This document shows, one piece after another, positions 1-64,000 of a stretch of 64,000 nt of DNA; position 1 is the stretch's first letter; each line of letters opens with the position of its first letter. Below the pieces are notes generated by a model, which searched no databases, was not told where the DNA came from, and was given only the letters and a program-made list of their open reading frames with translations. The DNA is taken from assembly GCF_000212735.1 (NCBI RefSeq), contig NC_015510.1, positions 2,816,315 to 2,880,314 on the forward strand, read 5' to 3'. Source of the stretch: Haliscomenobacter hydrossis DSM 1100. GTDB taxonomy: Bacteria; Bacteroidota; Bacteroidia; Chitinophagales; Saprospiraceae. The position numbers and the translations under genes were made by a program.

Positions 1-2
1 AA

Positions 3-1181
3 GTGAGGGAAAAAATGCCCGCTACTTTGCTTGATCCAACCATAAGCATGAGCACCGATAAAATTGGGATTTTTGTGTATCCCTCCAAGCCCTACCGAGG
101 AAATGTGCAATGGACTTTGCGTCTGGCCCTCGATCGCAATTCAATTGGCCTTTCTGAACGTACTCCCGGAGAGTGGAAGGTGTCGGCTATGGAGATGGTT
201 TATGTGCCTGCTGGAGGCTATTATTTAGGTGACCCCGATACAACTGCTCGACAGGCGGCGGCTTTTTTTAGCAAAACAAACCCTGAAGCGAATAGCCTGT
301 ACGAGGTGAAAGCCGAAGACCAAGTCATTCCAATAGGCGAAGCGCTTGGACAACTCAACTACCGCCCCAGTGAATCCATCTACCAAGGTGACCGCCAGGG
401 ACCGATTCCCGCAGAATTCCCCAAGGGCGTTCAGGCTTTTTACATTCAAAAATATGAAATCACCCAAGGTGCGTATGTCACTTTTTTGAACGATTTAGGA
501 ACCCAGGCTTCGTTCTTTCGCGCCAATTTTGCGGGCAAAGGATATGCCCAATCCCGGGGCAGCATCAGTACAGAAGGTGATCAATATGTGGCCAAAAGTA
601 CTCAACGCCCCCTCAATTTCGTGAGTTGGGACGACGGCTGTGCTTTTGCCGATTGGGCAGGCTTAAGGCCCATGACTGAATTGGAATTTGAAAAAGCTTG
701 TCGAGGTCCGGTGATACCCCTTGCCCACGTGTTTCCGTGGGGAACCGACAACAAAAAAGAGCTGGCGCGTTTTGTAGACCTGGATGACGAACTCAAGCTC
801 AAACCTGGCCTCAGCGAAGCTCAGCTCTCCGATGACAAACGGGCCATTTTTGGTGCCTCCTACTGGTGGGTGATGGACCTGGCGGGCAGCTTATGGGAGC
901 GCGTGGTCAGTGCAGGCCACCCCAACGGACGTGCCTACCGGGGCTCGCACGGCGATGGTCGCCTGAGCGGATACGGGTACGCCACGAATGCGGATTGGCC
1001 AAAAGGTGATGATGAACGCGGCGGTGGGTATGGCTATCGCGGCGGTGGGTATTATGAACATGGAAAACCCGAAGGAGATTTTAATCCCCATAGCCCCGTT
1101 TCCTGGCGCAACTACGCTGCCTGGGCAGGTGGGCCACGCAGCATTGCTTATGGCTTCCGGTGTGTACGAACAGCTCCGTAG
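3..1181 (+). CDS. SUMF1/FGE-sulfatase-fold protein, 5' partial
   Basis: The C-terminal part carries the hallmarks of the formylglycine-generating-enzyme fold: an opening like MVYVPAGGYYLGD, the strand EITQGAYVTFLND, the block NFVSWDDGCAFADWAGLRPMTELEFEKACRG, and the closing GFRCVR. The reading frame is open to the left edge of the window, so the true start may lie outside; GTG at 3 and ATG at 15 are only internal candidates. A glycine/tyrosine-rich stretch (GGGYGYRGGGYY) sits near residue 345. In Bacteroidota this fold is used by GldK/GldJ-type gliding proteins and many exported proteins as well as by true sulfatase-maturing enzymes. No sulfatase is nearby, so catalytic formylglycine formation is not supported. 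Exact role unknown. Confidence 0.8.
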   Translation: MREKMPATLLDPTISMSTDKIGIFVYPSKPYRGNVQWTLRLALDRNSIGLSERTPGEWKVSAMEMVYVPAGGYYLGDPDTTARQAAAFFSKTNPEANSLYEVKAEDQVIPIGEALGQLNYRPSESIYQGDRQGPIPAEFPKGVQAFYIQKYEITQGAYVTFLNDLGTQASFFRANFAGKGYAQSRGSISTEGDQYVAKSTQRPLNFVSWDDGCAFADWAGLRPMTELEFEKACRGPVIPLAHVFPWGTDNKKELARFVDLDDELKLKPGLSEAQLSDDKRAIFGASYWWVMDLAGSLWERVVSAGHPNGRAYRGSHGDGRLSGYGYATNADWPKGDDERGGGYGYRGGGYYEHGKPEGDFNPHSPVSWRNYAAWAGGPRSIAYGFRCVRTAP

Positions 1182-1349
1182 CCTGTGTCGGAACCGTACA
1201 CCCGGTGTATCAAAATCGGACAAAATATGCAATTCTGCTGCGCTTAAAAAACTGTCAATCAATCATTTGCTTTTTTGGCATAAAAAATGGGATATAAACT
1301 GAGCGTTGGGCTGACACTTAAGTCTACTGAAAATCAATAAATTGGAACC

Positions 1350-3746
1350 ATGCTGCAAAATTATTTCGCCATTGGCATCCGTAATCTGCTGAAAGATCGG
1401 AGCTACACGCTGCTCAATGTATTGGGGCTTACGGTGAGCATTACCTTTAGTTTGTTGTTGATGGTGTACGTCCATGATGAATTGAGTTATGACCGTTTTC
1501 ACGACAAAGCAGAGCGCATTTACCGCATTAGTTCCCACGTCAAAGAAACGGAAAATGAATTCAATTGGGCCGTAGCGCAAATGCTGGCTGGCGAGACCAT
1601 CAAACGAGAGTATCCGGCAGAAGTGGAAGCTTCCTTGCGCCTCTTGCCCGCCGACCGGGTGGAGTACCGCAATGGTCAAACCCGTTTTTTAGAAGAGAAA
1701 TTTTATTTTTCTGGCGAAAACATCTTCAGCTTCTTTACTTTCCCCTTGCTGGAAGGTGATCCACGTACGGCGCTTAAAGAACCCAATTCTATCGTACTCT
1801 CCCAAACCACGGCGGAGAAATATTTTGGGGAAATCCCCTCCTACCTCGGCAAAACCCTCGACAACAATCGGGGCGAAACCTGGAAAATTACCGGGGTGAT
1901 GAAAGACATTCCGCAAAATTCCCATATCCGTTTTGACGCTTTACAGGCCGACCACGAAATCCGGCAAATCGCTGCTGCGGACGGGGGTAATTGGGGACAA
2001 TTTGCGGCCTACAATTATGTATTGCTCCAACCAAAAGTAGACCCTCAGGCTTTCGAAAACAAGCTTAAGGGCATGTACGACAAATACATGGCCTCCATTT
2101 TTCAGCCCTTGAAGATAAAAATCAACTATGTCGTACAGCCCATCACCTCAATCCGGCTGTATTCCAAAATGACCTCGGAGCCGGAAGCATTGGGCAGTTT
2201 GGCTTATGTGCGCATCATTGGATTGACCGCTATTTTTCTTGTTTTGCTGGCTTGCATCAACTACATCAACCTCACTACAGCTCGGGCCACCCGGCGGGCG
2301 CGGGAGGTAGGTGTGCGCAAGGCACTGGGTTCTACCCGGGGCATGTTGGCCGCTCAATTTTTGACCGAATCGGCTTTACTGGCTTTGGTTTCGGGTGTGC
2401 TTGGCCTGGCTTTGGCCAGTGCATTGCTACCCATTTTTAATGTCATGTCCGGAAAATTGCTGACCCTTGCGGCACTGTTTCATCCCAGCATTATGCTTGG
2501 TTTGGCCTCCATCCTGGTCTTGGCCGGATTGATTGCGGGCAGTTACCCCGCGCTGGTACTATCGAGTTTTGAAGCGGTGGCGGTGTTGAAAGGGGATCAA
2601 ACCCGCAGTGGCGGCGGCTGGTTGCGTCAAGGTCTAGTCATTGCCCAGTTTTCAGCTTCCTTGATGATGTTGATTGCCACCGGTGTCATCTATGACCAGC
2701 TACAGTTTTTGAAAAACAAGGAAGTGGGATTTGAAAAAAATCAAATCCTGGTATTGCGACCCGATCCGGGAAGTACCCGCCGCAGCGAGGTTTCTACGTT
2801 TAGAAGTTTATTGCAACAAAACTCCGACCTCAGCAACATTGCCACTGCCTCGGTCATGCCCGGCATAGATGCCACCAATAAAAACCTGATGACCGTTGAA
2901 AGCAATGAAGGCATGAAGGAAATCGGTTTTGATGTAGTGGGTGCCGATGAAAACTTTTTCCCTGCCCTCGGCATCAAGATCGTAAAAGGTAAAAACTTTG
3001 CGGGGCAGTTGGGTGATACCCTCAATGCCGTCATTGTCAACGAAGCCCTGGTGAAAAAAATGAGCTGGGCAGATCCCATTGGCAAAAAAATAAAGGTAGG
3101 GGGCGGCCCAAATGCACCTTTTGCCCAAGTGGTCGGAGTGGTGAATGATTACCACCAAAAATCGCTGTACAACCCGATCGAGCCACTGGTTTTTGTGTAC
3201 CGCCCAGCTGCTTTTGTGGTACACGCCAAAGTAAAACCCAGCAATTTGGCCGCAACGCTCAAAGGGGTAGAAGCTATTTGGAAATCCGTTTTCCCTGCGC
3301 AGGAGTTCAAATACACTTTTTTGGATGATGAGTTCAACCAGCAGTTTATCGCCGATCAAAAGCGGGGAACCCTGTTTTCGGTTTTTTCGGGTTTGAGCAT
3401 TTTTCTGGCTTGTTTGGGCTTGTTGGGCCTGGTGGCATACACCACCGAGCAGCGGCGGCGTGAAATTGGCATCCGCAAGGTATTGGGCGCGGGGCAAGGG
3501 CAGGTTGTGGCCTTGTTGGCGCGGCATTTCATCATTTTGGTGCTCATTGCCGGAGTTGTGGCTATTCCTCTGGCGGCCTGGCTTTTGCAACGTTGGCTGA
3601 CCGAATTTCCGTACCATACTGCCTTGCAGCCGTTTACTTTTATCTCGGCGTTGTTGATTTTATTGACCTTGACCATGTTCACGGTGAGTTTTCACACCAT
3701 TCGTGCAGCTTTGGCCAATCCAGTGAAGTCCTTGAAGAGTGAATGA
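1350..3746 (+). CDS. MacB/FtsX-type ABC transporter permease
   Basis: This is a 798-residue single-chain permease. An N-terminal transmembrane helix (about 20-42) is followed by a periplasmic MacB_PCD domain, three helices of the first FtsX module with the cytoplasmic motif RRAREVGVRKALG (about 315-327), a second periplasmic domain, and a second FtsX module with RRREIGIRKVLG near 700. It ends ALANPVKSLKSE. MacB-family proteins transmit ATPase motion to periplasmic partners for export or lipoprotein release. No ATPase gene lies in the window, so the partner must be encoded elsewhere. Unlike the copies at 16669 and 23751, it has no PadR gene or N-terminal prefix domain. The next gene starts 30 bases downstream, suggesting co-transcription. 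The substrate cannot be read from sequence. Confidence 0.9.
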   Translation: MLQNYFAIGIRNLLKDRSYTLLNVLGLTVSITFSLLLMVYVHDELSYDRFHDKAERIYRISSHVKETENEFNWAVAQMLAGETIKREYPAEVEASLRLLPADRVEYRNGQTRFLEEKFYFSGENIFSFFTFPLLEGDPRTALKEPNSIVLSQTTAEKYFGEIPSYLGKTLDNNRGETWKITGVMKDIPQNSHIRFDALQADHEIRQIAAADGGNWGQFAAYNYVLLQPKVDPQAFENKLKGMYDKYMASIFQPLKIKINYVVQPITSIRLYSKMTSEPEALGSLAYVRIIGLTAIFLVLLACINYINLTTARATRRAREVGVRKALGSTRGMLAAQFLTESALLALVSGVLGLALASALLPIFNVMSGKLLTLAALFHPSIMLGLASILVLAGLIAGSYPALVLSSFEAVAVLKGDQTRSGGGWLRQGLVIAQFSASLMMLIATGVIYDQLQFLKNKEVGFEKNQILVLRPDPGSTRRSEVSTFRSLLQQNSDLSNIATASVMPGIDATNKNLMTVESNEGMKEIGFDVVGADENFFPALGIKIVKGKNFAGQLGDTLNAVIVNEALVKKMSWADPIGKKIKVGGGPNAPFAQVVGVVNDYHQKSLYNPIEPLVFVYRPAAFVVHAKVKPSNLAATLKGVEAIWKSVFPAQEFKYTFLDDEFNQQFIADQKRGTLFSVFSGLSIFLACLGLLGLVAYTTEQRRREIGIRKVLGAGQGQVVALLARHFIILVLIAGVVAIPLAAWLLQRWLTEFPYHTALQPFTFISALLILLTLTMFTVSFHTIRAALANPVKSLKSE

Positions 3747-3775
3747 CCCTATTTTATATAAAAAATCAGAAGGTG

Positions 3776-5101
3776 ATGAAAAAACAAACTTTAACAATCA
3801 TCCTGTTGTGTTTGGTTATTTTTTCGGCAAACTGCCAGAAAAACCAAAGCTCATCGTACAATTATTCCAATTCTGGTGATGGAAAACTTGCGAGCAGCCA
3901 CATCAGCATCCGCAACGACGATCTTGACCTGGAAATCAAATACACTGGTGAAGTTAGGTTCAACGAAGACGAAACCGCTATTCAAAGTATTTCCCCCAAA
4001 GGTGCTTTACTTTTTAGAAAAAACAAGCTTAAGCTCACTGCCGAATCGGATGCCAGTGGTAAGATCACTTACGAAATGTACGATGGTGGCAGCAAATTGT
4101 CGATCACTGACGCATCGGGCAAACAGTTTTTGGCCGATGCCATCAAGGAATTGATCAACTACGGTGTGGATGCCAAAGGCAGCGTAGAGCGTTTGTACAA
4201 AAAAGGAGGCATCACTGCCGTACTGAACCGTACGGAGCAGATGAAGAGCGATTACGCCAAAAGCATCTACCTCGATCACCTCTTGGCCAACCACTCGGCG
4301 AGTGCGACAGCATTACAAACCATTGCCGAAAAAACGACCACCTTGATCGGGTCTGATTATGAAAAAGGAAAACTGCTGGGCAAATACGCCGAAAAATTCT
4401 CGGCGGAACCACAAAGCCACAAAGCTTATTTTGCCGCGGTCAGCAGCATCAATTCCGATTACGAAAAGGCCAAAGTGCTCAAAACGGTTTTGCAGCAATC
4501 CCTACCAGCAATAGCCTATGAGCAAGCCATCGGCATCACCCGTTCCATCAACTCTGACTATGAAAAAGCCAATGTGCTCAAAAAATTGATTGAAAAGGGC
4601 AAACTGGAAGATGGTGCTTACAACAAATTGCTGGACATTGTAGCCCTCATCAACTCTGATTACGAAAAAGCAGGCGTAGCCATGCGCCTGATCGAGAAAG
4701 GTATCCCCAGCGGACAGGCTTATGATCAGTTTTTGAAAGTATTGGGCCATATCAATTCTGACTACGAACAGTCTCGGGTCATGAAAAAGATGCTGGAACA
4801 ACCCATTCCTGCTCAGACCGATGTTGACAAAATTCTCGCCTTGTTGGGCAACATCGGCTCCGATTATGAAAAAGCCGGGGTTTTGAAAAAAATAGCCTCT
4901 AAAGAACTCAGTACCGAGCAATGGGTGAGCCTCATCAATGCAACGACACAGGTATCTTCAAATTACGAAAAGGCGACTGTATTGCTACAAATCGCCGGCC
5001 AGATGCCCAAAAATGAAAAGACCCAGGCCGCTTACCAACAAGCGGCGAAAACGGTTTCGTCGGATCATGAATATGGGAAGGTGATGCGGGCGTTGGAGTA
5101 G
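3776..5101 (+). CDS. secreted protein with nine SDYEKA tandem repeats
   Basis: I chose ATG at 3776 (MKKQTLTIILLCLVIFSANC) over an upstream in-frame start at 3743 because it gives a clean signal peptide. A cysteine at the end of the hydrophobic stretch could make it a lipoprotein, although the residues before it are not a classical lipobox. Residues 20-120 form a beta-rich domain (ISIRNDDLDLEIKYTGEVRF). From about 170 to the end, nine copies of a roughly 32-residue helical repeat follow, each built around (I/V)(N/G/S)SDYEKA and then V-L-K. The repeats suggest an alpha-solenoid for protein contacts. It lies close behind the permease at 1350, so it may belong to the same transcript. Specific function unknown. 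Confidence 0.8.
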   Translation: MKKQTLTIILLCLVIFSANCQKNQSSSYNYSNSGDGKLASSHISIRNDDLDLEIKYTGEVRFNEDETAIQSISPKGALLFRKNKLKLTAESDASGKITYEMYDGGSKLSITDASGKQFLADAIKELINYGVDAKGSVERLYKKGGITAVLNRTEQMKSDYAKSIYLDHLLANHSASATALQTIAEKTTTLIGSDYEKGKLLGKYAEKFSAEPQSHKAYFAAVSSINSDYEKAKVLKTVLQQSLPAIAYEQAIGITRSINSDYEKANVLKKLIEKGKLEDGAYNKLLDIVALINSDYEKAGVAMRLIEKGIPSGQAYDQFLKVLGHINSDYEQSRVMKKMLEQPIPAQTDVDKILALLGNIGSDYEKAGVLKKIASKELSTEQWVSLINATTQVSSNYEKATVLLQIAGQMPKNEKTQAAYQQAAKTVSSDHEYGKVMRALE

Positions 5102-5155
5102 GGGGTGCAAGGCATTCTGTGCTTGGACTTATCAAAAAGTTTAAACGCTGCGCGC

Positions 5156-5212
5156 TTTGTTCACAAAAAATGCGTGTTCACGAAACGTGAACACGCATTT
5201 TTTGTGAACAAA
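5156..5212. promoter_or_regulatory. distal four-half-site operator / 27-bp perfect hairpin
   Basis: A perfect 27-bp inverted repeat with an AAA loop. It contains GTTCAC half-sites at 5159 and 5176 and GTGAAC half-sites at 5187 and 5204, spaced 11 nt, 5 nt (centre G-AAA-C) and 11 nt. The identical half-site geometry recurs at 5533-5583 over the abiEi start, which argues for a protein-binding operator. It also lies 55 bases after the stop of the gene ending at 5101, so it could double as a terminator hairpin. Confidence 0.7.
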
Positions 5213-5438
5213 CGATAAGTACGGTTGTGTCCCAGATCGAAGTTGTTTTGGAAGAACTAGAAAAGAGGCAACTATCTGGAAAATCCGGATAGTTCAAAGC
5301 GAAGGCAACCGGTGAGTAGCCAAAACATTGGCCGAAAAAGCCTAAGAGCAATACCGCATCCAGCAAGACGAAAATTACGAATCGGGCTTTGAGCAATCAA
5401 AAATTAAAAAGATAAAAGCTAAATATCCTGCCTTTTGG
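5213..5438 (+). other. degenerate, unrecognised coding-like stretch
   Basis: No intact gene is present. Short open stretches in different plus frames look like fragments of helical protein (SQIEVVLEELEKRQLSGK; then EQYRIQQDENYESGFEQSK), separated by stops and frame changes. I do not recognise the source. The last of these frames runs directly into the permease-tail fossil at 5439, so it may be a fused junction of unrelated remnants. Confidence 0.3.
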
Positions 5439-5474
5439 GCGGCTTTGGCCAATCCGGTGAAGGCTTTGAAGAGT
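5439..5474 (+). pseudogene. fossil C-terminus of a MacB/FtsX permease
   Basis: Twelve codons read AALANPVKALKS, the same tail as the permeases ending at 3746 (ALANPVKSLKSE), 26459 and 29329. By eye 32 of 36 bases match the corresponding bases of the gene ending at 3746. The stop is missing and nothing else of the permease remains upstream, so this is the scar of a deleted paralogue next to the AbiE module. Confidence 0.6.
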
Positions 5475-5502
5475 ACGCAGGTCGTTATTTTTTCTCTTGA
5501 AC

Positions 5503-5533
5503 TTGACAATAGCTTAAGAAAATGTTATTTTTG
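5503..5533 (+). promoter_or_regulatory. Bacteroidota-type promoter of the abiE pair
   Basis: TTGACA at 5503-5508 and TATTTTTG at 5526-5533 are separated by 17 bases. The second box fits the Bacteroidota -7 consensus TAnnTTTG exactly. The last base of the -7 box is the first base of the outermost operator half-site (GTTCAC, 5533), so repressor binding would occlude it. Confidence 0.6.
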
Positions 5534-5583
5534 TTCACAAAATTTAATTGTTCACGTTTCGTGAACACTGGTAATTTGTGAAC
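5533..5583. promoter_or_regulatory. proximal four-half-site operator overlapping the abiEi start
   Basis: GTTCAC half-sites lie at 5533 and 5550 and GTGAAC half-sites at 5561 and 5578, with the same spacing (11, 5, 11 nt) as the hairpin at 5156. The rightmost half-site abuts the ATG at 5584, and the leftmost overlaps the -7 box. AbiEi antitoxins are known to repress their own promoter through inverted repeats, which this arrangement fits. Confidence 0.7.
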
Positions 5584-6582
5584 ATGGCAACAAATGATGT
5601 AGTAGGCATTGCCTTGGCGAATCTTCAGCGGAATGTCGGAATTACTGGCAAATGGAAAGCCATTGGCCTAAAAGAACTGGATGGACAATTGACCCTTAAT
5701 ATTGATGACCATAAATTCAATTTCAATGTTGAAATAAAGCAAGAATTAAGAAATTACCAATTGCCAAACATCATTACTCAAGCCGAAAGTTTTAAACCGC
5801 TAATTGTAGTGGCAAATCGGATTTTCCCTAAAATCAAAGCAGAGTTAAGGGCAGAGCAGATTGCTTATTTGGAAGCGAATGGCAACATTTACATCAAACA
5901 AAATGAATTCATGCTTTGGGTGGATGCACAAAAGCCCATCCAGAAAGAAAAAGACCAAGTAAACCGGGCATTCACCAAAACCGGATTAAGTGTTGTGTTT
6001 CACTTCTTTATGAATGAAAATTTCATCAATCTTCCTTATCGACAAATTGCGAAACTAACTGAAGTCGGCCTGGGCAATATCCACTATGTCATGAATGGCT
6101 TGCAAGAAATGGGTTTTTTAATCAAGCTGAATAAAAATGAGTATCAGCTCAGCAACAAAAAGGCGTTGTTGAACAAATGGATGGAAGCGTATGCCGAAAA
6201 GTTAAAGCCCAGCCTTAAAGTAGGTACGTTCCGCTTTTTGAAAGCTGAAGATTTTACCAACTGGAAGCAAATTCCACTCCGCTCAGGCAAAACATGGTGG
6301 GGGGCGGAACCAGCTGGAGACTTATTTACCAACCATTTGCACCCCGCAGAATTGACCTTGTACACACTTGAAACCAGAACTGATTTAATCAAGAACTATC
6401 GCCTGATACCCGACGACTTGGGGAATGTGAAAGTGTATAAAAAATTCTGGCACCATGATGAAGTGAATGATAATGTGGTGCCGCCATTGCTAATTTATGC
6501 CGATTTGATCAATAGCAATGACAGAAGATGTATAGAAACAGCCCAAAAAATATACGATGAGTTTTTACAAGATAAATTTTGA
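5584..6582 (+). CDS. abiEi: AbiEi-family antitoxin / transcriptional repressor
   Basis: A 332-residue protein resembling the long AbiEi antitoxins of type IV toxin-antitoxin systems. A beta-rich N-terminal region (to about 120) is followed by a winged-helix segment around residues 145-185 (LPYRQIAKLTEVGLGNIHYVM) and a C-terminal domain ending PPLLIYADLINSNDRRCIETAQKIYDEF, a tail typical of the family. I prefer ATG at 5584 over GTG at 5578 because the GTG is part of an operator half-site. The stop lies 26 bases inside the following toxin gene, giving translational coupling. By analogy it neutralises the nucleotidyltransferase and represses the operon through the GTTCAC/GTGAAC operators. The function is inferred from family and layout. 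Confidence 0.8.
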   Translation: MATNDVVGIALANLQRNVGITGKWKAIGLKELDGQLTLNIDDHKFNFNVEIKQELRNYQLPNIITQAESFKPLIVVANRIFPKIKAELRAEQIAYLEANGNIYIKQNEFMLWVDAQKPIQKEKDQVNRAFTKTGLSVVFHFFMNENFINLPYRQIAKLTEVGLGNIHYVMNGLQEMGFLIKLNKNEYQLSNKKALLNKWMEAYAEKLKPSLKVGTFRFLKAEDFTNWKQIPLRSGKTWWGAEPAGDLFTNHLHPAELTLYTLETRTDLIKNYRLIPDDLGNVKVYKKFWHHDEVNDNVVPPLLIYADLINSNDRRCIETAQKIYDEFLQDKF

Positions 6583-7432
6583 GCAGCTGCGACAGGATCC
6601 TCAGATCGGTGAGATGCTTTCAGCCTTGGAACGGGGTTTGGATGAATTTGGCATCGATTTTTATTTGGTGGGTGCTTTAGCGAGAGATGTATGGATGAGG
6701 GGTATCCACAACATCACCCCAAGAAGAACAACCAAAGACATTGATTTTGCAGTGCTGATCAACGATAAAGGTGTCTATGAAGCACTTAAGGATCATCTGA
6801 TTGCAAAAGAAAAATTTGCCTCTTCGAAAGAAAATGCGTTCGTCCTGCTCTGGAAAGGCCGCTATCAAGTAGACTTGTTGCCATTTGGAGCCATTGAAGA
6901 TGAAGACGGTAAAGTAGAAACCCAAGGAGTTGGTTATACTTCTATCCTTGTGCCGGGATTCAAAGAGGTCTACGATAGCGGCTTACCACAGCTACAATTA
7001 GAAGACCAACACCAATTCAAATTTTGTACCCTGCCGGGCATCATTTTATTGAAACTGATTGCCTGGGATGACCGACCCGAAGTAAGGAGAGATGACATAA
7101 AAGACATCAGCGACATCTTGAAGCACTTTTTCAACATGTATGACAATGAAATCTGGGACAACCACAACGATCTTTTTGGAAACGAAAACTCCAATCTTTT
7201 ACACATTGCGGCAAGGGTAATGGGGCGAGAAATGGGCGAAATCGCAAGACGGAATTCAAAAATATGGACCAGAATCGAGGGGATTCTTCACGCAAATACT
7301 GTAGATATCCGAACCAGCAAAATGGCTGTAATCATGGTAGAATATTTTAAAAATACGGTTGAAGAGAATGTAGCTTTATTGGTGGAAGTAAAGCAGGGGA
7401 TGTTGGAAAGGGAGAATTTGAATGAAGGGTAG
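6557..7432 (+). CDS. abiEii: AbiEii-family nucleotidyltransferase toxin
   Basis: A 291-residue protein of the AbiEii/AbiGii nucleotidyltransferase family. The N-terminal catalytic signature is visible: FYLVGALARDVWM (about 36-48), then TTKDIDFAV (about 58-66) with the two metal-binding aspartates, and a third acidic position in YQVDLLPFGAIED. The remainder is helical, as usual in the family. The start at 6557 overlaps the end of abiEi, the normal arrangement for this pair. AbiEii-type toxins act as nucleotidyltransferases and cause reversible growth arrest in phage abortive infection. The next gene, hsdR, converges 57 bases away. Confidence 0.85.
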   Translation: MSFYKINFEQLRQDPQIGEMLSALERGLDEFGIDFYLVGALARDVWMRGIHNITPRRTTKDIDFAVLINDKGVYEALKDHLIAKEKFASSKENAFVLLWKGRYQVDLLPFGAIEDEDGKVETQGVGYTSILVPGFKEVYDSGLPQLQLEDQHQFKFCTLPGIILLKLIAWDDRPEVRRDDIKDISDILKHFFNMYDNEIWDNHNDLFGNENSNLLHIAARVMGREMGEIARRNSKIWTRIEGILHANTVDIRTSKMAVIMVEYFKNTVEENVALLVEVKQGMLERENLNEG

Positions 7433-7489
7433 GCCATATTTCTCAGATGGTTGGCTATTTTTATCGCTCGTTGGCCTGAAATACCATCA

Positions 7490-10400
7490 CTATTGATATT
7501 TTTTGATGCCCCTCAATTTATCATAAGCCTCGGATGCCAGCCATTTAGTCACCAATTTTTGGAAAGCTGAGTCATTCATAAACCTAGCGAAAATGTCTTC
7601 ATTTTGATCCATTCGCTCCACAAACAGCGATTGTAAAAGGTTTTGAAAAACCAAGATAAACTTATCCTCTGGATTTACTTCTGCTGCCTTGATGATGGAT
7701 TCATCTCGGATTGCCGTCTCGATCAGTTGATCAAAGAACAACTGGTCAGCTTGGTTGAAGTCTGTACCAAACCGCTCATTAATTAAGTCAATTAAGCGTG
7801 ACAGTACCATGGGGTCTTCCCGCACTACACCTGTTCCCACTTCAGTCGGGCCGTCGAGTGCTTGAGCATAACCTTCCCTAAGATTGATCGATCCTTCACT
7901 AATTTTTTGAAGCCGATAGTATTCAAGTCTTATTTCGTCATCAAAATTGTAGCGCGGGCCACTGTGGCGAAGTGGCAATTTGGGGGATAGATGCCGTAAA
8001 AAAACATACAATTTTTCGAGGTCAGAATCTTGATAAGGAATTACCTGACTTAGAAAATTATAAAGATTTCGAAAGGATTGTAATCTGCCGCGCCAAAGTT
8101 CAGCTTCTTCTTCATTGTCTCGTAGGAAAACGGTAAATCTTGAAACAGCAGGGTCAAGGGAAGCATTTATGGCTTCGTGGTCTGCTGGGCTTTGTCGCTG
8201 TTTGGGTTTAAAATACACCATGCAGAAACGTTCTATTTCTTCTGGCATGTAAATACCTGAAACATCCAATTCATTCTGCAAACGGTACATGTGAGCCGGG
8301 TCAACCTCTTCACCTATTTCAGCACCTTCAAAGTACATTTTGAAGGCAGTACGGATTTCCTCCCGGTCATTTACAAAATCAAGTACAAATGTGTCTTCTT
8401 TGAGTGGGTGGATTCGGTTAAGCCTGGAAAGGGTCTGAACTGCTTGAATTCCTGCCAAACGTTTGTCCACATACATGGTGTGCAGTAATGGCTGATCAAA
8501 GCCAGTTTGATATTTTTCTGCTACCAACAATACGTGATATTCAGGAGTATTGAATTTTTCTGGTAATTCTTTTTCCTTTATTCCTTCGTTCATCCCTTCT
8601 TCTGTATAGCTCTTATTGGGAATCTTATCGTCATTGACCGTACCCGAAAATGCTACCAGAGACTTGATTGCATAACCTTTGGCCTTGATGTAATCATCGA
8701 AACTAACCTTGTAACGAACTGCCTCTAAACGTGACCCAGTAACCACCATGGCTTTGGAATGTCCACCTATTTTGTGGCGCGTTACTGCATAAAAATGCTC
8801 CACCATAATTTCTGTTTTCTGGGCGATGTTGTGCGGATGTAGCCTCAGAAAACGGGCAAGTGCTTTTGCTGCATTTTTGCGCTCAACTTGTGGATCGTCG
8901 CCACTGGCCTGTACGAGTTTGAAATAGGTCGCGTAGGTGGTATAGTTTTTCAAAACATCAAGAATGAAGCCTTCTTCAATGGCTTGACGCATGGTGTACC
9001 TATGAAAGGGAGTGCCATTTTTTCCAAAAACTTTCAATGTCTTGTGCTTTGGTGTGGCTGTAAACGCAAAAAAACTGAGGTTGTCCTGGCGACCTCGCTT
9101 GGCCATACTGCGGTACAATTCGACCAGTTTTTCTTCTCCTTCTTCAGTGGCCCGGCGTTGGGCTTCTTCTACCAAGCTTTCACCACCTAATACTTCTTTC
9201 AGATCGGTGGCAGATTCTCCTCCTTGCGAGCTGTGTGCTTCATCAATGATCACTGCAAACCGACGAGTGGGCAAAATACCTCCTCCGGCTTCGCCACGTT
9301 CTTCAGCCATTTTCATGAGCTGCCTTGAGACAAAAGGAAATTTCTGTAATGTGGTGATCACGATGGGCACCCCATTTTCCAAGGCCTCGGCTAGTTGTCT
9401 AGAATTGTCGTCAATTTTCAAAACCACACCCCGCTTGTGCTCAAACTGGTAAATGGTATCCTGCAACTGCTTATCAAGTACCAGCCTGTCGGTAATCACG
9501 ATAACGGAATCGAATACTCGGCTGTTTTCTGCACTGTGCAAGGAGGCAAGACGATGTGCCAACCAAGCGATGGTATTGCTCTTGCCGCTACCAGCGGAGT
9601 GTTCAATCAAATAGTTGTTCCCTATGCCATCGCTTTGAGTTGCATTAACCAGAGACCTGACCGCCTCCATTTGGTGATAGCGCGGAAAAATCATCGTTTC
9701 TTTTTTCACTTTTCGCCCTTCATCTGTAAGTTTTTCTTCGACTTGAAGGTGAATATAGCGGGCGAGCAAATCAAGCAGGCTATCGCGTTGCAAAACTTCT
9801 TCCCAAAGATACGCTGTGCGGTAGGTGCGCCCATTCCGGTCAGGGGGATTTCCTGCACCACCTTCCCAGCCTTTGTTGAACGGCAAAAAATAAGTTGCAT
9901 TGCCCGCAAGGCGGGTAGCCATAAATACTAATTCTGTATCCACTGCAAAATGTACGAGTGCCCGACGCTTGAACTCAAACAGTATTTCACGTGGATCACG
10001 ATCCTGTTTGTACTGCTTCTTGGCGTGTTCAACAGTTTGGTTGGTCAGCGGATTTTTGATTTCCAGCGTGGCAATGGGGACTCCATTTAAACTAATCGTG
10101 AGATCAAGGGATTGATTTCCGCGTGCAGAATACTGAAGTTGGCGGGTTATTCCCAAACAATTGGCAGCATAATTTGCCTCCAACTCTGGGTTCATGGTAT
10201 GCGCTGCTTTAAAGTACGCAATGTATAGGGTACGACCATAGCATTTGAACCCATGCCTTAGGGTAGTTAGTGCGCCATACGTATCCATCCATTTGCACAA
10301 GTCACCAAGAACTTGTTCCGAGGTGTGTTCAGCATGTAGGGCTTCTAGCTTTGCCCATTCTCTGGGTTGGGTGGTTTGAATAAAGTCTAATACCTTTTGT

Positions 10401-10513
10401 GGAAAAATTACTCTGGTTTTATCATAACTATTTTTGTTAACTGGTTTATAGCCGTTTTCGAGAAGGTGGGTTTCGATGACAGTTTCGAAGGCGGATTCGT
10501 TTGTGTTTTGCAT
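7490..10513 (-). CDS. hsdR: type I restriction enzyme R subunit
   Basis: A 1007-residue HsdR. The N-terminal PD-(D/E)xK nuclease has LDLTISLNG (D137) and TLEIKNP (E151, K153). The helicase motor follows, with Walker A GSGKS (308-312), DEAH (424-427) and the motif III-like FAFTATP. RecA-like domain 2 carries LLVAEKYQTGFDQP and VQTLSRLNRIHP. The C-terminal helical region presumably docks to HsdM. R subunits translocate DNA after target recognition by HsdS and cut at a distance. It is the last gene of a five-gene minus-strand operon (hsdM, hsdS, ATPase, HNH, hsdR) and starts 4 bases after the HNH gene. All key motifs appear intact. Confidence 0.95.
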   Translation of the reverse strand: MQNTNESAFETVIETHLLENGYKPVNKNSYDKTRVIFPQKVLDFIQTTQPREWAKLEALHAEHTSEQVLGDLCKWMDTYGALTTLRHGFKCYGRTLYIAYFKAAHTMNPELEANYAANCLGITRQLQYSARGNQSLDLTISLNGVPIATLEIKNPLTNQTVEHAKKQYKQDRDPREILFEFKRRALVHFAVDTELVFMATRLAGNATYFLPFNKGWEGGAGNPPDRNGRTYRTAYLWEEVLQRDSLLDLLARYIHLQVEEKLTDEGRKVKKETMIFPRYHQMEAVRSLVNATQSDGIGNNYLIEHSAGSGKSNTIAWLAHRLASLHSAENSRVFDSVIVITDRLVLDKQLQDTIYQFEHKRGVVLKIDDNSRQLAEALENGVPIVITTLQKFPFVSRQLMKMAEERGEAGGGILPTRRFAVIIDEAHSSQGGESATDLKEVLGGESLVEEAQRRATEEGEEKLVELYRSMAKRGRQDNLSFFAFTATPKHKTLKVFGKNGTPFHRYTMRQAIEEGFILDVLKNYTTYATYFKLVQASGDDPQVERKNAAKALARFLRLHPHNIAQKTEIMVEHFYAVTRHKIGGHSKAMVVTGSRLEAVRYKVSFDDYIKAKGYAIKSLVAFSGTVNDDKIPNKSYTEEGMNEGIKEKELPEKFNTPEYHVLLVAEKYQTGFDQPLLHTMYVDKRLAGIQAVQTLSRLNRIHPLKEDTFVLDFVNDREEIRTAFKMYFEGAEIGEEVDPAHMYRLQNELDVSGIYMPEEIERFCMVYFKPKQRQSPADHEAINASLDPAVSRFTVFLRDNEEEAELWRGRLQSFRNLYNFLSQVIPYQDSDLEKLYVFLRHLSPKLPLRHSGPRYNFDDEIRLEYYRLQKISEGSINLREGYAQALDGPTEVGTGVVREDPMVLSRLIDLINERFGTDFNQADQLFFDQLIETAIRDESIIKAAEVNPEDKFILVFQNLLQSLFVERMDQNEDIFARFMNDSAFQKLVTKWLASEAYDKLRGIKKYQ

Positions 10514-10517
10514 AACT

Positions 10518-11207
10518 TTAAATTTTTCCTCCCACTCGGTTGATCAAATTTTCGTTGTGGTCAAAACAATCGGCAGCAGTACCAATAAATGCTACTCTTA
10601 GCCTTTCTCTCATATCTTGATCCCCGTTAAAAACAGTCCACCAAATGGAAAACATACCTCGTCCCACTGCATTACTTACGATAAGTTCTCGAACTTCTAT
10701 AGTATTGTTTGCAATCAATTTATTTTTACATTCTTCAGCAAGTTGCCAAACCTGTTGACGTCTGAGCCACCTTCTATCTTTTTTGGTTGGTCTACTTTTA
10801 ATGTCGGGGTTGCCGGGTTCATTATCTAACCCTACTAATTTTATCGTACTCATTGCCAGAACTTGAATAGAGGCAGGTACAGTGGTATTAACTTTAACCA
10901 ATCCACCAGTTGAATATTCAAAAGCCATTAGTGTATTATCAATATCTGGCCAGAGGTAGTTGTCTAGTATTATTTTCTTCCTACCTTTCTTAGAGTTGCA
11001 GTTGACACATGCAAGCAAAAAATTGATCCATGAATTCCTAAGTGCAGGAACATGAGTTTTGGCTTGAATATGTTCAACCGCAAGGTGGGTTTCGATGTGA
11101 CGCTCACAGTAGCTACAAAACTCACCAATACAGCTTTGAAGATCAGAAGCTGCATCTTGATAATTAGCATAAATGTTAGGAGCGTTTCCTTTTGTTACAG
11201 GCCGCAT
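10518..11207 (-). CDS. HNH endonuclease, PtuB/TIGR02646-like
   Basis: A 229-residue protein with an HNH/zinc-knuckle nuclease core: C31-x2-C34, H46 in VEHIQ, N62 in NSWINFLLAC, and C67-x2-C70. The rest is helical with a basic patch (PTKKDRRWLRRQ). In Septu defence (PtuA ATPase plus PtuB HNH nuclease) and in retron-Ec78-like systems this type of nuclease is controlled by an adjacent ABC-like ATPase. Here the ATPase gene ends one base upstream. The position between hsdS and hsdR in one operon is notable. Assignment to Septu rests on architecture, not on a database match. Confidence 0.75.
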   Translation of the reverse strand: MRPVTKGNAPNIYANYQDAASDLQSCIGEFCSYCERHIETHLAVEHIQAKTHVPALRNSWINFLLACVNCNSKKGRKKIILDNYLWPDIDNTLMAFEYSTGGLVKVNTTVPASIQVLAMSTIKLVGLDNEPGNPDIKSRPTKKDRRWLRRQQVWQLAEECKNKLIANNTIEVRELIVSNAVGRGMFSIWWTVFNGDQDMRERLRVAFIGTAADCFDHNENLINRVGGKI

Positions 11208-11208
11208 T

Positions 11209-12471
11209 TTATTCTTCCAATTTTAATTTACGCTCAATATTAAGAAATGCCTGAAAGGCAGGGTCATCACTAAAAGGTATTGAAAGCTCATTTAGCTTTT
11301 GTTTGGCATGCTCAACTTCAATTGTCGATTTATCACCTACATTATGAAGTAGTGTAAAGTAAGCTTCAGCCGCTTCCATCATTTCAATGTATCGCTTGCT
11401 TTTTTGTGGCATTTTAACTCCCATAACAAACTCCGTAATATCCTCGATGCTCTCATCAGAATATTCTTCATCCAGTTCTTTAGGATCCAAATTGATCAAT
11501 TCTCCTTCATTTAAGGACTGTATAATGAAAGGAGAATGGGTAGTTGTTATGAATTGAATGTTAGGAAACGTTTTCCTAAGTTTGTCCCTAATCTCTCTTT
11601 GCCACTTCGGATGCAAATGCAATTCCAATTCATCAATCAAAACAACTCCAGCTCCTTCAAGTGGGTTCTTCAACGCTGGATTAGCAAGTGCAAGCCTTCT
11701 GCTTAAATCACAGATTAGGGCTATTAAAGATCGTTCACCATCAGATAGTTGGCGTAAATCTAATTTTTCTCCGTGTTTACTGACCCATAGCTTTAAGGGG
11801 TTTTCTTGCACCTGAAGTTCAGCAAACCCATCAAGGAAATATTCAATGGCTTTATTGATAGCCTTGACTGCATTTGCGCCCAAAAAAGAAGAATTTTTTA
11901 TTTTTTCATCATTCGTTAGCGTAAGTGCAACACGATAACGAGACATGAAGTCTTTATAATCAACCATTCTGTTAAAAAGCGCCCCATTATAAGCCATTGC
12001 TTGGCCAGAAGTTACAATCTGAGGTAGCGCTTTGGGAAAACGATATCCTGCCCGGTCAGTCGTATAATAAACAACCAAAGGTGCTTGATCATCAGCGCGC
12101 GAGGGGTCACCATAGGCATTTTTTATAGTCTTGGAAACTTCAGCATATAATTTCTGAGGTACGACTTTTCGATCAACCCCATAAATAGTCACAAAATAAT
12201 CAAGTGGAATTCCTGCGCAATTTGTCTTTACACTGATATTGGCTTCGCTCGCACTTAAATGAACATCCGTCTCAGACACTTTTTTGGTCTGCTTTTTCGC
12301 TTCAGAAATTTGAGGCAACAAATAAGAAAACAAAAGCACCAACCCATCCAATATTGCCGTTTTTCCACGGCCATTCACACCTGCAATGACTGTGAAATGT
12401 TCTGAAAAAGGGAACTTAACGGTTTCTCCAAAACCCCTGAAGTTAGATATAGTTAATTCTCGAATTCGCAT
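11209..12471 (-). CDS. ABC/SMC-like ATPase, PtuA/OLD-like
   Basis: A 420-residue ATPase of the RecF/OLD group. Visible motifs are Walker A GVNGRGKTAIL (about 31-41), signature LSDGERSL (about 243-250), Walker B VVLIDELELHLHP and the H-loop TTTHSPFI. The middle (about 60-230) has no recognisable coiled coil of RecN length. There is no Toprim domain, so it is not a complete OLD nuclease. Paired with the HNH gene it matches the PtuA role: nucleotide-gated control of the nuclease. It lies one base after hsdS and one base before the HNH gene, so it is translated from the R-M operon mRNA. It is likely a second defence effector that responds to phage, possibly to failure of restriction (inference). 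Confidence 0.75.
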   Translation of the reverse strand: MRIRELTISNFRGFGETVKFPFSEHFTVIAGVNGRGKTAILDGLVLLFSYLLPQISEAKKQTKKVSETDVHLSASEANISVKTNCAGIPLDYFVTIYGVDRKVVPQKLYAEVSKTIKNAYGDPSRADDQAPLVVYYTTDRAGYRFPKALPQIVTSGQAMAYNGALFNRMVDYKDFMSRYRVALTLTNDEKIKNSSFLGANAVKAINKAIEYFLDGFAELQVQENPLKLWVSKHGEKLDLRQLSDGERSLIALICDLSRRLALANPALKNPLEGAGVVLIDELELHLHPKWQREIRDKLRKTFPNIQFITTTHSPFIIQSLNEGELINLDPKELDEEYSDESIEDITEFVMGVKMPQKSKRYIEMMEAAEAYFTLLHNVGDKSTIEVEHAKQKLNELSIPFSDDPAFQAFLNIERKLKLEE

Positions 12472-12472
12472 A

Positions 12473-13726
12473 TTAATCGGTTATTTCGATTTGCCCCGTG
12501 ACTGCTGCGGAAATTAGTGCCTTCCTACGTTCTTTCAGTAATTCTATACTTTTTGTATTGGCGACTCGAAGAGCATCAAGTTTAGAGATTTTTTTCTCTA
12601 GACATTGGATTATGGCAAATTGCTCATCTACAGAAGGTGGAAGTACCACGATTGTGCTTCCAAGTTCTTCAGCATTTAGATGAGGTTGTGCAGCTCTGAC
12701 ACTCATCGGTATAAGTTGACTTTCAAGTACGTAAGGAGAGAGTAAGACATAGGCTAGAAAATTTGGGTTTACTCTTTTATTTGGTTTAAATACCATGTCA
12801 AAACCTGCAACGGCCCCTTCCCATTCCTCTGTAACCAATGCACTATCAGCCGTATACGCTCCGCTTCTTACTATGATAATATCACCTGTTTTCAGAATAA
12901 CTTTCTTTGATTCAGGTAGATCATCTTCATTCACAAATACTAAACCTTCCTTTCTGATTTCCCCTCTGTACACATTTGTTGCTCGAACTAATGGTAGGCC
13001 ATCTGCATGATATCCGGGGGGCTGACTCAATCCGTAAAATATATCTCCCAAATATTTAACCCTAATTTCCATCCACCCGTCCGGCACCTCGCCAATCCAT
13101 TCCACCCCTGCATGCTTCATTTTTATCTCTTGGTCAAAGCCCCGAGTAACTGCCTGTGTGATGAGCGCTTGTCGTTTTTCCGCCAATAGGGTAATTAGTC
13201 GTTCTTTAGCAGAGATGAGGCCATCTATGCGCGTGGTTTCGCGATCAAGGTATGAGGCAATGCGTCGCTGAATATCAATAGGAGGAAAAAAAATATACTG
13301 ATCTCCAATAAAGCCCCAATCTGCTCGGGGCATTTTTGATCCAAATGAAGAACCCGTTATGGCGTCCAATAATTCCTTTTCAAGGAAATTATATTTAAGA
13401 TAATACGGATCAATTAATTTAGGAATCAATACAATTAACTCAGTTGTGCAGCGTCCTGAAAAATTTGCAACCCATGCCTTGGCGAGGTAAGGTCTTAATT
13501 TCCCGAAAAGCACATCGCCTGGTTCAAAAAGATTGCAAAGGGACTCTCCAGCTTCTGCCATTTCATCAGGTAAATCTCCGTTTTCTAAAGGCGAAATTAA
13601 CAGACGTCCTGAACTTGACTCAATATGTTCTAAACCAATATAAGGCCTAGAATTTTCCAAACCTTCTACCCGTTCTTTTCGTAAAGAAACTGAATGCTTC
13701 AATTTTATTTTAGATTCATTTATCAT
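12473..13726 (-). CDS. hsdS: type I restriction specificity subunit
   Basis: A 417-residue HsdS with the expected two target-recognition domains (about 15-150 and 215-370). Each is followed by a conserved helical spacer: IASYLDRETTRIDGLISAKE ending EKRQALITQAVTRG, and the C-terminal counterpart LEKKISKLDALRVANTKSIE ending ERRKALISAAVTGQ. The spacers set the distance between the two halves of the bipartite DNA target, which cannot be predicted here. The start overlaps the hsdM stop by 4 bases (13723-13726). No internal inverted repeats or second hsdS fragment were seen, so there is no sign of phase-variable specificity switching. Confidence 0.92.
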   Translation of the reverse strand: MINESKIKLKHSVSLRKERVEGLENSRPYIGLEHIESSSGRLLISPLENGDLPDEMAEAGESLCNLFEPGDVLFGKLRPYLAKAWVANFSGRCTTELIVLIPKLIDPYYLKYNFLEKELLDAITGSSFGSKMPRADWGFIGDQYIFFPPIDIQRRIASYLDRETTRIDGLISAKERLITLLAEKRQALITQAVTRGFDQEIKMKHAGVEWIGEVPDGWMEIRVKYLGDIFYGLSQPPGYHADGLPLVRATNVYRGEIRKEGLVFVNEDDLPESKKVILKTGDIIIVRSGAYTADSALVTEEWEGAVAGFDMVFKPNKRVNPNFLAYVLLSPYVLESQLIPMSVRAAQPHLNAEELGSTIVVLPPSVDEQFAIIQCLEKKISKLDALRVANTKSIELLKERRKALISAAVTGQIEITD

Positions 13727-15684
13727 TCCGTTACCTCCTTTAGAAGTTTCAAAATTTCCTCTTCAACTTCCTTTAACTCCTTATCTATCAACTCTAGCTT
13801 ACGAGGTGGTAGAAAAACGTAAAAGTGACTATTAAAATTAATCTCATACCCGACCTTATCCTTACTTCGATCTATCCAGGCGTCAGGCACATGAGGTAAT
13901 ACTTCCCGCTGAAAGTATTTTTCAACGTCTTCCGAAAGCGGGATATTTTCAAAATCGCGCAGTTCGGAATCGGGCTCATAGCTGTTTTTGCTTTTCAGCA
14001 CAGGTACAGCTTCTGGGTCACGTTGAGTAAACACATCTCGAAAGAGTTTGTGCTCCGTAGCTTTCCATTTCAAGCGGAGTATTTTGCGGATGCGTTGATC
14101 TGTCTTATTCCAATCCATGATAGGTTCACGACCTAGTGCTTTGTCAATGGCCTGAATGTCATCGAGTAGGTGTGGACAGGCATCCAGGAACCGAGATTTG
14201 TCTTCGAGCGTCATCTGGTAACGCAGGCGCAGGGGGCGTTCCACCGTGACGCGGGTATAGCCGAAGTCGGTATTGTTGAAAATTTTGGCATGCTTCGTCT
14301 CTTCGAAGCGTCCGTATAACTGCACAATATCGACAATCTGTTCTTCCGCTATTTCGCGCCGCTTGTCCCCAAGACTTCTGCGCATGGGTACAAAAAAATC
14401 ACGGGCATCCAACAACTGGATTTTTCCTTTCCGGCGTTTTTCCTTGCGGTTGGTTACGATCCAAACATAGGTTCCGATACCAGTATTGTAAAACATCTGC
14501 TCAGGCAATGAGACTACAGCTTCAAGCCAGTCATTTTCAATGATCCAGCGGCGAATATTGCTTTCGCCTGAACCTGCGCCACCTGTAAAAAGCGGTGATC
14601 CACTGAAGACAATGGCCAATCTGGAACCGTATTTTCGATTTGCTTCGTCAACGGGTTCAAACTTGCTGATCATGTGTTGGAGGAACAGCAATGCGCCGTC
14701 GTTTACCCTTGGCAGGCCTGCTCCAAAACGGCCTGCAAAACCCATTTTTTGGTTTTCTCGGGTTATTTCGCTTTGCTGCTTTTTCCAGTCAACACCAAAT
14801 GGTGGATTGGAAAGCAAGTAGTCGAATTTGTTTTCTTTGAATTGATCTTCTATCAAACTATCACCAAATTTGATATTTTCCCCCAGCCCATTATGTGCCA
14901 CCTCTTTGATAAGCATGTCTGAAGCGGCAGTGGCAAAAGCTCGTTTGTTGTAGTCTTGGCCGTACGTGTAAAGTTTGGCCTCTAGGTGATGTTCTCTGAG
15001 ATAAGCCTGTGCTTCGGCCAGCATGCCACCTGTTCCACAAGCCGGATCAAACATAGTACGCACAGTTCCAGGTGTAGTCAGTAGTTTGTCATCGTTGATG
15101 AACAAAAGGTTAACCATGAGCCGAATCACCTCGCGGGGTGTGAAGTGATCCCCGGCAGTTTCATTGGCCAATTCGTTGAATTTCCGAATAAGGTGTTCGA
15201 AAATTTTACCCATGTCCGTATTGGACACGGCATTGGGATGCAAATCAACGGTGCTAAACCGAGAAACAACCAGGTATAAGATATTCGCCTCATTCATCCG
15301 CTCGATTTCTTTTTCAAATTCGAAATATTCGAAGATGCGGCGTACATTTTTGGAGAACCCATTGATGTAACTCACGAGGTCTTTGGCAATGCTATCGGGA
15401 GCGCCCTTCAGGCGTTCAAAGGTAAGTGGCGAGTGATTGTGAAATTGTTGTTTGGAAATTTTATTGAGCCTGGAATCGATAACGCCGTCCTGCCCATGAT
15501 ATTTACTATCCAATTGCTGGTACTCTTTTAATACAGCTTCTTTAGTTGGTGCCAGCACACAATCAAACCGGCGTAACACGGTCATCGGAAGCATGACCCG
15601 CTCATATTGAGGTGGTCGATAAGGCCCTCTCAATAAATCCGCAATTTGCCAAATGAGGTTGATATGATCGTTGTGGTTCGCCAT
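13723..15684 (-). CDS. hsdM: type I restriction modification (N6-adenine) methyltransferase subunit
   Basis: A 653-residue HsdM, first gene of the operon. An N-terminal helical HsdM_N domain (1-150) is followed by the methyltransferase fold: HFTPREV (180-186), the SAM-binding motif I DPACGTGG (213-220), and catalytic motif IV NPPFG (293-297). The long C-terminal extension ends in an acidic helix (LKEVEEEILKLLKEVTE) that should contact HsdS. It methylates adenine in the HsdS target and protects host DNA. No clear TAnnTTTG promoter was found in the roughly 200 bases upstream, which are shared with the divergent small gene at 15890. Confidence 0.93.
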   Translation of the reverse strand: MANHNDHINLIWQIADLLRGPYRPPQYERVMLPMTVLRRFDCVLAPTKEAVLKEYQQLDSKYHGQDGVIDSRLNKISKQQFHNHSPLTFERLKGAPDSIAKDLVSYINGFSKNVRRIFEYFEFEKEIERMNEANILYLVVSRFSTVDLHPNAVSNTDMGKIFEHLIRKFNELANETAGDHFTPREVIRLMVNLLFINDDKLLTTPGTVRTMFDPACGTGGMLAEAQAYLREHHLEAKLYTYGQDYNKRAFATAASDMLIKEVAHNGLGENIKFGDSLIEDQFKENKFDYLLSNPPFGVDWKKQQSEITRENQKMGFAGRFGAGLPRVNDGALLFLQHMISKFEPVDEANRKYGSRLAIVFSGSPLFTGGAGSGESNIRRWIIENDWLEAVVSLPEQMFYNTGIGTYVWIVTNRKEKRRKGKIQLLDARDFFVPMRRSLGDKRREIAEEQIVDIVQLYGRFEETKHAKIFNNTDFGYTRVTVERPLRLRYQMTLEDKSRFLDACPHLLDDIQAIDKALGREPIMDWNKTDQRIRKILRLKWKATEHKLFRDVFTQRDPEAVPVLKSKNSYEPDSELRDFENIPLSEDVEKYFQREVLPHVPDAWIDRSKDKVGYEINFNSHFYVFLPPRKLELIDKELKEVEEEILKLLKEVTE

Positions 15685-15889
15685 AATGTGTCTGAAACCT
15701 ACCGATTTGTTGATTGGTTATAAAAAGCCGTAAAATACTAAAACCGCTCAATAAAGCCAACTCCAATCCAAGATGTAACCAATAACCAATTAGCGTTTAT
15801 CCCCCTTCTGTAACCAAAATCACTGTCTTCCAACTTTCCTTCCCCGATTTTTGCAGGAATTAAACTCAATCTGCCTTCAAAAAACGACT

Positions 15890-16147
15890 ATGAAAGAAAG
15901 AATTTTAACCGGATGGACCCTCACCCGAGTATTGTACCTGGTAATGGGAAGTTACATTGTTGCCCAATCCGTACTGGATCAACAGTGGGTTGGCATCCTG
16001 CTGGGTGGGTATTTTGCTGCAATGGGCTTATTTTCCTTTGGGTGTGCGGCGGGTAATTGCGGGGTGGGCAACTATTCGGAAGGGCAAAAAAATCAGGGTT
16101 CCGCCAATTTTGAAGAGGTAGCATTTGAAGAGGTAAAACCGAAGTAG
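15890..16147 (+). CDS. small membrane protein, DUF2892/YgaP-like
   Basis: An 85-residue protein starting at ATG 15890 (MKERILTGW); an upstream in-frame start at 15851 would add 13 residues unlike a mature protein. Two transmembrane helices are visible (about 8-25 and 29-50: LTRVLYLVMGSYIVAQ, and GILLGGYFAAMGLFSFGCA), then C-x3-C (CAAGNC) and an acidic tail. It resembles the short YgaP-like transmembrane proteins of Bacteroidota often found near thiol or rhodanese genes, but no such neighbour is present here. It is divergent from hsdM. Function unknown. Confidence 0.7.
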   Translation: MKERILTGWTLTRVLYLVMGSYIVAQSVLDQQWVGILLGGYFAAMGLFSFGCAAGNCGVGNYSEGQKNQGSANFEEVAFEEVKPK

Positions 16148-16282
16148 CAAGATCAATTTAAGCAGAGGATATCCGCAATTTTTCCCTTTTCTCGTGTACA
16201 GTTCCGTGCAAAACTGTACGGTTTCGATCAATCAGGCTTTATGATTCAAGCATAAGGTACTCATTTTCTACGCCTTATTTTT

Positions 16283-16318
16283 TTGGCACATCATTTGTTC
16301 TACAAAAGTTGAACTAAT
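16283..16318 (+). promoter_or_regulatory. conserved upstream element of PadR-permease module 1
   Basis: This 36-base block begins TTGGCAC, contains CATTTG and CAAAAGT, and ends TAAT 10 bases before the padR ATG. It matches the block at 23376-23411 at 29 of 36 positions. Conservation at the same distance from two paralogous padR genes suggests the shared promoter and/or PadR autoregulatory site. Confidence 0.5.
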
Positions 16319-16327
16319 GATCCAAGC

Positions 16328-16672
16328 ATGAGAAGATACTACCTGGGAGAATTTGAAGAAATCGTATTGCTGACCGTCGCGGTATTGGGTGAGGGTGCCT
16401 ACGGTGTATCCATCACCAATGAACTGGACGCACAATCGGGGCGCAGTGTGAGCCTTAGCGCGGTACATGCTGCGTTGCACCGTTTGGAAGAAAAAGGAAT
16501 GCTCTCATCCTACCTCGGTGACGCTACGGCTGAAAGGGGTGGCCGCCGCAAACGGCTGTTTTCGGTAACCGCCTTGGGTAGCCGAACCCTGCACGAAATC
16601 CGTTCCGTGCGCGACAGCCTGTGGAAGGCTATTCCACCGAATTCATTGCCCGCAATCGCTACCAGCCTATGA
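16328..16672 (+). CDS. PadR-family transcriptional regulator
   Basis: A 114-residue winged-helix regulator. The core is YGVSITNELDAQSG (helix 1-2), then the recognition region VSLSAVHAALHRLEEKGML, and the wing AERGGRRKRLFSVTALG. PadR proteins act as dimeric repressors, often of a co-transcribed transporter. The stop overlaps the permease start as ATGA (16669-16672), a strong sign of coupled expression. A paralogous pair with the same overlap is found at 23419-23754. The ligand is unknown. Confidence 0.9.
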   Translation: MRRYYLGEFEEIVLLTVAVLGEGAYGVSITNELDAQSGRSVSLSAVHAALHRLEEKGMLSSYLGDATAERGGRRKRLFSVTALGSRTLHEIRSVRDSLWKAIPPNSLPAIATSL

Positions 16673-19362
16673 AGCCAAAGCTGCCACAGCCACCGCGTTG
16701 GGCCGAGCGCTTGCTGGAATGGTTTTGCGCCCCCCATCTGCTTGAAGAAATCCAGGGCGATTTATACGAGCGTTTCCAGCGGCAGGTCAAGCTCTTTGGA
16801 ACACGCAGTGCGCGTAAACAATACGCCTGGTCGGTATTGAGCTTCATCAGGCCCTTTGCCCTCAAACGCAAACCGAATCCACATCCATCCACTTTTTTAT
16901 ACCACCCTGCTATGTTACACAACTATTTTACCATCGCCTGGCGGAACCTTGCCCGAAACAAAGTCAGTGCCCTGATCAACCTCACTGGGCTTACCCTGGG
17001 CATCAGCGCTTGTTTGGTCATTGGGGTGATTGCAGGTTTTGAGTTGAGTTACGATACCTTCCACCCCGATAGTGAACGGATTTACCGCCTGGTCGGAAAG
17101 GTTAAATTCAACAAAGCAGCCGAACAACAAGCCATTGGTTTTGCGCCCCGCGCTGTGCCGCAGGCTTTGCGCAACGAAACCAGTGGATTTGAGGTGGTAG
17201 CCACTTTTCACAATATGGAGTCGAGCGTCGTTGTTCCCAATGGTCAGGCGGAGCCCGTGGTCTTTAAAGCCCGCAACATGGAAGGCGAACCCGCCCAGAT
17301 CATCCTGGCCGACCCACAATACTTTGACATTTTTCAGTATCAATGGCTCGCGGGAAATCCCAAAACGGCGTTAAACGAGCCTCATCAGGTGGTGTTGTCG
17401 GAGAAAAAAGCCCGCATCTATTTTGGTGATCTGCCCCTCATCAGCATTCTGGGTAAAGAACTGATTTACCGCGACTCGCTCCGCACCACGGTAACCGGGA
17501 TTGTGGCGGATTGGAAGCACAATTCTGATTTCACCTTCACCGATTTTATTTCCTCGGCCACCATTCCGGCCAGCTTTTTGAAACGAGAAATCAACATGGA
17601 AGAGTGGACTGACATCTGGTCGGCTTCCCAAACCTTTGTAAAACTCAACCAAGGCAGCAATGAAGACAAGGTGCAAGCAGAACTGACCGCTTTTGGAAAA
17701 AAACATTTTGGTCCCAATCGAGGTACCGGTGAATTTACTTTTGCACCTAGCTTGCAAGCTTTATCGGATCTGCACTTCAATCGGGCATACACGGACAATT
17801 ATTCCCGCAAAGCCCACCTGCCCACTTTGTACGGACTGATCGGAATTGCGGTATTCATCCTGCTCATTGCGGCCATCAATTTTATCAATTTGTCTACGGC
17901 ACAATCGCTGCGCCGATCCAGAGAAGTGGGGGTACGCAAGGTGCTCGGCAGCAAGCGCAGCAACCTGGTCTGGCAATTCATGAGTGAAACCCTGATTTTG
18001 ACTTTCGCGGCCATGTTGATGGCGCTGCTGTTGGCCAAACCCATTTTACATACTTTCCGTTCGTTTATCCCCACTGGTGTGCAGTTTTCATTTTTTAACC
18101 CCAATATTTTACTCTTTTTGCTGGGCATCGCCTTGATAACCGTATTTCTGGCGGGCTTCTACCCCTCTTGGGTATTGTCCGCTTTTCGTCCGGCTATTGC
18201 GCTGAAAGGCTCGGGCAGCAGCCGAGGGCAACAAAGGGGATATTTGCGCAAAGGTTTGATTGTTTTCCAGTTCACGGTTTCCCTGGTATTCATCATTGCT
18301 ACGCTGATCGTGGGGCGGCAGCTCAGTTTTATCCGCAACAAAGACCTCGGTTTTTCTACCGATGCCGTGGTGACGATCAATACTCCACGCGACAACAAAA
18401 GTGCGGTTTTGGCCCAAAAGCTTCGCCAAATTTCGGGAATCGAACAGGTTGCCATGCAATGGTCGGCACCGCTGAGTAATTGGTACATGTTGACCAAAAT
18501 TACCTTTCAGGGCGAAAAACCCATCGACATTGAAGCCTCGGCCAAAGTGGGGGATGAACATTATCTTCCCCTCTATCAACTGAACCTGTTGGCTGGCCGC
18601 AACATCGAACACAGTGATACCCTCAAAGAATTTGTAGTCAACGAGGCTTTTGTAAAAAAACTGGGCTTCAAAAAACCGGCGGAAATCTTGGGTAAGCTGG
18701 CCAATCTCAATGGGCGCAACTACCCCGTCGTAGGCGTTGTTCAGGATTTTCATGAAAACTCATTACACGCGGTGATCAAGCCCACCATCATTGCCCACAT
18801 CCCCGATATGGCCAAAGATCTGGCGGTGAAACTGCCCACTAAAGGGAAGAACCTGGGGGACCTCGGCCCCATGCTGGCCGATCTGCAAAAAAACTGGCGC
18901 GAAGTGTACCCCAATGAGACCTTTACCTACACTTTCCTGGACGATTCGATTGAAAAGCTGTACGCAAAAGAGCAAAAAACCGCGCAATTGGTCAATACGG
19001 CTTCAGCGATTGCTATCCTGATTTCTTGCCTCGGGCTCCTGGGTCTGGCCACCTTCACCGCCGAGCAGCGCAGCAAAGAAATTGGGGTGCGGAAAGTAAT
19101 GGGCGCGAGTATTTCAAGCATCGTTGCCTTGCTTTCGAAGGATTTTATACGCCTGATTGTCATCGCCATAGCGATCTCTAGCCCCATCGCCTGGTGGGGA
19201 ATGAACCAATGGTTGAATGGTTTTGCCTATCATGTGCCCATCGAATGGTGGGTGTTCGTAGTGGCGGGAGTAATGGCCATCGGCATCGCGTTGTTGACGG
19301 TGAGTTTTCAGAGCATGAAGGCGGCGTTGAGAAATCCGACGGAGAGTTTGAAGTCGGAGTGA
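16669..19362 (+). CDS. MacB/FtsX-type permease with N-terminal prefix domain
   Basis: An 897-residue protein from ATG 16669, which overlaps the padR stop; a longer frame from 16621 lies inside padR and is unlikely. An N-terminal cytoplasmic prefix domain of about 80 residues (RWAERLLEWFCAPHLLEEIQGDLYERF) precedes a standard permease beginning MLHNYFTIAWRNLARNK. Both FtsX modules are intact (RRSREVGVRKVLGS and RSKEIGVRKVMGAS), and it ends LRNPTESLKSE. The prefix occurs only in the two PadR-linked copies, so it may serve regulation or ATPase docking (inference). No ATPase gene is adjacent. Confidence 0.9.
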   Translation: MKPKLPQPPRWAERLLEWFCAPHLLEEIQGDLYERFQRQVKLFGTRSARKQYAWSVLSFIRPFALKRKPNPHPSTFLYHPAMLHNYFTIAWRNLARNKVSALINLTGLTLGISACLVIGVIAGFELSYDTFHPDSERIYRLVGKVKFNKAAEQQAIGFAPRAVPQALRNETSGFEVVATFHNMESSVVVPNGQAEPVVFKARNMEGEPAQIILADPQYFDIFQYQWLAGNPKTALNEPHQVVLSEKKARIYFGDLPLISILGKELIYRDSLRTTVTGIVADWKHNSDFTFTDFISSATIPASFLKREINMEEWTDIWSASQTFVKLNQGSNEDKVQAELTAFGKKHFGPNRGTGEFTFAPSLQALSDLHFNRAYTDNYSRKAHLPTLYGLIGIAVFILLIAAINFINLSTAQSLRRSREVGVRKVLGSKRSNLVWQFMSETLILTFAAMLMALLLAKPILHTFRSFIPTGVQFSFFNPNILLFLLGIALITVFLAGFYPSWVLSAFRPAIALKGSGSSRGQQRGYLRKGLIVFQFTVSLVFIIATLIVGRQLSFIRNKDLGFSTDAVVTINTPRDNKSAVLAQKLRQISGIEQVAMQWSAPLSNWYMLTKITFQGEKPIDIEASAKVGDEHYLPLYQLNLLAGRNIEHSDTLKEFVVNEAFVKKLGFKKPAEILGKLANLNGRNYPVVGVVQDFHENSLHAVIKPTIIAHIPDMAKDLAVKLPTKGKNLGDLGPMLADLQKNWREVYPNETFTYTFLDDSIEKLYAKEQKTAQLVNTASAIAILISCLGLLGLATFTAEQRSKEIGVRKVMGASISSIVALLSKDFIRLIVIAIAISSPIAWWGMNQWLNGFAYHVPIEWWVFVVAGVMAIGIALLTVSFQSMKAALRNPTESLKSE

Positions 19363-19384
19363 GTATTGCAACGCAAATTTTGAT

Positions 19385-19428
19385 TTTACTCAGTGTGTTG
19401 AGTAAATTTACTCAGCGTACTGAGTAAA
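19385..19428. repeat. two tandem 22-bp palindromes (orphan operator-like site)
   Basis: Two abutting palindromes, each TTTACTCA, six bases, TGAGTAAA, occupy 19385-19406 and 19407-19428. The design (four half-sites in head-to-head pairs) resembles the AbiE operators near 5.2-5.6 kb with a different sequence. It lies between the convergent ends of the permease (19362) and the minus-strand gene (19482), where no start codon is served. It may be a relic operator or a terminator. Confidence 0.6.
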
Positions 19429-19481
19429 CAATTTTCTCCATTTAATCTTACTCTACTTATCCATAGCTGTGCGAAAATAGT

Positions 19482-20153
19482 TCATATGTTGACCCAAAAA
19501 TGAATAAGATCAAGGTTGCTGCCAGAAACTCGTAAATGATTGGATGTTAGTTTTCCAATTGAAGAAAAATATTCACAGTTCAAGCATTCATTTGAAGGCC
19601 AGGGGACATCAGTTATCCATAGGTTAATTTGTTCATGCCAGTGCTGAAAACTATTTTCTGTTACATACGCAATAATCCCATTTGGCGACAAAAGATTCCC
19701 TTGGTCATCTAGGCCGTGAACTTCGTTCCTGAATCGTTCAATTGCACCACCTTTTCCTTCTACATATTCTTTTTCTCTTTTACCTCCAATTTTGTCAGTT
19801 GGAAGTTTTTTTGCTTCCAAGCAATAAATGAGTTCCATGTCAATATCTAGGGTATTTATCTTCGTTGCGATGTCCATTCTTTTGGCGTGTCCTTTTTGAT
19901 TGGGGCGTTTTTGAGACTTTTCAGGCTGGAATACGAAAGGAGAGTTTGTTAACCATGCTTTCCGGGTTAAAAAATTATACAGTTCTTCAGTCAAATCGTT
20001 TTCATTTTGTGTTTTATGGAGTGTTTTTTCTTTTGGAAATAAAGGCAGATTGTGTTCTAAAAATGAAATCAATTTAACGACATACTCTGTAGTCGATGTA
20101 CCCGGAGGGATGTTTTGAAAGGGAATTTGTTCAGGTATGGGATTGTTTGGCAT
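19482..20153 (-). CDS. putative PD-(D/E)xK nuclease partner of the methyltransferase
   Basis: A 223-residue protein I do not recognise by name. It shows a plausible PD-(D/E)xK pattern: an early acidic helix NDLTEELYNFL (E56/E57), D94 in KRMDIATK, and E113-x-K115 in IYCLEAKKLP, followed by a helix GAIERFRNEVHG. The DxnExK spacing and the pairing with a large DNA methyltransferase, which ends 3 bases upstream in the same operon, suggest a restriction nuclease. C190 and C193 (NECLNCEY) are too few for an obvious zinc finger. It could instead be a non-catalytic accessory subunit. Confidence 0.55.
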   Translation of the reverse strand: MPNNPIPEQIPFQNIPPGTSTTEYVVKLISFLEHNLPLFPKEKTLHKTQNENDLTEELYNFLTRKAWLTNSPFVFQPEKSQKRPNQKGHAKRMDIATKINTLDIDMELIYCLEAKKLPTDKIGGKREKEYVEGKGGAIERFRNEVHGLDDQGNLLSPNGIIAYVTENSFQHWHEQINLWITDVPWPSNECLNCEYFSSIGKLTSNHLRVSGSNLDLIHFWVNI

Positions 20154-20156
20154 AGG

Positions 20157-23081
20157 CTAAAATCCGCTTATTTTTAGATCAGCAAAAGTTTCATCAGCAT
20201 CGCGGAGAGCAATAGACCTTAACCAATAGCGCAGTGCTCTAGGTTTAATCAAGATCAGTACATCGTAGCCTTCTATATGCAAATATTCTCGCAATACCCG
20301 ACTAATGCGAATATTGCGTCTCGTGGTATTGTAGAGTAATTTTTCAATACCTGCTAGTCCACCTTCGAAGATTTCAGGCAGTATTCCTTGTTGAGGTTTT
20401 CCGAAACAAAAAACGTGCATGACAGTTGTTTGATCAAATTGAAATCCTAGAGAAAACCATTTCATGCCGTTTTGCTCGTAGATAGGGTTTAAGGTATTGC
20501 AGAAGACTTCGCCAAAAGCATGAAGGTGGCTTTCGGTTGTGCTATAATTCAATGGCGATTTTTCGCTATTTGAACTAGATTTGATGTAGTAATTCAAAAC
20601 ATCATCTTGGATGATTTTTTCTGAATAACCAAGCTGTATATCTTCAGGGTTTTCAGGATATGGGATTTTTAGTATATCAATTCCGTCTAATACAAATGGT
20701 GATTTTGTAACTCCTGATTCACCGCTGGTAGTTAATGCGTATAGTCGATTAAGCGAAGAAGATCTCAAAAACGATTCATATAATCTGAATAGCTCATTTC
20801 TTTGGTCTAAAGGTGCATGAATCCCAAATATTCTGTCATTAAAACATAAGTACTCTTCGGAAAAAGCCATAGGGATTTTATTTTTCCCTAAACTCTCTTT
20901 AATTAAAATATGAGGTGGTTTGAATATGTTTTTTTTTGTACTTCTTGGCCTTGAAAAATATTTTCTTTGCTCAATAGTTATCGTCATTCCACTTTCATCC
21001 AATTTCTCAACTGTTTGTTTATCTGTAATCCACTCGGCTTCGACGTATGTATTTTTTTCTGATGCCACAGCATAATCATTTGCTTTATAGCCTTCTCCAT
21101 AGACCCAATTCTTTTCATTCTTCATTTTAAAAAGAAATTCATCTAGGCTCCTCAAACCACTTAAATAAGAAATTAACTGGATTAATCGGCCACCACTAAA
21201 AAGGTTACATTTCCACACAAGAGAATTATCAAGAGCAATTTTATACTTAATTTGGTGAACATCGTAGTGGTCTATTTCAAAATAAAAACGTTCTTCAGCA
21301 ACTTTACTTCTTTTGATAATAATATGAAGTACTTTTCCGAGCCTCTCCTTGGGCTGTAAATCAGTCGCGATTGTGGCGCAAACAGCCGGAGTTGCACTAC
21401 CATGGAATAATCTATCACTTAAATGGGTAAAATCAAAGATTTTTTCAACTCGATAATTCTCCATAAAAAAAGTACGATATGGAGTGGCTTTACTATTGTA
21501 TAGCCAAGAATTGGCAGGTAAAATGAAACAAATTTTGCCTCCACTTCTTCGAAGTTCTACAGCTTTGTCTAAGAAAAAAAGGGCTAATTGTCCTCCACTT
21601 ATTAACAAGTTTGGCGTAATTGAAAAATTCTTTTGAATTAAATCAAAATATCCTAATTTCGAAAAACCGCTTGGAGGGTTAAATGGCGGGTTTCCAATGA
21701 CTAAATCGAATCCTTGCGCTTTAAGTTGGTCAAAAACTCCAAAAAAATTGTCAGTCACAATATTCTCTTCCCCCAAATCATCGAAACGTAATTCGTTCCA
21801 AATTTGCATAGGAGAAAGTTTATCACAAATGGCAATGCAAAGACTAAAAATACTAATGAAGGTTGCCCCTTCCTCGATATCCACACCAAATATGTTATCT
21901 CTGACGATTCGTTTAATGGTTTCGATATTCGGATAGTCAATCGATTCAGTAGCCTTATAGTTGAGAATGGCTTGCCATTGGACCATTCGTTTTAATGCTG
22001 CAACTAAAAAAATGCCAGAGCCGCAAGCAGGGTCAAGCACCTTGAAGGTTCCAGTTGAAAACATTTCTTCCGCCTTGTCCAAAGGCATACACTCATCTAT
22101 TAACAGATTGACGAGGTAGGGGGGGGTATAAACTACACCTTTTTCTTTCTTCAAAAAGGCTTCATAAATACCACTAATTAATTCAATGGGCAAAAAATTG
22201 AAGGCATAAAGTTTCCAAAGCACATATTGATGCCCTTCAATATCTGCATCGAAGACGGCAGCAACATAGCTTAGATTTGCTTTTCCTAATTCTTGCTTTT
22301 CTTCAGGTTTAAGATCGAATACTTTACCGTTAAATTTTATATTCAACTCTTCCAAAAAGGCATTGATATAACCGTTTCGAAGAATATCTGTAAATTGTTT
22401 GCAATCAGGAAATTGCTGGTAGAAATCTCGGCTAATTTCCAATAAATTCGTACCGTTTTTATCTTCCTTATCTTCAAGATATTTAACCAAAACACCGATA
22501 ATGAGTAGTTTACTAATTGTAGAGGGTGATAAATGAAGCTCTTGCTGTTGTTCTAAATTCTTTTTAGCGTTTAGTAAGCCATTCAATAGTTTTTGGTAAG
22601 GACTCTCAGAAACTTTTAAGATTTCTGGATGCTCCTCCCAAAATGTACCATTGTCAAATAACTTGGCGGAAAATTTTTCAGCTTCAATTTTTTGCTGAAT
22701 ATCACCAATTAGGGAAAAGATCTGAATGGGGTCAAGTCGGAGATTCTTTTTCCCTTTCCCTTCAAGGCTTTTAGAGCAATTGTAAATTTTTACTTCCGTA
22801 GAAGTAGCGACGTAAAATAACGGCACGACTCCACTACTCCACAAATTGGTATGCGTTTCTAACAATTCATCGTCGGAAAAAGCACGATCGTAAATATAGA
22901 CCTGTGGGACTGAATGGTTTGAATTTTCGAATCTTCTAAAATAAACCGCATCAGCCTTGAAGCGTTTTGCCTCATTGATGGCCAATAGTTCAGTATAATT
23001 TGCGGCTTCTTGAGATTTAGTAACCCACACTAAACCTGTATCTGGTGTAAAATCGAATCTTGAAAGCACATCGTCAATCAT
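20157..23081 (-). CDS. N6-adenine DNA methyltransferase, Eco57I/type IIG-like
   Basis: A 974-residue protein. The N-terminal region (1-300) includes FRRFENSNHSVPQVYIYDRAF. The gamma-class methyltransferase core has GVVYTPPYLVNLL (315-327), motif I D350-PACGSG (351-356), the downstream acidic FGVDIEEGA and motif IV NPPF (464-467). A C-terminal region of about 400 residues probably recognises DNA and contains YALTTSGESG. This resembles Eco57I-like and PglX-like enzymes. I see no obvious nuclease motif in the N-terminus, fitting a split system with cleavage by the 223-residue partner. Base use is more AT-rich than the permeases on both sides, consistent with acquisition. Confidence 0.8.
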   Translation of the reverse strand: MIDDVLSRFDFTPDTGLVWVTKSQEAANYTELLAINEAKRFKADAVYFRRFENSNHSVPQVYIYDRAFSDDELLETHTNLWSSGVVPLFYVATSTEVKIYNCSKSLEGKGKKNLRLDPIQIFSLIGDIQQKIEAEKFSAKLFDNGTFWEEHPEILKVSESPYQKLLNGLLNAKKNLEQQQELHLSPSTISKLLIIGVLVKYLEDKEDKNGTNLLEISRDFYQQFPDCKQFTDILRNGYINAFLEELNIKFNGKVFDLKPEEKQELGKANLSYVAAVFDADIEGHQYVLWKLYAFNFLPIELISGIYEAFLKKEKGVVYTPPYLVNLLIDECMPLDKAEEMFSTGTFKVLDPACGSGIFLVAALKRMVQWQAILNYKATESIDYPNIETIKRIVRDNIFGVDIEEGATFISIFSLCIAICDKLSPMQIWNELRFDDLGEENIVTDNFFGVFDQLKAQGFDLVIGNPPFNPPSGFSKLGYFDLIQKNFSITPNLLISGGQLALFFLDKAVELRRSGGKICFILPANSWLYNSKATPYRTFFMENYRVEKIFDFTHLSDRLFHGSATPAVCATIATDLQPKERLGKVLHIIIKRSKVAEERFYFEIDHYDVHQIKYKIALDNSLVWKCNLFSGGRLIQLISYLSGLRSLDEFLFKMKNEKNWVYGEGYKANDYAVASEKNTYVEAEWITDKQTVEKLDESGMTITIEQRKYFSRPRSTKKNIFKPPHILIKESLGKNKIPMAFSEEYLCFNDRIFGIHAPLDQRNELFRLYESFLRSSSLNRLYALTTSGESGVTKSPFVLDGIDILKIPYPENPEDIQLGYSEKIIQDDVLNYYIKSSSNSEKSPLNYSTTESHLHAFGEVFCNTLNPIYEQNGMKWFSLGFQFDQTTVMHVFCFGKPQQGILPEIFEGGLAGIEKLLYNTTRRNIRISRVLREYLHIEGYDVLILIKPRALRYWLRSIALRDADETFADLKISGF

Positions 23082-23123
23082 AAATCTTGATCATTACCAG
23101 AAAAAATATTTTACCTAGCGCTG

Positions 23124-23154
23124 TAAAGATAAATCGAGCATATGAACCGTACAA
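23124..23154 (-). promoter_or_regulatory. possible promoter of the methyltransferase operon
   Basis: Read on the minus strand, TTG (23154-23152) is followed after 20 bases by TATCTTTA (23131-23124), one mismatch from the Bacteroidota -7 box TAnnTTTG, about 43 bases before the start codon. An 18-bp AT-only palindrome (23183-23200) lies just upstream. The rest of the 23082-23418 gap holds the element at 23376 and nothing else recognisable. Confidence 0.3.
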
Positions 23155-23375
23155 GTAAATCTGAAATTTTTTGCTTTTATTTTTTATTTTTAAAAATAAA
23201 TGTTTTTAACACTGTTTGGTCAAGAAAATTGTTTGGTGAATTTTTTAGAATTATGAGTGCCTAAAAGCCTTTATCAGTATTCTAGCACGTCCGAAACCGC
23301 ACAAAACTGTCCATCTTCGAACACCTTTTCTTCTTTTGTCTCTCGCAATATCCTCAATAACAATCCCATACCCTC

Positions 23376-23411
23376 TTGGCACGCCATTTGATCAGCAAAA
23401 GTAGAAATAAT
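23376..23411 (+). promoter_or_regulatory. conserved upstream element of PadR-permease module 2
   Basis: The second copy of the TTGGCAC / CATTTG / CAAAAGT / TAAT block seen at 16283-16318, ending 7 bases before the padR ATG at 23419. The parts that match are the same blocks, while the intervening bases vary, as expected for a binding site. Confidence 0.5.
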
Positions 23412-23418
23412 ACCTTTC

Positions 23419-23754
23419 ATGAAAAGAACCTACCTGGGCGAGTTTGAAGAACTGGTGTTGCTGACGGTAGCCGTGCTGGAAGGGCAGGCCTATGGCGTTG
23501 TGCTCTTACACGAACTCATTGCCCAAACCGGGCGCTCCCTTCGGCTCAATCAGGTACACTCCGCCCTGCAACGCCTGGAGGACAAAGGTATGCTGAGTTC
23601 CGAAATGGGTGAACCCACTGCCGAACGCGGAGGGCGTCGCAAACGCTTATTCAAAGTCACTGCCTTTGGCCTGCGCACATTGGAAGAGATCCAGGAGATT
23701 CGCAGCAGTTTGTGGAACCGTTTTAACAACCCCAAAACCGATCCAAGCCTATGA
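23419..23754 (+). CDS. PadR-family transcriptional regulator
   Basis: A 111-residue paralogue of the regulator at 16328. It shares the start RTYLGEFEELVLLTVAVL, the recognition region LRLNQVHSALQRLEDKGML, and the wing AERGGRRKRLFKVTAFG. The stop overlaps the permease start by ATGA (23751-23754). It probably represses its own promoter and the downstream permease. High conservation of the recognition helix between the two copies makes cross-regulation possible. Confidence 0.9.
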   Translation: MKRTYLGEFEELVLLTVAVLEGQAYGVVLLHELIAQTGRSLRLNQVHSALQRLEDKGMLSSEMGEPTAERGGRRKRLFKVTAFGLRTLEEIQEIRSSLWNRFNNPKTDPSL

Positions 23755-26459
23755 GCCGCCCAGAACAACCCATGCCGCAGCCACCCCGCTGGGCCGATCG
23801 CCTCTTGGAGTGGTTTTGTGCCCCACACCTGTTGGAAAACGTGCAGGGCGATTTGCACGAAGAGTTCTTTTATCAGGTAGAACAGATTGGGGTACAAAAA
23901 GCAAAATTTCAATACATTCTCGAAGTGTTGGGCTTCGTCAAACCCTTTGCCATCCAACGCAAGCCCAGTCCATATCCATCATCCATCACCACATTTCATC
24001 CGACCATGATCCGCAACTATTTCAACATCGCCATCCGCAATTTGGCCAAAAACCGACTGTACGCTGCCCTCAATATTTTTGGCCTGACCATCGGCACCAT
24101 TTGTTGTTTGTACATCCTGCTGTATGTGCAGGACGAACGCAGTTACGACAAACACCACGCAGGCGCGGAGCGCTTGTATCGACTGACTACCGAGCTCGAT
24201 TTTCCCGACACCAAAGACCCTCACCGCATGTCGACCTGTTCGCCACCGATCATTCCGGCCATGCAGGCGGAGTTTCCGGAGGTGGAAATGTCAACGCGGG
24301 TGGTCGACCTAGCACCGTTTGGCGTGGAACGGTTCTTGTTCAAAGTAGGCGATAAGGTTTTTTATGAAAACACGGGTTACGTGGTAGACAGCACTTTTTT
24401 TGAAACCTTTGATTACAAATTTTTAGCTGGAAACCCTAAAAAAGCGCTGAACGCCCCGCAGTCCATGGTGATTTCAGCAGCATTGGCCATCAAGCTCTTC
24501 AATACGACCGATGCCCTGAACAAAACCTTGCGTGTCACCGGACAAGTGGAAGAAGAAACCTACAAAGTCACGGGGGTATTCAATAATTCCCTGGGCAAAA
24601 GCCACCTCATGCCCGATTTTTTTATGCCCATGAACTCACGGGGCATGGGCGAATACGTGCGGAGCGACAACACCTGGGCGGGCAATAATTTCCTCTTTGG
24701 CTACCTCAAATTTAAGCCCGGCACCGATGTACAGGCTTTTGAAGCCAAACTCCCCGCCTTTATTGAGCGCAACGGCGGTGACCAATTGCGCCAGATGAAA
24801 ATGAATAAAAAACTGTTTCTCCAGCCAGTTAGGGCCATCCACACCAGTGCAGAGGGGTTGGACGTATCCAAAGGAACCAGTGAGCGCTTCCTGAACATGC
24901 TGCTCCTGATCGCCGGTTTTATTCAACTGGTCGCCTGCATCAATTTTATGAACCTGAGTACCGCTCGCAGTACCCGCCGGGCTAAGGAGGTAGGTGTACG
25001 CAAGGCCGTCGGTGCGGGGCGTGCCTCGCTGATGGGGCAATTTTTGAGTGAGAGTATGCTCATGACTTTAATTGCCGTAGGACTTGCGGTGCCCATGATT
25101 TGGTTGCTATTGCCTTTACTCAACCTGATTACAGGCGCATCCTTACAACTTCAACTGACCCAGGATTGGTCTATCTGGGGCACAATTGTCGCTTTGGTGT
25201 TGCTCACCGGAGTGGTGGCAGGCAGTTACCCGGCATTTTACCTCTCCTCTTTTAATCCGCTCAGTATTTTTAGAGGAATGCGGGATACCAAAAATTCCAA
25301 AGGGGCCATCAATTTGCGCAAGGCGCTGGTGGTAAGCCAGTTCATTATTTCTTCGGTTTTGATCTTTGGAGCTGTGGTCATTCAACGGCAATTGAACTAT
25401 ATGCTGAAACAGGACATGGGTTTTGAAAAAAATCAAAAAATAGTCTTTCCCATCCGGGCTAACGAAAGCCGTAACCAACTGGAAAGTTTCCGCAATAAAC
25501 TGGCCTTATTGCCCGAGGTCGCCAGTGTGACCGGCATGTCGGCCTATCCTGGTCAGTTTGTACCCAACGACATTTCGATGTACAAAGAGGGTGAAAGCAT
25601 GAATAGTGCCACCATCATTCGATTTGCGTTTACGGATGAAAACTTTATAAACACCCTCAAAGTCAAACTTTTAGCGGGACGTAACTTCACTTCCAGAGAC
25701 ACTTCCAGCGAGGAGTTCAGCGCCAAAGTCATTGTGAACGAAACCACCCTCAAAACCATGAATATCCCGCTGGACCAAGCGCCGGGAATGGTTTTGCGCA
25801 GTGATCGGGGCAATGGCGAGTTGATCCAATACACCATTGTCGGCGTGATGCAGGACATCAACTTTGAGCGCATGTCAGAAAAGGTAAGTCCTTATATGAT
25901 CCGGGTGTCTCCACACGAAGATTTGCCGCAGGTCATCACGGATGTAAGCACCCAGGATTACCCAAGCTTTGTCCAAAAATCTCAACAGATTTGGAGTGAA
26001 TTGTTCCCTGCTGTACCATTTGAATATACTTTCCTGGATCAGGAAGTTGCCAAGCTCTATCAGTCGGAACAAACCTTCTCGCGCATCATCGGTGCGTTTA
26101 CCCTGATTGCCATTTTTATCTCCTGTCTGGGGCTGTTTGGCCTTTCGGTTTTTGCGGCCGAGCAGCGCATGAAGGAAATTGGCATCCGCAAGGTGCTCGG
26201 AGCCAGTGTAGGCAATCTAACCGGTTTGTTGGCCAGGGATTTTGTGGTGCTGGTCATCATCTCTATCCTCATCGCCTCACCTATCGCCTGGTATTTGATG
26301 AACCAATGGCTGAAGGATTTTGCCTATAGAATTGACATCCAGTGGTGGATGTTTGTATTGGCCGGGGGTATTGCGGTGGTGGTCGCGTTTTTGACCGTTA
26401 GTTTCCAAAGTGTCCGCTCGGCCTTGGCGAACCCAGTGAAGTCGCTGCGGAGTGAGTAG
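23751..26459 (+). CDS. MacB/FtsX-type permease with N-terminal prefix domain
   Basis: A 902-residue paralogue of the protein at 16669. The prefix domain reads RWADRLLEWFCAPHLLENVQGDLHEEF, and the permease core begins MIRNYFNIAIRNLAKNR. Both FtsX modules are intact (RRAKEVGVRKAVGAG and RMKEIGIRKVLGAS), and the tail ALANPVKSLRSE matches the fossil at 5439. ATGA coupling to padR sets the start. A weak hairpin with a T-run (around 26508-26526, GCAGC-TTC-GCTGC then T6) may terminate the transcript. Confidence 0.9.
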   Translation: MSRPEQPMPQPPRWADRLLEWFCAPHLLENVQGDLHEEFFYQVEQIGVQKAKFQYILEVLGFVKPFAIQRKPSPYPSSITTFHPTMIRNYFNIAIRNLAKNRLYAALNIFGLTIGTICCLYILLYVQDERSYDKHHAGAERLYRLTTELDFPDTKDPHRMSTCSPPIIPAMQAEFPEVEMSTRVVDLAPFGVERFLFKVGDKVFYENTGYVVDSTFFETFDYKFLAGNPKKALNAPQSMVISAALAIKLFNTTDALNKTLRVTGQVEEETYKVTGVFNNSLGKSHLMPDFFMPMNSRGMGEYVRSDNTWAGNNFLFGYLKFKPGTDVQAFEAKLPAFIERNGGDQLRQMKMNKKLFLQPVRAIHTSAEGLDVSKGTSERFLNMLLLIAGFIQLVACINFMNLSTARSTRRAKEVGVRKAVGAGRASLMGQFLSESMLMTLIAVGLAVPMIWLLLPLLNLITGASLQLQLTQDWSIWGTIVALVLLTGVVAGSYPAFYLSSFNPLSIFRGMRDTKNSKGAINLRKALVVSQFIISSVLIFGAVVIQRQLNYMLKQDMGFEKNQKIVFPIRANESRNQLESFRNKLALLPEVASVTGMSAYPGQFVPNDISMYKEGESMNSATIIRFAFTDENFINTLKVKLLAGRNFTSRDTSSEEFSAKVIVNETTLKTMNIPLDQAPGMVLRSDRGNGELIQYTIVGVMQDINFERMSEKVSPYMIRVSPHEDLPQVITDVSTQDYPSFVQKSQQIWSELFPAVPFEYTFLDQEVAKLYQSEQTFSRIIGAFTLIAIFISCLGLFGLSVFAAEQRMKEIGIRKVLGASVGNLTGLLARDFVVLVIISILIASPIAWYLMNQWLKDFAYRIDIQWWMFVLAGGIAVVVAFLTVSFQSVRSALANPVKSLRSE

Positions 26460-26507
26460 CTCCGCAGCTACCATTTAGCATAATTAATACAAAAATTTCA
26501 TCTTAAC

Positions 26508-26526
26508 GCAGCTTCGCTGCTTTTTT
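26508..26526 (+). terminator. short hairpin with T-tract after the permease
   Basis: GCAGC, loop TTC, GCTGC, followed by six T, about 50 bases after the stop at 26459. The stem is short, so an intrinsic terminator is plausible but weak. The much longer inverted repeat at 26530 follows immediately. Confidence 0.4.
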
Positions 26527-26529
26527 ATA

Positions 26530-26654
26530 AACACGACGACACGACGGTACGACGACACGACGATAGCTACCGCTACAACCCAACGCTAGGCGTTGGAACA
26601 CTCAACGCGCAGCGTTGAGGACGTCGTGTCGTCGTACCGTCGTGCCGTCGTGTT
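26530..26654. repeat. 33-bp inverted repeat enclosing two smaller hairpins
   Basis: Arms 26530-26562 and 26622-26654 (built from ACGACGAC / CGTCGTGT units around GGTACG) pair with one mismatch. The 59-base loop holds a 7-bp hairpin (26580-26596, CCAACGC-TAG-GCGTTGG) and an 8-bp hairpin (26601-26619, CTCAACGC-GCA-GCGTTGAG). Together they could form a three-branched RNA or cruciform. The remainder of the gap to 26870 shows no gene. Confidence 0.85.
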
Positions 26655-26869
26655 AAAAGATTTGGCGAAGCCGAATCCCATTATTCGTTGTGTTTATACT
26701 GTACACCTACGTACAATACTTGTCACAAAACCGTACACTTTTGAGTTTTTCCTCGAAGTAATTTTTTGACAACCAACAACTTAACTTCTTAGGCATGATT
26801 TGTGAGGTTGAAATCCAATACCAATCGTACACAAGCGAAGGATTTTCAATCATTTAACACCCGACCTCT

Positions 26870-29329
26870 ATGTTTTCCAACCTCTTCAAACTTGCCTGGC
26901 GGAATTTGTTGAAAAACAAAAGTATCTCGGCCATCAATCTGCTTGGTCTCAGTGCCGGATTGACGGCTGCTTTGTTGATTTTCCAATACGTGTTGTACGA
27001 ACGCAGCTACGACTCCTTTACGGATCATGCCGATCGGGTCTGGCGTTTGCAAATCGACAAAACCACCAAAGGGGCAATAGAGTGGCAATCCGCAACCTTT
27101 TTTCCTGCCTTTGGGCCTACCATGAAAAAAGATTTTCCGGAGATAGAAGATTTTTGTCGCCTCATCGATGCCGAGACCCTATTGGCCAATGAAACCCGTA
27201 ACATTCGTTTTGCCGAAAAAAAGGGCTATTACGCTGACCCAGCCACGCTGGATATTTTAGGGGTAGAATTGCAGCAGGGCAACCCGGAGACGGCGCTAAG
27301 CGGACCAGATAAAATTGTATTGTCTCAAAAAACGGCCCAAAAATATTTTGGTGTGGAAAATCCGCTGGGCAAAATCCTGACGGTTCCCGACGCCGATTTC
27401 CCCAGAAAATATGAGGTGACTGGCGTATTTGAAGATTACCCCACCAACTCCCATTTGATCCTTGACTACCTGGTATCTTATAGCACCCTGGGCAATATTT
27501 TGCGCATGTCGGGTGACACCAGCAATGCTACCGAAACCGCCTGGGGCTGGTACGATTTTTACATCTATTACAAATTGCGACCCGATGCGGATGCTAAGGC
27601 ACTGGAAGCAAAACTGCCCGCCTTTTGTGACCGCTACATGAACAATGAGGAGCGCCTGAAGTTGGCCAGCGTTCGTTATGACGCCTTTTTGACGCCCTTG
27701 CGGAGTATTCACCTCGAATCTCATGTCAACCAGGAGGCGGAAGTCAATGCCGATGGGCAGGGGGTTAACTTTTTGTACCTCATCGCTTTTTTTGTGCTGG
27801 CCATTGCCTGGGTCAATTTTATCAATCTTTCTACAGCACGTTCCATGGAGCGGGCAAGGGAAGTCGGTGTACACAAGGTATTGGGGGCTTTCAAACGACA
27901 ATTGGTTGCTCAGTTTATGACCGAAAGTTTTGTACTAAATTTGGTTGCCGTGTTAATTGCGCTCGGGGTAACCTGGGTGATGATGCCCACTTTTGGGCGT
28001 TTGGTGGAGCGCGATTTTAGTAGCATGGGCTTATTCAGTTCGCTCAGTGGGCAGTTGTGGACTACTTTTGGGTTGACCTGCCTGGTGGGTGTGGTACTTT
28101 CAGGTTTGTATCCTGCTTTTGTGTTGTCGAGTTACCAGCCGATTGCAGTGCTGAAAGGTGGGTTGAAAGGAAACCCCCGAGGCAATTGGTTGCGCAAAGG
28201 GCTGATCGTATTTCAGTTTGCTGCATCCATTGCTTTGATGGTAGGTACCGTGGTGGTGTTGCGCCAACTCAACTACATGCGCAATCAACCACTCGGTTTT
28301 GAGGTCAAACAAACCATGGTCTTGGAAGGGGTACAAAGCCTACAAGACAGTGCCTACACCAGCGCCTATTCCGCCTTCAAACAGGAACTCTCACAAATCC
28401 CGGGCATCCAGGGCGTGACTGCCAGCAGTACCGTGCCCGGCAATGAAATATATTGGACCAATTCTTTTTACCGGGCGGGCCAGGATGCAACCACTGCATC
28501 ACGAATTACCATGTACCGCATGGCTTGTGATTATGATTTTTTAAAAACCTACAACATCCAGGTGCTGGAAGGACGAGCTTTCGACCCAAAATTTGGCGAG
28601 AATAACCGGACCATACTCCTCAATGAATCGGCGGCCAAAGACCCGGGCTTTGCCTCTTCAGGTGAGGCCGTGAATGCCTACCTGATGGCAGGTACCGACT
28701 CCCTCAAAATCATCGGGGTAGTCAGCGATTTTCATCAGGAAGGACTACAAAAAGTAGTGATGCCCATGATGATCAGTTACCGGGAAGGCATGCGCAATTT
28801 TTATTCGGCCAAAATTGAAAGTCGGGATTATGGGGCAACCATCGGCTCGATACAAGCGCTTTGGGCCAAACATTTCCCCGCCGATCCCTTTGATTATTTC
28901 TTCCTGGATGACCATTTCCAAAAGCAGTACCGTTCGGATATCCTGTTTGGGCAAGTATTTGGATTTTTTACCCTGTTGGCCATTTTGGTAGCTTGTTTGG
29001 GTTTGTTTGGACTGGCCTCCTATCAGGCCCTGCAACGCCGCAAAGAAATTGGCATCCGTAAGGTATTGGGTGCTACCACTACCCAGGTGACCAGCTTGCT
29101 GGCCAAAGATTTTGTCCGCCTGGTGCTGGTTTCAATTCTGCTTGCTGTGCCAATTTCGATGTACATCATGCAAAAATGGCTGGAAAACTTTGCTTACCGT
29201 ACCAATATTCCCTGGTGGGCCTTTGTGCTGGCAGCGGTAGTGGCAGTGATGATTGCGGTGCTGACGGTGAGTTTGCAAAGCATCCGGGCGGCATTGGCCA
29301 ATCCAGTGAATGCCCTACGGAGTGAATAG
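26870..29329 (+). CDS. MacB/FtsX-type ABC transporter permease
   Basis: An 819-residue permease without prefix domain or PadR gene, closest in layout to the copy at 1350. It begins MFSNLFKLAWRNLLKNKSIS with the first transmembrane helix at about 20-42. The first FtsX module carries ERAREVGVHKVLGAF, with H where the paralogues have R, and the second has RRKEIGIRKVLGAT. It ends ALANPVNALRSE. The 410-base gap and inverted repeat upstream suggest its own transcription unit. Partner ATPase and substrate are unknown. Confidence 0.9.
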   Translation: MFSNLFKLAWRNLLKNKSISAINLLGLSAGLTAALLIFQYVLYERSYDSFTDHADRVWRLQIDKTTKGAIEWQSATFFPAFGPTMKKDFPEIEDFCRLIDAETLLANETRNIRFAEKKGYYADPATLDILGVELQQGNPETALSGPDKIVLSQKTAQKYFGVENPLGKILTVPDADFPRKYEVTGVFEDYPTNSHLILDYLVSYSTLGNILRMSGDTSNATETAWGWYDFYIYYKLRPDADAKALEAKLPAFCDRYMNNEERLKLASVRYDAFLTPLRSIHLESHVNQEAEVNADGQGVNFLYLIAFFVLAIAWVNFINLSTARSMERAREVGVHKVLGAFKRQLVAQFMTESFVLNLVAVLIALGVTWVMMPTFGRLVERDFSSMGLFSSLSGQLWTTFGLTCLVGVVLSGLYPAFVLSSYQPIAVLKGGLKGNPRGNWLRKGLIVFQFAASIALMVGTVVVLRQLNYMRNQPLGFEVKQTMVLEGVQSLQDSAYTSAYSAFKQELSQIPGIQGVTASSTVPGNEIYWTNSFYRAGQDATTASRITMYRMACDYDFLKTYNIQVLEGRAFDPKFGENNRTILLNESAAKDPGFASSGEAVNAYLMAGTDSLKIIGVVSDFHQEGLQKVVMPMMISYREGMRNFYSAKIESRDYGATIGSIQALWAKHFPADPFDYFFLDDHFQKQYRSDILFGQVFGFFTLLAILVACLGLFGLASYQALQRRKEIGIRKVLGATTTQVTSLLAKDFVRLVLVSILLAVPISMYIMQKWLENFAYRTNIPWWAFVLAAVVAVMIAVLTVSLQSIRAALANPVNALRSE

Positions 29330-29341
29330 AAAGATATAGTA

Positions 29342-29428
29342 TTCTCCCCCGCAGATCACGCAGATTTACGCAGATTTTTTTCATAAAAAACCATCTCTGC
29401 GTAAATCTGCGTGATCTGCGGGGGAGAA
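29342..29428. repeat. 33-bp perfect inverted repeat, CGCAGATTTACGCAG type
   Basis: Arms 29342-29374 and 29396-29428 are perfect reverse complements with a 21-base loop. The core is CCCGCAGATC-A-CGCAGATTTACGCAGA. The left arm begins 13 bases after the permease stop. A relative at 49481-49570 has the same core with G in place of A and the matching C in its other arm. The rest of the gap to 29634 contains no gene. Confidence 0.9.
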
Positions 29429-29633
29429 ATAATAAAAAATATACTCCATTGCAAGTGGGGGCTAAAAATTCATACAATAAAAATATAATCATCGTATATT
29501 GCATAATCGTGTGATAAATCATACTTTCCCCCCTCTTCTGTAAGATAAAAATAAGCTATAACGGTCTACTTCTCAATAGTCAAGGTCTCAACGAGACTCC
29601 TTGAAAGTTTCATCTATTCCAAAACTATACAGT

Positions 29634-30125
29634 ATGAAAAAAATCATTTTCATCGTGGCTGCTTTTTCGTTGGCGGGGAGCATTCGGGGCCAAACGCTGG
29701 AGCGCTCGGTGCTCGGTGCAGCGGGCAAAGTAGATGTCGGCAAAACCATGCAATTAGAATGGACCCTGGGTGAAGTGGCCGTCCGCCGCTACACCCACCC
29801 GGGAGGCGAAATCAATGAAGGCTTTCACCAGCCCTACCTTGCAGTAGAAAGAGACGAAAAAAGGACTACCGAGGACCAGCGTTTTTCCGTTTTTCCTAAC
29901 CCTACTGGAGCCGATTTGTTTGTACAGGCAAAACTCAGTACCAGTGAACAGGTGCAATTGAAACTGATCGACTCAGCTGGCAGGCTGCTCTTGCCCGTTC
30001 GCAGATCAGGACACATCGTGAATGAACAATTGGATTTAAAGCACATACCCGCTGGACATTACTATCTACTGGTGACCAATGCCCGGGGTAAACTGCTCCA
30101 TTCGGCCAAAATACTCAAGCAATAA
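29634..30125 (+). CDS. small exported protein with T9SS type A sorting domain
   Basis: A 163-residue protein from ATG 29634 (MKKIIFIVAAFSLAGSIRGQ, signal peptide); an upstream frame start at 29601 only adds non-signal sequence. Residues 20-75 form a short domain (TMQLEWTLGEVAVRRY, then GEINEGFHQPYL). Residues 85 to the end match the type IX secretion sorting domain: FSVFPNPTGADLFVQ, LKLIDSAGRLLL, and the final IPAGHYYLLVTNARGKLLHSAKILKQ. It should be exported across the outer membrane and surface-attached or released. It is likely co-transcribed with the gene at 30159, 33 bases away. Confidence 0.85.
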   Translation: MKKIIFIVAAFSLAGSIRGQTLERSVLGAAGKVDVGKTMQLEWTLGEVAVRRYTHPGGEINEGFHQPYLAVERDEKRTTEDQRFSVFPNPTGADLFVQAKLSTSEQVQLKLIDSAGRLLLPVRRSGHIVNEQLDLKHIPAGHYYLLVTNARGKLLHSAKILKQ

Positions 30126-30158
30126 TCCCATCACTTAACACCCAAAACTTCGTAGACC

Positions 30159-32573
30159 ATGAAAAAAATTATCTTATACTTTACTGCTATGTTGCTGTGC
30201 AGCTATGCTGTTCAAGCACAACAAATCAAAGGCCTCCCCGGCATGAATTATCAGGCCGTAGCGCGGGATGCATCTGGAAAATTGCTTGCCAATAAAACGA
30301 TTTTTTTACGCGTCAACCTCTTGTCTGAAGGGCCTGGCGGCCAGGCCGTCTATTCAGAAGTACACCAGGTAAGTACCAGCGCAAATGGACTCTTTAACCT
30401 GGTGATTGGGCAAGGGGATGCGCAAGGTGCTACTTTTAAGGAAGTACCGTGGGCGGAGAAAAACATTTGGCTCGAACTGGCGCTTTCCGAAGGAAAAAAA
30501 GAAGCATTCTCCGTCATTGGTGCCAGTCAATTGCTGGCCGTTCCATATGCTTATCACGCCGGATCAGCGGAGACTCTGCACATTCACGAAGACAACGAAA
30601 AAAGTATTTGTAGTCGGGCTGCCTCGGGAATGCCGTTTTGGACGGTTTACGGCAACGATAAACTAACCGATGAATGTCATTTTATCGGAACGACGGTTGA
30701 TGAAGACCTAGTTTTTAAAACCAACAACGTCGAAAGAATGCGCATCCTGGCTGCTGGGGACATCAATATGCCGGGTAACTTGTTCATCAAAGGCAACCTC
30801 AAGGTTGAGGGCGATGGTACGTTTTTTAACCTGACCGCTAAAAACGATTTGACCGTACAAGGCAATGGTGCTTTTTCCAACCTGACGATAGCGAATGACG
30901 TGGCGGTGGGAAAAAATGCCAGCGTTGGGGACACGCTGAACGTAGGTAAACATGCCATCACCAAAACCTTACAGGTCAATGAAACGGCTACGGTGGAGGG
31001 TCAATTGAATGCCAATGGTCGCCTGGTTGTAGATGGTGGCGCGGATGGCAGCCAAAGCAAGCAGGAAAGTTACCCACTCCTGGTCAAAGGCAGCAGTCAG
31101 GGCATTGCCATCGAAGTCGTCCCGACTACCACCAACAACCTGGAATCAGGGCGGGGCAACAACTATGTGTCCTTTTGGAAAAATGGAGAAATGACCGGCC
31201 GGATCGAAGGCATGAACACTGGTGATCTTGACCCTACTGGTCTGGTGAGCCTGATCACCAAAATGGTCAGCGACCCACCCGCCGGGATTGCCTACAAGTT
31301 TGGTGAGCTGGTCATTAATCTCTTGCCCAAAGTGGATGTGAATGCCAGCCTCGACCCTTTTGGGGTCGATGTGGATGTTACCCTGCCCAACCTCAATCTG
31401 GACAATCCTTTCAGCAGTTTGCCCAATAGCTTGCTGGAATACATCGAAAATCCAACTGGCGGCCCGGCCAGTTTCATTTATAAAAACATCTTTGAACCCA
31501 TTGCTTGTGACCCACAGACCGGGCTGTTTACGCAAGGGGTAGGGCCTGAAGCTGCCAACAATTTCAAAGCCCAGATTTTTTCAGACTACACACTGGATAT
31601 TCTCACCAATTCCATCACAGTTTTTGGTTCGATTGTACAAACCGTAACCAGTGCCGCCAGTGTACTGGACCCTGAAGACATTTTTAGCGATGGTCTGGAT
31701 TTGGTGATCGACATTACCAATTTGACCCTGGTGGCTACGTATGCAGATTTGAGTTTGGGGGTGGCTTTTGAATCCGGCTCGGGTGACTATGCCGAATGGC
31801 TGCCTCGCATCGATCCCTCCGAAACCATGAACATTGGTGACGTGGTGGGGGTAAATGGCGGCAAAGTTTCCAAAAAATTCAGCCAGGCGGAACGGTTTAT
31901 GGTCGTGTCGGCCTCCCCGATTGTACTGGGCAATATGCCAAGCAGCAAGGAGGGCGAAAAGAATTCCGAAAAAATTGCCTTCATGGGTCAGGTGCCCGTA
32001 AAGGCGCGTGGGGTTGTACACATTGGTGATTACCTGCTGCCTTCCGGGGAAGGTGATGGTTTGGCAATTGCTGTTGCCCCGGATAAAATGAAAGCGCGTG
32101 ATTTCAAGCGCATCATTGGCGTAGCCTGGGAAGCCGCGGATGGCAGTGAATTTTTTAAATTGATCAATACTGCGGTTGGGCTCAATCAAAACGATACGGG
32201 TAAGTTGATCGAAGAAATGCAAATGGTGATCAACCAAATGCAAAAGGCGATCCAGGAGATGAATCCGAACTATCAGGCACACCTATTTGAGGTGGGTGAA
32301 CCCACAAAATTGGCTAAACCCGCCACACCGGATTTTACGGTTTCCAGTACTCACCCCACCCAAATCGACACGTATTTTGATGGAAAAACCTACCCAAACC
32401 GCCAGGAAATGCTGCAAGATGTGAAAAAAGCGCTGGTGGAACGGGCGAACATCAATCTGGAAAAGTATCCGCTGGTGGCGTATATCTTTGACCACCCAGA
32501 GAAAGCTGGTGAGTTGGCGAATTATTACAACCAGGTGAAGGAGAGGGTGAGCCAGCTGGCAGGGAAGAAATAA
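30159..32573 (+). CDS. large exported protein with MNYQAVARDASG N-terminal domain
   Basis: An 804-residue protein with a signal peptide (to about 21, AQAQ). Next comes a domain common in exported Bacteroidota proteins: GMNYQAVARDASGKLLANKTIFLRV up to LLAVPYAYHAGSAE (about 27-135). Residues 205-300 contain short beta-repeat stretches (GNLFIKGNLKVEGDGTFFNLTAKNDLTVQGNG) like trimeric or fibre-type beta-helices. A hydrophobic/amphipathic middle (400-560), a peptidase-like or intein-fold-like turn region and a helical C-terminus (MQMVINQMQKAIQEM) follow. There is no T9SS domain at the C-terminus. Probably a surface fibre or cell-envelope protein. Function unproven. Confidence 0.7.
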   Translation: MKKIILYFTAMLLCSYAVQAQQIKGLPGMNYQAVARDASGKLLANKTIFLRVNLLSEGPGGQAVYSEVHQVSTSANGLFNLVIGQGDAQGATFKEVPWAEKNIWLELALSEGKKEAFSVIGASQLLAVPYAYHAGSAETLHIHEDNEKSICSRAASGMPFWTVYGNDKLTDECHFIGTTVDEDLVFKTNNVERMRILAAGDINMPGNLFIKGNLKVEGDGTFFNLTAKNDLTVQGNGAFSNLTIANDVAVGKNASVGDTLNVGKHAITKTLQVNETATVEGQLNANGRLVVDGGADGSQSKQESYPLLVKGSSQGIAIEVVPTTTNNLESGRGNNYVSFWKNGEMTGRIEGMNTGDLDPTGLVSLITKMVSDPPAGIAYKFGELVINLLPKVDVNASLDPFGVDVDVTLPNLNLDNPFSSLPNSLLEYIENPTGGPASFIYKNIFEPIACDPQTGLFTQGVGPEAANNFKAQIFSDYTLDILTNSITVFGSIVQTVTSAASVLDPEDIFSDGLDLVIDITNLTLVATYADLSLGVAFESGSGDYAEWLPRIDPSETMNIGDVVGVNGGKVSKKFSQAERFMVVSASPIVLGNMPSSKEGEKNSEKIAFMGQVPVKARGVVHIGDYLLPSGEGDGLAIAVAPDKMKARDFKRIIGVAWEAADGSEFFKLINTAVGLNQNDTGKLIEEMQMVINQMQKAIQEMNPNYQAHLFEVGEPTKLAKPATPDFTVSSTHPTQIDTYFDGKTYPNRQEMLQDVKKALVERANINLEKYPLVAYIFDHPEKAGELANYYNQVKERVSQLAGKK

Positions 32574-32588
32574 TTTATTTAGTCACAA

Positions 32589-32664
32589 ATTTTGCAAACA
32601 TATGCATCATTCTGAACTTTTGAATGTGTTCAAAAGTTCAGAATGATGCATATGTTTGCAAAAT
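32589..32664. repeat. 36-bp perfect inverted repeat, 4-nt loop
   Basis: Arms 32589-32624 and 32629-32664 are perfect complements (core GCAAACATATGCATCATTCT) with loop TGTG, starting 16 bases after the stop of the preceding gene. It is the longest perfect stem in the window. A strong hairpin would form in RNA in either direction. There is no T-tract typical of intrinsic terminators. Confidence 0.9.
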
Positions 32665-32798
32665 GATATAAATTGCACTTATGAATGCACAACCAATAGA
32701 CTAATCTCCTACAATCTAAACTTCTGGTAATGAGCGATCCAAGAAAAAAAATATTCTATGGCCGATTATATGACGAAATAGAAGTTTATCTTGGCGGC

Positions 32799-32806
32799 TA
32801 TAGGGA
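32799..32806. repeat. left target-site duplication of the IS
   Basis: TATAGGGA directly precedes the left inverted repeat and recurs at 34164-34171. The base before both copies is C, so the duplication could be 8 or 9 bp. Confidence 0.85.
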
Positions 32807-34163
32807 GGGTGCGGCTCTAATTTGATGTACAATTAGGCTCTAATTTGATCGTAAAAGGCCCAGAACTGTTCCCAGCGCCCCCTTGTACAGACGAGTTCTC
32901 TAATCAACAGCATATCTTGTACTTTATGGAGATGCCATCGCATACCTGAACCGCTCAAGCGTTGTTTGGCCAGGACTTTGCAGGCTGCCTCAGTAACTCC
33001 TGATCCAATCGGGAAGCCGTTTTTGAGGAATCGGCAGTAGTCCATTCGTTTAAGGTTGTTACTCAAGTAGGTGAGGTTGTCCAATAATACCTGCGGCGGA
33101 TGCTCACCATATTCTTTTTGTTTGGCTTGGAGCTCTCTGAATAAAAAAACCGCAGCTTTAGGTCGGTGTTTCAAGTCATGACAGGCTTCATCCAGCCACT
33201 TCTTACGTCGTTCCTCGTTTGGTTCCATCGCCACACTCACCTCGCTGAGGTGCTCAGTGGCATGGTAAAAATCCAGAACCTGCTCAGTTGTGCATCCATT
33301 GAGGTAAGTCCAGTTATTGGCTGCTCCATCGGCCAAGCCAACATACTTGGCTGATGGGAATAAGGCTTTAATTTCCTCTACCTCTTTGTTCATGACCCGA
33401 TCAAAGCCTTCTTTACCCTTTTCGGGGGCACACGCTTTATAAATGGTATGAAGGCGATCTCCAGTTTTGTTGTACAAACTAATCGTGCCGCACATCGTTT
33501 CTCGATACCCCTGACCAATAATCGGTGTCGTCGTCCCATCTCGGCTGATCGCCACACACTTTACTACCTCTTTTAGCTCAGGTAAATCATATGACCACTC
33601 CATCTCTTTGTCCCAGGCGATCAGACCTACCTCACTCCCTATTTTTTGTACCAATTTCCGACTAATGCTTCGATGATGGTGCATTGCCATGTCCTCGCAG
33701 ACCCGCGATGCGGCTAATTGAGCGTATTTCCAACTCACCATTTTACTCAGATACGGCGTGCAATTTCCGCCAACTACCCTTGCCCCTACTTCTAATGGAA
33801 CGTATATTTTTCCTCCCCGACTCCGCTGGTAAACATGGCGACTAATGCTTACTCGACCCCAGGCGGTTTCGTAGTTTTTTTTTCCTCACCCCGACTACTC
33901 AGCTTTTCGTTGTTTACGATAATGCTTTCTCCTCCCGTATCGAAGCTTTTCAGCGATAGTTCGCTCGCTAGACGACCCGCCTCTGATAACGCCGCCGCTA
34001 TCTGCTCTTCTTGCTCCAGCATGCTCCCTTCTGGTTTAAAATTGAAGGTGATGCTTATACTCCCGTCTGATTCTATTTTGTATGACTTTTCCATCAGCCT
34101 TTTGTTCTTGGATCACAAAATACTATTTTTATTCTTTCTCTACATCAAACTAGAGCCGCACCC
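32807..34163 (-). mobile_element. ISKra4-like insertion sequence, complete
   Basis: A 1357-bp element bounded by imperfect inverted repeats starting GGGTGCGGCTCTA (left 32807, right complement ending 34163), 22 of 23 bases matching, and flanked by TATAGGGA duplications. It carries one transposase in two frames on the minus strand. A 14-bp subterminal direct repeat (GGCTCTAATTTGAT at 32813 and 32836) marks the left end. Clean ends and duplication suggest a recent insertion. Confidence 0.85.
32833..34094 (-). CDS. ISKra4-family transposase, two frames joined by -1 frameshift
   Basis: The first frame (34094-33849, 81 residues, MEKSYKIESDG) ends shortly after an A9 run (plus-strand T9, 33875-33883). 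The -1 frame continues without a stop through YETAWGRVSISRHVYQRSRGGKIYVPLE into the main domain. That domain includes GLADGAANNW, LDFYHATEHL and the family's C-terminal block GSGVTEAACKVLAKQRLSGSGMRW. Slippage at A-AAA-AAA would yield a fusion of about 420 residues, the usual size for the family. ATG at 33741 could start a 302-residue C-terminal product. The stop lies in the left subterminal repeat. A sequencing or mutational frameshift is the alternative. Confidence 0.8.
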
Positions 34164-34171
34164 TATAGGGA
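34164..34171. repeat. right target-site duplication of the IS
   Basis: TATAGGGA immediately after the right inverted repeat. It carries the codons TAT AGG GA that resume the interrupted gene in frame. Confidence 0.85.
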
Positions 34172-35051
34172 ATGGTTCAACCAATATTTTTTTCTTATTG
34201 AAATTTATGATAAAGAAGATTCAACATTTTATTATATTGAAGTTGACAGACTTTTTATGTCAATTAATGACGAGTCTGGGCCTATTTTAGCGTTTATTAA
34301 TACGAGTGAAGCAAAAGGTGGCTTAAATGATCCTAAGCATCACACTACTGAGATATTTAAAAAATTCAACAATAGGACCCTAAAAAGAGATGATTTTAAA
34401 ATTTACTCATTGAAGTCTTATTTTGACAGAAATCCAAATCCAGAAGATCCATTTATTTCTAATAAAATGAAATTATTAAAATTAAAAATGAATGAATTTA
34501 GCTTAACAAATATGTTATACGCACCTTTTCCACTAATTGGCCTTAATTCCATTTATGGCAGTATTCATCTCTTATTTGAACCGTACAAAAATGACCCTTA
34601 CGAAATAAGAATTGATAGTTTATTTTCAAGCCTAACGAAAATTTTTTCAAACATATTTGATAAATTGTATGCTGAAATAATGATCGAAACAAATCAATTG
34701 GACTATACAAAACTACAAGAAGAGGCCTGTTTGCACCCATTTTTGTTAGAATTCGACTATCCTAAATATTATCTAACAAAAATAAACGAGGGGAGGAAAA
34801 TAATTAACAACCACAAGAAAGAATCAACTTCAAATGAATTCAACCTATCAAACATACAACATTTAATATCTATTGGAAAAACAGACGAAGTATTAAGCAT
34901 TCTTGAAAAATATTCACATCAAAAAAAAGACCAAGATTTAAATAATAGGTTAATTGTAATTGAATCTAATTTCAGACAAATACAAAGAGATTATGCTACG
35001 GGAATAATGAGTTTAGACGAATACTATACAAGAGAAGCAAAAATAAAATGG

Positions 35052-35090
35052 GGAATATTAACACTATTGAACCAATAGTGTTAATATTCC
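35052..35090. terminator. 18-bp perfect hairpin spanning a stop codon, between convergent genes
   Basis: Arms 35052-35069 and 35073-35090 (GGAATATTAACACTATTG and its complement) with loop AAC. The stop codon of the EAD11 gene (35076-35078) lies inside the right arm, and the S9 peptidase gene ends at 35107 on the other strand. Likely a bidirectional transcription-end structure, though no long T-run follows. Confidence 0.6.
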
Positions 35091-35106
35091 TCTAGAACAG
35101 AAACCC

Positions 35107-37560
35107 TTACGGCTTAGGACTCGCCTTTCCCGCTTCCGCAGGCGAAGACTTCACGTATTTCTCCAACCAACTGAACTGCTCATGCAACATGTGCAGGATG
35201 TTCTCCCGGCCAGCGTAACCGTGGCTTTCGTGGGGCAAGCTCACGTATTTCACCGTGCCGCCATTTCCTTTGATCGCATTGAACATGCGCTCACTTTGGA
35301 TTGGGAAAGTACCCGTGTTGTTGTCCGCTTCGCCGTGAATCAAGAGGATTGGGGTCTTGATTTTGTCCGCAAAGCTGAAAGGACTCATGTCGTGATACAA
35401 ATCAGGATCCTGCCAGTAGGTGCGGTCTTCGTTTTGGAAACCGAAGGGCGTCAAAGTCCGGTTGTAGGCGCCACTGCGGGCAATGCCTCCTTTGAACAGG
35501 TTGGTATGCGCCAGCAAATTGGCGGTCATGAACGCGCCGTAGCTGTGGCCACCCACCGCCATGCGGTTTTTATCGCCTACACCCATGTCGGATAATTTTC
35601 CTACCGCCGCTTCAGCATTCAATTTGAGCTGAGCGATGAAGTCGTCGTTGGGCTTTTTATCGGCACCCGTTGCTACGATGGGCATTTCGGCATTGTTCAG
35701 CACCGCGTAACCCTGGGTTACGTAGTAGATCGGCGAACCCCAGTTCAACAATGTGAAACGGTGTTCACTGCCCCGAATTTGCGCAGCATCGGCAGCAGAA
35801 TTGAATTCGCGGGGATAGGCCCAAATCAGGGTAGGCAATGGCCCGTCGCGTTTGGCATCGTAACCTTTGGGCAAGTACAGATCACCAGTGAGGTCTACCC
35901 CATCGGCGCGTTTGTAGCTAATTTTTTGCTTGCTCACGCCTTCCAATTGGGGATAGGGATTGGCAAAATTGGTGATCTGCCGATCGGCAATGCGCAACTT
36001 CAGGTCTTTGAGCCAATAGTTGGGCATGGTGGTTTCGTTCTCACGGCGGGTCAGCAAGGTCAGTTTGTCGGCATCCAAAACACGGGTTACGGCTTCAAAA
36101 GAACCTTCGGGGCAGCGCCACAGGATCTCGGTTTTTTTCGTATTGAGATCGAATGTCGCCAGGAAAGGCAAATCTCCTTTGGATGATGCACCCGTCGTGT
36201 TGTTCATCAAAATTTTAGTGCCATTGTCGATGGTTTTGATCACGCGGCGATGGAATTGGTTGGTCTCGGTAACCGGATTTCCGGGATCACTGTAGGCATC
36301 GGTGGTATTGCGCTCCATCAACTTGGTTACTTCCCCGGTGCTGGGGTTGTAGCGATTGGTGCGGGTCATTTGTTTGCCGCTCAAACCTTCGGTCACCAGG
36401 GCCAAAGTGGCATTGCCCCAACTGGTGCCATAATAGCGCAGTTGGGTCTTGAAGAGTTCTTTGCTTTCACCCGTAAATGGCGCACTCAGGGCGTATACTG
36501 CATCGTGAAATTCCACATTTTTTTTGATCAAACCACTGTCCAGGGGCATGCACCAAATTACGGTAGCTGCTTCATCATCGCGCCATTCGAAGCCACGAGG
36601 GACATACTGTACATTATCGCGCCCGCTGGGTCTCGCTTCAGCCGAAGGCAATTCGGCCAGGGTATTGATTATTTTTCCCGTCAAATCGGTGATGGCAACC
36701 GTTGAAGGAAAACCCCTGGCAGTTACCAGGTAGGAGAATGGTTTTTTCAAGGTTTCCGTGAGCAGGTATTTTTTATCGGGTGAAACCTGGATACTGGAAT
36801 AAATGGCCGGTTGTCCAATTTTGGTTTCCACGCCATTGACGTTTTTCACCAATTGTCCAATGCCATAAAAAGCAAACAGTTGCTCATCGTGAGGGCTTTT
36901 GATCAAGTCCTGAAAGGTAGGTTGTGGCGCAGCTTTGCCGTAGTTTTGTTGAATGGTTGGCCCTTTGGGCATCACGGGTTTGGGTGGCGCAGCCGAAGCG
37001 GGCGCCAGGGTGGTACGGTACAGCAGGGTATTGTCGTCATACCACTGGTAGCTGCCACCCAGGACTGCATTCAAAGGCATTTTGTTGACCTTGATGGCTT
37101 TTTGGGTCAACACATCGATCACGTACAGGTCTACCCGGTCACTGGTGGTATGGGTAAAGGCAATTTTTTTGTCGTTCGGGCTCCAGCTCACGTTGCCCGC
37201 GTACAAGGGGGCGGGCAAGCCCAAAATTTTCAATTCCTTACCTGTAGCGATGTTTTTGAGGTAGAGGTTGTTGATGAAATTTTGGCGGCTGGGCGCATAA
37301 TTCTTGGGATTGATCCGCAAACCCGCAATGCGCAACTCGGGCTGCGCCAGTTCTTCTACTGAAGGGTAACTGTTGTTTTCTGTCAGCAACATCCAGGTGC
37401 CTTTTTCGTCGACACTGACGTTAGGTGTTGGCTTGGCCAGCAACAGATCGGAAATGGCTTTGGGTGGTACTTTGTAGGCAATGTCTTCCTGGGCCAGCAG
37501 CAGTGGTGCGCTCGCCAGGAATAAAAAGCAGGTGATGGTGGATAAAAGTAGTCGAGTCAT
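35107..37560 (-). CDS. S9-family prolyl-oligopeptidase-like serine peptidase, secreted
   Basis: I take ATG at 37560 (MTRLLLSTITCFLFLASAPLLLAQ, signal peptide) as the start, trimming 12 residues from a longer frame. Residues 25-560 form a beta-propeller-like region with WD-type turns (VSWSPNDKKIAFTHTT). The C-terminal alpha/beta-hydrolase domain has the nucleophile motif GGHSYGAF, the acid in LIHGEADNN and the histidine in PHESHGY, all intact. It resembles the glutamyl-type S9 peptidases of Bacteroidota, which degrade peptides in the periplasm or outside. It is a stand-alone gene, convergent with the EAD11 pseudogene. Confidence 0.9.
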   Translation of the reverse strand: MTRLLLSTITCFLFLASAPLLLAQEDIAYKVPPKAISDLLLAKPTPNVSVDEKGTWMLLTENNSYPSVEELAQPELRIAGLRINPKNYAPSRQNFINNLYLKNIATGKELKILGLPAPLYAGNVSWSPNDKKIAFTHTTSDRVDLYVIDVLTQKAIKVNKMPLNAVLGGSYQWYDDNTLLYRTTLAPASAAPPKPVMPKGPTIQQNYGKAAPQPTFQDLIKSPHDEQLFAFYGIGQLVKNVNGVETKIGQPAIYSSIQVSPDKKYLLTETLKKPFSYLVTARGFPSTVAITDLTGKIINTLAELPSAEARPSGRDNVQYVPRGFEWRDDEAATVIWCMPLDSGLIKKNVEFHDAVYALSAPFTGESKELFKTQLRYYGTSWGNATLALVTEGLSGKQMTRTNRYNPSTGEVTKLMERNTTDAYSDPGNPVTETNQFHRRVIKTIDNGTKILMNNTTGASSKGDLPFLATFDLNTKKTEILWRCPEGSFEAVTRVLDADKLTLLTRRENETTMPNYWLKDLKLRIADRQITNFANPYPQLEGVSKQKISYKRADGVDLTGDLYLPKGYDAKRDGPLPTLIWAYPREFNSAADAAQIRGSEHRFTLLNWGSPIYYVTQGYAVLNNAEMPIVATGADKKPNDDFIAQLKLNAEAAVGKLSDMGVGDKNRMAVGGHSYGAFMTANLLAHTNLFKGGIARSGAYNRTLTPFGFQNEDRTYWQDPDLYHDMSPFSFADKIKTPILLIHGEADNNTGTFPIQSERMFNAIKGNGGTVKYVSLPHESHGYAGRENILHMLHEQFSWLEKYVKSSPAEAGKASPKP

Positions 37561-37712
37561 CATGGCAATTGGTTTTATTTGCAATAATATAGCCACAATC
37601 TAAGACTTGGACAAGTTTGACGGGCCTACATATCGTCGAGGGGGCGATTTGGCAGGGGATATGGGCAAGTGGGGTAGATGGAGCGCGAGATATTCGCCTT
37701 ACTGCTTAACTT

Positions 37713-38489
37713 TCAATTTTCACTCAAAAAATAAGTCGTCCGCCCCGCAATCGTTCCCTTCCTCACTACTCCTTTTCCATCGGGTGGTACAAAACCTTCT
37801 ACCCGCCATTGCCACAACCAATCTTCGGGGTAATCTTTGTAATAGGCCCGGCGTTCGACGGCGTAATTGAGGATTTTTTGCAGGGTAGTAAAAAGCAGTT
37901 TTTTATCTTCCAATGACAAACTTTCAATCCGCGCTGCGGGGTGAATACGGGTTTGGTAACAAAGTTCATCGGCATACAAATTGCCTACGCCCGCCAGGTT
38001 TTGTTGCTGCAGCAAAAATGCTTTGAGCTGGCCTTTTTTGTTGCTGATCAGTTGTAGAAAATCGGCTTCGCTGATGCGCAGGGCATCCTCTCCCAGGGGT
38101 AAGGAGTCGATGTAGGCTTGCAGGTCTTCCAGGTACAAAATGCGGGCAAATTTGCGTGGGTCGTCGAAACCCAACTGAAAACCATTGTCAAAAACAAAGG
38201 CAAAACGCTCGTGTTTGGGTTTGTCTATGGGATCCTCGTAGTATTTGATGTCGCCTGTCATCCCAAAATGCAGCAACACGTGGTGGCCATTGTCCAGCTG
38301 AGCAAAGAGGTATTTGCCCCGGCGGTAAGAGCCCGTAAACGTCCGTCCATGCAGCCGCTCCGCAAAGCTGGCACCATCCATGTTGCGGATAATCTTGTCG
38401 TCGTGCACGTCTACCCGGGCAATGCGCTGCTGTAAAGCGCTTTCGTCAAAGTAGCGTTGGAAGGTGTTGACTTCGGGCAGTTCGGGCAT
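37713..38489 (-). CDS. Fpg/Nei-family DNA glycosylase without zinc finger
   Basis: A 258-residue base-excision repair enzyme. The catalytic N-terminus MPELPEV (Pro2, Glu3), the helix-two-turn-helix region LAGVGNLYADELCYQTRIHPAARI (about 168-190) and Lys in RRGKYLFAQL fit the family. The C-terminus (VRKGTIAGRTTYFLSEN) lacks the four cysteines of the usual zinc finger but keeps the beta-hairpin Arg (GRTTYF), as in zincless NEIL1-type enzymes. It removes oxidised bases by beta,delta-elimination. Substrate preference (8-oxoG or pyrimidines) cannot be set from sequence. It is divergent from glgX. Confidence 0.88.
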   Translation of the reverse strand: MPELPEVNTFQRYFDESALQQRIARVDVHDDKIIRNMDGASFAERLHGRTFTGSYRRGKYLFAQLDNGHHVLLHFGMTGDIKYYEDPIDKPKHERFAFVFDNGFQLGFDDPRKFARILYLEDLQAYIDSLPLGEDALRISEADFLQLISNKKGQLKAFLLQQQNLAGVGNLYADELCYQTRIHPAARIESLSLEDKKLLFTTLQKILNYAVERRAYYKDYPEDWLWQWRVEGFVPPDGKGVVRKGTIAGRTTYFLSEN

Positions 38490-38576
38490 GGCATTTGTGT
38501 TTTTTAGCCAAACAATCGATTAGCCACACTTGTTCTGTGACTCTTTATTACATTTGACCCACCAAATACAACCCTC

Positions 38577-40682
38577 ATGCAAGTTCTACCTGGCAAAAGT
38601 TATCCTTTGGGAGCCACAGTACATCCCGATGGCGTCAACTTTAGCTTGTACGCACCGAATGCTACGGAAGTGGAGTTGTTGCTCTTTGACCAGCACGATC
38701 ACCACCGCCCCAAACACGTCATTTCCCTTTCGGCCAAAACCCATCTGACTTTTTATTATTGGCACTGCTTTGTGCCTGGTCTTGAACACGGACAGGTGTA
38801 TGCTTACCGCGTACATGGACCTTACATCCCCGATACCGGTATCCGTTTTGATGGACAAAAAGTATTGCTTGACCCCTACGCACTTGCCGTAGTGACCGAT
38901 ACCTGGGATCGCGAAAAAGCCCGCCACGCTGGTGACAATTGCGCTACTGCCCTCAAAGGCATCGTAGTAGATCCATATTTGTACGATTGGGAGGACGATA
39001 CTGCGCCCAACCATGCCTTCGAACGCACCATCATTTACGAATTGCACGTTGGTGGATTTACCAAAGATCCTTCTTCAGGTTTGCCCGCTGAGATGCGGGG
39101 GACTTACCGGGGGCTAATCGAAAAAATCCCCTACCTCAAGTCGCTGGGCATTACTGCCGTGGAATTGTTGCCCATCCAGCAGTTTGACCCATATGACGCT
39201 CCTCCCGGGCGACTCAATTATTGGGGATACAGCCCCATTTCCTTCTTTGCGCCGCACAATGGTTATGCTACTCATCAGGATCCATTAGGTGCTTTGGATG
39301 AGTTTCGGGACATGGTCAAAGCTTTGCACAAAGCGGGCATCGAGGTTATTCTGGACGTGGTGTTCAACCATACTGCCGAAGGTGATGAAAATGGCCCAAC
39401 CTTCTCCTGGAAAGGCATGGCCAACCGCACTTATTACATGCTTTCGAAGGACAAGCGCCATTACAAAAACTTCAGCGGCACGGGTAACACCCTGAATGCC
39501 AACCATTCGGTAGTACGTCGGATGATTCGACACTGTTTGCGCTATTGGGCCGGGGTGATGCACATCGATGGTTTCCGCTTTGATTTGGCCTCGGTATTGA
39601 GTCGCGACAGCGATGGTCGGCCAATGACCAATCCGCCCCTCTTGTGGGAGATTGAATCCGACCCCGTACTCGCCTCCAGCAAACTCATCGCCGAAGCCTG
39701 GGATGTCGAACTGTATCAGGTGGGCAATTTTATTGGCGACCGCTGGGCAGAATGGAACGGGAAATTCCGCGATCGTTTGCGGTCCTTTATCAAGGGCGAC
39801 AGTGGTTATGCAGAAGGTATGATGCAATGCCTGCTGGCGAGCCCTGACCTTTTCCGCACTGCTGAACGCAATCCCAATCGCAGCATCAATTTTGCTACTT
39901 GTCACGATGGCTTTACCCTCAACGACCTGGTGAGTTACAACCATAAACACAACCTGGCCAATGGTGAAGGCAACCGTGATGGCCACAACGACAACCTCAG
40001 CTGGAATTGCGGGGTAGAAGGGCCGACCCAGGATCCAGAGATCGACGCCCTGCGTTTGCAACAGATCAAAAACTGTTTTGCCATTTTATTGCTCGCCCAG
40101 GGCACCCCCATGATTTTGATGGGGGATGAAGTGCGCCGTACCCAAGGAGGGAACAACAACGCCTATTGCCAGGACAACCCTACCTCCTGGTTTGATTGGA
40201 CACAGGTGGATAAAGAAAGTGATCTACTGCGTTTTGTGCGGGAAATGATCCGCATCAACATGACTTCCCCTTATTTTCAAGAAGCTCATTTCCTCAATAG
40301 CCACCATACCACTGTCAATTGGCACGGCATACGTCCGGGTGAGCCCGACTGGGGTGATGATTCCCGTAGCCTGGCATTTTCACTGTACAACCCAGATTAT
40401 GATGAAGAAATTTACGTGGTCATGAATACCTTCTGGGAAAGCCTCGAATTTGAACTGCCCACTCCACTTGGACATGAGGCGGCCTTCTGGCACCGACTGC
40501 TGGATACCGCTTTGGCCAGTCCATACGATATCACTAGTGTTACGCCTGACGAGCATCTGGTCTCAAATCTGTACACGGTTGCCCCGCGCTCAGTAGTGAT
40601 GCTCATCGCCAAAAGTACCGTAGAACAACCCTGGATGTCCACGCGGGAAATGAGTTATGATCGCTTGGTGAGAGATGAGTGA
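38577..40682 (+). CDS. glgX: glycogen debranching enzyme / isoamylase
   Basis: A 701-residue GH13 enzyme. An N-terminal CBM48 domain (YPLGATVHPDGVNFSLYAPNA) precedes the catalytic barrel: VILDVVFNHTAEG (conserved region I), IDGFRFDLASVL (nucleophile Asp), KLIAEAWD (acid/base Glu) and ATCHDGFTLNDLVSYN (region IV with transition-state His/Asp). It cleaves alpha-1,6 branches of glycogen or limit dextrins in the cytoplasm. It overlaps the convergent DJ-1/PfpI gene by 28 bases at the 3' end. No other glycogen genes are in the window. Confidence 0.92.
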   Translation: MQVLPGKSYPLGATVHPDGVNFSLYAPNATEVELLLFDQHDHHRPKHVISLSAKTHLTFYYWHCFVPGLEHGQVYAYRVHGPYIPDTGIRFDGQKVLLDPYALAVVTDTWDREKARHAGDNCATALKGIVVDPYLYDWEDDTAPNHAFERTIIYELHVGGFTKDPSSGLPAEMRGTYRGLIEKIPYLKSLGITAVELLPIQQFDPYDAPPGRLNYWGYSPISFFAPHNGYATHQDPLGALDEFRDMVKALHKAGIEVILDVVFNHTAEGDENGPTFSWKGMANRTYYMLSKDKRHYKNFSGTGNTLNANHSVVRRMIRHCLRYWAGVMHIDGFRFDLASVLSRDSDGRPMTNPPLLWEIESDPVLASSKLIAEAWDVELYQVGNFIGDRWAEWNGKFRDRLRSFIKGDSGYAEGMMQCLLASPDLFRTAERNPNRSINFATCHDGFTLNDLVSYNHKHNLANGEGNRDGHNDNLSWNCGVEGPTQDPEIDALRLQQIKNCFAILLLAQGTPMILMGDEVRRTQGGNNNAYCQDNPTSWFDWTQVDKESDLLRFVREMIRINMTSPYFQEAHFLNSHHTTVNWHGIRPGEPDWGDDSRSLAFSLYNPDYDEEIYVVMNTFWESLEFELPTPLGHEAAFWHRLLDTALASPYDITSVTPDEHLVSNLYTVAPRSVVMLIAKSTVEQPWMSTREMSYDRLVRDE

Positions 40683-41347
40683 GCCGCAATTTCTGCTACA
40701 ATTTTTCGTCTCTGCTCTTGAAAGGGTGCTGCCGCTTCCTGTACCTTTTTTACAATTTCTTCGGTAGCGCTAGACGGATGCCCACTATCAAAAGGTGGCT
40801 GCGGATTGTATTCCATCATCAATTGAATGGCTTCTGCAGTGGCTTTATCAAACAGCGCAGCGGCCAGGGTCAACCCAAAATCGATGCCTGCGGTAACCCC
40901 ACCACCAGTGATGCGGTTGCGGTCTTGTACCACCCGTTCCGTGCGAACATCCACCCTAAACATCCGCAACAAGTCCAGTGAAAGCCAATGGGTCGTGGCC
41001 TGGTAACCCTCCAACAAACCAGCCGCGGCCAAAATCAAGGCTCCAGTACATACCGAGGTAACATACTCCGCTTTTATACTTTGCTGCCGCAAAAAATCGA
41101 GCATGACTTCGTCCGTCAGGCAGGCATTGATGCCGGGGCCACCAGGCACACAAATGACATCCAGTTGGGGGGAATCGGCAAAACTACAGTTGGGCAAAAT
41201 GCTCAAACCTTTTTCGGTTGCGATTGGGGCGAGGGTGTGGGCAAGCAGCAGAACCTGGGTATCCGGCAAACGGGCAAAAACTTCATAAGGGCCCGTCAGG
41301 TCGAGCTGGGTGAGCTGGGGAAAAAGGATGAAGCCGATGGTTTTCAT
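40655..41347 (-). CDS. DJ-1/PfpI-family protein, isonitrile-hydratase-like
   Basis: A 230-residue cytosolic protein. N-terminal MKTIGFILFPQLTQLDLTGPYEVFA and the nucleophile elbow SVCTGALILAAAGLL (Cys near 108) identify the GATase1-like DJ-1 group, and CVPGGPG and TGGGVTAGIDFGL are typical of isonitrile hydratase or AraC-linked ThiJ domains. There is no AraC DNA-binding domain, so it is an enzyme or chaperone rather than a regulator. The substrate is unknown. Its 3' end lies inside glgX. Confidence 0.82.
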   Translation of the reverse strand: MKTIGFILFPQLTQLDLTGPYEVFARLPDTQVLLLAHTLAPIATEKGLSILPNCSFADSPQLDVICVPGGPGINACLTDEVMLDFLRQQSIKAEYVTSVCTGALILAAAGLLEGYQATTHWLSLDLLRMFRVDVRTERVVQDRNRITGGGVTAGIDFGLTLAAALFDKATAEAIQLMMEYNPQPPFDSGHPSSATEEIVKKVQEAAAPFQEQRRKIVAEIAAHSSLTKRS

Positions 41348-41414
41348 GGTCTCGATGGGTTTTTATGGTAACTGGTACAAAGGTATTGGGAGAATGAGCC
41401 GCTTCCAAATCACC

Positions 41415-44336
41415 TCACCCCAACGCCGCCCACAACACCTCCGCTGGATGCAGCGCCTTTTTCCCGGTTCCATCCAAAATCTGGTGCCGACAACTTGTAC
41501 CCGGTGCAGCAATGATTTCCTCTGCTACTGCTGCGCGTACGGCGGGGAACAACACCAATTCCCCCACCTGCATACTCACTTCATAATGTTCTTTTTCGTA
41601 GCCAAAAGAACCCGCCATACCACAACAACCCGAAGGAATCAACTCCACGCTGTAGTTGCGTGGCAACGCTAAAATCTGCGCAGTGGCCTCCGCACCCACG
41701 ATCGCCTTTTGGTGACAATGGGCGTGTACTTTCACTTTTTTGGGTGCCGTAGTGAAATCTTCAGCGCTGATGCGGCCCGCCTGCGCCTCGCGTACTAAAA
41801 AGGATTCAAGCAAAAAGACATGTTGACCAAGCGCTGTCGCTATGGACCGATCTGCCGGGGCAACCAGTCGTGGATATTCGTCGCGGAACCCCAAAATTGC
41901 CGAGGGTTCGATGCCAATTAAGGGTGTTTCGGCACTGAGCAAGGGTTTGAACAAAGCTACATTGGCCTGAGCCAAAGCGCGGGCTTCGCGCAACAAACCC
42001 TTCGAAAAATAAGCCCGCCCACTATCTGGATGCATGGGCATCTCGACCTGATAACCCAAACGCAGCAACAATTTGATGGCGGTTTGGCCAATGGTCGGGT
42101 CGTTGTAATTGGTAAATTCGTCACAAAAGACGTAGACCTTGCCTTTGTGCGCTCCGGTCACCGCAATTTTTTTGCCCTCGCGGTTCCACCAACTGCGCAG
42201 GCTACGCCCTACCGGGGGCAAAGAACGTTCAGGGGCAACGCCCAGGATTCTTTTGATCAACCCACCGATGGTAGTGCTGCCTAAAGCGGCATTACTCAAG
42301 CCTGGCGTCAAAGCAGCCAGTTTGTTGATTTTGCCAATGTTGCCGAACACCCGGCTGCGCAAAGGGACTCCATTGGCCCGTTGGTAATGGTACAAAAACT
42401 CCGCCTTCAGGGTCGCCATATCTACACTGGAAGGGCATTCAGATTTGCAACCTTTGCAGGACAAACACAGGTCCATCGCTTCGTAAATCTCGGGATGGTT
42501 GAAGGGATTGGCCTTGGTGTTCATGGTCAAAAACTCGCGCAAGGCATTGGCACGGGCACGGGTGGTGTCTTTTTCGTTGAGTGTAGCCATGTAGCTGGGG
42601 CACATCGTACCCCCTGAAAACGAGGACTTGCGGCAGTCACCCGAACCATTGCATTTTTCCACCGCTTCCAACAAGCTGCCTGGGTCGGAATAATCAAAAA
42701 TGGTATCGATATGGGGTTCTGGTTTGTCTGCTTCGTGCCGCAATGAGGTATCCATCGGCGGTGCATCTACGATTTTACCGGGATTAAAAATGTGCGCAGG
42801 GTCCCAGGTCTCTTTGATGCGGCGCAGGATTTGATAGTTTTTTTCGCCCACCATGATCGGGATAAACTCGCCGCGTACACGGCCATCGCCGTGTTCTCCA
42901 CTGAGCGATCCGCCGTATTTTTTTACCAAATGGGCGGAGGCTTCGGCAATGGCGCGCATTTCCGCTACACCTTCGGCGGTTTTAAGGTTCACGGAAGGGC
43001 GCAGGTGCAACTCGCCAGCCCCGGCGTGAGCGTAATACACCACTTTTTGGTCAAACTGCTTCATGACCTCGGCGAACTCCTCAATGTAGGCGGGCAAATC
43101 GGGTAGGTCTACGGCCGTGTCTTCTACAAACTCGATGGGTTTTTTGTCGCTCTTGATGTTGGACAAAACGCCAAATCCGGCAGCACGCAAGGCCCACACA
43201 CTTTTGCTTTCTGGGCTGTAAACCTTGGGGAAGTGGTAGCCCAGGCCTTTTTCACGCATGTCCTGAATCATGGCATCGGCCTTGGCTTCGGCTTCGGCGA
43301 TGGTTTTGCCCCGAAACTCGATCATCAGTACCGCCTCGGGATCACCATGGATAAAAAAGCGGTTTTTTAGCTGCTCAATGTTGTCTTTGGTACAATCCAA
43401 AATGGATTTGTCCATCAATTCACAGGCACTTGGTTGGTGGGACATGGCCACCAGTACCGCACGCATGCTTTCGTTGAGGTTGTCAAAATGAGGGGCAACC
43501 ACCACATCGACGGGATCAGGCAGGGGATCCAGTTGCAATTTAATCTCGGTAACCAGCGCCAGGGTACCTTCCGAGCCACAAATCATGGTGGCAAAATTGA
43601 AGGGTTTTCCCTCGGGGTCAAAAGGCTGTTGGCGCAACAACAGGTCAATGGCGTAGCCCGTATTGCGGCGGTGGATGCTGGGTTTGGGGTATTGCGTGCG
43701 AATTTCTTCCCGCACTTCCGCCGGACTCAACTCGGCCAACATATGGCGGTACAATTGTCCCTCCAAGGTGTCGAGTTGCAATTTTGCCTCCAATTCAGCG
43801 GCACTTAAGGGCCCAAACACCGCCTCGGAGCCGTCGCTGAGCACAGCGTGCAGCTCGATCACATGATCACGTGTGGAGCCGTATACAATGGAGGTGGTCC
43901 CACAGGAATTGTTGCCCACCATGCCCCCCAACATACAGCGGTTGGCGGTGGAGGTATTGGGACCAAAATAGAGGCCATACGGCTGCAAATGCCGATTGAG
44001 TTCGTCACGAATCACACCGGGCTGCAACCGCACCGTCTGTTCCTCGACGTTTACCTCCAGGATTTTGGTAAAATGTTTCGAAACGTCTACAACAATGCCT
44101 TCTCCGACGCATTGCCCCGCCAGTGAAGTTCCGGCAGTGCGCGGGATGAGCGAGGTATGATTTTGCCGCGCAAAATTGATCAGCTTTTTGAGGTCAGCTA
44201 TCGAGCTGGGCAGTGCCACCGCCAAGGGATAGGCTTTATAAATTGAGCCATCGGTGGCGTATAAGGCGCGAAGCAGGCTGTCGTAGTGCAGTTCTCCTTC
44301 CAGTTGAGTGGCGAGTTGAGCGAGTGCTTGATGCAT
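41415..44336 (-). CDS. FAD-linked oxidoreductase fused to Fe-S/CCG domains (D-2-hydroxyacid dehydrogenase type)
   Basis: A 973-residue fusion. The N-terminal FAD-binding type 4 domain has LIPRTAGTSLAGQCVG and MLGGMVGNNSCGTTS, and the FAD-oxidase C domain contains GEHGDGRVRGEF. Next comes a ferredoxin-like cluster (LCLSCKGCKSECPSSVD), and the C-terminal CCG domain has HAHCHQKA and PSGCCGMAGSFGYE. The architecture matches YdiJ-like proteins and D-lactate or D-2-hydroxyglutarate dehydrogenases passing electrons to quinone. It is a single-gene unit. The exact acid oxidised is not determinable. Confidence 0.9.
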   Translation of the reverse strand: MHQALAQLATQLEGELHYDSLLRALYATDGSIYKAYPLAVALPSSIADLKKLINFARQNHTSLIPRTAGTSLAGQCVGEGIVVDVSKHFTKILEVNVEEQTVRLQPGVIRDELNRHLQPYGLYFGPNTSTANRCMLGGMVGNNSCGTTSIVYGSTRDHVIELHAVLSDGSEAVFGPLSAAELEAKLQLDTLEGQLYRHMLAELSPAEVREEIRTQYPKPSIHRRNTGYAIDLLLRQQPFDPEGKPFNFATMICGSEGTLALVTEIKLQLDPLPDPVDVVVAPHFDNLNESMRAVLVAMSHQPSACELMDKSILDCTKDNIEQLKNRFFIHGDPEAVLMIEFRGKTIAEAEAKADAMIQDMREKGLGYHFPKVYSPESKSVWALRAAGFGVLSNIKSDKKPIEFVEDTAVDLPDLPAYIEEFAEVMKQFDQKVVYYAHAGAGELHLRPSVNLKTAEGVAEMRAIAEASAHLVKKYGGSLSGEHGDGRVRGEFIPIMVGEKNYQILRRIKETWDPAHIFNPGKIVDAPPMDTSLRHEADKPEPHIDTIFDYSDPGSLLEAVEKCNGSGDCRKSSFSGGTMCPSYMATLNEKDTTRARANALREFLTMNTKANPFNHPEIYEAMDLCLSCKGCKSECPSSVDMATLKAEFLYHYQRANGVPLRSRVFGNIGKINKLAALTPGLSNAALGSTTIGGLIKRILGVAPERSLPPVGRSLRSWWNREGKKIAVTGAHKGKVYVFCDEFTNYNDPTIGQTAIKLLLRLGYQVEMPMHPDSGRAYFSKGLLREARALAQANVALFKPLLSAETPLIGIEPSAILGFRDEYPRLVAPADRSIATALGQHVFLLESFLVREAQAGRISAEDFTTAPKKVKVHAHCHQKAIVGAEATAQILALPRNYSVELIPSGCCGMAGSFGYEKEHYEVSMQVGELVLFPAVRAAVAEEIIAAPGTSCRHQILDGTGKKALHPAEVLWAALG

Positions 44337-44378
44337 GGGTAACGAATTGTTGCGGGGAAAGATAAGGGAAATTGGGGG

Positions 44379-44639
44379 TTAGGTTGATTGCTGGCGGGAA
44401 ATAATCTTGTACCCGTCAATTTTTCCGGGTTCGAGGAGACAATCAATTAGGGGAATTCCCCTCTGGTTTTGAATAGCTTCAATTTCGTAAAATGCCCGTT
44501 CTTCTTTGTCTTTGATCCGAGTTAACATTTGATAATGAGACCAACTTAATTGGAAATCAGGTGTGTGTGTGTGTAATTTCGTAGACAGTGTCTGCGGAAT
44601 TGGGGAAACAAAGTCATAAATATTGATCAGGGCTTGACC
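44379..44639 (-). pseudogene. remnant of a DUF1016 (YhcG-like) PDDEXK protein
   Basis: An 86-codon open stretch without a start. It contains FQLSWSHYQMLTRIKDKEE followed by RAFYEIEAIQN, which closely resembles the SWSHY...RxFYExEAI block of the DUF1016 N-terminal domain. Upstream is a stop, and the nuclease domain is missing; after IQN the sequence diverges (LIDCLLEPGKIDGYK). A (GT)7 run at 44561-44574 lies inside. It fills most of the 316-base gap between the oxidoreductase and the Rpn gene, which otherwise shows nothing. Confidence 0.5.
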
Positions 44640-44652
44640 TCAATAAAAATGC

Positions 44653-45690
44653 TTAATTTTCCAAATTCTCCTCTTTCATCCCAGCGATCAGTTCCTCCAC
44701 ATATTCTACATTTTTGCCAATAATCATGGCTATTTCAGCGGGTTGCTTCTGATCAGTTTGATAGAGATAGAAAATAGCATTGTCAATACGTTGGCGTTCT
44801 TCCTCGGCACGTTGATGTTCTTCCTCGGCACGTTGATGTTCTTTTGCCAAAATCTCTTCATAGATTCCCCGTTCTCTTTCGGTTGCGATTTCCATTCCTT
44901 CCGCTAAGATCATATCATAAGTACTCATGGCATATTGATTTAATTCTTGAGGTAAAGCCTGGTTGAATTGCTGGATCGTTTCCTTTGCAAGTTCGGAGTT
45001 TTTGTAAAAATATGCAAGCATGATGACGATGAAGTCTTGCAAACTACGGGGTTCCTCTAAGTTGATAAAAATGAGCTGAGGGTGTTGCAAAATATATGTT
45101 GGTTGCCAGATGTGTTTCATCATTAGGAAAGTATTGATCAATAGCCCCTTCCCAAATTCCAGGATTTGCTCGTTGCTCATGGCGGTAACGTGGGTAAAAA
45201 CGTAATCGAACTGTGGCAAGTAGGCCAATAAACTTTCGGGTAGTTCCCGACCAAAGTAGCTGCGCATGCTGCGTTTTTTCCAATTTTCTTTGCCATGATA
45301 TACTAGAATGGGAACTATTGGATTCAATTTCGCTCGGCTTTTTTGTTTTTCTGATTTGATTTGCGTCAGTTGTGCCGACCACGCATCCAGCATGTAACGC
45401 AGCAATTGCAAGTGTGGGCGGCTTTCTATTTGACTTTTGTGTTCAAATATAAAAGTGATTTGTACTGCGTATAGTCCATTTTTGAGTGGACATAGGTACA
45501 CTACATCCGAAAATGTTTCTTGCAATTCCGGGGACACGTATGAGCCGTTAACCCGCTCTAACTTGTTGATATCTAAATCTTGAAGCAGTTCTGTAGGCAA
45601 CATGTGCTGGAGATAATCAACAGCAATGTCCTTGCGTCCAAAAGTTGCTTTGAAAAACTCGTCATGCGGTTTAGAGGGTTTACTCGACAT
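44653..45690 (-). CDS. Rpn-family recombination-promoting nuclease / transposase_31-like
   Basis: A 345-residue protein with the Rpn/PD-(D/E)xK hallmark: KPHDEFFKATF at the start, FSDVVYLCPL (Asp) and ITFIFEHKS (Glu-x-Lys) near residues 60-95. A middle helical domain precedes a C-terminal coiled coil with a tandem repeat HQRAEEE (twice) and ERQRIDNAIFYLY. Rpn proteins are DNA endonucleases reported to promote RecA-independent recombination, and some act in phage defence. There are no terminal inverted repeats around it, so it is not an IS. Upstream (45691-45839) is AT-rich with a 9-bp hairpin (ATTTTTGAT/ATCAAAAAT). Confidence 0.85.
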   Translation of the reverse strand: MSSKPSKPHDEFFKATFGRKDIAVDYLQHMLPTELLQDLDINKLERVNGSYVSPELQETFSDVVYLCPLKNGLYAVQITFIFEHKSQIESRPHLQLLRYMLDAWSAQLTQIKSEKQKSRAKLNPIVPILVYHGKENWKKRSMRSYFGRELPESLLAYLPQFDYVFTHVTAMSNEQILEFGKGLLINTFLMMKHIWQPTYILQHPQLIFINLEEPRSLQDFIVIMLAYFYKNSELAKETIQQFNQALPQELNQYAMSTYDMILAEGMEIATERERGIYEEILAKEHQRAEEEHQRAEEERQRIDNAIFYLYQTDQKQPAEIAMIIGKNVEYVEELIAGMKEENLEN

Positions 45691-45839
45691 TGGCCTATTT
45701 TTGATTGATCTAAAATCAAAAATAAGTTTATTTTAAAAAAATAAAAAACTTTTTTTGGTTGTTAAAAACCCAATGGAGTTTACCCTATTTAGTTGCATCT
45801 CTAAATCATGCACCACTGGAAACACGTATCCATCACTTA

Positions 45840-48482
45840 CTATTCCACCTTAAAAACCTCATGCCCCTCATCGCCCCCAGCCTTCAAGTACGCCACCAAA
45901 TCTTTCAATTCCTCTTTATTCAGTGGATTGATCAAGCCCGGCAGCATCGACGAAACCGTAGAATAGTTTTTACTGACCACGTTTTTCTTGGCCACTTTGA
46001 CCAAAAAATCGGGGGTGTAGGGATTTTGCGACACGTAATAAAAATCATCGTCCTGATTGGCGATTTTGCCCACCAGGCTTTGCCCATTTTTTAGTTGAAA
46101 TTGAGTAGCAGCGTATTGGTCGGAGATGGTTTTGCTGGGGTCGATGATCGCCTCCAGGATGTCTTTGGTGCTGAATCGGGTGCCTATTTGGGAGAGATCC
46201 GGGCCAATGTTTCCCCCTTCACCCTTCATGGCATGGCAGCGTGAACAGGTCGTGGCCACGTACATGGCTTTACCTCTTTTAAAGTTTCTTTGGCTGAGTT
46301 CCGCGGTAAAAATAGTGTCCATATCCGCCAATTTGTAATTTTTCCCAGGGCCTTTCGGATAATCCTCCTGAGCCAGATCATTGCCGGATTCGGTCAGTAG
46401 GTCACCTCCAGAAAGTTTGTCGTACTCGGCTTTTTTATTGGCAGGAACGTTGGCCAGGGCTATTTTCCGGGCTTTATCAATAAACCCCACGTAACTGTTG
46501 CCACCGCGGTACGCAAATGCTTTTTGGTACCAGGCAAAATATTGTTCTCTCAAGGCCGGGGTCCAGCCGATTTTGGCCTTGGCCAGCATGATGGCGAGGT
46601 AAGTTTGTTGCGGTGCGGGCATTTTTTCCAACATTTTGGCAATGTCCAGGCCGTATTGGGGGTTGCGCAAAATCAAGTCTTCGGAATTTGTCGCGATATC
46701 CTCATTGGGATTGGCTTGCTCTTTTTGAGCCATCAAAGCCAGGGTTTTGGGCAAAACAGATGGAGCTTCCAAAAAAACGAGCAGTCGGCAATAGGCTCGG
46801 TTCAGTTCGTTGGAAGTACTGGGGTATCGGGCATCCAACAAAGCCACAATTTTACTTTTCTGCTTGGGTTCAGGCAGGCCAAAACGAGCAAAAACCAATT
46901 CGTAAGCCCGCAGCACGTCAAGTTGCTGAGAGGGAGAAATTTTAGTAAAATTGATCCCGTTTAAAGCATTCAAAATGGAAGTTTTATCAGTTTCTGTTCC
47001 GCAGCGGGTCAAGCCGATCAGGGCATTCGTGAGCGCCTGCGGTCTCGTTTCCGCCAAGGCTTTGGCTTTCCAGGTTCCGACGGGCTGATGTTCCAACGCA
47101 ATTCTGGCAGCATAACGGATGTTGCGATCGGAATGCCCGAGGTGTGCCCAAACGGTATTGATGGCTTCCGGGTTTGGGGAGGAATGGAAAGCCTCAATTT
47201 TTCTTCTCAACTTATTCTCCTCCGTCAAGGTTGTTATTGGCGCATTGGTGGTGGATTCCGTTCCATTGTAATAGACCCGATACAAATCCGATTCCAATCT
47301 GCGCCCCCCTGTCAAAAAATACAAGGCACCATCGGGGCCAATCGCACCGTCGGTGAGCGGCAGCGGCACTCCGGATAAAAACTCTTCGCGAGTAGCCGTG
47401 TACGTTGAGCCGCTGGGTTTGAGGTGGATGGCGTGGATGATGCCAAAACTCCAGTCAAAAGCCAGCAAGGTTTGTTTGTACTGGGCGGGAAATTTTGCTT
47501 CTTTGGCGTAGAGCAAGTTGGTTGGTGAGCCTTGACCAATGTTGATGACCGGTGGTAAATTGTCGGGGTAGTGAGCAGACCATTTGCCATTCCCGGTTCT
47601 CCAGCCAAACTCCGAACCACTGGTGGCATGACAAATCCGCGTAGGGCGGTACCAGGGCAGGCCGAAATCCCACTCCATATCAGCGTCGTACACAAAAAGG
47701 TCGCCCACATCGTTGAAGGCCAGATCAAAAGGATTGCGGTAACCGGCGGAAACCAGCTCCCACTTCGTACCTTCCGGATTGACATTGGCTACCCATCCGC
47801 CAGGTTCTTTGCGGTCGTTGGCGTGTCCGCGGGGGTCTTTAATTTCGGGAAAAAGATTGTCGTATTTCCAGGTTTTGGGCAGTTTGTAGGCGTCCATTTC
47901 CGGCAAATCCGTATAATTTCCACAAATCACATAGAGCGATTGTTTGTCGGGAGAAAGTTTGATGCTGTGTGGGCCGTGCTCACCTTCTCCTTTGAGGGTT
48001 TTTAAGAGGGTTAGTTTGTCAAACTGATCGTCTCCATCCGTATCTTGCAAGCGGTAAAAACCACTTGATTTGGGCAGGCTCTTACTGGCGCGGTTGTTGA
48101 CCATCACGTACAAGCTGTTGAAGGCGTACAACAAGCCATGCGCAGCCCCAAAGTTGAGGGTATCGTTCTCCAGTTTTATCTTCTCGATTTTTGGCCTCAG
48201 GTCTTTGGCACCGATCGCTGGAATTTCCAGTCTGTAAATGCCACCGTATTGATCCGAAGCCAACATTCTTCCTTTGTCATCGAAGCACATCGATACCCAG
48301 GAACCTTCTTTGTTTTCCGATGGACTATAGAGGTGTTCGGCCACAAAGTCAGGCGGAAGTTTCAGGTTATCGGTTTTGGGCTGAATGGCCGCGGGCACAT
48401 GCCTCAAAGCCCGATACGAACCCGCTCCCAATAGAATAATGGGCAGCCATACATACAAACTAATTTTACCCAACCGATTCAT
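45840..48482 (-). CDS. propeller-HEAT-cytochrome c protein (PVC-type heme-binding)
   Basis: An 880-residue exported protein, with an N-terminal membrane anchor or signal (about 8-24). A six-bladed propeller of the sugar-dehydrogenase/NHL type (about 45-410, for example PPDFVAEHLYSP and NPFDLAFNDVGDLFVYDADMEW) is followed by a helical repeat region (430-720) and a C-terminal cytochrome c domain with CSRCH (near 768), the distal Met region, and the end LKDLVAYLKAGGDEGHEVF. Such proteins oxidise sugars or sugar derivatives in the periplasm and pass electrons to c-type cytochromes. It is the last gene of the catabolic cluster, 10 bases after the dehydrogenase gene. Confidence 0.85.
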   Translation of the reverse strand: MNRLGKISLYVWLPIILLGAGSYRALRHVPAAIQPKTDNLKLPPDFVAEHLYSPSENKEGSWVSMCFDDKGRMLASDQYGGIYRLEIPAIGAKDLRPKIEKIKLENDTLNFGAAHGLLYAFNSLYVMVNNRASKSLPKSSGFYRLQDTDGDDQFDKLTLLKTLKGEGEHGPHSIKLSPDKQSLYVICGNYTDLPEMDAYKLPKTWKYDNLFPEIKDPRGHANDRKEPGGWVANVNPEGTKWELVSAGYRNPFDLAFNDVGDLFVYDADMEWDFGLPWYRPTRICHATSGSEFGWRTGNGKWSAHYPDNLPPVINIGQGSPTNLLYAKEAKFPAQYKQTLLAFDWSFGIIHAIHLKPSGSTYTATREEFLSGVPLPLTDGAIGPDGALYFLTGGRRLESDLYRVYYNGTESTTNAPITTLTEENKLRRKIEAFHSSPNPEAINTVWAHLGHSDRNIRYAARIALEHQPVGTWKAKALAETRPQALTNALIGLTRCGTETDKTSILNALNGINFTKISPSQQLDVLRAYELVFARFGLPEPKQKSKIVALLDARYPSTSNELNRAYCRLLVFLEAPSVLPKTLALMAQKEQANPNEDIATNSEDLILRNPQYGLDIAKMLEKMPAPQQTYLAIMLAKAKIGWTPALREQYFAWYQKAFAYRGGNSYVGFIDKARKIALANVPANKKAEYDKLSGGDLLTESGNDLAQEDYPKGPGKNYKLADMDTIFTAELSQRNFKRGKAMYVATTCSRCHAMKGEGGNIGPDLSQIGTRFSTKDILEAIIDPSKTISDQYAATQFQLKNGQSLVGKIANQDDDFYYVSQNPYTPDFLVKVAKKNVVSKNYSTVSSMLPGLINPLNKEELKDLVAYLKAGGDEGHEVFKVE

Positions 48483-48492
48483 AAGTAGTAGA

Positions 48493-49440
48493 TTAAAGGT
48501 CTTTTAAATTAAAAATACAACCTGGCTGCGGGGCTTGTCCCCGCAAAATGGCCAGAACATTGTTTACCGTGCTCACACACATGTTTTTGTAAGTTGTAGC
48601 GGTCAGGCTACTCACGTGGGCGGTAATGAGCGCTTTAGGGTGCGCAATCAATGCATCGTCGGCAGCAGGCGGAGGCGAAGTGGGTACATCTGCCCCGTAT
48701 CCAGCCAGCCTTCCGGTATTGAGGGCATCCACTAGCGCCGCTTTATTGACAATCTGGCCACGAGCAGTGTTGATGATGAGGCAAGAGGGCTTGACCAATG
48801 CCAATGCTTCGGTATTGATCAAGTTTTCGGTTTCAGCATTCAAGGGCAAATGAATGGAGATGATGTCGGCGGTTGCCAACAGTTCTTCTTTTGATACATG
48901 CTGATAAGGAACGTCCTTGGGAGATTTGGCCCAATAAATAACGTTCATGCCCAGGGCTTCGGCGATTTTTGCCACCTTTAATCCGATGTTACCCAAACCT
49001 AAAATCCCCAGGGTCTTCTCTCCTACTTCATCACTTTTAAAAGTGCTGCGCGCTGCCCAGTTTCCACTTTTAACATCATTGAGTGCCTGATAAAGGTTGC
49101 GTTGCAGCATCAGCATCAAGGCGATGGCATGCTCGGCTACGGTGGAGGCATTCGACCCCGGAGCGTTCACAACTTTGACCTTTCTGAGGCTGGCTTCGTT
49201 GACCGCTACGTTATCGAGGCCAACGCCACAGCGGGCAGCGACCTGGAGGTTTGGGCAAGCGTCCAGCAATTGTTGGTTGACTTGTCCAAGCCCACGGGTA
49301 ATGACGGCATCAATTTTGGATAAAACCTCAGCGGGAGGTAGTCCGGCAAAAGCGGTATACACTTCGATGTCCTCTGCTTCGATGAGCAGTTGATTGGCTT
49401 CTTCGGCAATGGTCTCCAGGAGTAGAATGTTTTTTTTCAT
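48493..49440 (-). CDS. NAD-dependent D-2-hydroxyacid dehydrogenase
   Basis: A 315-residue member of the phosphoglycerate dehydrogenase-like family. The Rossmann motif GILGLGNIGLKVAKIAEALG (about 145-163), the catalytic Arg in INTARGQIV, and the His in ITAHVSSLT are in place. It lacks the ACT regulatory domain of SerA. In this cluster it may reduce or oxidise a keto/hydroxy acid from sugar acid breakdown (inference). A 33-bp hairpin (49481-49570) separates it from the upstream VOC gene. Confidence 0.88.
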   Translation of the reverse strand: MKKNILLLETIAEEANQLLIEAEDIEVYTAFAGLPPAEVLSKIDAVITRGLGQVNQQLLDACPNLQVAARCGVGLDNVAVNEASLRKVKVVNAPGSNASTVAEHAIALMLMLQRNLYQALNDVKSGNWAARSTFKSDEVGEKTLGILGLGNIGLKVAKIAEALGMNVIYWAKSPKDVPYQHVSKEELLATADIISIHLPLNAETENLINTEALALVKPSCLIINTARGQIVNKAALVDALNTGRLAGYGADVPTSPPPAADDALIAHPKALITAHVSSLTATTYKNMCVSTVNNVLAILRGQAPQPGCIFNLKDL

Positions 49441-49480
49441 CCGTTCGCTTCCCGACTACGTCGGGGCTTGATTTTGACAT

Positions 49481-49570
49481 TTTCTCCCGCAGATCGCGCA
49501 GATTTACGCAGATTTTTTCAATAAAGAGAGTATGAATATCTGCGTAAATCTGCGCGATCTGCGGGAGAAA
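49481..49570. repeat. 33-bp perfect inverted repeat, second CGCAGATTTACGCAG-type copy
   Basis: Arms 49481-49513 and 49538-49570 pair perfectly with a 24-base loop. The core CTCCCGCAGATC-G-CGCAGATTTACGCAGA is the same as at 29342 except for A to G, mirrored as T to C in the other arm, and three instead of five C in both arms. It lies 39 bases downstream of the VOC gene and inside the catabolic cluster. Confidence 0.9.
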
Positions 49571-49608
49571 AAAGATTTTAATCCGCCAAAGGCGGGCACT
49601 ACGTAGTT

Positions 49609-50094
49609 TTAGTTATGGTACAGGGTCGCGTCTTTAGATTTGTACCCCCGGAAATCATTGCGCCCCGAAACGTATATTCCCGCCTGAAACAGCTCATCTT
49701 CAAAAATGGCCGGGTCAATTTCTGAACCGGGTTTGCAGGAAAGCTCTAACAAATTGCCCGAAGGATCACGGACAAACATTTGGATCGGCCCATCGGGCAA
49801 TTGTCTCACTTTACCCCAAGGAGAAGTATCGACGACGCCCAACTCTTTCATCCGCCAAAAAATGGCATTGATGTCGTCCACTTGCATGCACACGTGCCCC
49901 CGGAACGAAAACACATCGTCCCATTCGGTGAGGTGGAGCTGCTGGGTCTCGTTGATTTTAAAGAAGGCGGTTGGGTAGTCGAATAAAAAGGCCGGAATGA
50001 CTTCAAGCCCCAATTCTTTTTCGTAAAATTCGCAGGCAGCTTCGAGGTTGCTCACCACGAGTGCCACATGATTGATGCCAATTGCTTTTGCCAT
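49609..50094 (-). CDS. VOC-family (glyoxalase/dioxygenase-fold) protein
   Basis: A 161-residue protein of the vicinal oxygen chelate superfamily. GINHVALVVSNLEAACEFYEKELGLEV is the first beta-alpha-beta module with a metal His, LHLTEWDD and HVCMQVDDINAIFWRMKE make the second half, and RDPSGNLLELSCKPG supplies a Glu ligand. Family members isomerise, epimerise or cleave small metabolites with a divalent metal. In this operon it probably handles a sugar-acid intermediate. It lies 18 bases after the dehydratase gene. Confidence 0.85.
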   Translation of the reverse strand: MAKAIGINHVALVVSNLEAACEFYEKELGLEVIPAFLFDYPTAFFKINETQQLHLTEWDDVFSFRGHVCMQVDDINAIFWRMKELGVVDTSPWGKVRQLPDGPIQMFVRDPSGNLLELSCKPGSEIDPAIFEDELFQAGIYVSGRNDFRGYKSKDATLYHN

Positions 50095-50112
50095 TGCTGT
50101 AGGTGTTTATAG

Positions 50113-51282
50113 CTATGATACTTTTTGCTTGAATTCATGTACAAAATCCCAGTTTGGCGTCAGCCCCAAGCCGGGCGCAGTGGGTGCAGAAAGCATGCCA
50201 TTTTCCACGGTAATTTTTTCTTTCACCAAGTCATACATCATTGGATTGCCGCCCAAAGAAAACTCGATCACGACTGCTGCGGGTGAGGCAAAAGCCACAT
50301 TCACCCCTGCCATGAACGAAAATGCCGAACCCCAGCAATGAGGGGCCAATTCCAATTGATAGGTGTGCGCCAGTTGCGCCACGCGCATGGACTCCGTGAT
50401 GCCGCCGATGATGGCTGAATCGGGTTGGACCACATCCAAAGCCCGCACTTCGATTAGATCCCGCACGTCAAAGGCGGTGTATTCACTTTCACCTGCGGCA
50501 ATCGGAATAGAAGTAGAAGCACGAACTTCGGCAGTGCCGTGTCGGTTATCCGGACTGATCGGTTCTTCAAACCAGTACAAGTTACAATCTTCTACGCCAC
50601 GGCAAAATTGTTTGGCTTCGGGTACGCTGAACGTCCCATGTGCATCGGTCATGAGTTTGATGTCGTCGCCGATGGCTTCGCGGGCAGCACGCACCCGCTT
50701 TACACTTTCGGCTACGGTTTTGTCCATGATGCCAACCCGCATTTTTACGCCATTGAATCCTTTTTCAATGTAGCCATTGAGTTGCTCGCCGATTTTATCG
50801 GCATTGGCCCAGCCGCCGCTCGCGTAAGCTTCCATTTTGTCCCGGCAGGCACCGCCCAAAAGTTCAACCACCGGAACACCCAGTGCTTTGCCTTTCAAGT
50901 CCCACAGCGCTGTATCCACGCCGCTCATGGCGGAAATGGTCAGGCCCCGGCGACCCAGGATCGGGAATTTACGGCCTCGGGACAAGGAGTAATGGTCGCG
51001 GGTACCGTTGTAAATGTGCTCCCAAATGCGCGAAATGTGGCGGGCGTCTTTGCCGAGCAGCAGTGGTTTGATTTCATTTTCCACACAGCTCACAATCGAG
51101 GCGCATACCCCCGAAGAACCTACGGCAGCTTTGGCTTCGCCAAAACCTTGCAGTCCACTTTCGGTAGTGACGACCACCAGGGTCATGTCGAAATCGGTTA
51201 GCAAGCCGTAATCCGAAAAATGCTGTTTTTCTCTGGGAATGGGGCAACGCAGCCAAAATGCTTCAACGTTCGTAATTTTCAT
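50113..51282 (-). CDS. enolase-superfamily sugar acid dehydratase (mandelate racemase subgroup)
   Basis: A 389-residue protein. Metal ligands are visible as Asp in LMTDAHG, Glu in YWFEEP and Glu in AAGESEY. The His-Asp dyad lies in VQPDSAIIGG (Asp) and LAPHCWGSA (His), as in the mandelate racemase subgroup. Lys/Arg in GVKMRVG is the second base strand. Acid sugar dehydratases of this group convert aldonates to 2-keto-3-deoxy sugars in the cytoplasm. Specific substrate unknown. The start overlaps the isomerase stop by 4 bases (51279-51282), so the two are coupled. Confidence 0.87.
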   Translation of the reverse strand: MKITNVEAFWLRCPIPREKQHFSDYGLLTDFDMTLVVVTTESGLQGFGEAKAAVGSSGVCASIVSCVENEIKPLLLGKDARHISRIWEHIYNGTRDHYSLSRGRKFPILGRRGLTISAMSGVDTALWDLKGKALGVPVVELLGGACRDKMEAYASGGWANADKIGEQLNGYIEKGFNGVKMRVGIMDKTVAESVKRVRAAREAIGDDIKLMTDAHGTFSVPEAKQFCRGVEDCNLYWFEEPISPDNRHGTAEVRASTSIPIAAGESEYTAFDVRDLIEVRALDVVQPDSAIIGGITESMRVAQLAHTYQLELAPHCWGSAFSFMAGVNVAFASPAAVVIEFSLGGNPMMYDLVKEKITVENGMLSAPTAPGLGLTPNWDFVHEFKQKVS

Positions 51283-52166
51283 ACAATAAGCGCTCTAAGT
51301 GTTTCTACAGATTTTTTGGTCAACATGGTGTAAAATTTCTCAGTTACCGCCGAACTACCGTGGTCTTCGAGGAATTTCTTTTGTTCTGGACTCAGTCCTT
51401 CTGGATTGGTTTCAATGGAATTGGGGTATGGGTTGGCGGGGGTGCGGTCTAAGGGCGAGCAGAACTCTACCGACAACACCTCGTTGTATCCTATTTCCTG
51501 GAGGGTGGCGATGATTTTTTTCCAATCCAGCTTGCCCATACCCGGTGCCATGCGGTTGTTGTCGGCCACATGAAAACCAACCAAACGCCCTTTGGCCCGG
51601 CGAATGGCATCAAACATGTCGTCTTCTTCGATGTTCATGTGGAAGGTATCCAAACAAACGCCACAGTTCGGCCCTACTGCTTTGGCCAGTGCCAGCGCCT
51701 GGTCACCACGATTGATGAAATAGGTTTCGAAACGGTTGATGGGTTCTACGCCGAGCAAAATCCCGAGGCTTTCGGCGTATGCATAAATCTCTTGCATACC
51801 TTCTACCGCCCATTGCCATTCTTCATCGGGGCGGCCATCGGGGATGATTTTGCCCACGGTGGCCGGTACCACCGATACCATAGTGCCATTGAGTTCTTTG
51901 ACCATGGTCACCACGTCTTTGACGTACTGTACCGATTTAGCCCGTTGGGCTTTGTCTTTTGCCAACAAGTTGCGGTCTTCCAGCATCAGCGTTACCGAAC
52001 CCCAACAGGACATGCCATGATCACTGAGCAACTTGCCAACATATTTGGTATCGTAGGCTTCTGGTGTGCCCTGGATTTCAATTTTTTCGTAACCTAAAGA
52101 TGCAATTCTTTCCACCGTTTTTTCGATCGTTTCGGCGCGCATCCAGTTGTGTATCGACAATTCCAT
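51279..52166 (-). CDS. sugar phosphate isomerase/epimerase-like TIM-barrel protein
   Basis: A 295-residue AP-endonuclease-2/xylose-isomerase-like barrel. Metal-site residues appear in LGVEPINRFETYF (Glu), VCLDTFHMNIEEDD (Asp, His), GFHVADNNRMAPGMG (His) and VLSVEFCSP (Glu), the pattern of D-tagatose/D-psicose 3-epimerases. It begins MELSIHNWM with no signal peptide, so it is cytoplasmic. It probably interconverts a keto-sugar delivered by the periplasmic oxidases encoded on either side (inference). Confidence 0.87.
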   Translation of the reverse strand: MELSIHNWMRAETIEKTVERIASLGYEKIEIQGTPEAYDTKYVGKLLSDHGMSCWGSVTLMLEDRNLLAKDKAQRAKSVQYVKDVVTMVKELNGTMVSVVPATVGKIIPDGRPDEEWQWAVEGMQEIYAYAESLGILLGVEPINRFETYFINRGDQALALAKAVGPNCGVCLDTFHMNIEEDDMFDAIRRAKGRLVGFHVADNNRMAPGMGKLDWKKIIATLQEIGYNEVLSVEFCSPLDRTPANPYPNSIETNPEGLSPEQKKFLEDHGSSAVTEKFYTMLTKKSVETLRALIV

Positions 52167-52197
52167 TATGGTGCATTTTTGTAAACTATAGATAAAA

Positions 52198-55100
52198 CTA
52201 TTTGCCCGTTTTAGCCTCCAAAGGATGTTCTTTGAGCAATTTTTTGCTTTGGTAAAAAACTTTTGCTCCTTTAAGTTTGGCCCTGATCTGCTTCACTTTT
52301 TCAGCTTGAACCACCGATGCAGAGTTCCCAAAAGAATTGCGAATATACGTTGCAATGGCCGCCACTTCTTCGTCCTTGAGCAGTCCTTCAAAGGGAGTCA
52401 TGGGCACCATTCCTTCGTAGGCTTTGCCCTTTACTTCTATCGGACCCATTAGCCCTTTGAGGATAATTTTGATGAGTCGGTCTTCACTGCCCGTCACCCA
52501 TTCAGTACCGGAAAGAGGCGGGAAACCCGATGCGGGCAAACCATTGCCATCGGCCTGGTGGCAGGTAATGCAGTAGCCTTCTTTGGCATAAATTTCTTTA
52601 CCCAAATTAAACGACTCAAAGTCCTTCCCCTTGAGGTTGGTGGTGCTGTATACCTCTTTGGTTTTTTTCACCGCTCTATCGCTCAAGTGTGCCACTGCTG
52701 TTTCATGGGCATACACCATCCAATCGTCCAGAGGTTTCTTTTGGGCTTCTTCCAGAATGGGCAGCCCCTTTTCCTTGCCGATCCAGGAAGCTGCTACTAT
52801 GGCGCCCAATCTCACCCGGCTGTGGTCATCTTTGGCGGCTTGCATCAACAGTTCCGCCTGGTCTTTGACCTGATGCCCGGTAAAACGCAACACCTCTACG
52901 GCGGCGGCTCTGACGTGGTAATCTTTGGCTTGCAACAATTTTTTGAGTAAAGCTTGATCCACTTTATTCAAGCCCCAGCTTACCCATAATCCTTCCAGTT
53001 GGTATTGCTCGAATTTGGGATCAGTTTTGTCCAGAGCACTGAGCCATTGGTTCAGTTTTGGTAAAACCTCAGCAGGTTTTCTGCCCCTTAGCTCTCTTCT
53101 CGTGCGATAGCGGCTGCGGTATTCGGGCAGTTTCAGGTTGTCCAGCAGTGTTTCGATGCTGGCCCCATCAATTTTTGCGGGAGTGACCAAGGGCCGTGAT
53201 GGATAGGTGATGCGGTAAATCCGGCCATGCACGTGGTCGCGCAGAGGATCACGTGCGTTGTGCTGCATGTGCCCAATCAGGATGTTGTGCCAGTCAACGA
53301 GATACAGCGAGCCGTCGGGGGCAAATTCCATGTCTACTGGGCGGAAATTCCGATCTTCACCTACAACCAGATCCTGGCGGTGTTTGGTTTTGTAGCCCGT
53401 GCCTTCGTCCCAAATTTGGTGTTGTTTCATCCCCAGAAAACCAATGGTGTTGTTGATCAGCATATCGCCTTGCACCTCGTCCGGAAAATGGCGGCTGGAA
53501 ACAAACTCCAGACCCGAAGTAGGACGTACCATGTGGTCTTTTTCGATCAGTTGCACTCCTTTGTGGGTCGACTCGCCATAACGGGGCAAAACCGTACCCG
53601 GCGTCATCCAACGCACATCAGGGCTGGAAGTTTCGGCAAAAAAGGGTTGGCCCCACTGGTCAAAAGCAATGCCCCAGGGGTTGGGGATGGCCAGTTGAGC
53701 AATCCGGTCCAGTTTGTGCAACTGCGGGCTGTAGCGGTAAAAGCCACCATTGGTTGCCCTGACAGTTCCGTAGGCGGTTTCAACGCTGGTATGCAAAAAG
53801 ACTCCCTCACCGGTATAAATCGCTCCGGATGGATCGGCACAAAAGGCACTGCTGTTGTGGTGGGTATCGTGGTCGTCAAAACCACTCATCATGATTTCTA
53901 CTTTATCCGCCTTATCATCGCCATTGGTATCCGTGAACAATTTAAGGTTGGTTCCTTGCGAGACATATACACCTTCCGGGGCAAATTCAAAACCCAGCGG
54001 GAGGTGCAAACCATCCACGAAGACCGTTTGTTTGTCGGCTTTGCCGTCGTTATTGGTGTCTTCCAGGATGATCAATTTGTCATTGGGTTTGGCATCACCC
54101 GGCTTGTAATGTGGGTAACTGGGCATGGTAGCCACCCAAAGCCGGCCTTTGTTGTCAAAAGACATTTGCACGGGGTTGGCCAGGTCGCTGAATTCGGCTT
54201 CGGACGCGAAGAGTTCAATTTTATAGCCGGAGGGTACTTTGAGTTTGGCCAGTGCATCCTTGCCATACAGGTAGTTCAGGCTACCATTTCTTTCGGGGTT
54301 GAAATTTGTCTTGACCTCGGGTAAAGTACGGGTGGTCTTGTCAGCCGCTGCAAGGTCCGTTTTTTCTCCTTTTTGAGCCGCCAACCAGATCGCCTTGTCG
54401 CGGATGGTGGTCATTTGCCGGATCTTCTCGATTTCGGCGGGGTAATTATCGGGACCAAAGGGATTGTACCGACGGCCATAAACATGCACCCCGTTGGGAA
54501 TTTTATAGTCGTTGTGCCACATCCAGTTTTTTTCCATGACTGCGGCATGGATCAGGCTGCGATTGGCTTCAGCTTTGGCCGCAGCGTTGCCAAAAATTTC
54601 ATTGGTCAATAAAGTGGCCAGCTTTTTATATCCGGCATCATTGAGTTGAGCGCCATCGATGGTTAAAGGCTCCGGGGTGCTGGCGTACCATTGTTTGGAG
54701 GGCGTAAAGGCATCGACAAATTGCACCTTGTTTTGTTGGGCGACCTCTTTCATGGCCTTGGTGTAGAGCCACAGGTTGTCGTTTTCTTTTTCGCCATTGG
54801 GCAGATCGTAGATGCTGGTCAGGTCTTCAAAAGCGGTAGGGGAAACCAGGGCCAATTGCGGCGCCGAGCTTCCGTTGTACTTTTGGCTGAGGGTATGTTT
54901 GATGAAGGCATCGAGTTCTGCCTTGTAATTTTCCAGACCAGCTTTGCCTTGAAAAGACTCACTATAGCCAAAAAAGGCAATGATGATGTCGGTATTGAGT
55001 TTGGTCAGCCATTGATCGGGGCTGTCGAAATGGCCTTCGCTGTTGGAATTGGTGGCGTATTCAGTTTGAAATTTTTCGGCTCCAGGGAAAGCCCAGGGTA

Positions 55101-55368
55101 AAAAGCGCGAAGCATGTGGCCGAAACCCCGGGGTGTCTCCTCCATCGCACATGTTGCGGATCAAGAGGGATTTTTCGGGATAACGCACGTGCATTTCGGT
55201 CTCAAAATGGCCGTAATTCATCATCCGCGATCCGAGGTTGCCTCCAATCAGGGAGATGTGGGCACCTTGGGGAATTTCAATGGTATCCGGGGTTTGGAAT
55301 CGGAAAGCCCCAAAAACCATGAACATCAGGATAACAATGGAAAAAAAAGACTTGAGGTGAAAAGACAT
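52198..55368 (-). CDS. SGNH hydrolase-propeller-HEAT-cytochrome c fusion protein
   Basis: A 1056-residue exported protein with signal peptide (about 1-22). Domains in order are: an SGNH/GDSL-like esterase region (about 30-265: HISLIGGNLGSRMM, then FFGYSESF, then DGAQLNDAGYKKL); a linker with NYLYGKDALAKL; a PVC-type propeller (about 375-730: GYKIELFASEAEF and LEDTNNDGKADK); HEAT-like repeats (about 760-920); and cytochrome c with CITCH near 948 and MVPMTPF. The mix of esterase and heme dehydrogenase suggests processing of an esterified or acylated carbohydrate, with electrons sent to the respiratory chain. Substrate unknown. Confidence 0.85.
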   Translation of the reverse strand: MSFHLKSFFSIVILMFMVFGAFRFQTPDTIEIPQGAHISLIGGNLGSRMMNYGHFETEMHVRYPEKSLLIRNMCDGGDTPGFRPHASRFLPWAFPGAEKFQTEYATNSNSEGHFDSPDQWLTKLNTDIIIAFFGYSESFQGKAGLENYKAELDAFIKHTLSQKYNGSSAPQLALVSPTAFEDLTSIYDLPNGEKENDNLWLYTKAMKEVAQQNKVQFVDAFTPSKQWYASTPEPLTIDGAQLNDAGYKKLATLLTNEIFGNAAAKAEANRSLIHAAVMEKNWMWHNDYKIPNGVHVYGRRYNPFGPDNYPAEIEKIRQMTTIRDKAIWLAAQKGEKTDLAAADKTTRTLPEVKTNFNPERNGSLNYLYGKDALAKLKVPSGYKIELFASEAEFSDLANPVQMSFDNKGRLWVATMPSYPHYKPGDAKPNDKLIILEDTNNDGKADKQTVFVDGLHLPLGFEFAPEGVYVSQGTNLKLFTDTNGDDKADKVEIMMSGFDDHDTHHNSSAFCADPSGAIYTGEGVFLHTSVETAYGTVRATNGGFYRYSPQLHKLDRIAQLAIPNPWGIAFDQWGQPFFAETSSPDVRWMTPGTVLPRYGESTHKGVQLIEKDHMVRPTSGLEFVSSRHFPDEVQGDMLINNTIGFLGMKQHQIWDEGTGYKTKHRQDLVVGEDRNFRPVDMEFAPDGSLYLVDWHNILIGHMQHNARDPLRDHVHGRIYRITYPSRPLVTPAKIDGASIETLLDNLKLPEYRSRYRTRRELRGRKPAEVLPKLNQWLSALDKTDPKFEQYQLEGLWVSWGLNKVDQALLKKLLQAKDYHVRAAAVEVLRFTGHQVKDQAELLMQAAKDDHSRVRLGAIVAASWIGKEKGLPILEEAQKKPLDDWMVYAHETAVAHLSDRAVKKTKEVYSTTNLKGKDFESFNLGKEIYAKEGYCITCHQADGNGLPASGFPPLSGTEWVTGSEDRLIKIILKGLMGPIEVKGKAYEGMVPMTPFEGLLKDEEVAAIATYIRNSFGNSASVVQAEKVKQIRAKLKGAKVFYQSKKLLKEHPLEAKTGK

Positions 55369-55407
55369 TATTGGTGTTGTTTATCGTGCGAACAATTAGG
55401 CTTCAAA

Positions 55408-56253
55408 TTACTTCACAATGCCGCGATAAGGTACGTCAATCGCAATTTTTCCTTTCCATTTTTTAGGTACTTTTTTGCCTAATTCCCAATGGATGGCATT
55501 GATGAGCAGACGCTGAAAGGCCTCCACTTTAAAATCTTCGGGGTGGCCGAGGGTAGTGGTGAAGATTTTTGCGCCATAAGAATTGGTACCCACCCAGGCC
55601 ACTGGGTTATCGATGGCGGCCTTGTCTGGATTGACGGATTTGCCCATCAACAGCCATTCCGAGCCTTTGGTCGGGTAATCGGGCAACACGCGGTACAACC
55701 ATGAACTGGCATGAAAACTGGGCGATACCCCCTTCAAAATCGGATGTTTTTTAGCCGCTTCGATGATCGTCACATCGGTGGTACTTTCATGCCCATAGTG
55801 GGTATGCCCGGCTTTGCCGCCCCATCCGGGAGGCGCGTTGAGGGCAAATTCACCAAAAGCATTCCAGCGCGCCGAGGGATGATCTTTGGGAAAATTGAAC
55901 GCGTGGGTGGTGGTACGAAAACCCATGAGGGGCTTCGCTGACTTGAGGTAGTCTTCAATCAAGGCCAATTGTTCGGGGGGCAATTGCCGCCAGCGCAGGT
56001 AGAAAATGGCCAGATCGGCGTCTTTCAGGCTTTCCAGGCCGGGGATGTCTTTTTCGGCATTTTGATTGGGGTAGGCTTTGAGTACTTTGGTTTGAAAGCC
56101 GTAATTTTTTTCCAATTCTGCCGCGATCAAGGGAAGGGTTTGTTCGCCACTGTATTCATGGTCTCCGGTAACAAATACGATGAGTGGTTTTTTCTGCGCA
56201 AAAGAAAAACAGGCCGCAGAGAGCAGAAGAAACAGGAGAAACCCCTTTTTCAT
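55408..56253 (-). CDS. ThuA-domain protein, secreted
   Basis: A 281-residue protein with signal peptide (MKKGFLLFLLLSAACFSFAQ). The ThuA fold starts KPLIVFVTGDHEYSGEQTLPLIAAEL and contains FRTTTHAFNF and GHTHYGHEST; it ends with the family's ARVFYTTLGH-like stretch, here KIFTTTLGHPEDF. ThuA-type domains are class I amidotransferase-like folds common in clusters that oxidise disaccharides to 3-keto-sugars. It is the first gene of the minus-strand cluster. The 430-base gap upstream carries the large palindrome at 56361 and no gene. Confidence 0.87.
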   Translation of the reverse strand: MKKGFLLFLLLSAACFSFAQKKPLIVFVTGDHEYSGEQTLPLIAAELEKNYGFQTKVLKAYPNQNAEKDIPGLESLKDADLAIFYLRWRQLPPEQLALIEDYLKSAKPLMGFRTTTHAFNFPKDHPSARWNAFGEFALNAPPGWGGKAGHTHYGHESTTDVTIIEAAKKHPILKGVSPSFHASSWLYRVLPDYPTKGSEWLLMGKSVNPDKAAIDNPVAWVGTNSYGAKIFTTTLGHPEDFKVEAFQRLLINAIHWELGKKVPKKWKGKIAIDVPYRGIVK

Positions 56254-56360
56254 GGTGTGGTTTTTTAGGTTGAATAGAATGAAGGACTCAGATTTATTTA
56301 TCGATTAAAATTAGCAAATCATTTGAATAAAATACAAATGGAAGTGCTTAGTAGTGGGGC

Positions 56361-56600
56361 AAAAATAAGTGTTCATTTTTTTCAGGCCAAACATGAGTCA
56401 TCCCGAATTTTTAAAAAGACCAAAGCGGATCAAAAAAGTAGCACAAAGGACACAAAGGAAAGCACAAAGTGCACAAAAACAAGCGCTGCCTTGTGTTCTT
56501 TGTGCTTTCCTTTGTGTCCTTTGTGCTAAAAAAGTGTCGCTTTTGTTGTACTAAAAAATTCGGGATGACTCATGTTTGGCAAAATGAACACTTATTTTTT
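56361..56600. repeat. nested long inverted repeat, CACAAAGGACACAAAGG type
   Basis: Outer arms of about 45-50 bp (56361-56412 and 56552-56597) match apart from a short indel near 56377-56385. An inner 31-bp perfect pair (56439-56469 and 56498-56528) is made of CACAAAG units. It could fold into a roughly 240-base hairpin. It lies between the start of thuA (56253) and the end of the minus-strand gene at 56685. Confidence 0.8.
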
Positions 56601-56620
56601 TGTCGCCCTTGGGTATAACA

Positions 56621-56659
56621 AATGACGAATAAAGCCACACCCGACCCTTATTCGTCATT
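56621..56659 (-). terminator. 12-bp hairpin after the gene at 56685
   Basis: AATGACGAATAA (56621-56632) pairs with TTATTCGTCATT (56648-56659), 15-base loop, 26 bases beyond the minus-strand stop codon. Read on the minus strand it is followed by TTTG, so a weak intrinsic terminator is possible. Confidence 0.45.
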
Positions 56660-56684
56660 CGTCATTCCTTCATTCGTCACTACC

Positions 56685-57161
56685 CTACTGCTTCCGCTCA
56701 ATCAAGGTGGGGAAACTTGCCGTAGTATAATGAGAGAATTTTTTATCGCTGCTGAACTTGGGTTTGTACGCCCGGATGAACGTGCCAAAAAAGGCCCGCA
56801 ATTCGTCAGGTTTGAAGTTGCGTGAATCGGGTTTTACAAAATACCCGATGTGTTTGATGCTGCCGTCCTCATTCCAAAACACGTGTAAAAAAACTTTCAG
56901 CCCATTGATGTCAAATTTGACATTTTCAGCGTGTTCCTGGACCGTCAGGATAAAATCCAGCCAGTGGTTCAGGGCTTTTCCAGTATCATTACCCGACACC
57001 ACCAAAAGATTGCGCGGGTGCTCTACATTTAGCTTTTCGTATGCAGCTTCGTCTTGTCCTAAGAGGAAAACGGCTGGTAATTGGGCTTGGCTCAACAGCA
57101 TGGATGAAGATGCCAGTGCACAAACCAATAAAATAGTGGTTGGAATTAAACGCATGTTCAA
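56685..57161 (-). CDS. small secreted protein of unknown function
   Basis: A 158-residue protein with an N-terminal signal peptide (MRLIPTTILLVCALASSSMLLSQ). The rest has a mixed alpha/beta look, with VKFDINGLKVFLHVFWNEDGSIKHIGYFVKPDSRN resembling a TonB-C-terminal or energy-transducer-like strand pair, and a basic tail. I do not recognise the family. It is a single-gene unit, divergent from cvpA with a 220-base gap in which I see no other feature. Confidence 0.6.
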   Translation of the reverse strand: MNMRLIPTTILLVCALASSSMLLSQAQLPAVFLLGQDEAAYEKLNVEHPRNLLVVSGNDTGKALNHWLDFILTVQEHAENVKFDINGLKVFLHVFWNEDGSIKHIGYFVKPDSRNFKPDELRAFFGTFIRAYKPKFSSDKKFSHYTTASFPTLIERKQ

Positions 57162-57381
57162 GGATTTATGATGAAATTAACATTTAAACGCAGAATAAAT
57201 CGATGCTGTATAATATGACGTAGAAAGGAATAGGGAGATACATCCGACAATCAGCTACTTGCGTCGGAAAAAACTTTCAACTTGTGACTTTTTGCTGCAC
57301 CTTTGTATCTAAAGAATAGGATTTTACCTCAACAAGGTACAAGTTCTTCATTATTGCAAGGTTAAAGGAAAGCAAAAAAAT

Positions 57382-57999
57382 ATGATCATCGACGTACTTT
57401 TTTTGATCGTTGCCGCCTCTGGATTTTGGTACGGTTATTCCCGTGGGATAATTGAAACCTTGGTCAGGTACATTTCCATTTTATTTGGAATTATGGCTTC
57501 GCTGCGCTTTTCCCCCGCAATGACCAACTTCCTCAAAGACCTCACTCAATACAACAGCCCGCTGATGTTTTTGGCTGGCTTTTTGTTGACTTTGTTCCTA
57601 ACCATGTTTTTGCTGCGCACCTTGGGTCGTGGTTTGGTCGGGATCTTGCAGACCATCAACATCAATTTCATCAATCAGATTTTAGGAGGCGTATTCTCTG
57701 CTGCTTTTTCTTCGCTCATTTATAGCTGCTTGCTGTGGTTCGTATTGGCCTCAGCTACCACCAGCGCCAATGAAGCGGTCATAGAATCGCGTACTTATGT
57801 GTATTTAAAAGATTACCCCAAAACCGTTTGGGGTTTGATGCGAAAAGCTCAACCCATTTTTGTGGATTTTTGGGAATATTCTCTTGATGTGATGGATGAG
57901 GTTCAGAATTTGACCGATAAATCGGAAACCGAAAACATTTACGACATTGAGGACGAGGAGGACAGCGGTACGGTTGACGAAAATAGTCCCTACAACTAA
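57382..57999 (+). CDS. CvpA-family membrane protein
   Basis: A 205-residue protein with four predicted transmembrane helices. The CvpA pattern is visible: IDVLFLIVAASGFWYGYSRGIIETLVRY at the start, LAGFLLTLFLTMFLLRTLGRGLVG in the middle, and NQILGGVFSAAFSSLIYSCLLWF. The C-terminus is long and acidic (YDIEDEEDSGTVDE). CvpA proteins are inner-membrane proteins linked to colicin V production, biofilm and envelope homeostasis. It lies 52 bases before the lysoplasmalogenase gene, likely in one transcript. Confidence 0.85.
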   Translation: MIIDVLFLIVAASGFWYGYSRGIIETLVRYISILFGIMASLRFSPAMTNFLKDLTQYNSPLMFLAGFLLTLFLTMFLLRTLGRGLVGILQTININFINQILGGVFSAAFSSLIYSCLLWFVLASATTSANEAVIESRTYVYLKDYPKTVWGLMRKAQPIFVDFWEYSLDVMDEVQNLTDKSETENIYDIEDEEDSGTVDENSPYN

Positions 58000-58016
58000 T
58001 TGCTTATAACGCTGGA

Positions 58017-58051
58017 GTTGTATCTTCATCCATCTTAAATGGAGATACAAC
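58017..58051 (+). promoter_or_regulatory. hairpin abutting the lysoplasmalogenase start codon
   Basis: GTTGTATCT (58017-58025) pairs with AGATACAAC (58043-58051), with additional CAT/ATG pairing inside, and ends one base before the ATG at 58052. It could modulate translation initiation or end the cvpA transcript. No T-run follows. Confidence 0.35.
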
Positions 58052-58744
58052 ATGCAAACTAGAGAAAAAACGCTGCTGATTGTTTTTGCAATCGCATCTT
58101 TGGGCAACCTTGTCGCAACATTGCTGCCTTCCGCTGAGCTTAATTACCTGACCAAGCCATTGTTGTTGCTGAGCTTATTGGTCGCCTGGCAATCTGCTCA
58201 ACAGCCATCCAATTCCTTTAGCAGATTGATTGCGGGTGCGTTTCTTTTTTCCTGGTTTGGTGATCTTTTGCTGATGCTGGTTTCCAGTGCACTAGGCCAA
58301 CAAGTTCCTTTTTTCATTTTGGGCCTGGGCAGTTTTTTGGTCGCCCATTTGTTTTTCATTCGGGCATTTTGGCATTGGAAAGGAAAGCGTCGAGGGCTCA
58401 TTGAACAAAATCCCTGGCTCTTGCTGCCATTTCTCTTGTTTTGGGCGCTCTTGATCTACATTTTGTGGCCAGGATTAGGCGATCTGCGCATTCCAGTGCT
58501 GGCCTACAGCCTGGTGATCATTGTCATGACTGCCAGCGCACACAACCTGGGGAAGTTGTTGCTTACACCTTATTATGGTTACTTAAGTCTGGGAACCATA
58601 CTCTTTGTACTTTCCGATAGTTTGATTGCCATCAACAAATTCAGTACACCGCTGCCCCTGGCTTCTTTTTGGATTATGGCGACGTATATCGCAGCGCAGT
58701 ATTTGATTTATTGCGGAGCGAGAAAAATGAAAAATGAAAAATGA
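58052..58744 (+). CDS. YhhN-family lysoplasmalogenase-like membrane protein
   Basis: A 230-residue polytopic membrane protein with about eight helices. Family features are the early KPLLLLSLLVAW and AFLFSWFGDLLLMLV segments and the late LGTILFVLSDSLIAINKF, containing the conserved acidic residues in GD and SD positions. YhhN/TMEM86 proteins hydrolyse the vinyl-ether bond of lysoplasmalogens, though in bacteria the function is often only inferred. It is preceded by a hairpin touching the start codon. Confidence 0.85.
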   Translation: MQTREKTLLIVFAIASLGNLVATLLPSAELNYLTKPLLLLSLLVAWQSAQQPSNSFSRLIAGAFLFSWFGDLLLMLVSSALGQQVPFFILGLGSFLVAHLFFIRAFWHWKGKRRGLIEQNPWLLLPFLLFWALLIYILWPGLGDLRIPVLAYSLVIIVMTASAHNLGKLLLTPYYGYLSLGTILFVLSDSLIAINKFSTPLPLASFWIMATYIAAQYLIYCGARKMKNEK

Positions 58745-58770
58745 ATGATGAATTTTTGAGAAAAGAAATA

Positions 58771-58819
58771 ACTCATAACTCATAACTCATAACTCATAAC
58801 TCATAACTCATAACTCATA
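58771..58819. repeat. seven tandem copies of ACTCATA
   Basis: Seven perfect 7-bp repeats, 27 bases after the lysoplasmalogenase stop and 6 bases before the end of the convergent gene at 58825. A simple-sequence tract of this type is prone to length change. Being intergenic at a convergent junction, it has no obvious coding effect. Confidence 0.9.
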
Positions 58820-58824
58820 ACTAA

Positions 58825-59298
58825 CTACGGTTTCCCCGTATTCCGGTACCGCCACACCGACCTGATCATCCGAAACGGCAACACCACCAGTGAGATCACA
58901 CTGCCCACCCCAAAAAGAATGATTTCGCTGCGTACGTATTTGACCATGGCGCGCAGGGTATCGATGGGCATGAGGCCGACCAGTTTCTCGGGTTCGTTGT
59001 AATCCAAAAAGACTTGGAAGCGATTCATTTCTTGTACCAGCATAAAAATAGCGGGAATGCTCAAGAAGATCAACGCTACTTTGAGCCATTGAATGGTGGC
59101 TAAAAAAGTAGTGGGCAGCAAAAACAAGTGCCTGACTACCGTTATAAAAGTAACGATGTAAATGATATTGATGCGCCAGAAAGGATAGCCTTCGGTATAC
59201 AGATAAATCGGGGCCATAATCAGCACGACCAACAAAGCGGTCAGCAGCCACCACAACAATTCAAGTCTAAGTTTTTGAGCAAATAAAATCTCTGTCAT
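58825..59298 (-). CDS. small membrane protein of unknown function
   Basis: A 157-residue protein from ATG 59298 (MTEILFAQKL); a start at 59334 would add 12 residues unlike a membrane-protein N-terminus. Four hydrophobic helices are visible (about 12-35, 43-62, 68-90, 122-142: ELLWWLLTALLVVLIMAPIYLY and ILFGVGSVISLVVLPF). The charged loop between helices 3 and 4 contains DYNEPEKLVGL. I do not recognise a family. It is convergent with the lysoplasmalogenase gene. A competing frame at 58808-59254 is rejected. Confidence 0.65.
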   Translation of the reverse strand: MTEILFAQKLRLELLWWLLTALLVVLIMAPIYLYTEGYPFWRINIIYIVTFITVVRHLFLLPTTFLATIQWLKVALIFLSIPAIFMLVQEMNRFQVFLDYNEPEKLVGLMPIDTLRAMVKYVRSEIILFGVGSVISLVVLPFRMIRSVWRYRNTGKP

Positions 59299-59353
59299 GG
59301 TATCTTTTTGATGAAAGTGCGCAAATGTAGGCAAAGTGCAAGACTTTTTTCCT

Positions 59354-60268
59354 TCATCGTCCGAGCATTCTTTTTACCACCAGTCCCATCTTCAGGGTTC
59401 CACCAAACTGCCGAAAAAATCCCTCTACGCCCCGCAGACTACTTCCTTCAAAATCAAAAACCTGAATCCCTGCTGCTGCCAAATCCTGCATGGCCTGTCC
59501 AATCAGCAAAGCCACGGCCCCACTGTGCGCCGAGGGTAGTCGCCCGGTTGCCAGGAGGTAGGCATACTGCTGGTCGTACACCATGTAAATGGCGGCTTCC
59601 ACTGCGCCCGAAGCACCATGAATGGCCCGGTACAAAGAACGTGACTCATGAAGCAAAGCTTGTTGATCCAATTGTAAAAATTGTACTTCAGAATAAGGCA
59701 TCTGGATTTGCTGTGCCGCAAAACTTTGGCGATTCAACGCATAAAAACCCTCTGCCGATTGTGACTTCTCTACCCGATATTGCTTTTCTGCATTGCGGAT
59801 GTTGTTGCGCAGGGCGGCGGTAAAATCCTTTTCCAGCTCCCCTTTGCCCAGATCGAGGCAATAGGTGTATTTGATGTCCAAACGAAAACCCTGCCAACGC
59901 AAGGCCAGGGCATTGCTCAACTGCGGGTGCCACCGTTGCCGAAAAAAAACATGCCTCGGAAGCTGTGCCAACATTTGTTCCAGCGCAGCATGCTCCAGGG
60001 CATAGCGCGTCGCCTTCTTTATTCCAACCGGAAAATCGTACCAGGGCCCCAAATAAGGGGTCAAAATGGGCATGTCAATACCGGGCAAGAACCACTTTTG
60101 GGTGTGGTGAAATGGCAGGACTGCGGTGATTTTTCCACCCTCATCTTTGGCCAGGGCTACGGCCCACTGGCCAGGGCACACGGCATCCAGCCACCAGGGT
60201 TGGAAAAATATGGGCAAGTGGGTACAAGCACTGGCCCAGGCGCGGTATTGTTCCTCCTGGGTACTCAC
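59354..60268 (-). CDS. FemAB/GNAT-like acyltransferase
   Basis: A 304-residue cytosolic protein with the duplicated-GNAT fold of FemAB/BioF2-like enzymes. Features include FFQPWWLDAVCPGQWAVALAKDE, the YLGPWYDFP segment, LRNNIRNAEKQYRVE (aminoacyl or acyl-donor helix) and the late VFDFEGSSLRGVEGFFRQFGG, where FEGS followed by an FxxxFGG turn is typical. Family members add amino acids or acyl groups to cell-wall or polysaccharide substrates. The start overlaps the C25 protease stop by 4 bases (60265-60268). Confidence 0.8.
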   Translation of the reverse strand: MSTQEEQYRAWASACTHLPIFFQPWWLDAVCPGQWAVALAKDEGGKITAVLPFHHTQKWFLPGIDMPILTPYLGPWYDFPVGIKKATRYALEHAALEQMLAQLPRHVFFRQRWHPQLSNALALRWQGFRLDIKYTYCLDLGKGELEKDFTAALRNNIRNAEKQYRVEKSQSAEGFYALNRQSFAAQQIQMPYSEVQFLQLDQQALLHESRSLYRAIHGASGAVEAAIYMVYDQQYAYLLATGRLPSAHSGAVALLIGQAMQDLAAAGIQVFDFEGSSLRGVEGFFRQFGGTLKMGLVVKRMLGR

Positions 60269-63200
60269 CGTAGCAGCACAATTTTTCCAAATCCCTTGTC
60301 AAAAAAAGGATCGGCAGCGGAACTGAACAACTTGATCGACTTGCCTTGGGTGTCTTTGGCCAACACGCGGTAGAGGTAAACCCCATTGGCCAATTGGTCG
60401 CCGTATTGATCGGTTCCGTTCCAGACATAATCGGACAGGTGGGTGCCAATGCGCATGGATCCAAATTCGTTTTGGGTAATTTCTTTGACCACCTGCCCGG
60501 AAACCGTCATGATCTGGATGGAAAAATAGGCCGGTTCTTCCTTTCCCGTCAAGGTATACACAAAGCGACAAGAGCTGGTAAATGGATTGGGGTAAGGCAA
60601 AAGTTGGCTCAGGCTTTGCTCTTGCAAAATGCGGAAACTGACCTGAAACAAATTTCCTCCCGCCAGGTTACCGCTGGCATCCCGGGCGCGAACGATCAAT
60701 TGGTACTCACCATCTAGGATGAACTGTGGTTGCCATTCGATGCGGGCGGGCTGACCGGCTTTTTCCGAAGGATAGAAGAAAACATCGCCTTGTTTGAACT
60801 TCAATAAAATTGGAGCGCCTTGTGGCGGGATGATGCGCACATCAAACAGCGTTGTATCGGCCAAAAGCAGGTACTTGTTTTCATCACGCAACAAAATTTG
60901 AATCAGCGGCGCACTGCTGACCAAATCCTTGTGCAGGATCCGTTGACCGTCAAAGGTGACATCAACCACGGGGGCTGCAAGATCGGTTTTGACAAAAAAG
61001 GTCCGAATGGCCAGGTTGTTCTGGTAATTGAGCTCCGTTTGGAAGGGCCCGGGATTCACTTCCACTTGTAGTTGGTATTTTCCTTGAAAACTACGGGAAT
61101 CAATGGCCACATTGAGCAAAAAGGAATCCAGTGCGGCCAGGGAGGCGGTTTTGAACGATTGTACGGTACTGCGGTTTTGGGCATCGACCAGGGTCAGCAA
61201 CACCTGTAGACTGTCTAAACTGCCCGTTCCGAGGTTGTAAATCGGCAAGTTGAGGCTCAATGCCTGCCCTTGTTGGATGGTATCGGGCAGTGCTGTAGTG
61301 CCCAGGCGGATCACCGCGTCGCCCAAACCATCGTAGAGCACCCTCCAGTACGCCAGTTGGGCGGGTGTGCGCAATAGGCTGTCTTGAAACGTTGCACTCA
61401 ATTCCAGGTAGGGGTACTCCCTTGCGTCAACTGCGGACAGGGAAATAAAATTTTGGGTTCTGGTTCCTGCAAAAACCAGCTTGCGCTCTTGACTGGCCGA
61501 ATCCAGGGCTGTTACCGTCCAGATGATGCTATCGCGCGGAGAATCGGTGGGTGCGGCCCAAAGTAGTTCTTTCCAGGTTTTGGCGGGTCCAATCCGCCGG
61601 GAGCTCAAGGTTCCACTGCGCAGTTTTTCGGGCAGGTCAAAACGAATCAGGGCCGTTCCGTTGGGGTCTATACTCAGGCTTTCCCCCAGTGCTTCCGCGC
61701 CTTTGACGTAAGCAAACGCATAAGGGCGGCTGCCAAATAGGAGCATATCCCGAATCATACTGGCTCCATTGCGTTCCAGTACCTGGAAAAGATTCGTGCC
61801 CAGGCTGAGGGAATCCGCTCCCCATTTTTCCACTTGAAACGACTGGCCAGCGTCTTGTACGGTCATGAACAACACGTAATGCCCGCGTGGAATGGCATCA
61901 TCCAAAAACTGCATGACTTTTTTGCGCTGCTCGGTGGTATTGGTAGGGAAAATAAAGGCCCAGTCGTTGCTATTTTGACTGCCGTAGCGTTGGGGGCCGT
62001 TGCTGTTGTACCAGGGTTGCCCGGTTACGGGGTCAAAAACGGCCACGGCTACCCCTTGGACAAATACAGTGCGGAAAATGCGGTTGTTGTTGTACAAATA
62101 ACGGGTAGGTACGTTGTTGGTTTGTGGATTGTAAGGTACCGACTCGGCAATGACGTTGTTGAGCTTGGACTGAAACGCCAATTTTCGGGTGGACAGCTCC
62201 CAGCTGAGTTGTTGCTGGTCGCTCTGCAGCAATTGAAAATAATGCGATTGGTTCCAGCCATTACTCCCGCCAGGTTGGAACAAAAAAGAGCTGTTTTTCC
62301 AGGCATCGGCACTGCGGGCAGTATCAGGCCGCATCCGCCAGTAATACACCCGGTCATTTTGAAAATTGACACTGGCTGGAGACCAGGCCAGCAATCCCGA
62401 TTCCGATTTCAAGGTGTTGGTCAAAAAAGCGGGACTGTTGAACAACGTGGTAGTGTCTATTTCCAGGCGGAAAAGTTGGTCTTGATTGGTCGCACTGGCG
62501 TACAAGGTAGGCCGCCGTTGAGTGGCCGTAAATATGCCAAAATCAAGGGGAGAAACGGGGAAAAAATCATTGGCCAGCACCACAAATTCCAGCCCTTCCT
62601 GGCCAGCACTGCTGAGCAAACGATTGTTGTTTTCGGCGGCAGGAGACGGCAATTCGGCAATACGGTTAGCGGGATCGAGTTCTACCAGTAAGCGATTTTT
62701 ACCCAGTGCCGCTTTGCCCAACACCGGCAAACGCAAGCGCAAGGTGTCGGCAAAACCCTGCATCTTGAGCCGGAAGGGGTAGGCAAAAATTTGCCCATCG
62801 GGCAATATCCTTTTTACATTGATGCTCAACGAATCTTTGAAATTTTGCCCCAAATTCAAGACCGCCAGCGCTACCGTAAAAGAATCCTGATCTACCGTAG
62901 GCGCAGCAGGTTGCAGGGTAAAACTGCCCAAATCGGGGGTGAAATCGGGGCCTTTGTAGCGGTTCATGCGAATGGCCGGATCACCGTGCAAACTGAGCTG
63001 CTCGCCCATGCTCCGAAAAATGAAGGAGTTGATGCCTTCCAAACTGCGCCGAGCCCGATTGTTCATTTCGCCTATCCCATCCAGATAATGCACCCCGCCC
63101 AGGGCTTGATAAAACTGGGTGAGGTAAAACTCCAGTGCGCCATCGTTGGCATAACCAGATGAGGCGATGTAAGCGATCCCGCCGCGATTGGGCACCAGGA

Positions 63201-64000
63201 TGAAACGTTCGCTGAGGCTGTTTTGGCGGTCGTACAACTTGCCCGAAAGACAGCCCAGGGAAAAAATCAGCGGGTAACGCCCCTGGTTGTTGAACAAGAG
63301 GGGATCATCTAGCCCAAAATCGGTATTGGTTACGCCACCATGTCCCAAAAAAACTTTGACGGACAGGCCCTCGTTTACCGCTTTGACAATTTCTTCGGCG
63401 GTGGAAAGCACTACGGTTTCGGCGCTCTGTTTGCTAACTGTGCTGACAATGGCACCAAAATCATTGTTGCTCAATACCGTAGCCGTCCGCTGGAGCCGGG
63501 CCTGGAAGGTGGCAATTTCATTGCCGCCATAATTTCCACCCGAAATGTGCATCACCCGTTTGCGCCAGGCCAGGGATTTAGCATCACGCGGCGCATCAAG
63601 GTTTTGTTCGTATTCTTTTACTTTGTTGAGGTAATCGCGGATTTGGCTGGGGTCTTGCGCGGCCAGTCGTCCCGTGGGGATAAAAGAGCTCAATTTGCCG
63701 TTGGCCGCAAACATCAGATTGTCCGAACCGGGTGTACCAAATGTAGGGATGAAATGTTCGGGGCGCATTTCGGCGTTGCGTTGCCTCAGCAGGTTGTATT
63801 CAATACCATGCCCGATGAGCAACAGATATTTAGGTTGTGCCAATTTGTACAAATACGCGCCAAAATTGCGCAAAGCCTGGGGATGATCGGGAATGCCGTA
63901 ACCAAACTGATCGAAAATTTGCTGGACATCCGCCACCAATACCTGATAAGACCCGCCCGTAGCCGAGCGGCGATACGCGGCGTATTCTTCCACGTAATCA
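60265..64000 (-). CDS. C25-family (gingipain/PorU-like) cysteine protease, N-terminus outside the window
   Basis: At least 1242 residues; the frame stays open to the right window edge (DYVEEYAAYRR), so the N-terminus is missing and GTG at 63993 is only internal. The C25 catalytic domain shows KYLLLIGHGIEY, FLGHGGVTNTDFG (catalytic His) and LIFSLGCLSGKLY (catalytic Cys). Large beta-rich Ig-like/CARDB-type regions follow, and the C-terminus (LPYPNPFTSSCRFVYTLTGKE, then YVWNGTDQYGDQLANGVYLYRVL) is a FlgD/T9SS-like sorting domain. In PorU such an enzyme cleaves sorting domains and attaches cargo at the outer membrane. Either PorU itself or a secreted gingipain-like protease is possible. Confidence 0.85.
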   Translation of the reverse strand, partial: DYVEEYAAYRRSATGGSYQVLVADVQQIFDQFGYGIPDHPQALRNFGAYLYKLAQPKYLLLIGHGIEYNLLRQRNAEMRPEHFIPTFGTPGSDNLMFAANGKLSSFIPTGRLAAQDPSQIRDYLNKVKEYEQNLDAPRDAKSLAWRKRVMHISGGNYGGNEIATFQARLQRTATVLSNNDFGAIVSTVSKQSAETVVLSTAEEIVKAVNEGLSVKVFLGHGGVTNTDFGLDDPLLFNNQGRYPLIFSLGCLSGKLYDRQNSLSERFILVPNRGGIAYIASSGYANDGALEFYLTQFYQALGGVHYLDGIGEMNNRARRSLEGINSFIFRSMGEQLSLHGDPAIRMNRYKGPDFTPDLGSFTLQPAAPTVDQDSFTVALAVLNLGQNFKDSLSINVKRILPDGQIFAYPFRLKMQGFADTLRLRLPVLGKAALGKNRLLVELDPANRIAELPSPAAENNNRLLSSAGQEGLEFVVLANDFFPVSPLDFGIFTATQRRPTLYASATNQDQLFRLEIDTTTLFNSPAFLTNTLKSESGLLAWSPASVNFQNDRVYYWRMRPDTARSADAWKNSSFLFQPGGSNGWNQSHYFQLLQSDQQQLSWELSTRKLAFQSKLNNVIAESVPYNPQTNNVPTRYLYNNNRIFRTVFVQGVAVAVFDPVTGQPWYNSNGPQRYGSQNSNDWAFIFPTNTTEQRKKVMQFLDDAIPRGHYVLFMTVQDAGQSFQVEKWGADSLSLGTNLFQVLERNGASMIRDMLLFGSRPYAFAYVKGAEALGESLSIDPNGTALIRFDLPEKLRSGTLSSRRIGPAKTWKELLWAAPTDSPRDSIIWTVTALDSASQERKLVFAGTRTQNFISLSAVDAREYPYLELSATFQDSLLRTPAQLAYWRVLYDGLGDAVIRLGTTALPDTIQQGQALSLNLPIYNLGTGSLDSLQVLLTLVDAQNRSTVQSFKTASLAALDSFLLNVAIDSRSFQGKYQLQVEVNPGPFQTELNYQNNLAIRTFFVKTDLAAPVVDVTFDGQRILHKDLVSSAPLIQILLRDENKYLLLADTTLFDVRIIPPQGAPILLKFKQGDVFFYPSEKAGQPARIEWQPQFILDGEYQLIVRARDASGNLAGGNLFQVSFRILQEQSLSQLLPYPNPFTSSCRFVYTLTGKEEPAYFSIQIMTVSGQVVKEITQNEFGSMRIGTHLSDYVWNGTDQYGDQLANGVYLYRVLAKDTQGKSIKLFSSAADPFFDKGFGKIVLLR

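Follow-up and report, generated by a model that had tools for sequence, protein, structure and literature searches.

Between hsdS and hsdR of a type I restriction-modification (R-M) operon, the window, a stretch of 64,000 nucleotides of the Haliscomenobacter hydrossis DSM 1100 genome, contains a pair of genes encoding an ATPase and an HNH nuclease. Does this pair act together with restriction, or is it a defense system of its own that is carried by the operon? We consider it reasonably probable that the pair is a co-transcribed, probably autonomous Septu cargo located in the hsdS-hsdR slot of a complete type I R-M system. It is known that type I R-M loci can harbor embedded defense genes; here, the pattern may be viewed as turnover on a single chassis, with HsdM and HsdR alike across distant hosts and the content between hsdS and hsdR changing.

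Gene content of the operon

All five genes lie on the minus strand in the order hsdM-hsdS-ptuA-ptuB-hsdR, with junctions of -4, +1, +1, and +4 bases (Table 1). Thus, hsdS and hsdM overlap by 4 bases, and the adjacent ptuA and ptuB, encoded on the same strand, are separated by 1 base. The first-pass annotation had described this order and spacing, and both were confirmed, while the gene identities and operon layout agreed with the Pfam and PADLOC matches. The Pfam domains of each gene scored above Pfam's cut-off. The type I R-M set is complete according to Pfam and PADLOC (hsdM, hsdS, and hsdR), with NCBIfam scores of hsdR (199 of 285 bits) and hsdM (90.5 of 243 bits) both below the NCBIfam cut-offs. 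The motifs FDPACGTGG and NPPF were found by eye in the HsdM translation.

Table 1. Features of the operon and their positions in the window
Feature	Position	Strand	Supporting matches or location
hsdM, type I modification subunit, 653 aa	13723..15684	-	Pfam HsdM_N and N6_Mtase; PADLOC MTase_I PDLC03029, 889 bits, residues 2-652
hsdS, specificity subunit, 417 aa	12473..13726	-	Pfam Methylase_S in two stretches; PADLOC Specificity_I PDLC03105, 293 bits
ptuA-like ABC/SMC-type ATPase, 420 aa, PtuA clade I	11209..12471	-	Pfam AAA_21 and AAA_15; PADLOC PtuA PDLC00271, 367 bits
ptuB-like HNH nuclease, 229 aa	10518..11207	-	Pfam HNH, 31.5 bits; PADLOC PtuB PDLC00315, 279 bits
hsdR, type I restriction subunit, 1007 aa	7490..10513	-	Pfam HSDR_N, SWI2_SNF2, and T1R_D3-like; PADLOC REase_I PDLC03040
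Inverted repeat ATTGGTTAT / ATAACCAAT, with 60 nt between the arms	15713..15790		Upstream of hsdM

Judging from the junctions, the five genes likely share one transcript, and a promoter upstream of hsdM probably drives all of them. The inverted repeat is a possible candidate operator. The Bacteroidetes-type promoter pattern had no matches inside the operon and 4 in the whole window versus 3.2 expected; sigma-70-like sites were at chance level (15 versus a mean of 16.7). Neither pattern search supported an internal promoter specific for ptuAB, although such a promoter could still exist. The third-position GC content is 0.31 in hsdS, 0.32 in ptuA, and 0.30 in ptuB versus 0.48 in hsdM and 0.43 in hsdR; since it is lower in the three inner genes, they look as if they had arrived in this operon as one block.

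The assignment of the inserted pair to the PtuA/PtuB architecture held up. The PADLOC matches cover residues 1-412 of 420 in PtuA and 1-226 of 229 in PtuB. PtuA retains K37, S243, G245, E246, D280, E281, and H312, including Walker A, signature, and Walker B residues, and PtuB retains H46, N62, and two CxxC pairs. The TIGR02646 label proposed for the nuclease did not hold (40.7 bits, cut-off 52.15), and the NCBIfam retron-Ec78 models also scored below their cut-offs (245.9 of 500 bits for PtuA and 48.7 of 150 bits for PtuB). The best PDB matches of PtuA were the ATPases of retrons Ec83 and Ec78, followed by a chain named PtuA (8ee4). Pfam searches at E 0.01 detected AAA/SMC-type families in PtuA and HNH in PtuB, and DUF262 and DUF1524 were found in neither protein. 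A reverse transcriptase family was absent from the nine window proteins scanned with Pfam (5578-16672). The name PrrC did not occur among the best 25 of 159 PADLOC matches of PtuA or the best 25 of 55 of PtuB. Embedded ptuA is under purifying selection, with dN/dS of about 0.13, 0.15, and 0.16 in three pairs, values that are rough since dS exceeded 1 in two pairs.

Recurrence of ptuAB in hsd loci

The search for the five-gene order across genomes showed that it is recurrent, so the refuting case in which the pair would occupy this position only here does not hold. Besides the window, 19 of the 112 collected PtuA rows adjoin hsd genes, 11 of them in the exact S-A-B-R order. The hsd labels derive from phmmer seeds taken from a few loci, and divergent hsd genes may escape them. 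Embedded PtuAB occurs in distantly related bacteria, across phyla. PtuA clade I (7/7) and clade II (9/9, or 8/8 without L006, which like L007 was chosen partly for a restriction subunit in its record name) were found only in hsd loci. The S-to-A junction spans -4 to +4 bases in 14 of these 16 loci; for the other two (L082 and L092), the printed overlap results from an over-long ORF start, and starts based on homology give -4. Since the arrangement recurs with such tight junctions, it is more than chance. PtuB was present in L065 and L082.

A profile query that combined the window locus with L057 and L065 retrieved 7 loci; L080 and L081 are L057 and L065 again and L084 and L085 are near-identical, leaving four or five new loci. 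The record title of the MAG with L065/L081 reads Bradyrhizobiaceae, yet it was placed in the window's phylum. Gene context was read at 40 of 86 PtuA places in addition to that of the window (hsd genes at 4), at 25 of 30 places of a second set besides L084 (6 with hsd genes), and at 15 of 16 places of a third set besides L082 (none with hsd genes). The first scan of genome contigs with a single-sequence query gave no confirmed matches. Repeated on twenty genomes, the clade I model revealed no further clade I member (best score 269 bits; 688 to 726 bits for the three model members), and among 150 Gemmatimonadota genomes only the one with the already known locus matched.

PtuA trees were built from 91 rows (21 short or weak rows of the 112 left out) and from 77 rows (35 left out). 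The hsd label requires at least five changes on the tree, for which separate entries are the simplest explanation, these counts being blind to gain versus loss. A single origin of clades I and II was rejected by the AU test (p 0.018), the groups having been named after the tree was seen.

These patterns could be expected if PtuAB guarded the R-M system, an idea close to that of the first-pass annotation. The Hsd complex would keep PtuAB silent, and a phage anti-restriction protein blocking or remodelling Hsd would make it fire, cleaving tRNA or DNA and causing abortive infection. The confinement of both clades to hsd loci (16/16), the probable separate entries, and the tight S-to-A junctions are consistent with this, and published analogues exist: PrrC, embedded in EcoprrI, is reported to be triggered when T4 Stp inhibits EcoprrI (PMC12707154), and the PtuAB of retron Eco7 is described as neutralised by RT together with msr-msd and as depleting tRNA-Tyr (PMC11555353).

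PtuAB was also met outside hsd loci. The window genome contains a type III-B CRISPR operon with the order cmr1-ptuA-ptuB-cas10; a search at E 1e-70 retrieved no relatives of its PtuA from the remaining 294 genomes of the class (295 in all). BREX and Hma cases were among the collected loci and involve PtuA lineages other than that of the window. A free-standing E. coli pair, with no hsd genes in the two contexts read (2/2), is 59% (PtuA) and 53% (PtuB) identical to an embedded Enterobacter pair; it belongs to another PtuA lineage (that of L007), outside clades I and II.

Conserved chassis and variable cargo

Between carriers of clade I and those of clade II (48 pairs), identity is 56-78% for HsdM and 66-80% for HsdR versus 29-35% for PtuA and 18-27% for PtuB (computed over the shorter protein, HsdR being partial in L056 and L120). 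The window and L092 (clade II) share 73% in HsdM, 74% in HsdR, and 30% in PtuA; for L084, of the window's own clade I, the values are 66%, 71%, and 48%. Since HsdM and HsdR stay alike across the clades and PtuA and PtuB diverge, the cargo seems to have been swapped on a conserved Hsd chassis.

Such divergence is unlike that of partners bound to conserved Hsd surfaces and argues against a guard. PtuA showed no hsd-specific residue signature better than the control: the lowest shared columns occurred in 3% and 14% of the 71 rows without hsd genes versus 4% and 15% for the BREX/Myxococcota control pair. The motif FSxWxxVF of clade I PtuB, considered as an Hsd adaptor, was rejected as such, being likewise present in L093, L112, L116, L118, and L121, where hsd genes were not recognised. 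Moreover, most operons examined hold other slot content. We therefore give the PrrC-like guard a modest chance. The chance is smaller for its extended form, according to which PtuAB would be a portable killing module captured by different sensors (retrons, type I R-M, BREX, Hma, and type III-B CRISPR); clades I and II would have specialized as guards of Hsd, inactive as long as the restriction complex is undamaged and set off once a phage disables it. This Septu-based equivalent of PrrC would have arisen at least twice.

HsdR places were examined at 44 of 58 sites, the omitted ones being mostly weaker. The S-R gap was at least 270 bp in 28 of 34 operons with recognised hsdS and hsdR, and PtuAB was in 3. 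Of ten proteins scanned from nine other slots, eight had PADLOC defense-family matches and two had none. The matched contents include a Hachiman-like pair, SoFic, a Schlafen-AlbA protein, FRG, RhuM-Fic, and an M78 peptidase; in L120, IetAS follows PtuAB. The hsdS-hsdR slot is thus a general cargo site that can also carry other defense genes.

This variety, together with M-S gaps of at least 270 bp in 19 of 33 operons, would also fit a passive hotspot that tolerates insertions because they leave hsd undisturbed or at most delay hsdR expression, with PtuAB unrelated to the operon by selection and maybe transient. It is highly improbable, because the slot has retained two PtuA clades in different phyla, the junctions are tight, and selection is purifying. 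Another explanation is sequential action: HsdR translocation and cleavage would leave broken or nicked phage DNA to be sensed and degraded by PtuAB, and co-expression would pay without physical contact. PtuA is a Rad50/SMC-like ATPase and different PtuAB lineages pair with one chassis type, which speaks in its favor. Against it, the same slot holds proteins without an evident link to DNA ends (SoFic, FRG, and RhuM-Fic), and other PtuABs are reported to act on tRNA (PMC13096335, PMC11555353); we regard it as quite improbable.

The proposed two-layer system with a nuclease dependent on restriction was therefore not supported: the slot is generic, PtuAB types differ strongly on like chassis, the two embedded clades share no residue signature beyond that of the control pair, and a relative of one embedded pair is free-standing in E. 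coli. Since other content fills the same slot, tight gene spacing alone was not accepted as evidence for a joint mechanism, and the case warns against inferences of this kind.

Under the preferred cargo reading, HsdM and HsdS would carry out DNA methylation and join HsdR in restricting unmodified DNA. PtuA and PtuB would form an ATPase-nuclease complex, as homology suggests, attacking tRNA or phage DNA on its own trigger; publications on PtuAB relatives describe both targets, and the sequence favors neither. Embedding would provide shared expression and joint transfer, and the cargo would be exchanged over evolution with the hsdM-hsdR chassis kept. Several points run counter to this reading. 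Every locus of clades I and II adjoins hsd genes (16/16), a closer association than expected of loose cargo, and in this sense both lineages appear bound to the slot. The free-standing E. coli relative comes from outside these clades. PrrC shows that type I loci can have functional ties to a gene they enclose (PMC12707154), and tgvAB without the rest of its cluster was less protective (PMC11411939). Matched operons, with like chassis and different or no PtuAB, offer a test of functional coupling versus shared expression.

Comparison with known systems

Like type I Septu, the window pair is an ATPase-HNH pair in the order A-B with near full-length PADLOC matches and intact Walker A, signature, Walker B, and H/N residues, but it is located inside a complete hsd operon and falls below the retron-Ec78 PtuA/PtuB and TIGR02646 cut-offs. 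With the type I-A retrons Ec78/Ec83 (Septu type II) it shares the PtuA/PtuB effector pair, and the Ec83 ATPase is its best PDB match; however, none of the nine window proteins scanned matched an RT family, and its neighbors are hsdS and hsdR instead.

On coupling, the precedents point both ways. PrrC in EcoprrI is likewise a nuclease encoded within a type I R-M operon, but it is an anticodon nuclease reported to sense inhibition of restriction (PMC12707154, PMC11555353). TgvAB of V. cholerae VPI-2 also comprises two defense genes in a five-gene type I R-M cluster, and its position is likened by the authors to that of a gene between hsdR and hsdS (PMC11411939). Protection was reportedly kept with a nuclease-dead HsdR, and tgvAB alone gave weaker protection than the complete cluster, a difference that the authors explain by a possible imbalance of both proteins (PMC11411939). 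TgvA and TgvB are DUF262 and DUF1524 proteins of the GmrSD type IV family, unlike the ABC ATPase and PtuB-like HNH protein of the window (PMC11411939).

Foreign genes between hsdS and hsdR are also described for DarTG2, which lies in an RptR-containing type I R-M island (PMC12255303), and for the Campylobacter rlo genes (PMC5183652), in both cases with cargo unrelated to PtuAB; the former paper already suggests that the hsdS-hsdR site is a recombination hotspot and mentions Septu embedding within other defense systems (PMC12255303). The association of Septu with Hma (PMC8565338) likewise places PtuAB between the genes of another defense system, but the Hma and BREX cases involve other host systems and other PtuA lineages.

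A Septu-type pair inside a type I restriction operon

The source genome of the window (8.77 Mb, four contigs) encodes hsdM, hsdS, ptuA, ptuB and hsdR in this order on the minus strand, with junctions of -4, +1, +1 and +4 bases. This five-gene layout, proposed in the first-pass annotation, was borne out by coordinates and by domain scans, which backed all five gene names. NCBIfam gave the same kind of match, yet the hsdR, hsdM, TIGR02646, and retron-Ec78 PtuA and PtuB models all scored below their own cut-offs, so the TIGR02646 label given earlier to PtuB denotes resemblance rather than membership. PtuA keeps the Walker A lysine, signature serine, Walker B aspartate and glutamate, and H-loop histidine, and the HNH protein PtuB keeps the His, the Asn and both CxxC pairs. 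The solved structures nearest to PtuA were the ATPases of retrons Ec83 and Ec78, followed by a chain named PtuA (8ee4); PtuB gave weak matches only, to PtuB/TIGR02646 chains. The pair is best classed as a Septu-type module lodged within a type I restriction-modification operon.

An inverted repeat near the operon is possibly an operator. An AbiEi_2 gene overlapping one for an AbiEii-like nucleotidyltransferase (below the Pfam cut-off, with a weak PDC-M21B match) is a second candidate defense unit adjoining the operon. The window HsdR has 1,007 aa; longer relatives are listed in the table, together with other features of the comparison loci, which carry PtuA or HsdR relatives and are designated L.

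Coordinates of features in the window and in comparison loci
Feature	Sequence	Coordinates	Strand	Remark
hsdM-hsdS-ptuA-ptuB-hsdR	window	15684-7490	minus	
Inverted repeat ATTGGTTAT/ATAACCAAT	window	15713-15790		upstream of hsdM; arms 60 nt apart
AbiEi_2/AbiEii-like unit	window	5578-7432	plus	convergent with hsdR end
HsdR	L065	2636-6184		~1180 aa; C-terminal stretch like S24/LexA-type peptidase (judged by eye)
HsdR	L082	11931-15485		~1180 aa; C-terminal stretch as in L065 (judged by eye)
HsdR	L057	8925-12470		~1180 aa
PtuAB and IetA-IetS stacked in one slot	L120	2367-6771		S-PtuA-PtuB-IetA-IetS-R
Second, distant PtuA-PtuB pair of the window's genome	L079 (G000:C1:7776100-7791400)	5994-14598		between cmr1 and cas10

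Recurrence of the arrangement and phylogeny of PtuA

PtuA relatives were gathered by sequence similarity irrespective of context, except for plasmid loci L006 and L007, which were chosen partly by annotation. PtuA occurred together with hsdM and hsdS in 20 of 112 rows, including the window and L083, which was entered on hsdS alone. A check of the five-gene order had been suggested, and it showed a genuine arrangement that recurs. Genes S-A-B-R stood directly in a row in 12 of the 20. Extra genes separated B from R in L082 and L120, one gene separated S from A in L113, A-B lay between M and S in L076, no R was recognized in L107, and L083, L122 and L149 were cut by contig ends. The M-S-A-B-R order was annotated on a conjugative plasmid of Ketogulonicigenium vulgare; in Enterobacter sp. 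MGH 14 it was accompanied by genes for an additional S subunit and for SprT, also on a conjugative plasmid, with Tn7-like transposition genes adjoining. Viral contigs contained the full order in 2 of 23 loci and M-S-A-B in one. Among fetched PtuA places, omitting loci already known in these phyla, 4 of 40 in the phylum Bacteroidota, 6 of 25 in Pseudomonadota and none of 15 in Myxococcota were in hsd loci.

In a careful tree of 77 rows, most embedded PtuA fell into clade I (window, L057, L065, L082, L083, L084 and L086; support 100/93) and clade II (L056, L090, L149, L092, L120, L122, L128, L006 and L146; support 99/97), with L007, L113 and L076 scattered outside both. Uniting the two clades was rejected (p 0.018, for groups defined on the tree itself). 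An earlier 91-row tree recovered both clades and required the hsd label to change six times, with no fewer than five of these changes imposed by supported branches; most simply this reads as separate entries, although the counts cannot separate gain from loss. A genome-contig search with a clade I peptide query from the window, L057 and L065 returned seven loci, all with hsdS directly upstream and six also with hsdM and hsdR; the seventh ends with its 3 kb contig. Two were the query loci L057 and L065 and two were near-identical Aquitalea loci, the new ones being from Corallococcus, a Gemmatimonadaceae MAG, Aquitalea and a Proteobacteria MAG.

PtuAB may stand in a guard relation to Hsd, particularly in clades I and II. 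All 16 members of these clades lie within hsd loci, none was found elsewhere among the members collected, and no free-standing clade I member appeared among the collected PtuA relatives. The repeated appearance of PtuA in hsd loci and the tight gene junctions also favor such a tie.

Pairs were also found with other host systems. L079 is a type III-B CRISPR operon (cmr1-ptuA-ptuB-cas10-cmr3-cmr4-cmr5-cmr6), and of the 295 class genomes, none of the other 294 held a relative of its PtuA at E 1e-70. PtuAB adjoined BREX or Hma genes in L040-L045, L058, L059, L063 and L071; PADLOC recognized PglX, HEC-06/Orf5 and PglZ in L040 and HmaA and HmaB in L058, and the remaining labels denote seed similarity. 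The PtuA of L040-L045 formed a separate clade.

Probable cargo turnover between hsdS and hsdR

Across 48 pairs of six clade I and eight clade II loci (leaving out PtuB of L065 and HsdR of L122, which is absent from its contig), identity was 56%–78% for HsdM and 66%–80% for HsdR, against 29%–35% for PtuA and 18%–27% for PtuB. L057 and L092, for example, shared 78%, 80%, 32% and 27%, respectively. The window is nearer to clade II locus L092 in HsdM and HsdR (73% and 74%; PtuA, 30%) but nearer to clade I locus L084 in PtuA (48%; HsdM, 66%; HsdR, 71%), a telling case for replacement on one chassis. That PtuAB differs where HsdM and HsdR are alike speaks against a guard relation.

Third-position GC in the window was 0.31, 0.32 and 0.30 for hsdS, ptuA and ptuB, versus 0.48 for hsdM and 0.43 for hsdR, a composition that would fit arrival of S-A-B as a block; overall GC showed a like contrast in L057 and no clear one in four further loci checked. 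Purifying selection acts on embedded ptuA (dN/dS about 0.13, 0.15 and 0.16 in three pairs, two with dS above 1); the Aquitalea ptuA pair was too close to tell, and ptuB was saturated or unvaried. PtuB diverges far faster than the neighboring genes in L006, L128 and L146 (L128 and L006, both of clade II, share 87% of HsdM, 90% of HsdR, 75% of PtuA and 32% of PtuB), and three of four CxxC cysteines are replaced in L006 and L146.

Seen from HsdR, the slot content was varied, which also weakens the case for a tie. A survey of 296 genomes of the window's phylum (E 1e-120 or better) yielded 58 HsdR places in 52 genomes, with identity of 38% and upward. Both hsdS and hsdR were recognized at 34 of the 44 places examined, four of which had been seen before. 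Their spacing was at least 270 bp in 28 of 34 operons, and the hsdM-hsdS gap reached at least this length in 19 of 33. PtuAB occupied three slots (window, L065 and L056). Slot proteins of nine other loci had PADLOC matches in 8 of 10 scanned cases and none in two; those with matches included a Hachiman-like pair (PDC-M23A/B), SoFic, a Schlafen AlbA_2 protein, an FRG protein (PDC-S15), a RhuM-Fic protein (PDC-S23), a PD-(D/E)xK-like protein and an M78 peptidase. Slot content differed in L150, L151 and L152, with HsdR 66% identical to that of the window.

Nor did the embedded clades share a residue signature beyond a control, and the clade I PtuB motif also occurs in pairs without recognized hsd genes. 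For the Enterobacter lineage, a free-standing relative between smrB and a fimbrial cluster in E. coli (PtuA 59% and PtuB 53% identical) likewise argues against a tie. DNA partly similar to this pair was found in 187 of 5,426 E. coli genomes, with query coverage of at most about half among the matches listed; a stricter matching mode gave no match in these genomes, and both contexts read lacked hsd genes.

Probable shared expression and known systems

The most likely working of the operon is co-expression: restriction and PtuAB would act as two largely independent defenses on a chassis with changing cargo. This turnover is of note, as are the two PtuA clades bound to the slot, while embedding as such is expected. 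No description of PtuAB inside a type I operon was recognized in the partial literature collection searched. In published work, Septu is associated with Hma as well as reverse transcriptases (PMC8565338); Septu EcB88 cleaves tRNA-Tyr (PMC13096335), retron Eco7 PtuAB depletes it, and DNA is the reported target of another Septu (PMC11555353). The rlo genes of Campylobacter are a comparison case (PMC5183652), and DarTG2 lies between hsdS and hsdR, a site remarked on as a possible hotspot (PMC12255303). PrrC, embedded in EcoprrI, is triggered when restriction is inhibited (PMC12707154). TgvAB, the product of a gene pair lying within a V. cholerae type I operon, protected about as well with an HsdR nuclease mutant as in the intact cluster, and tgvAB alone protected less well (PMC11411939).
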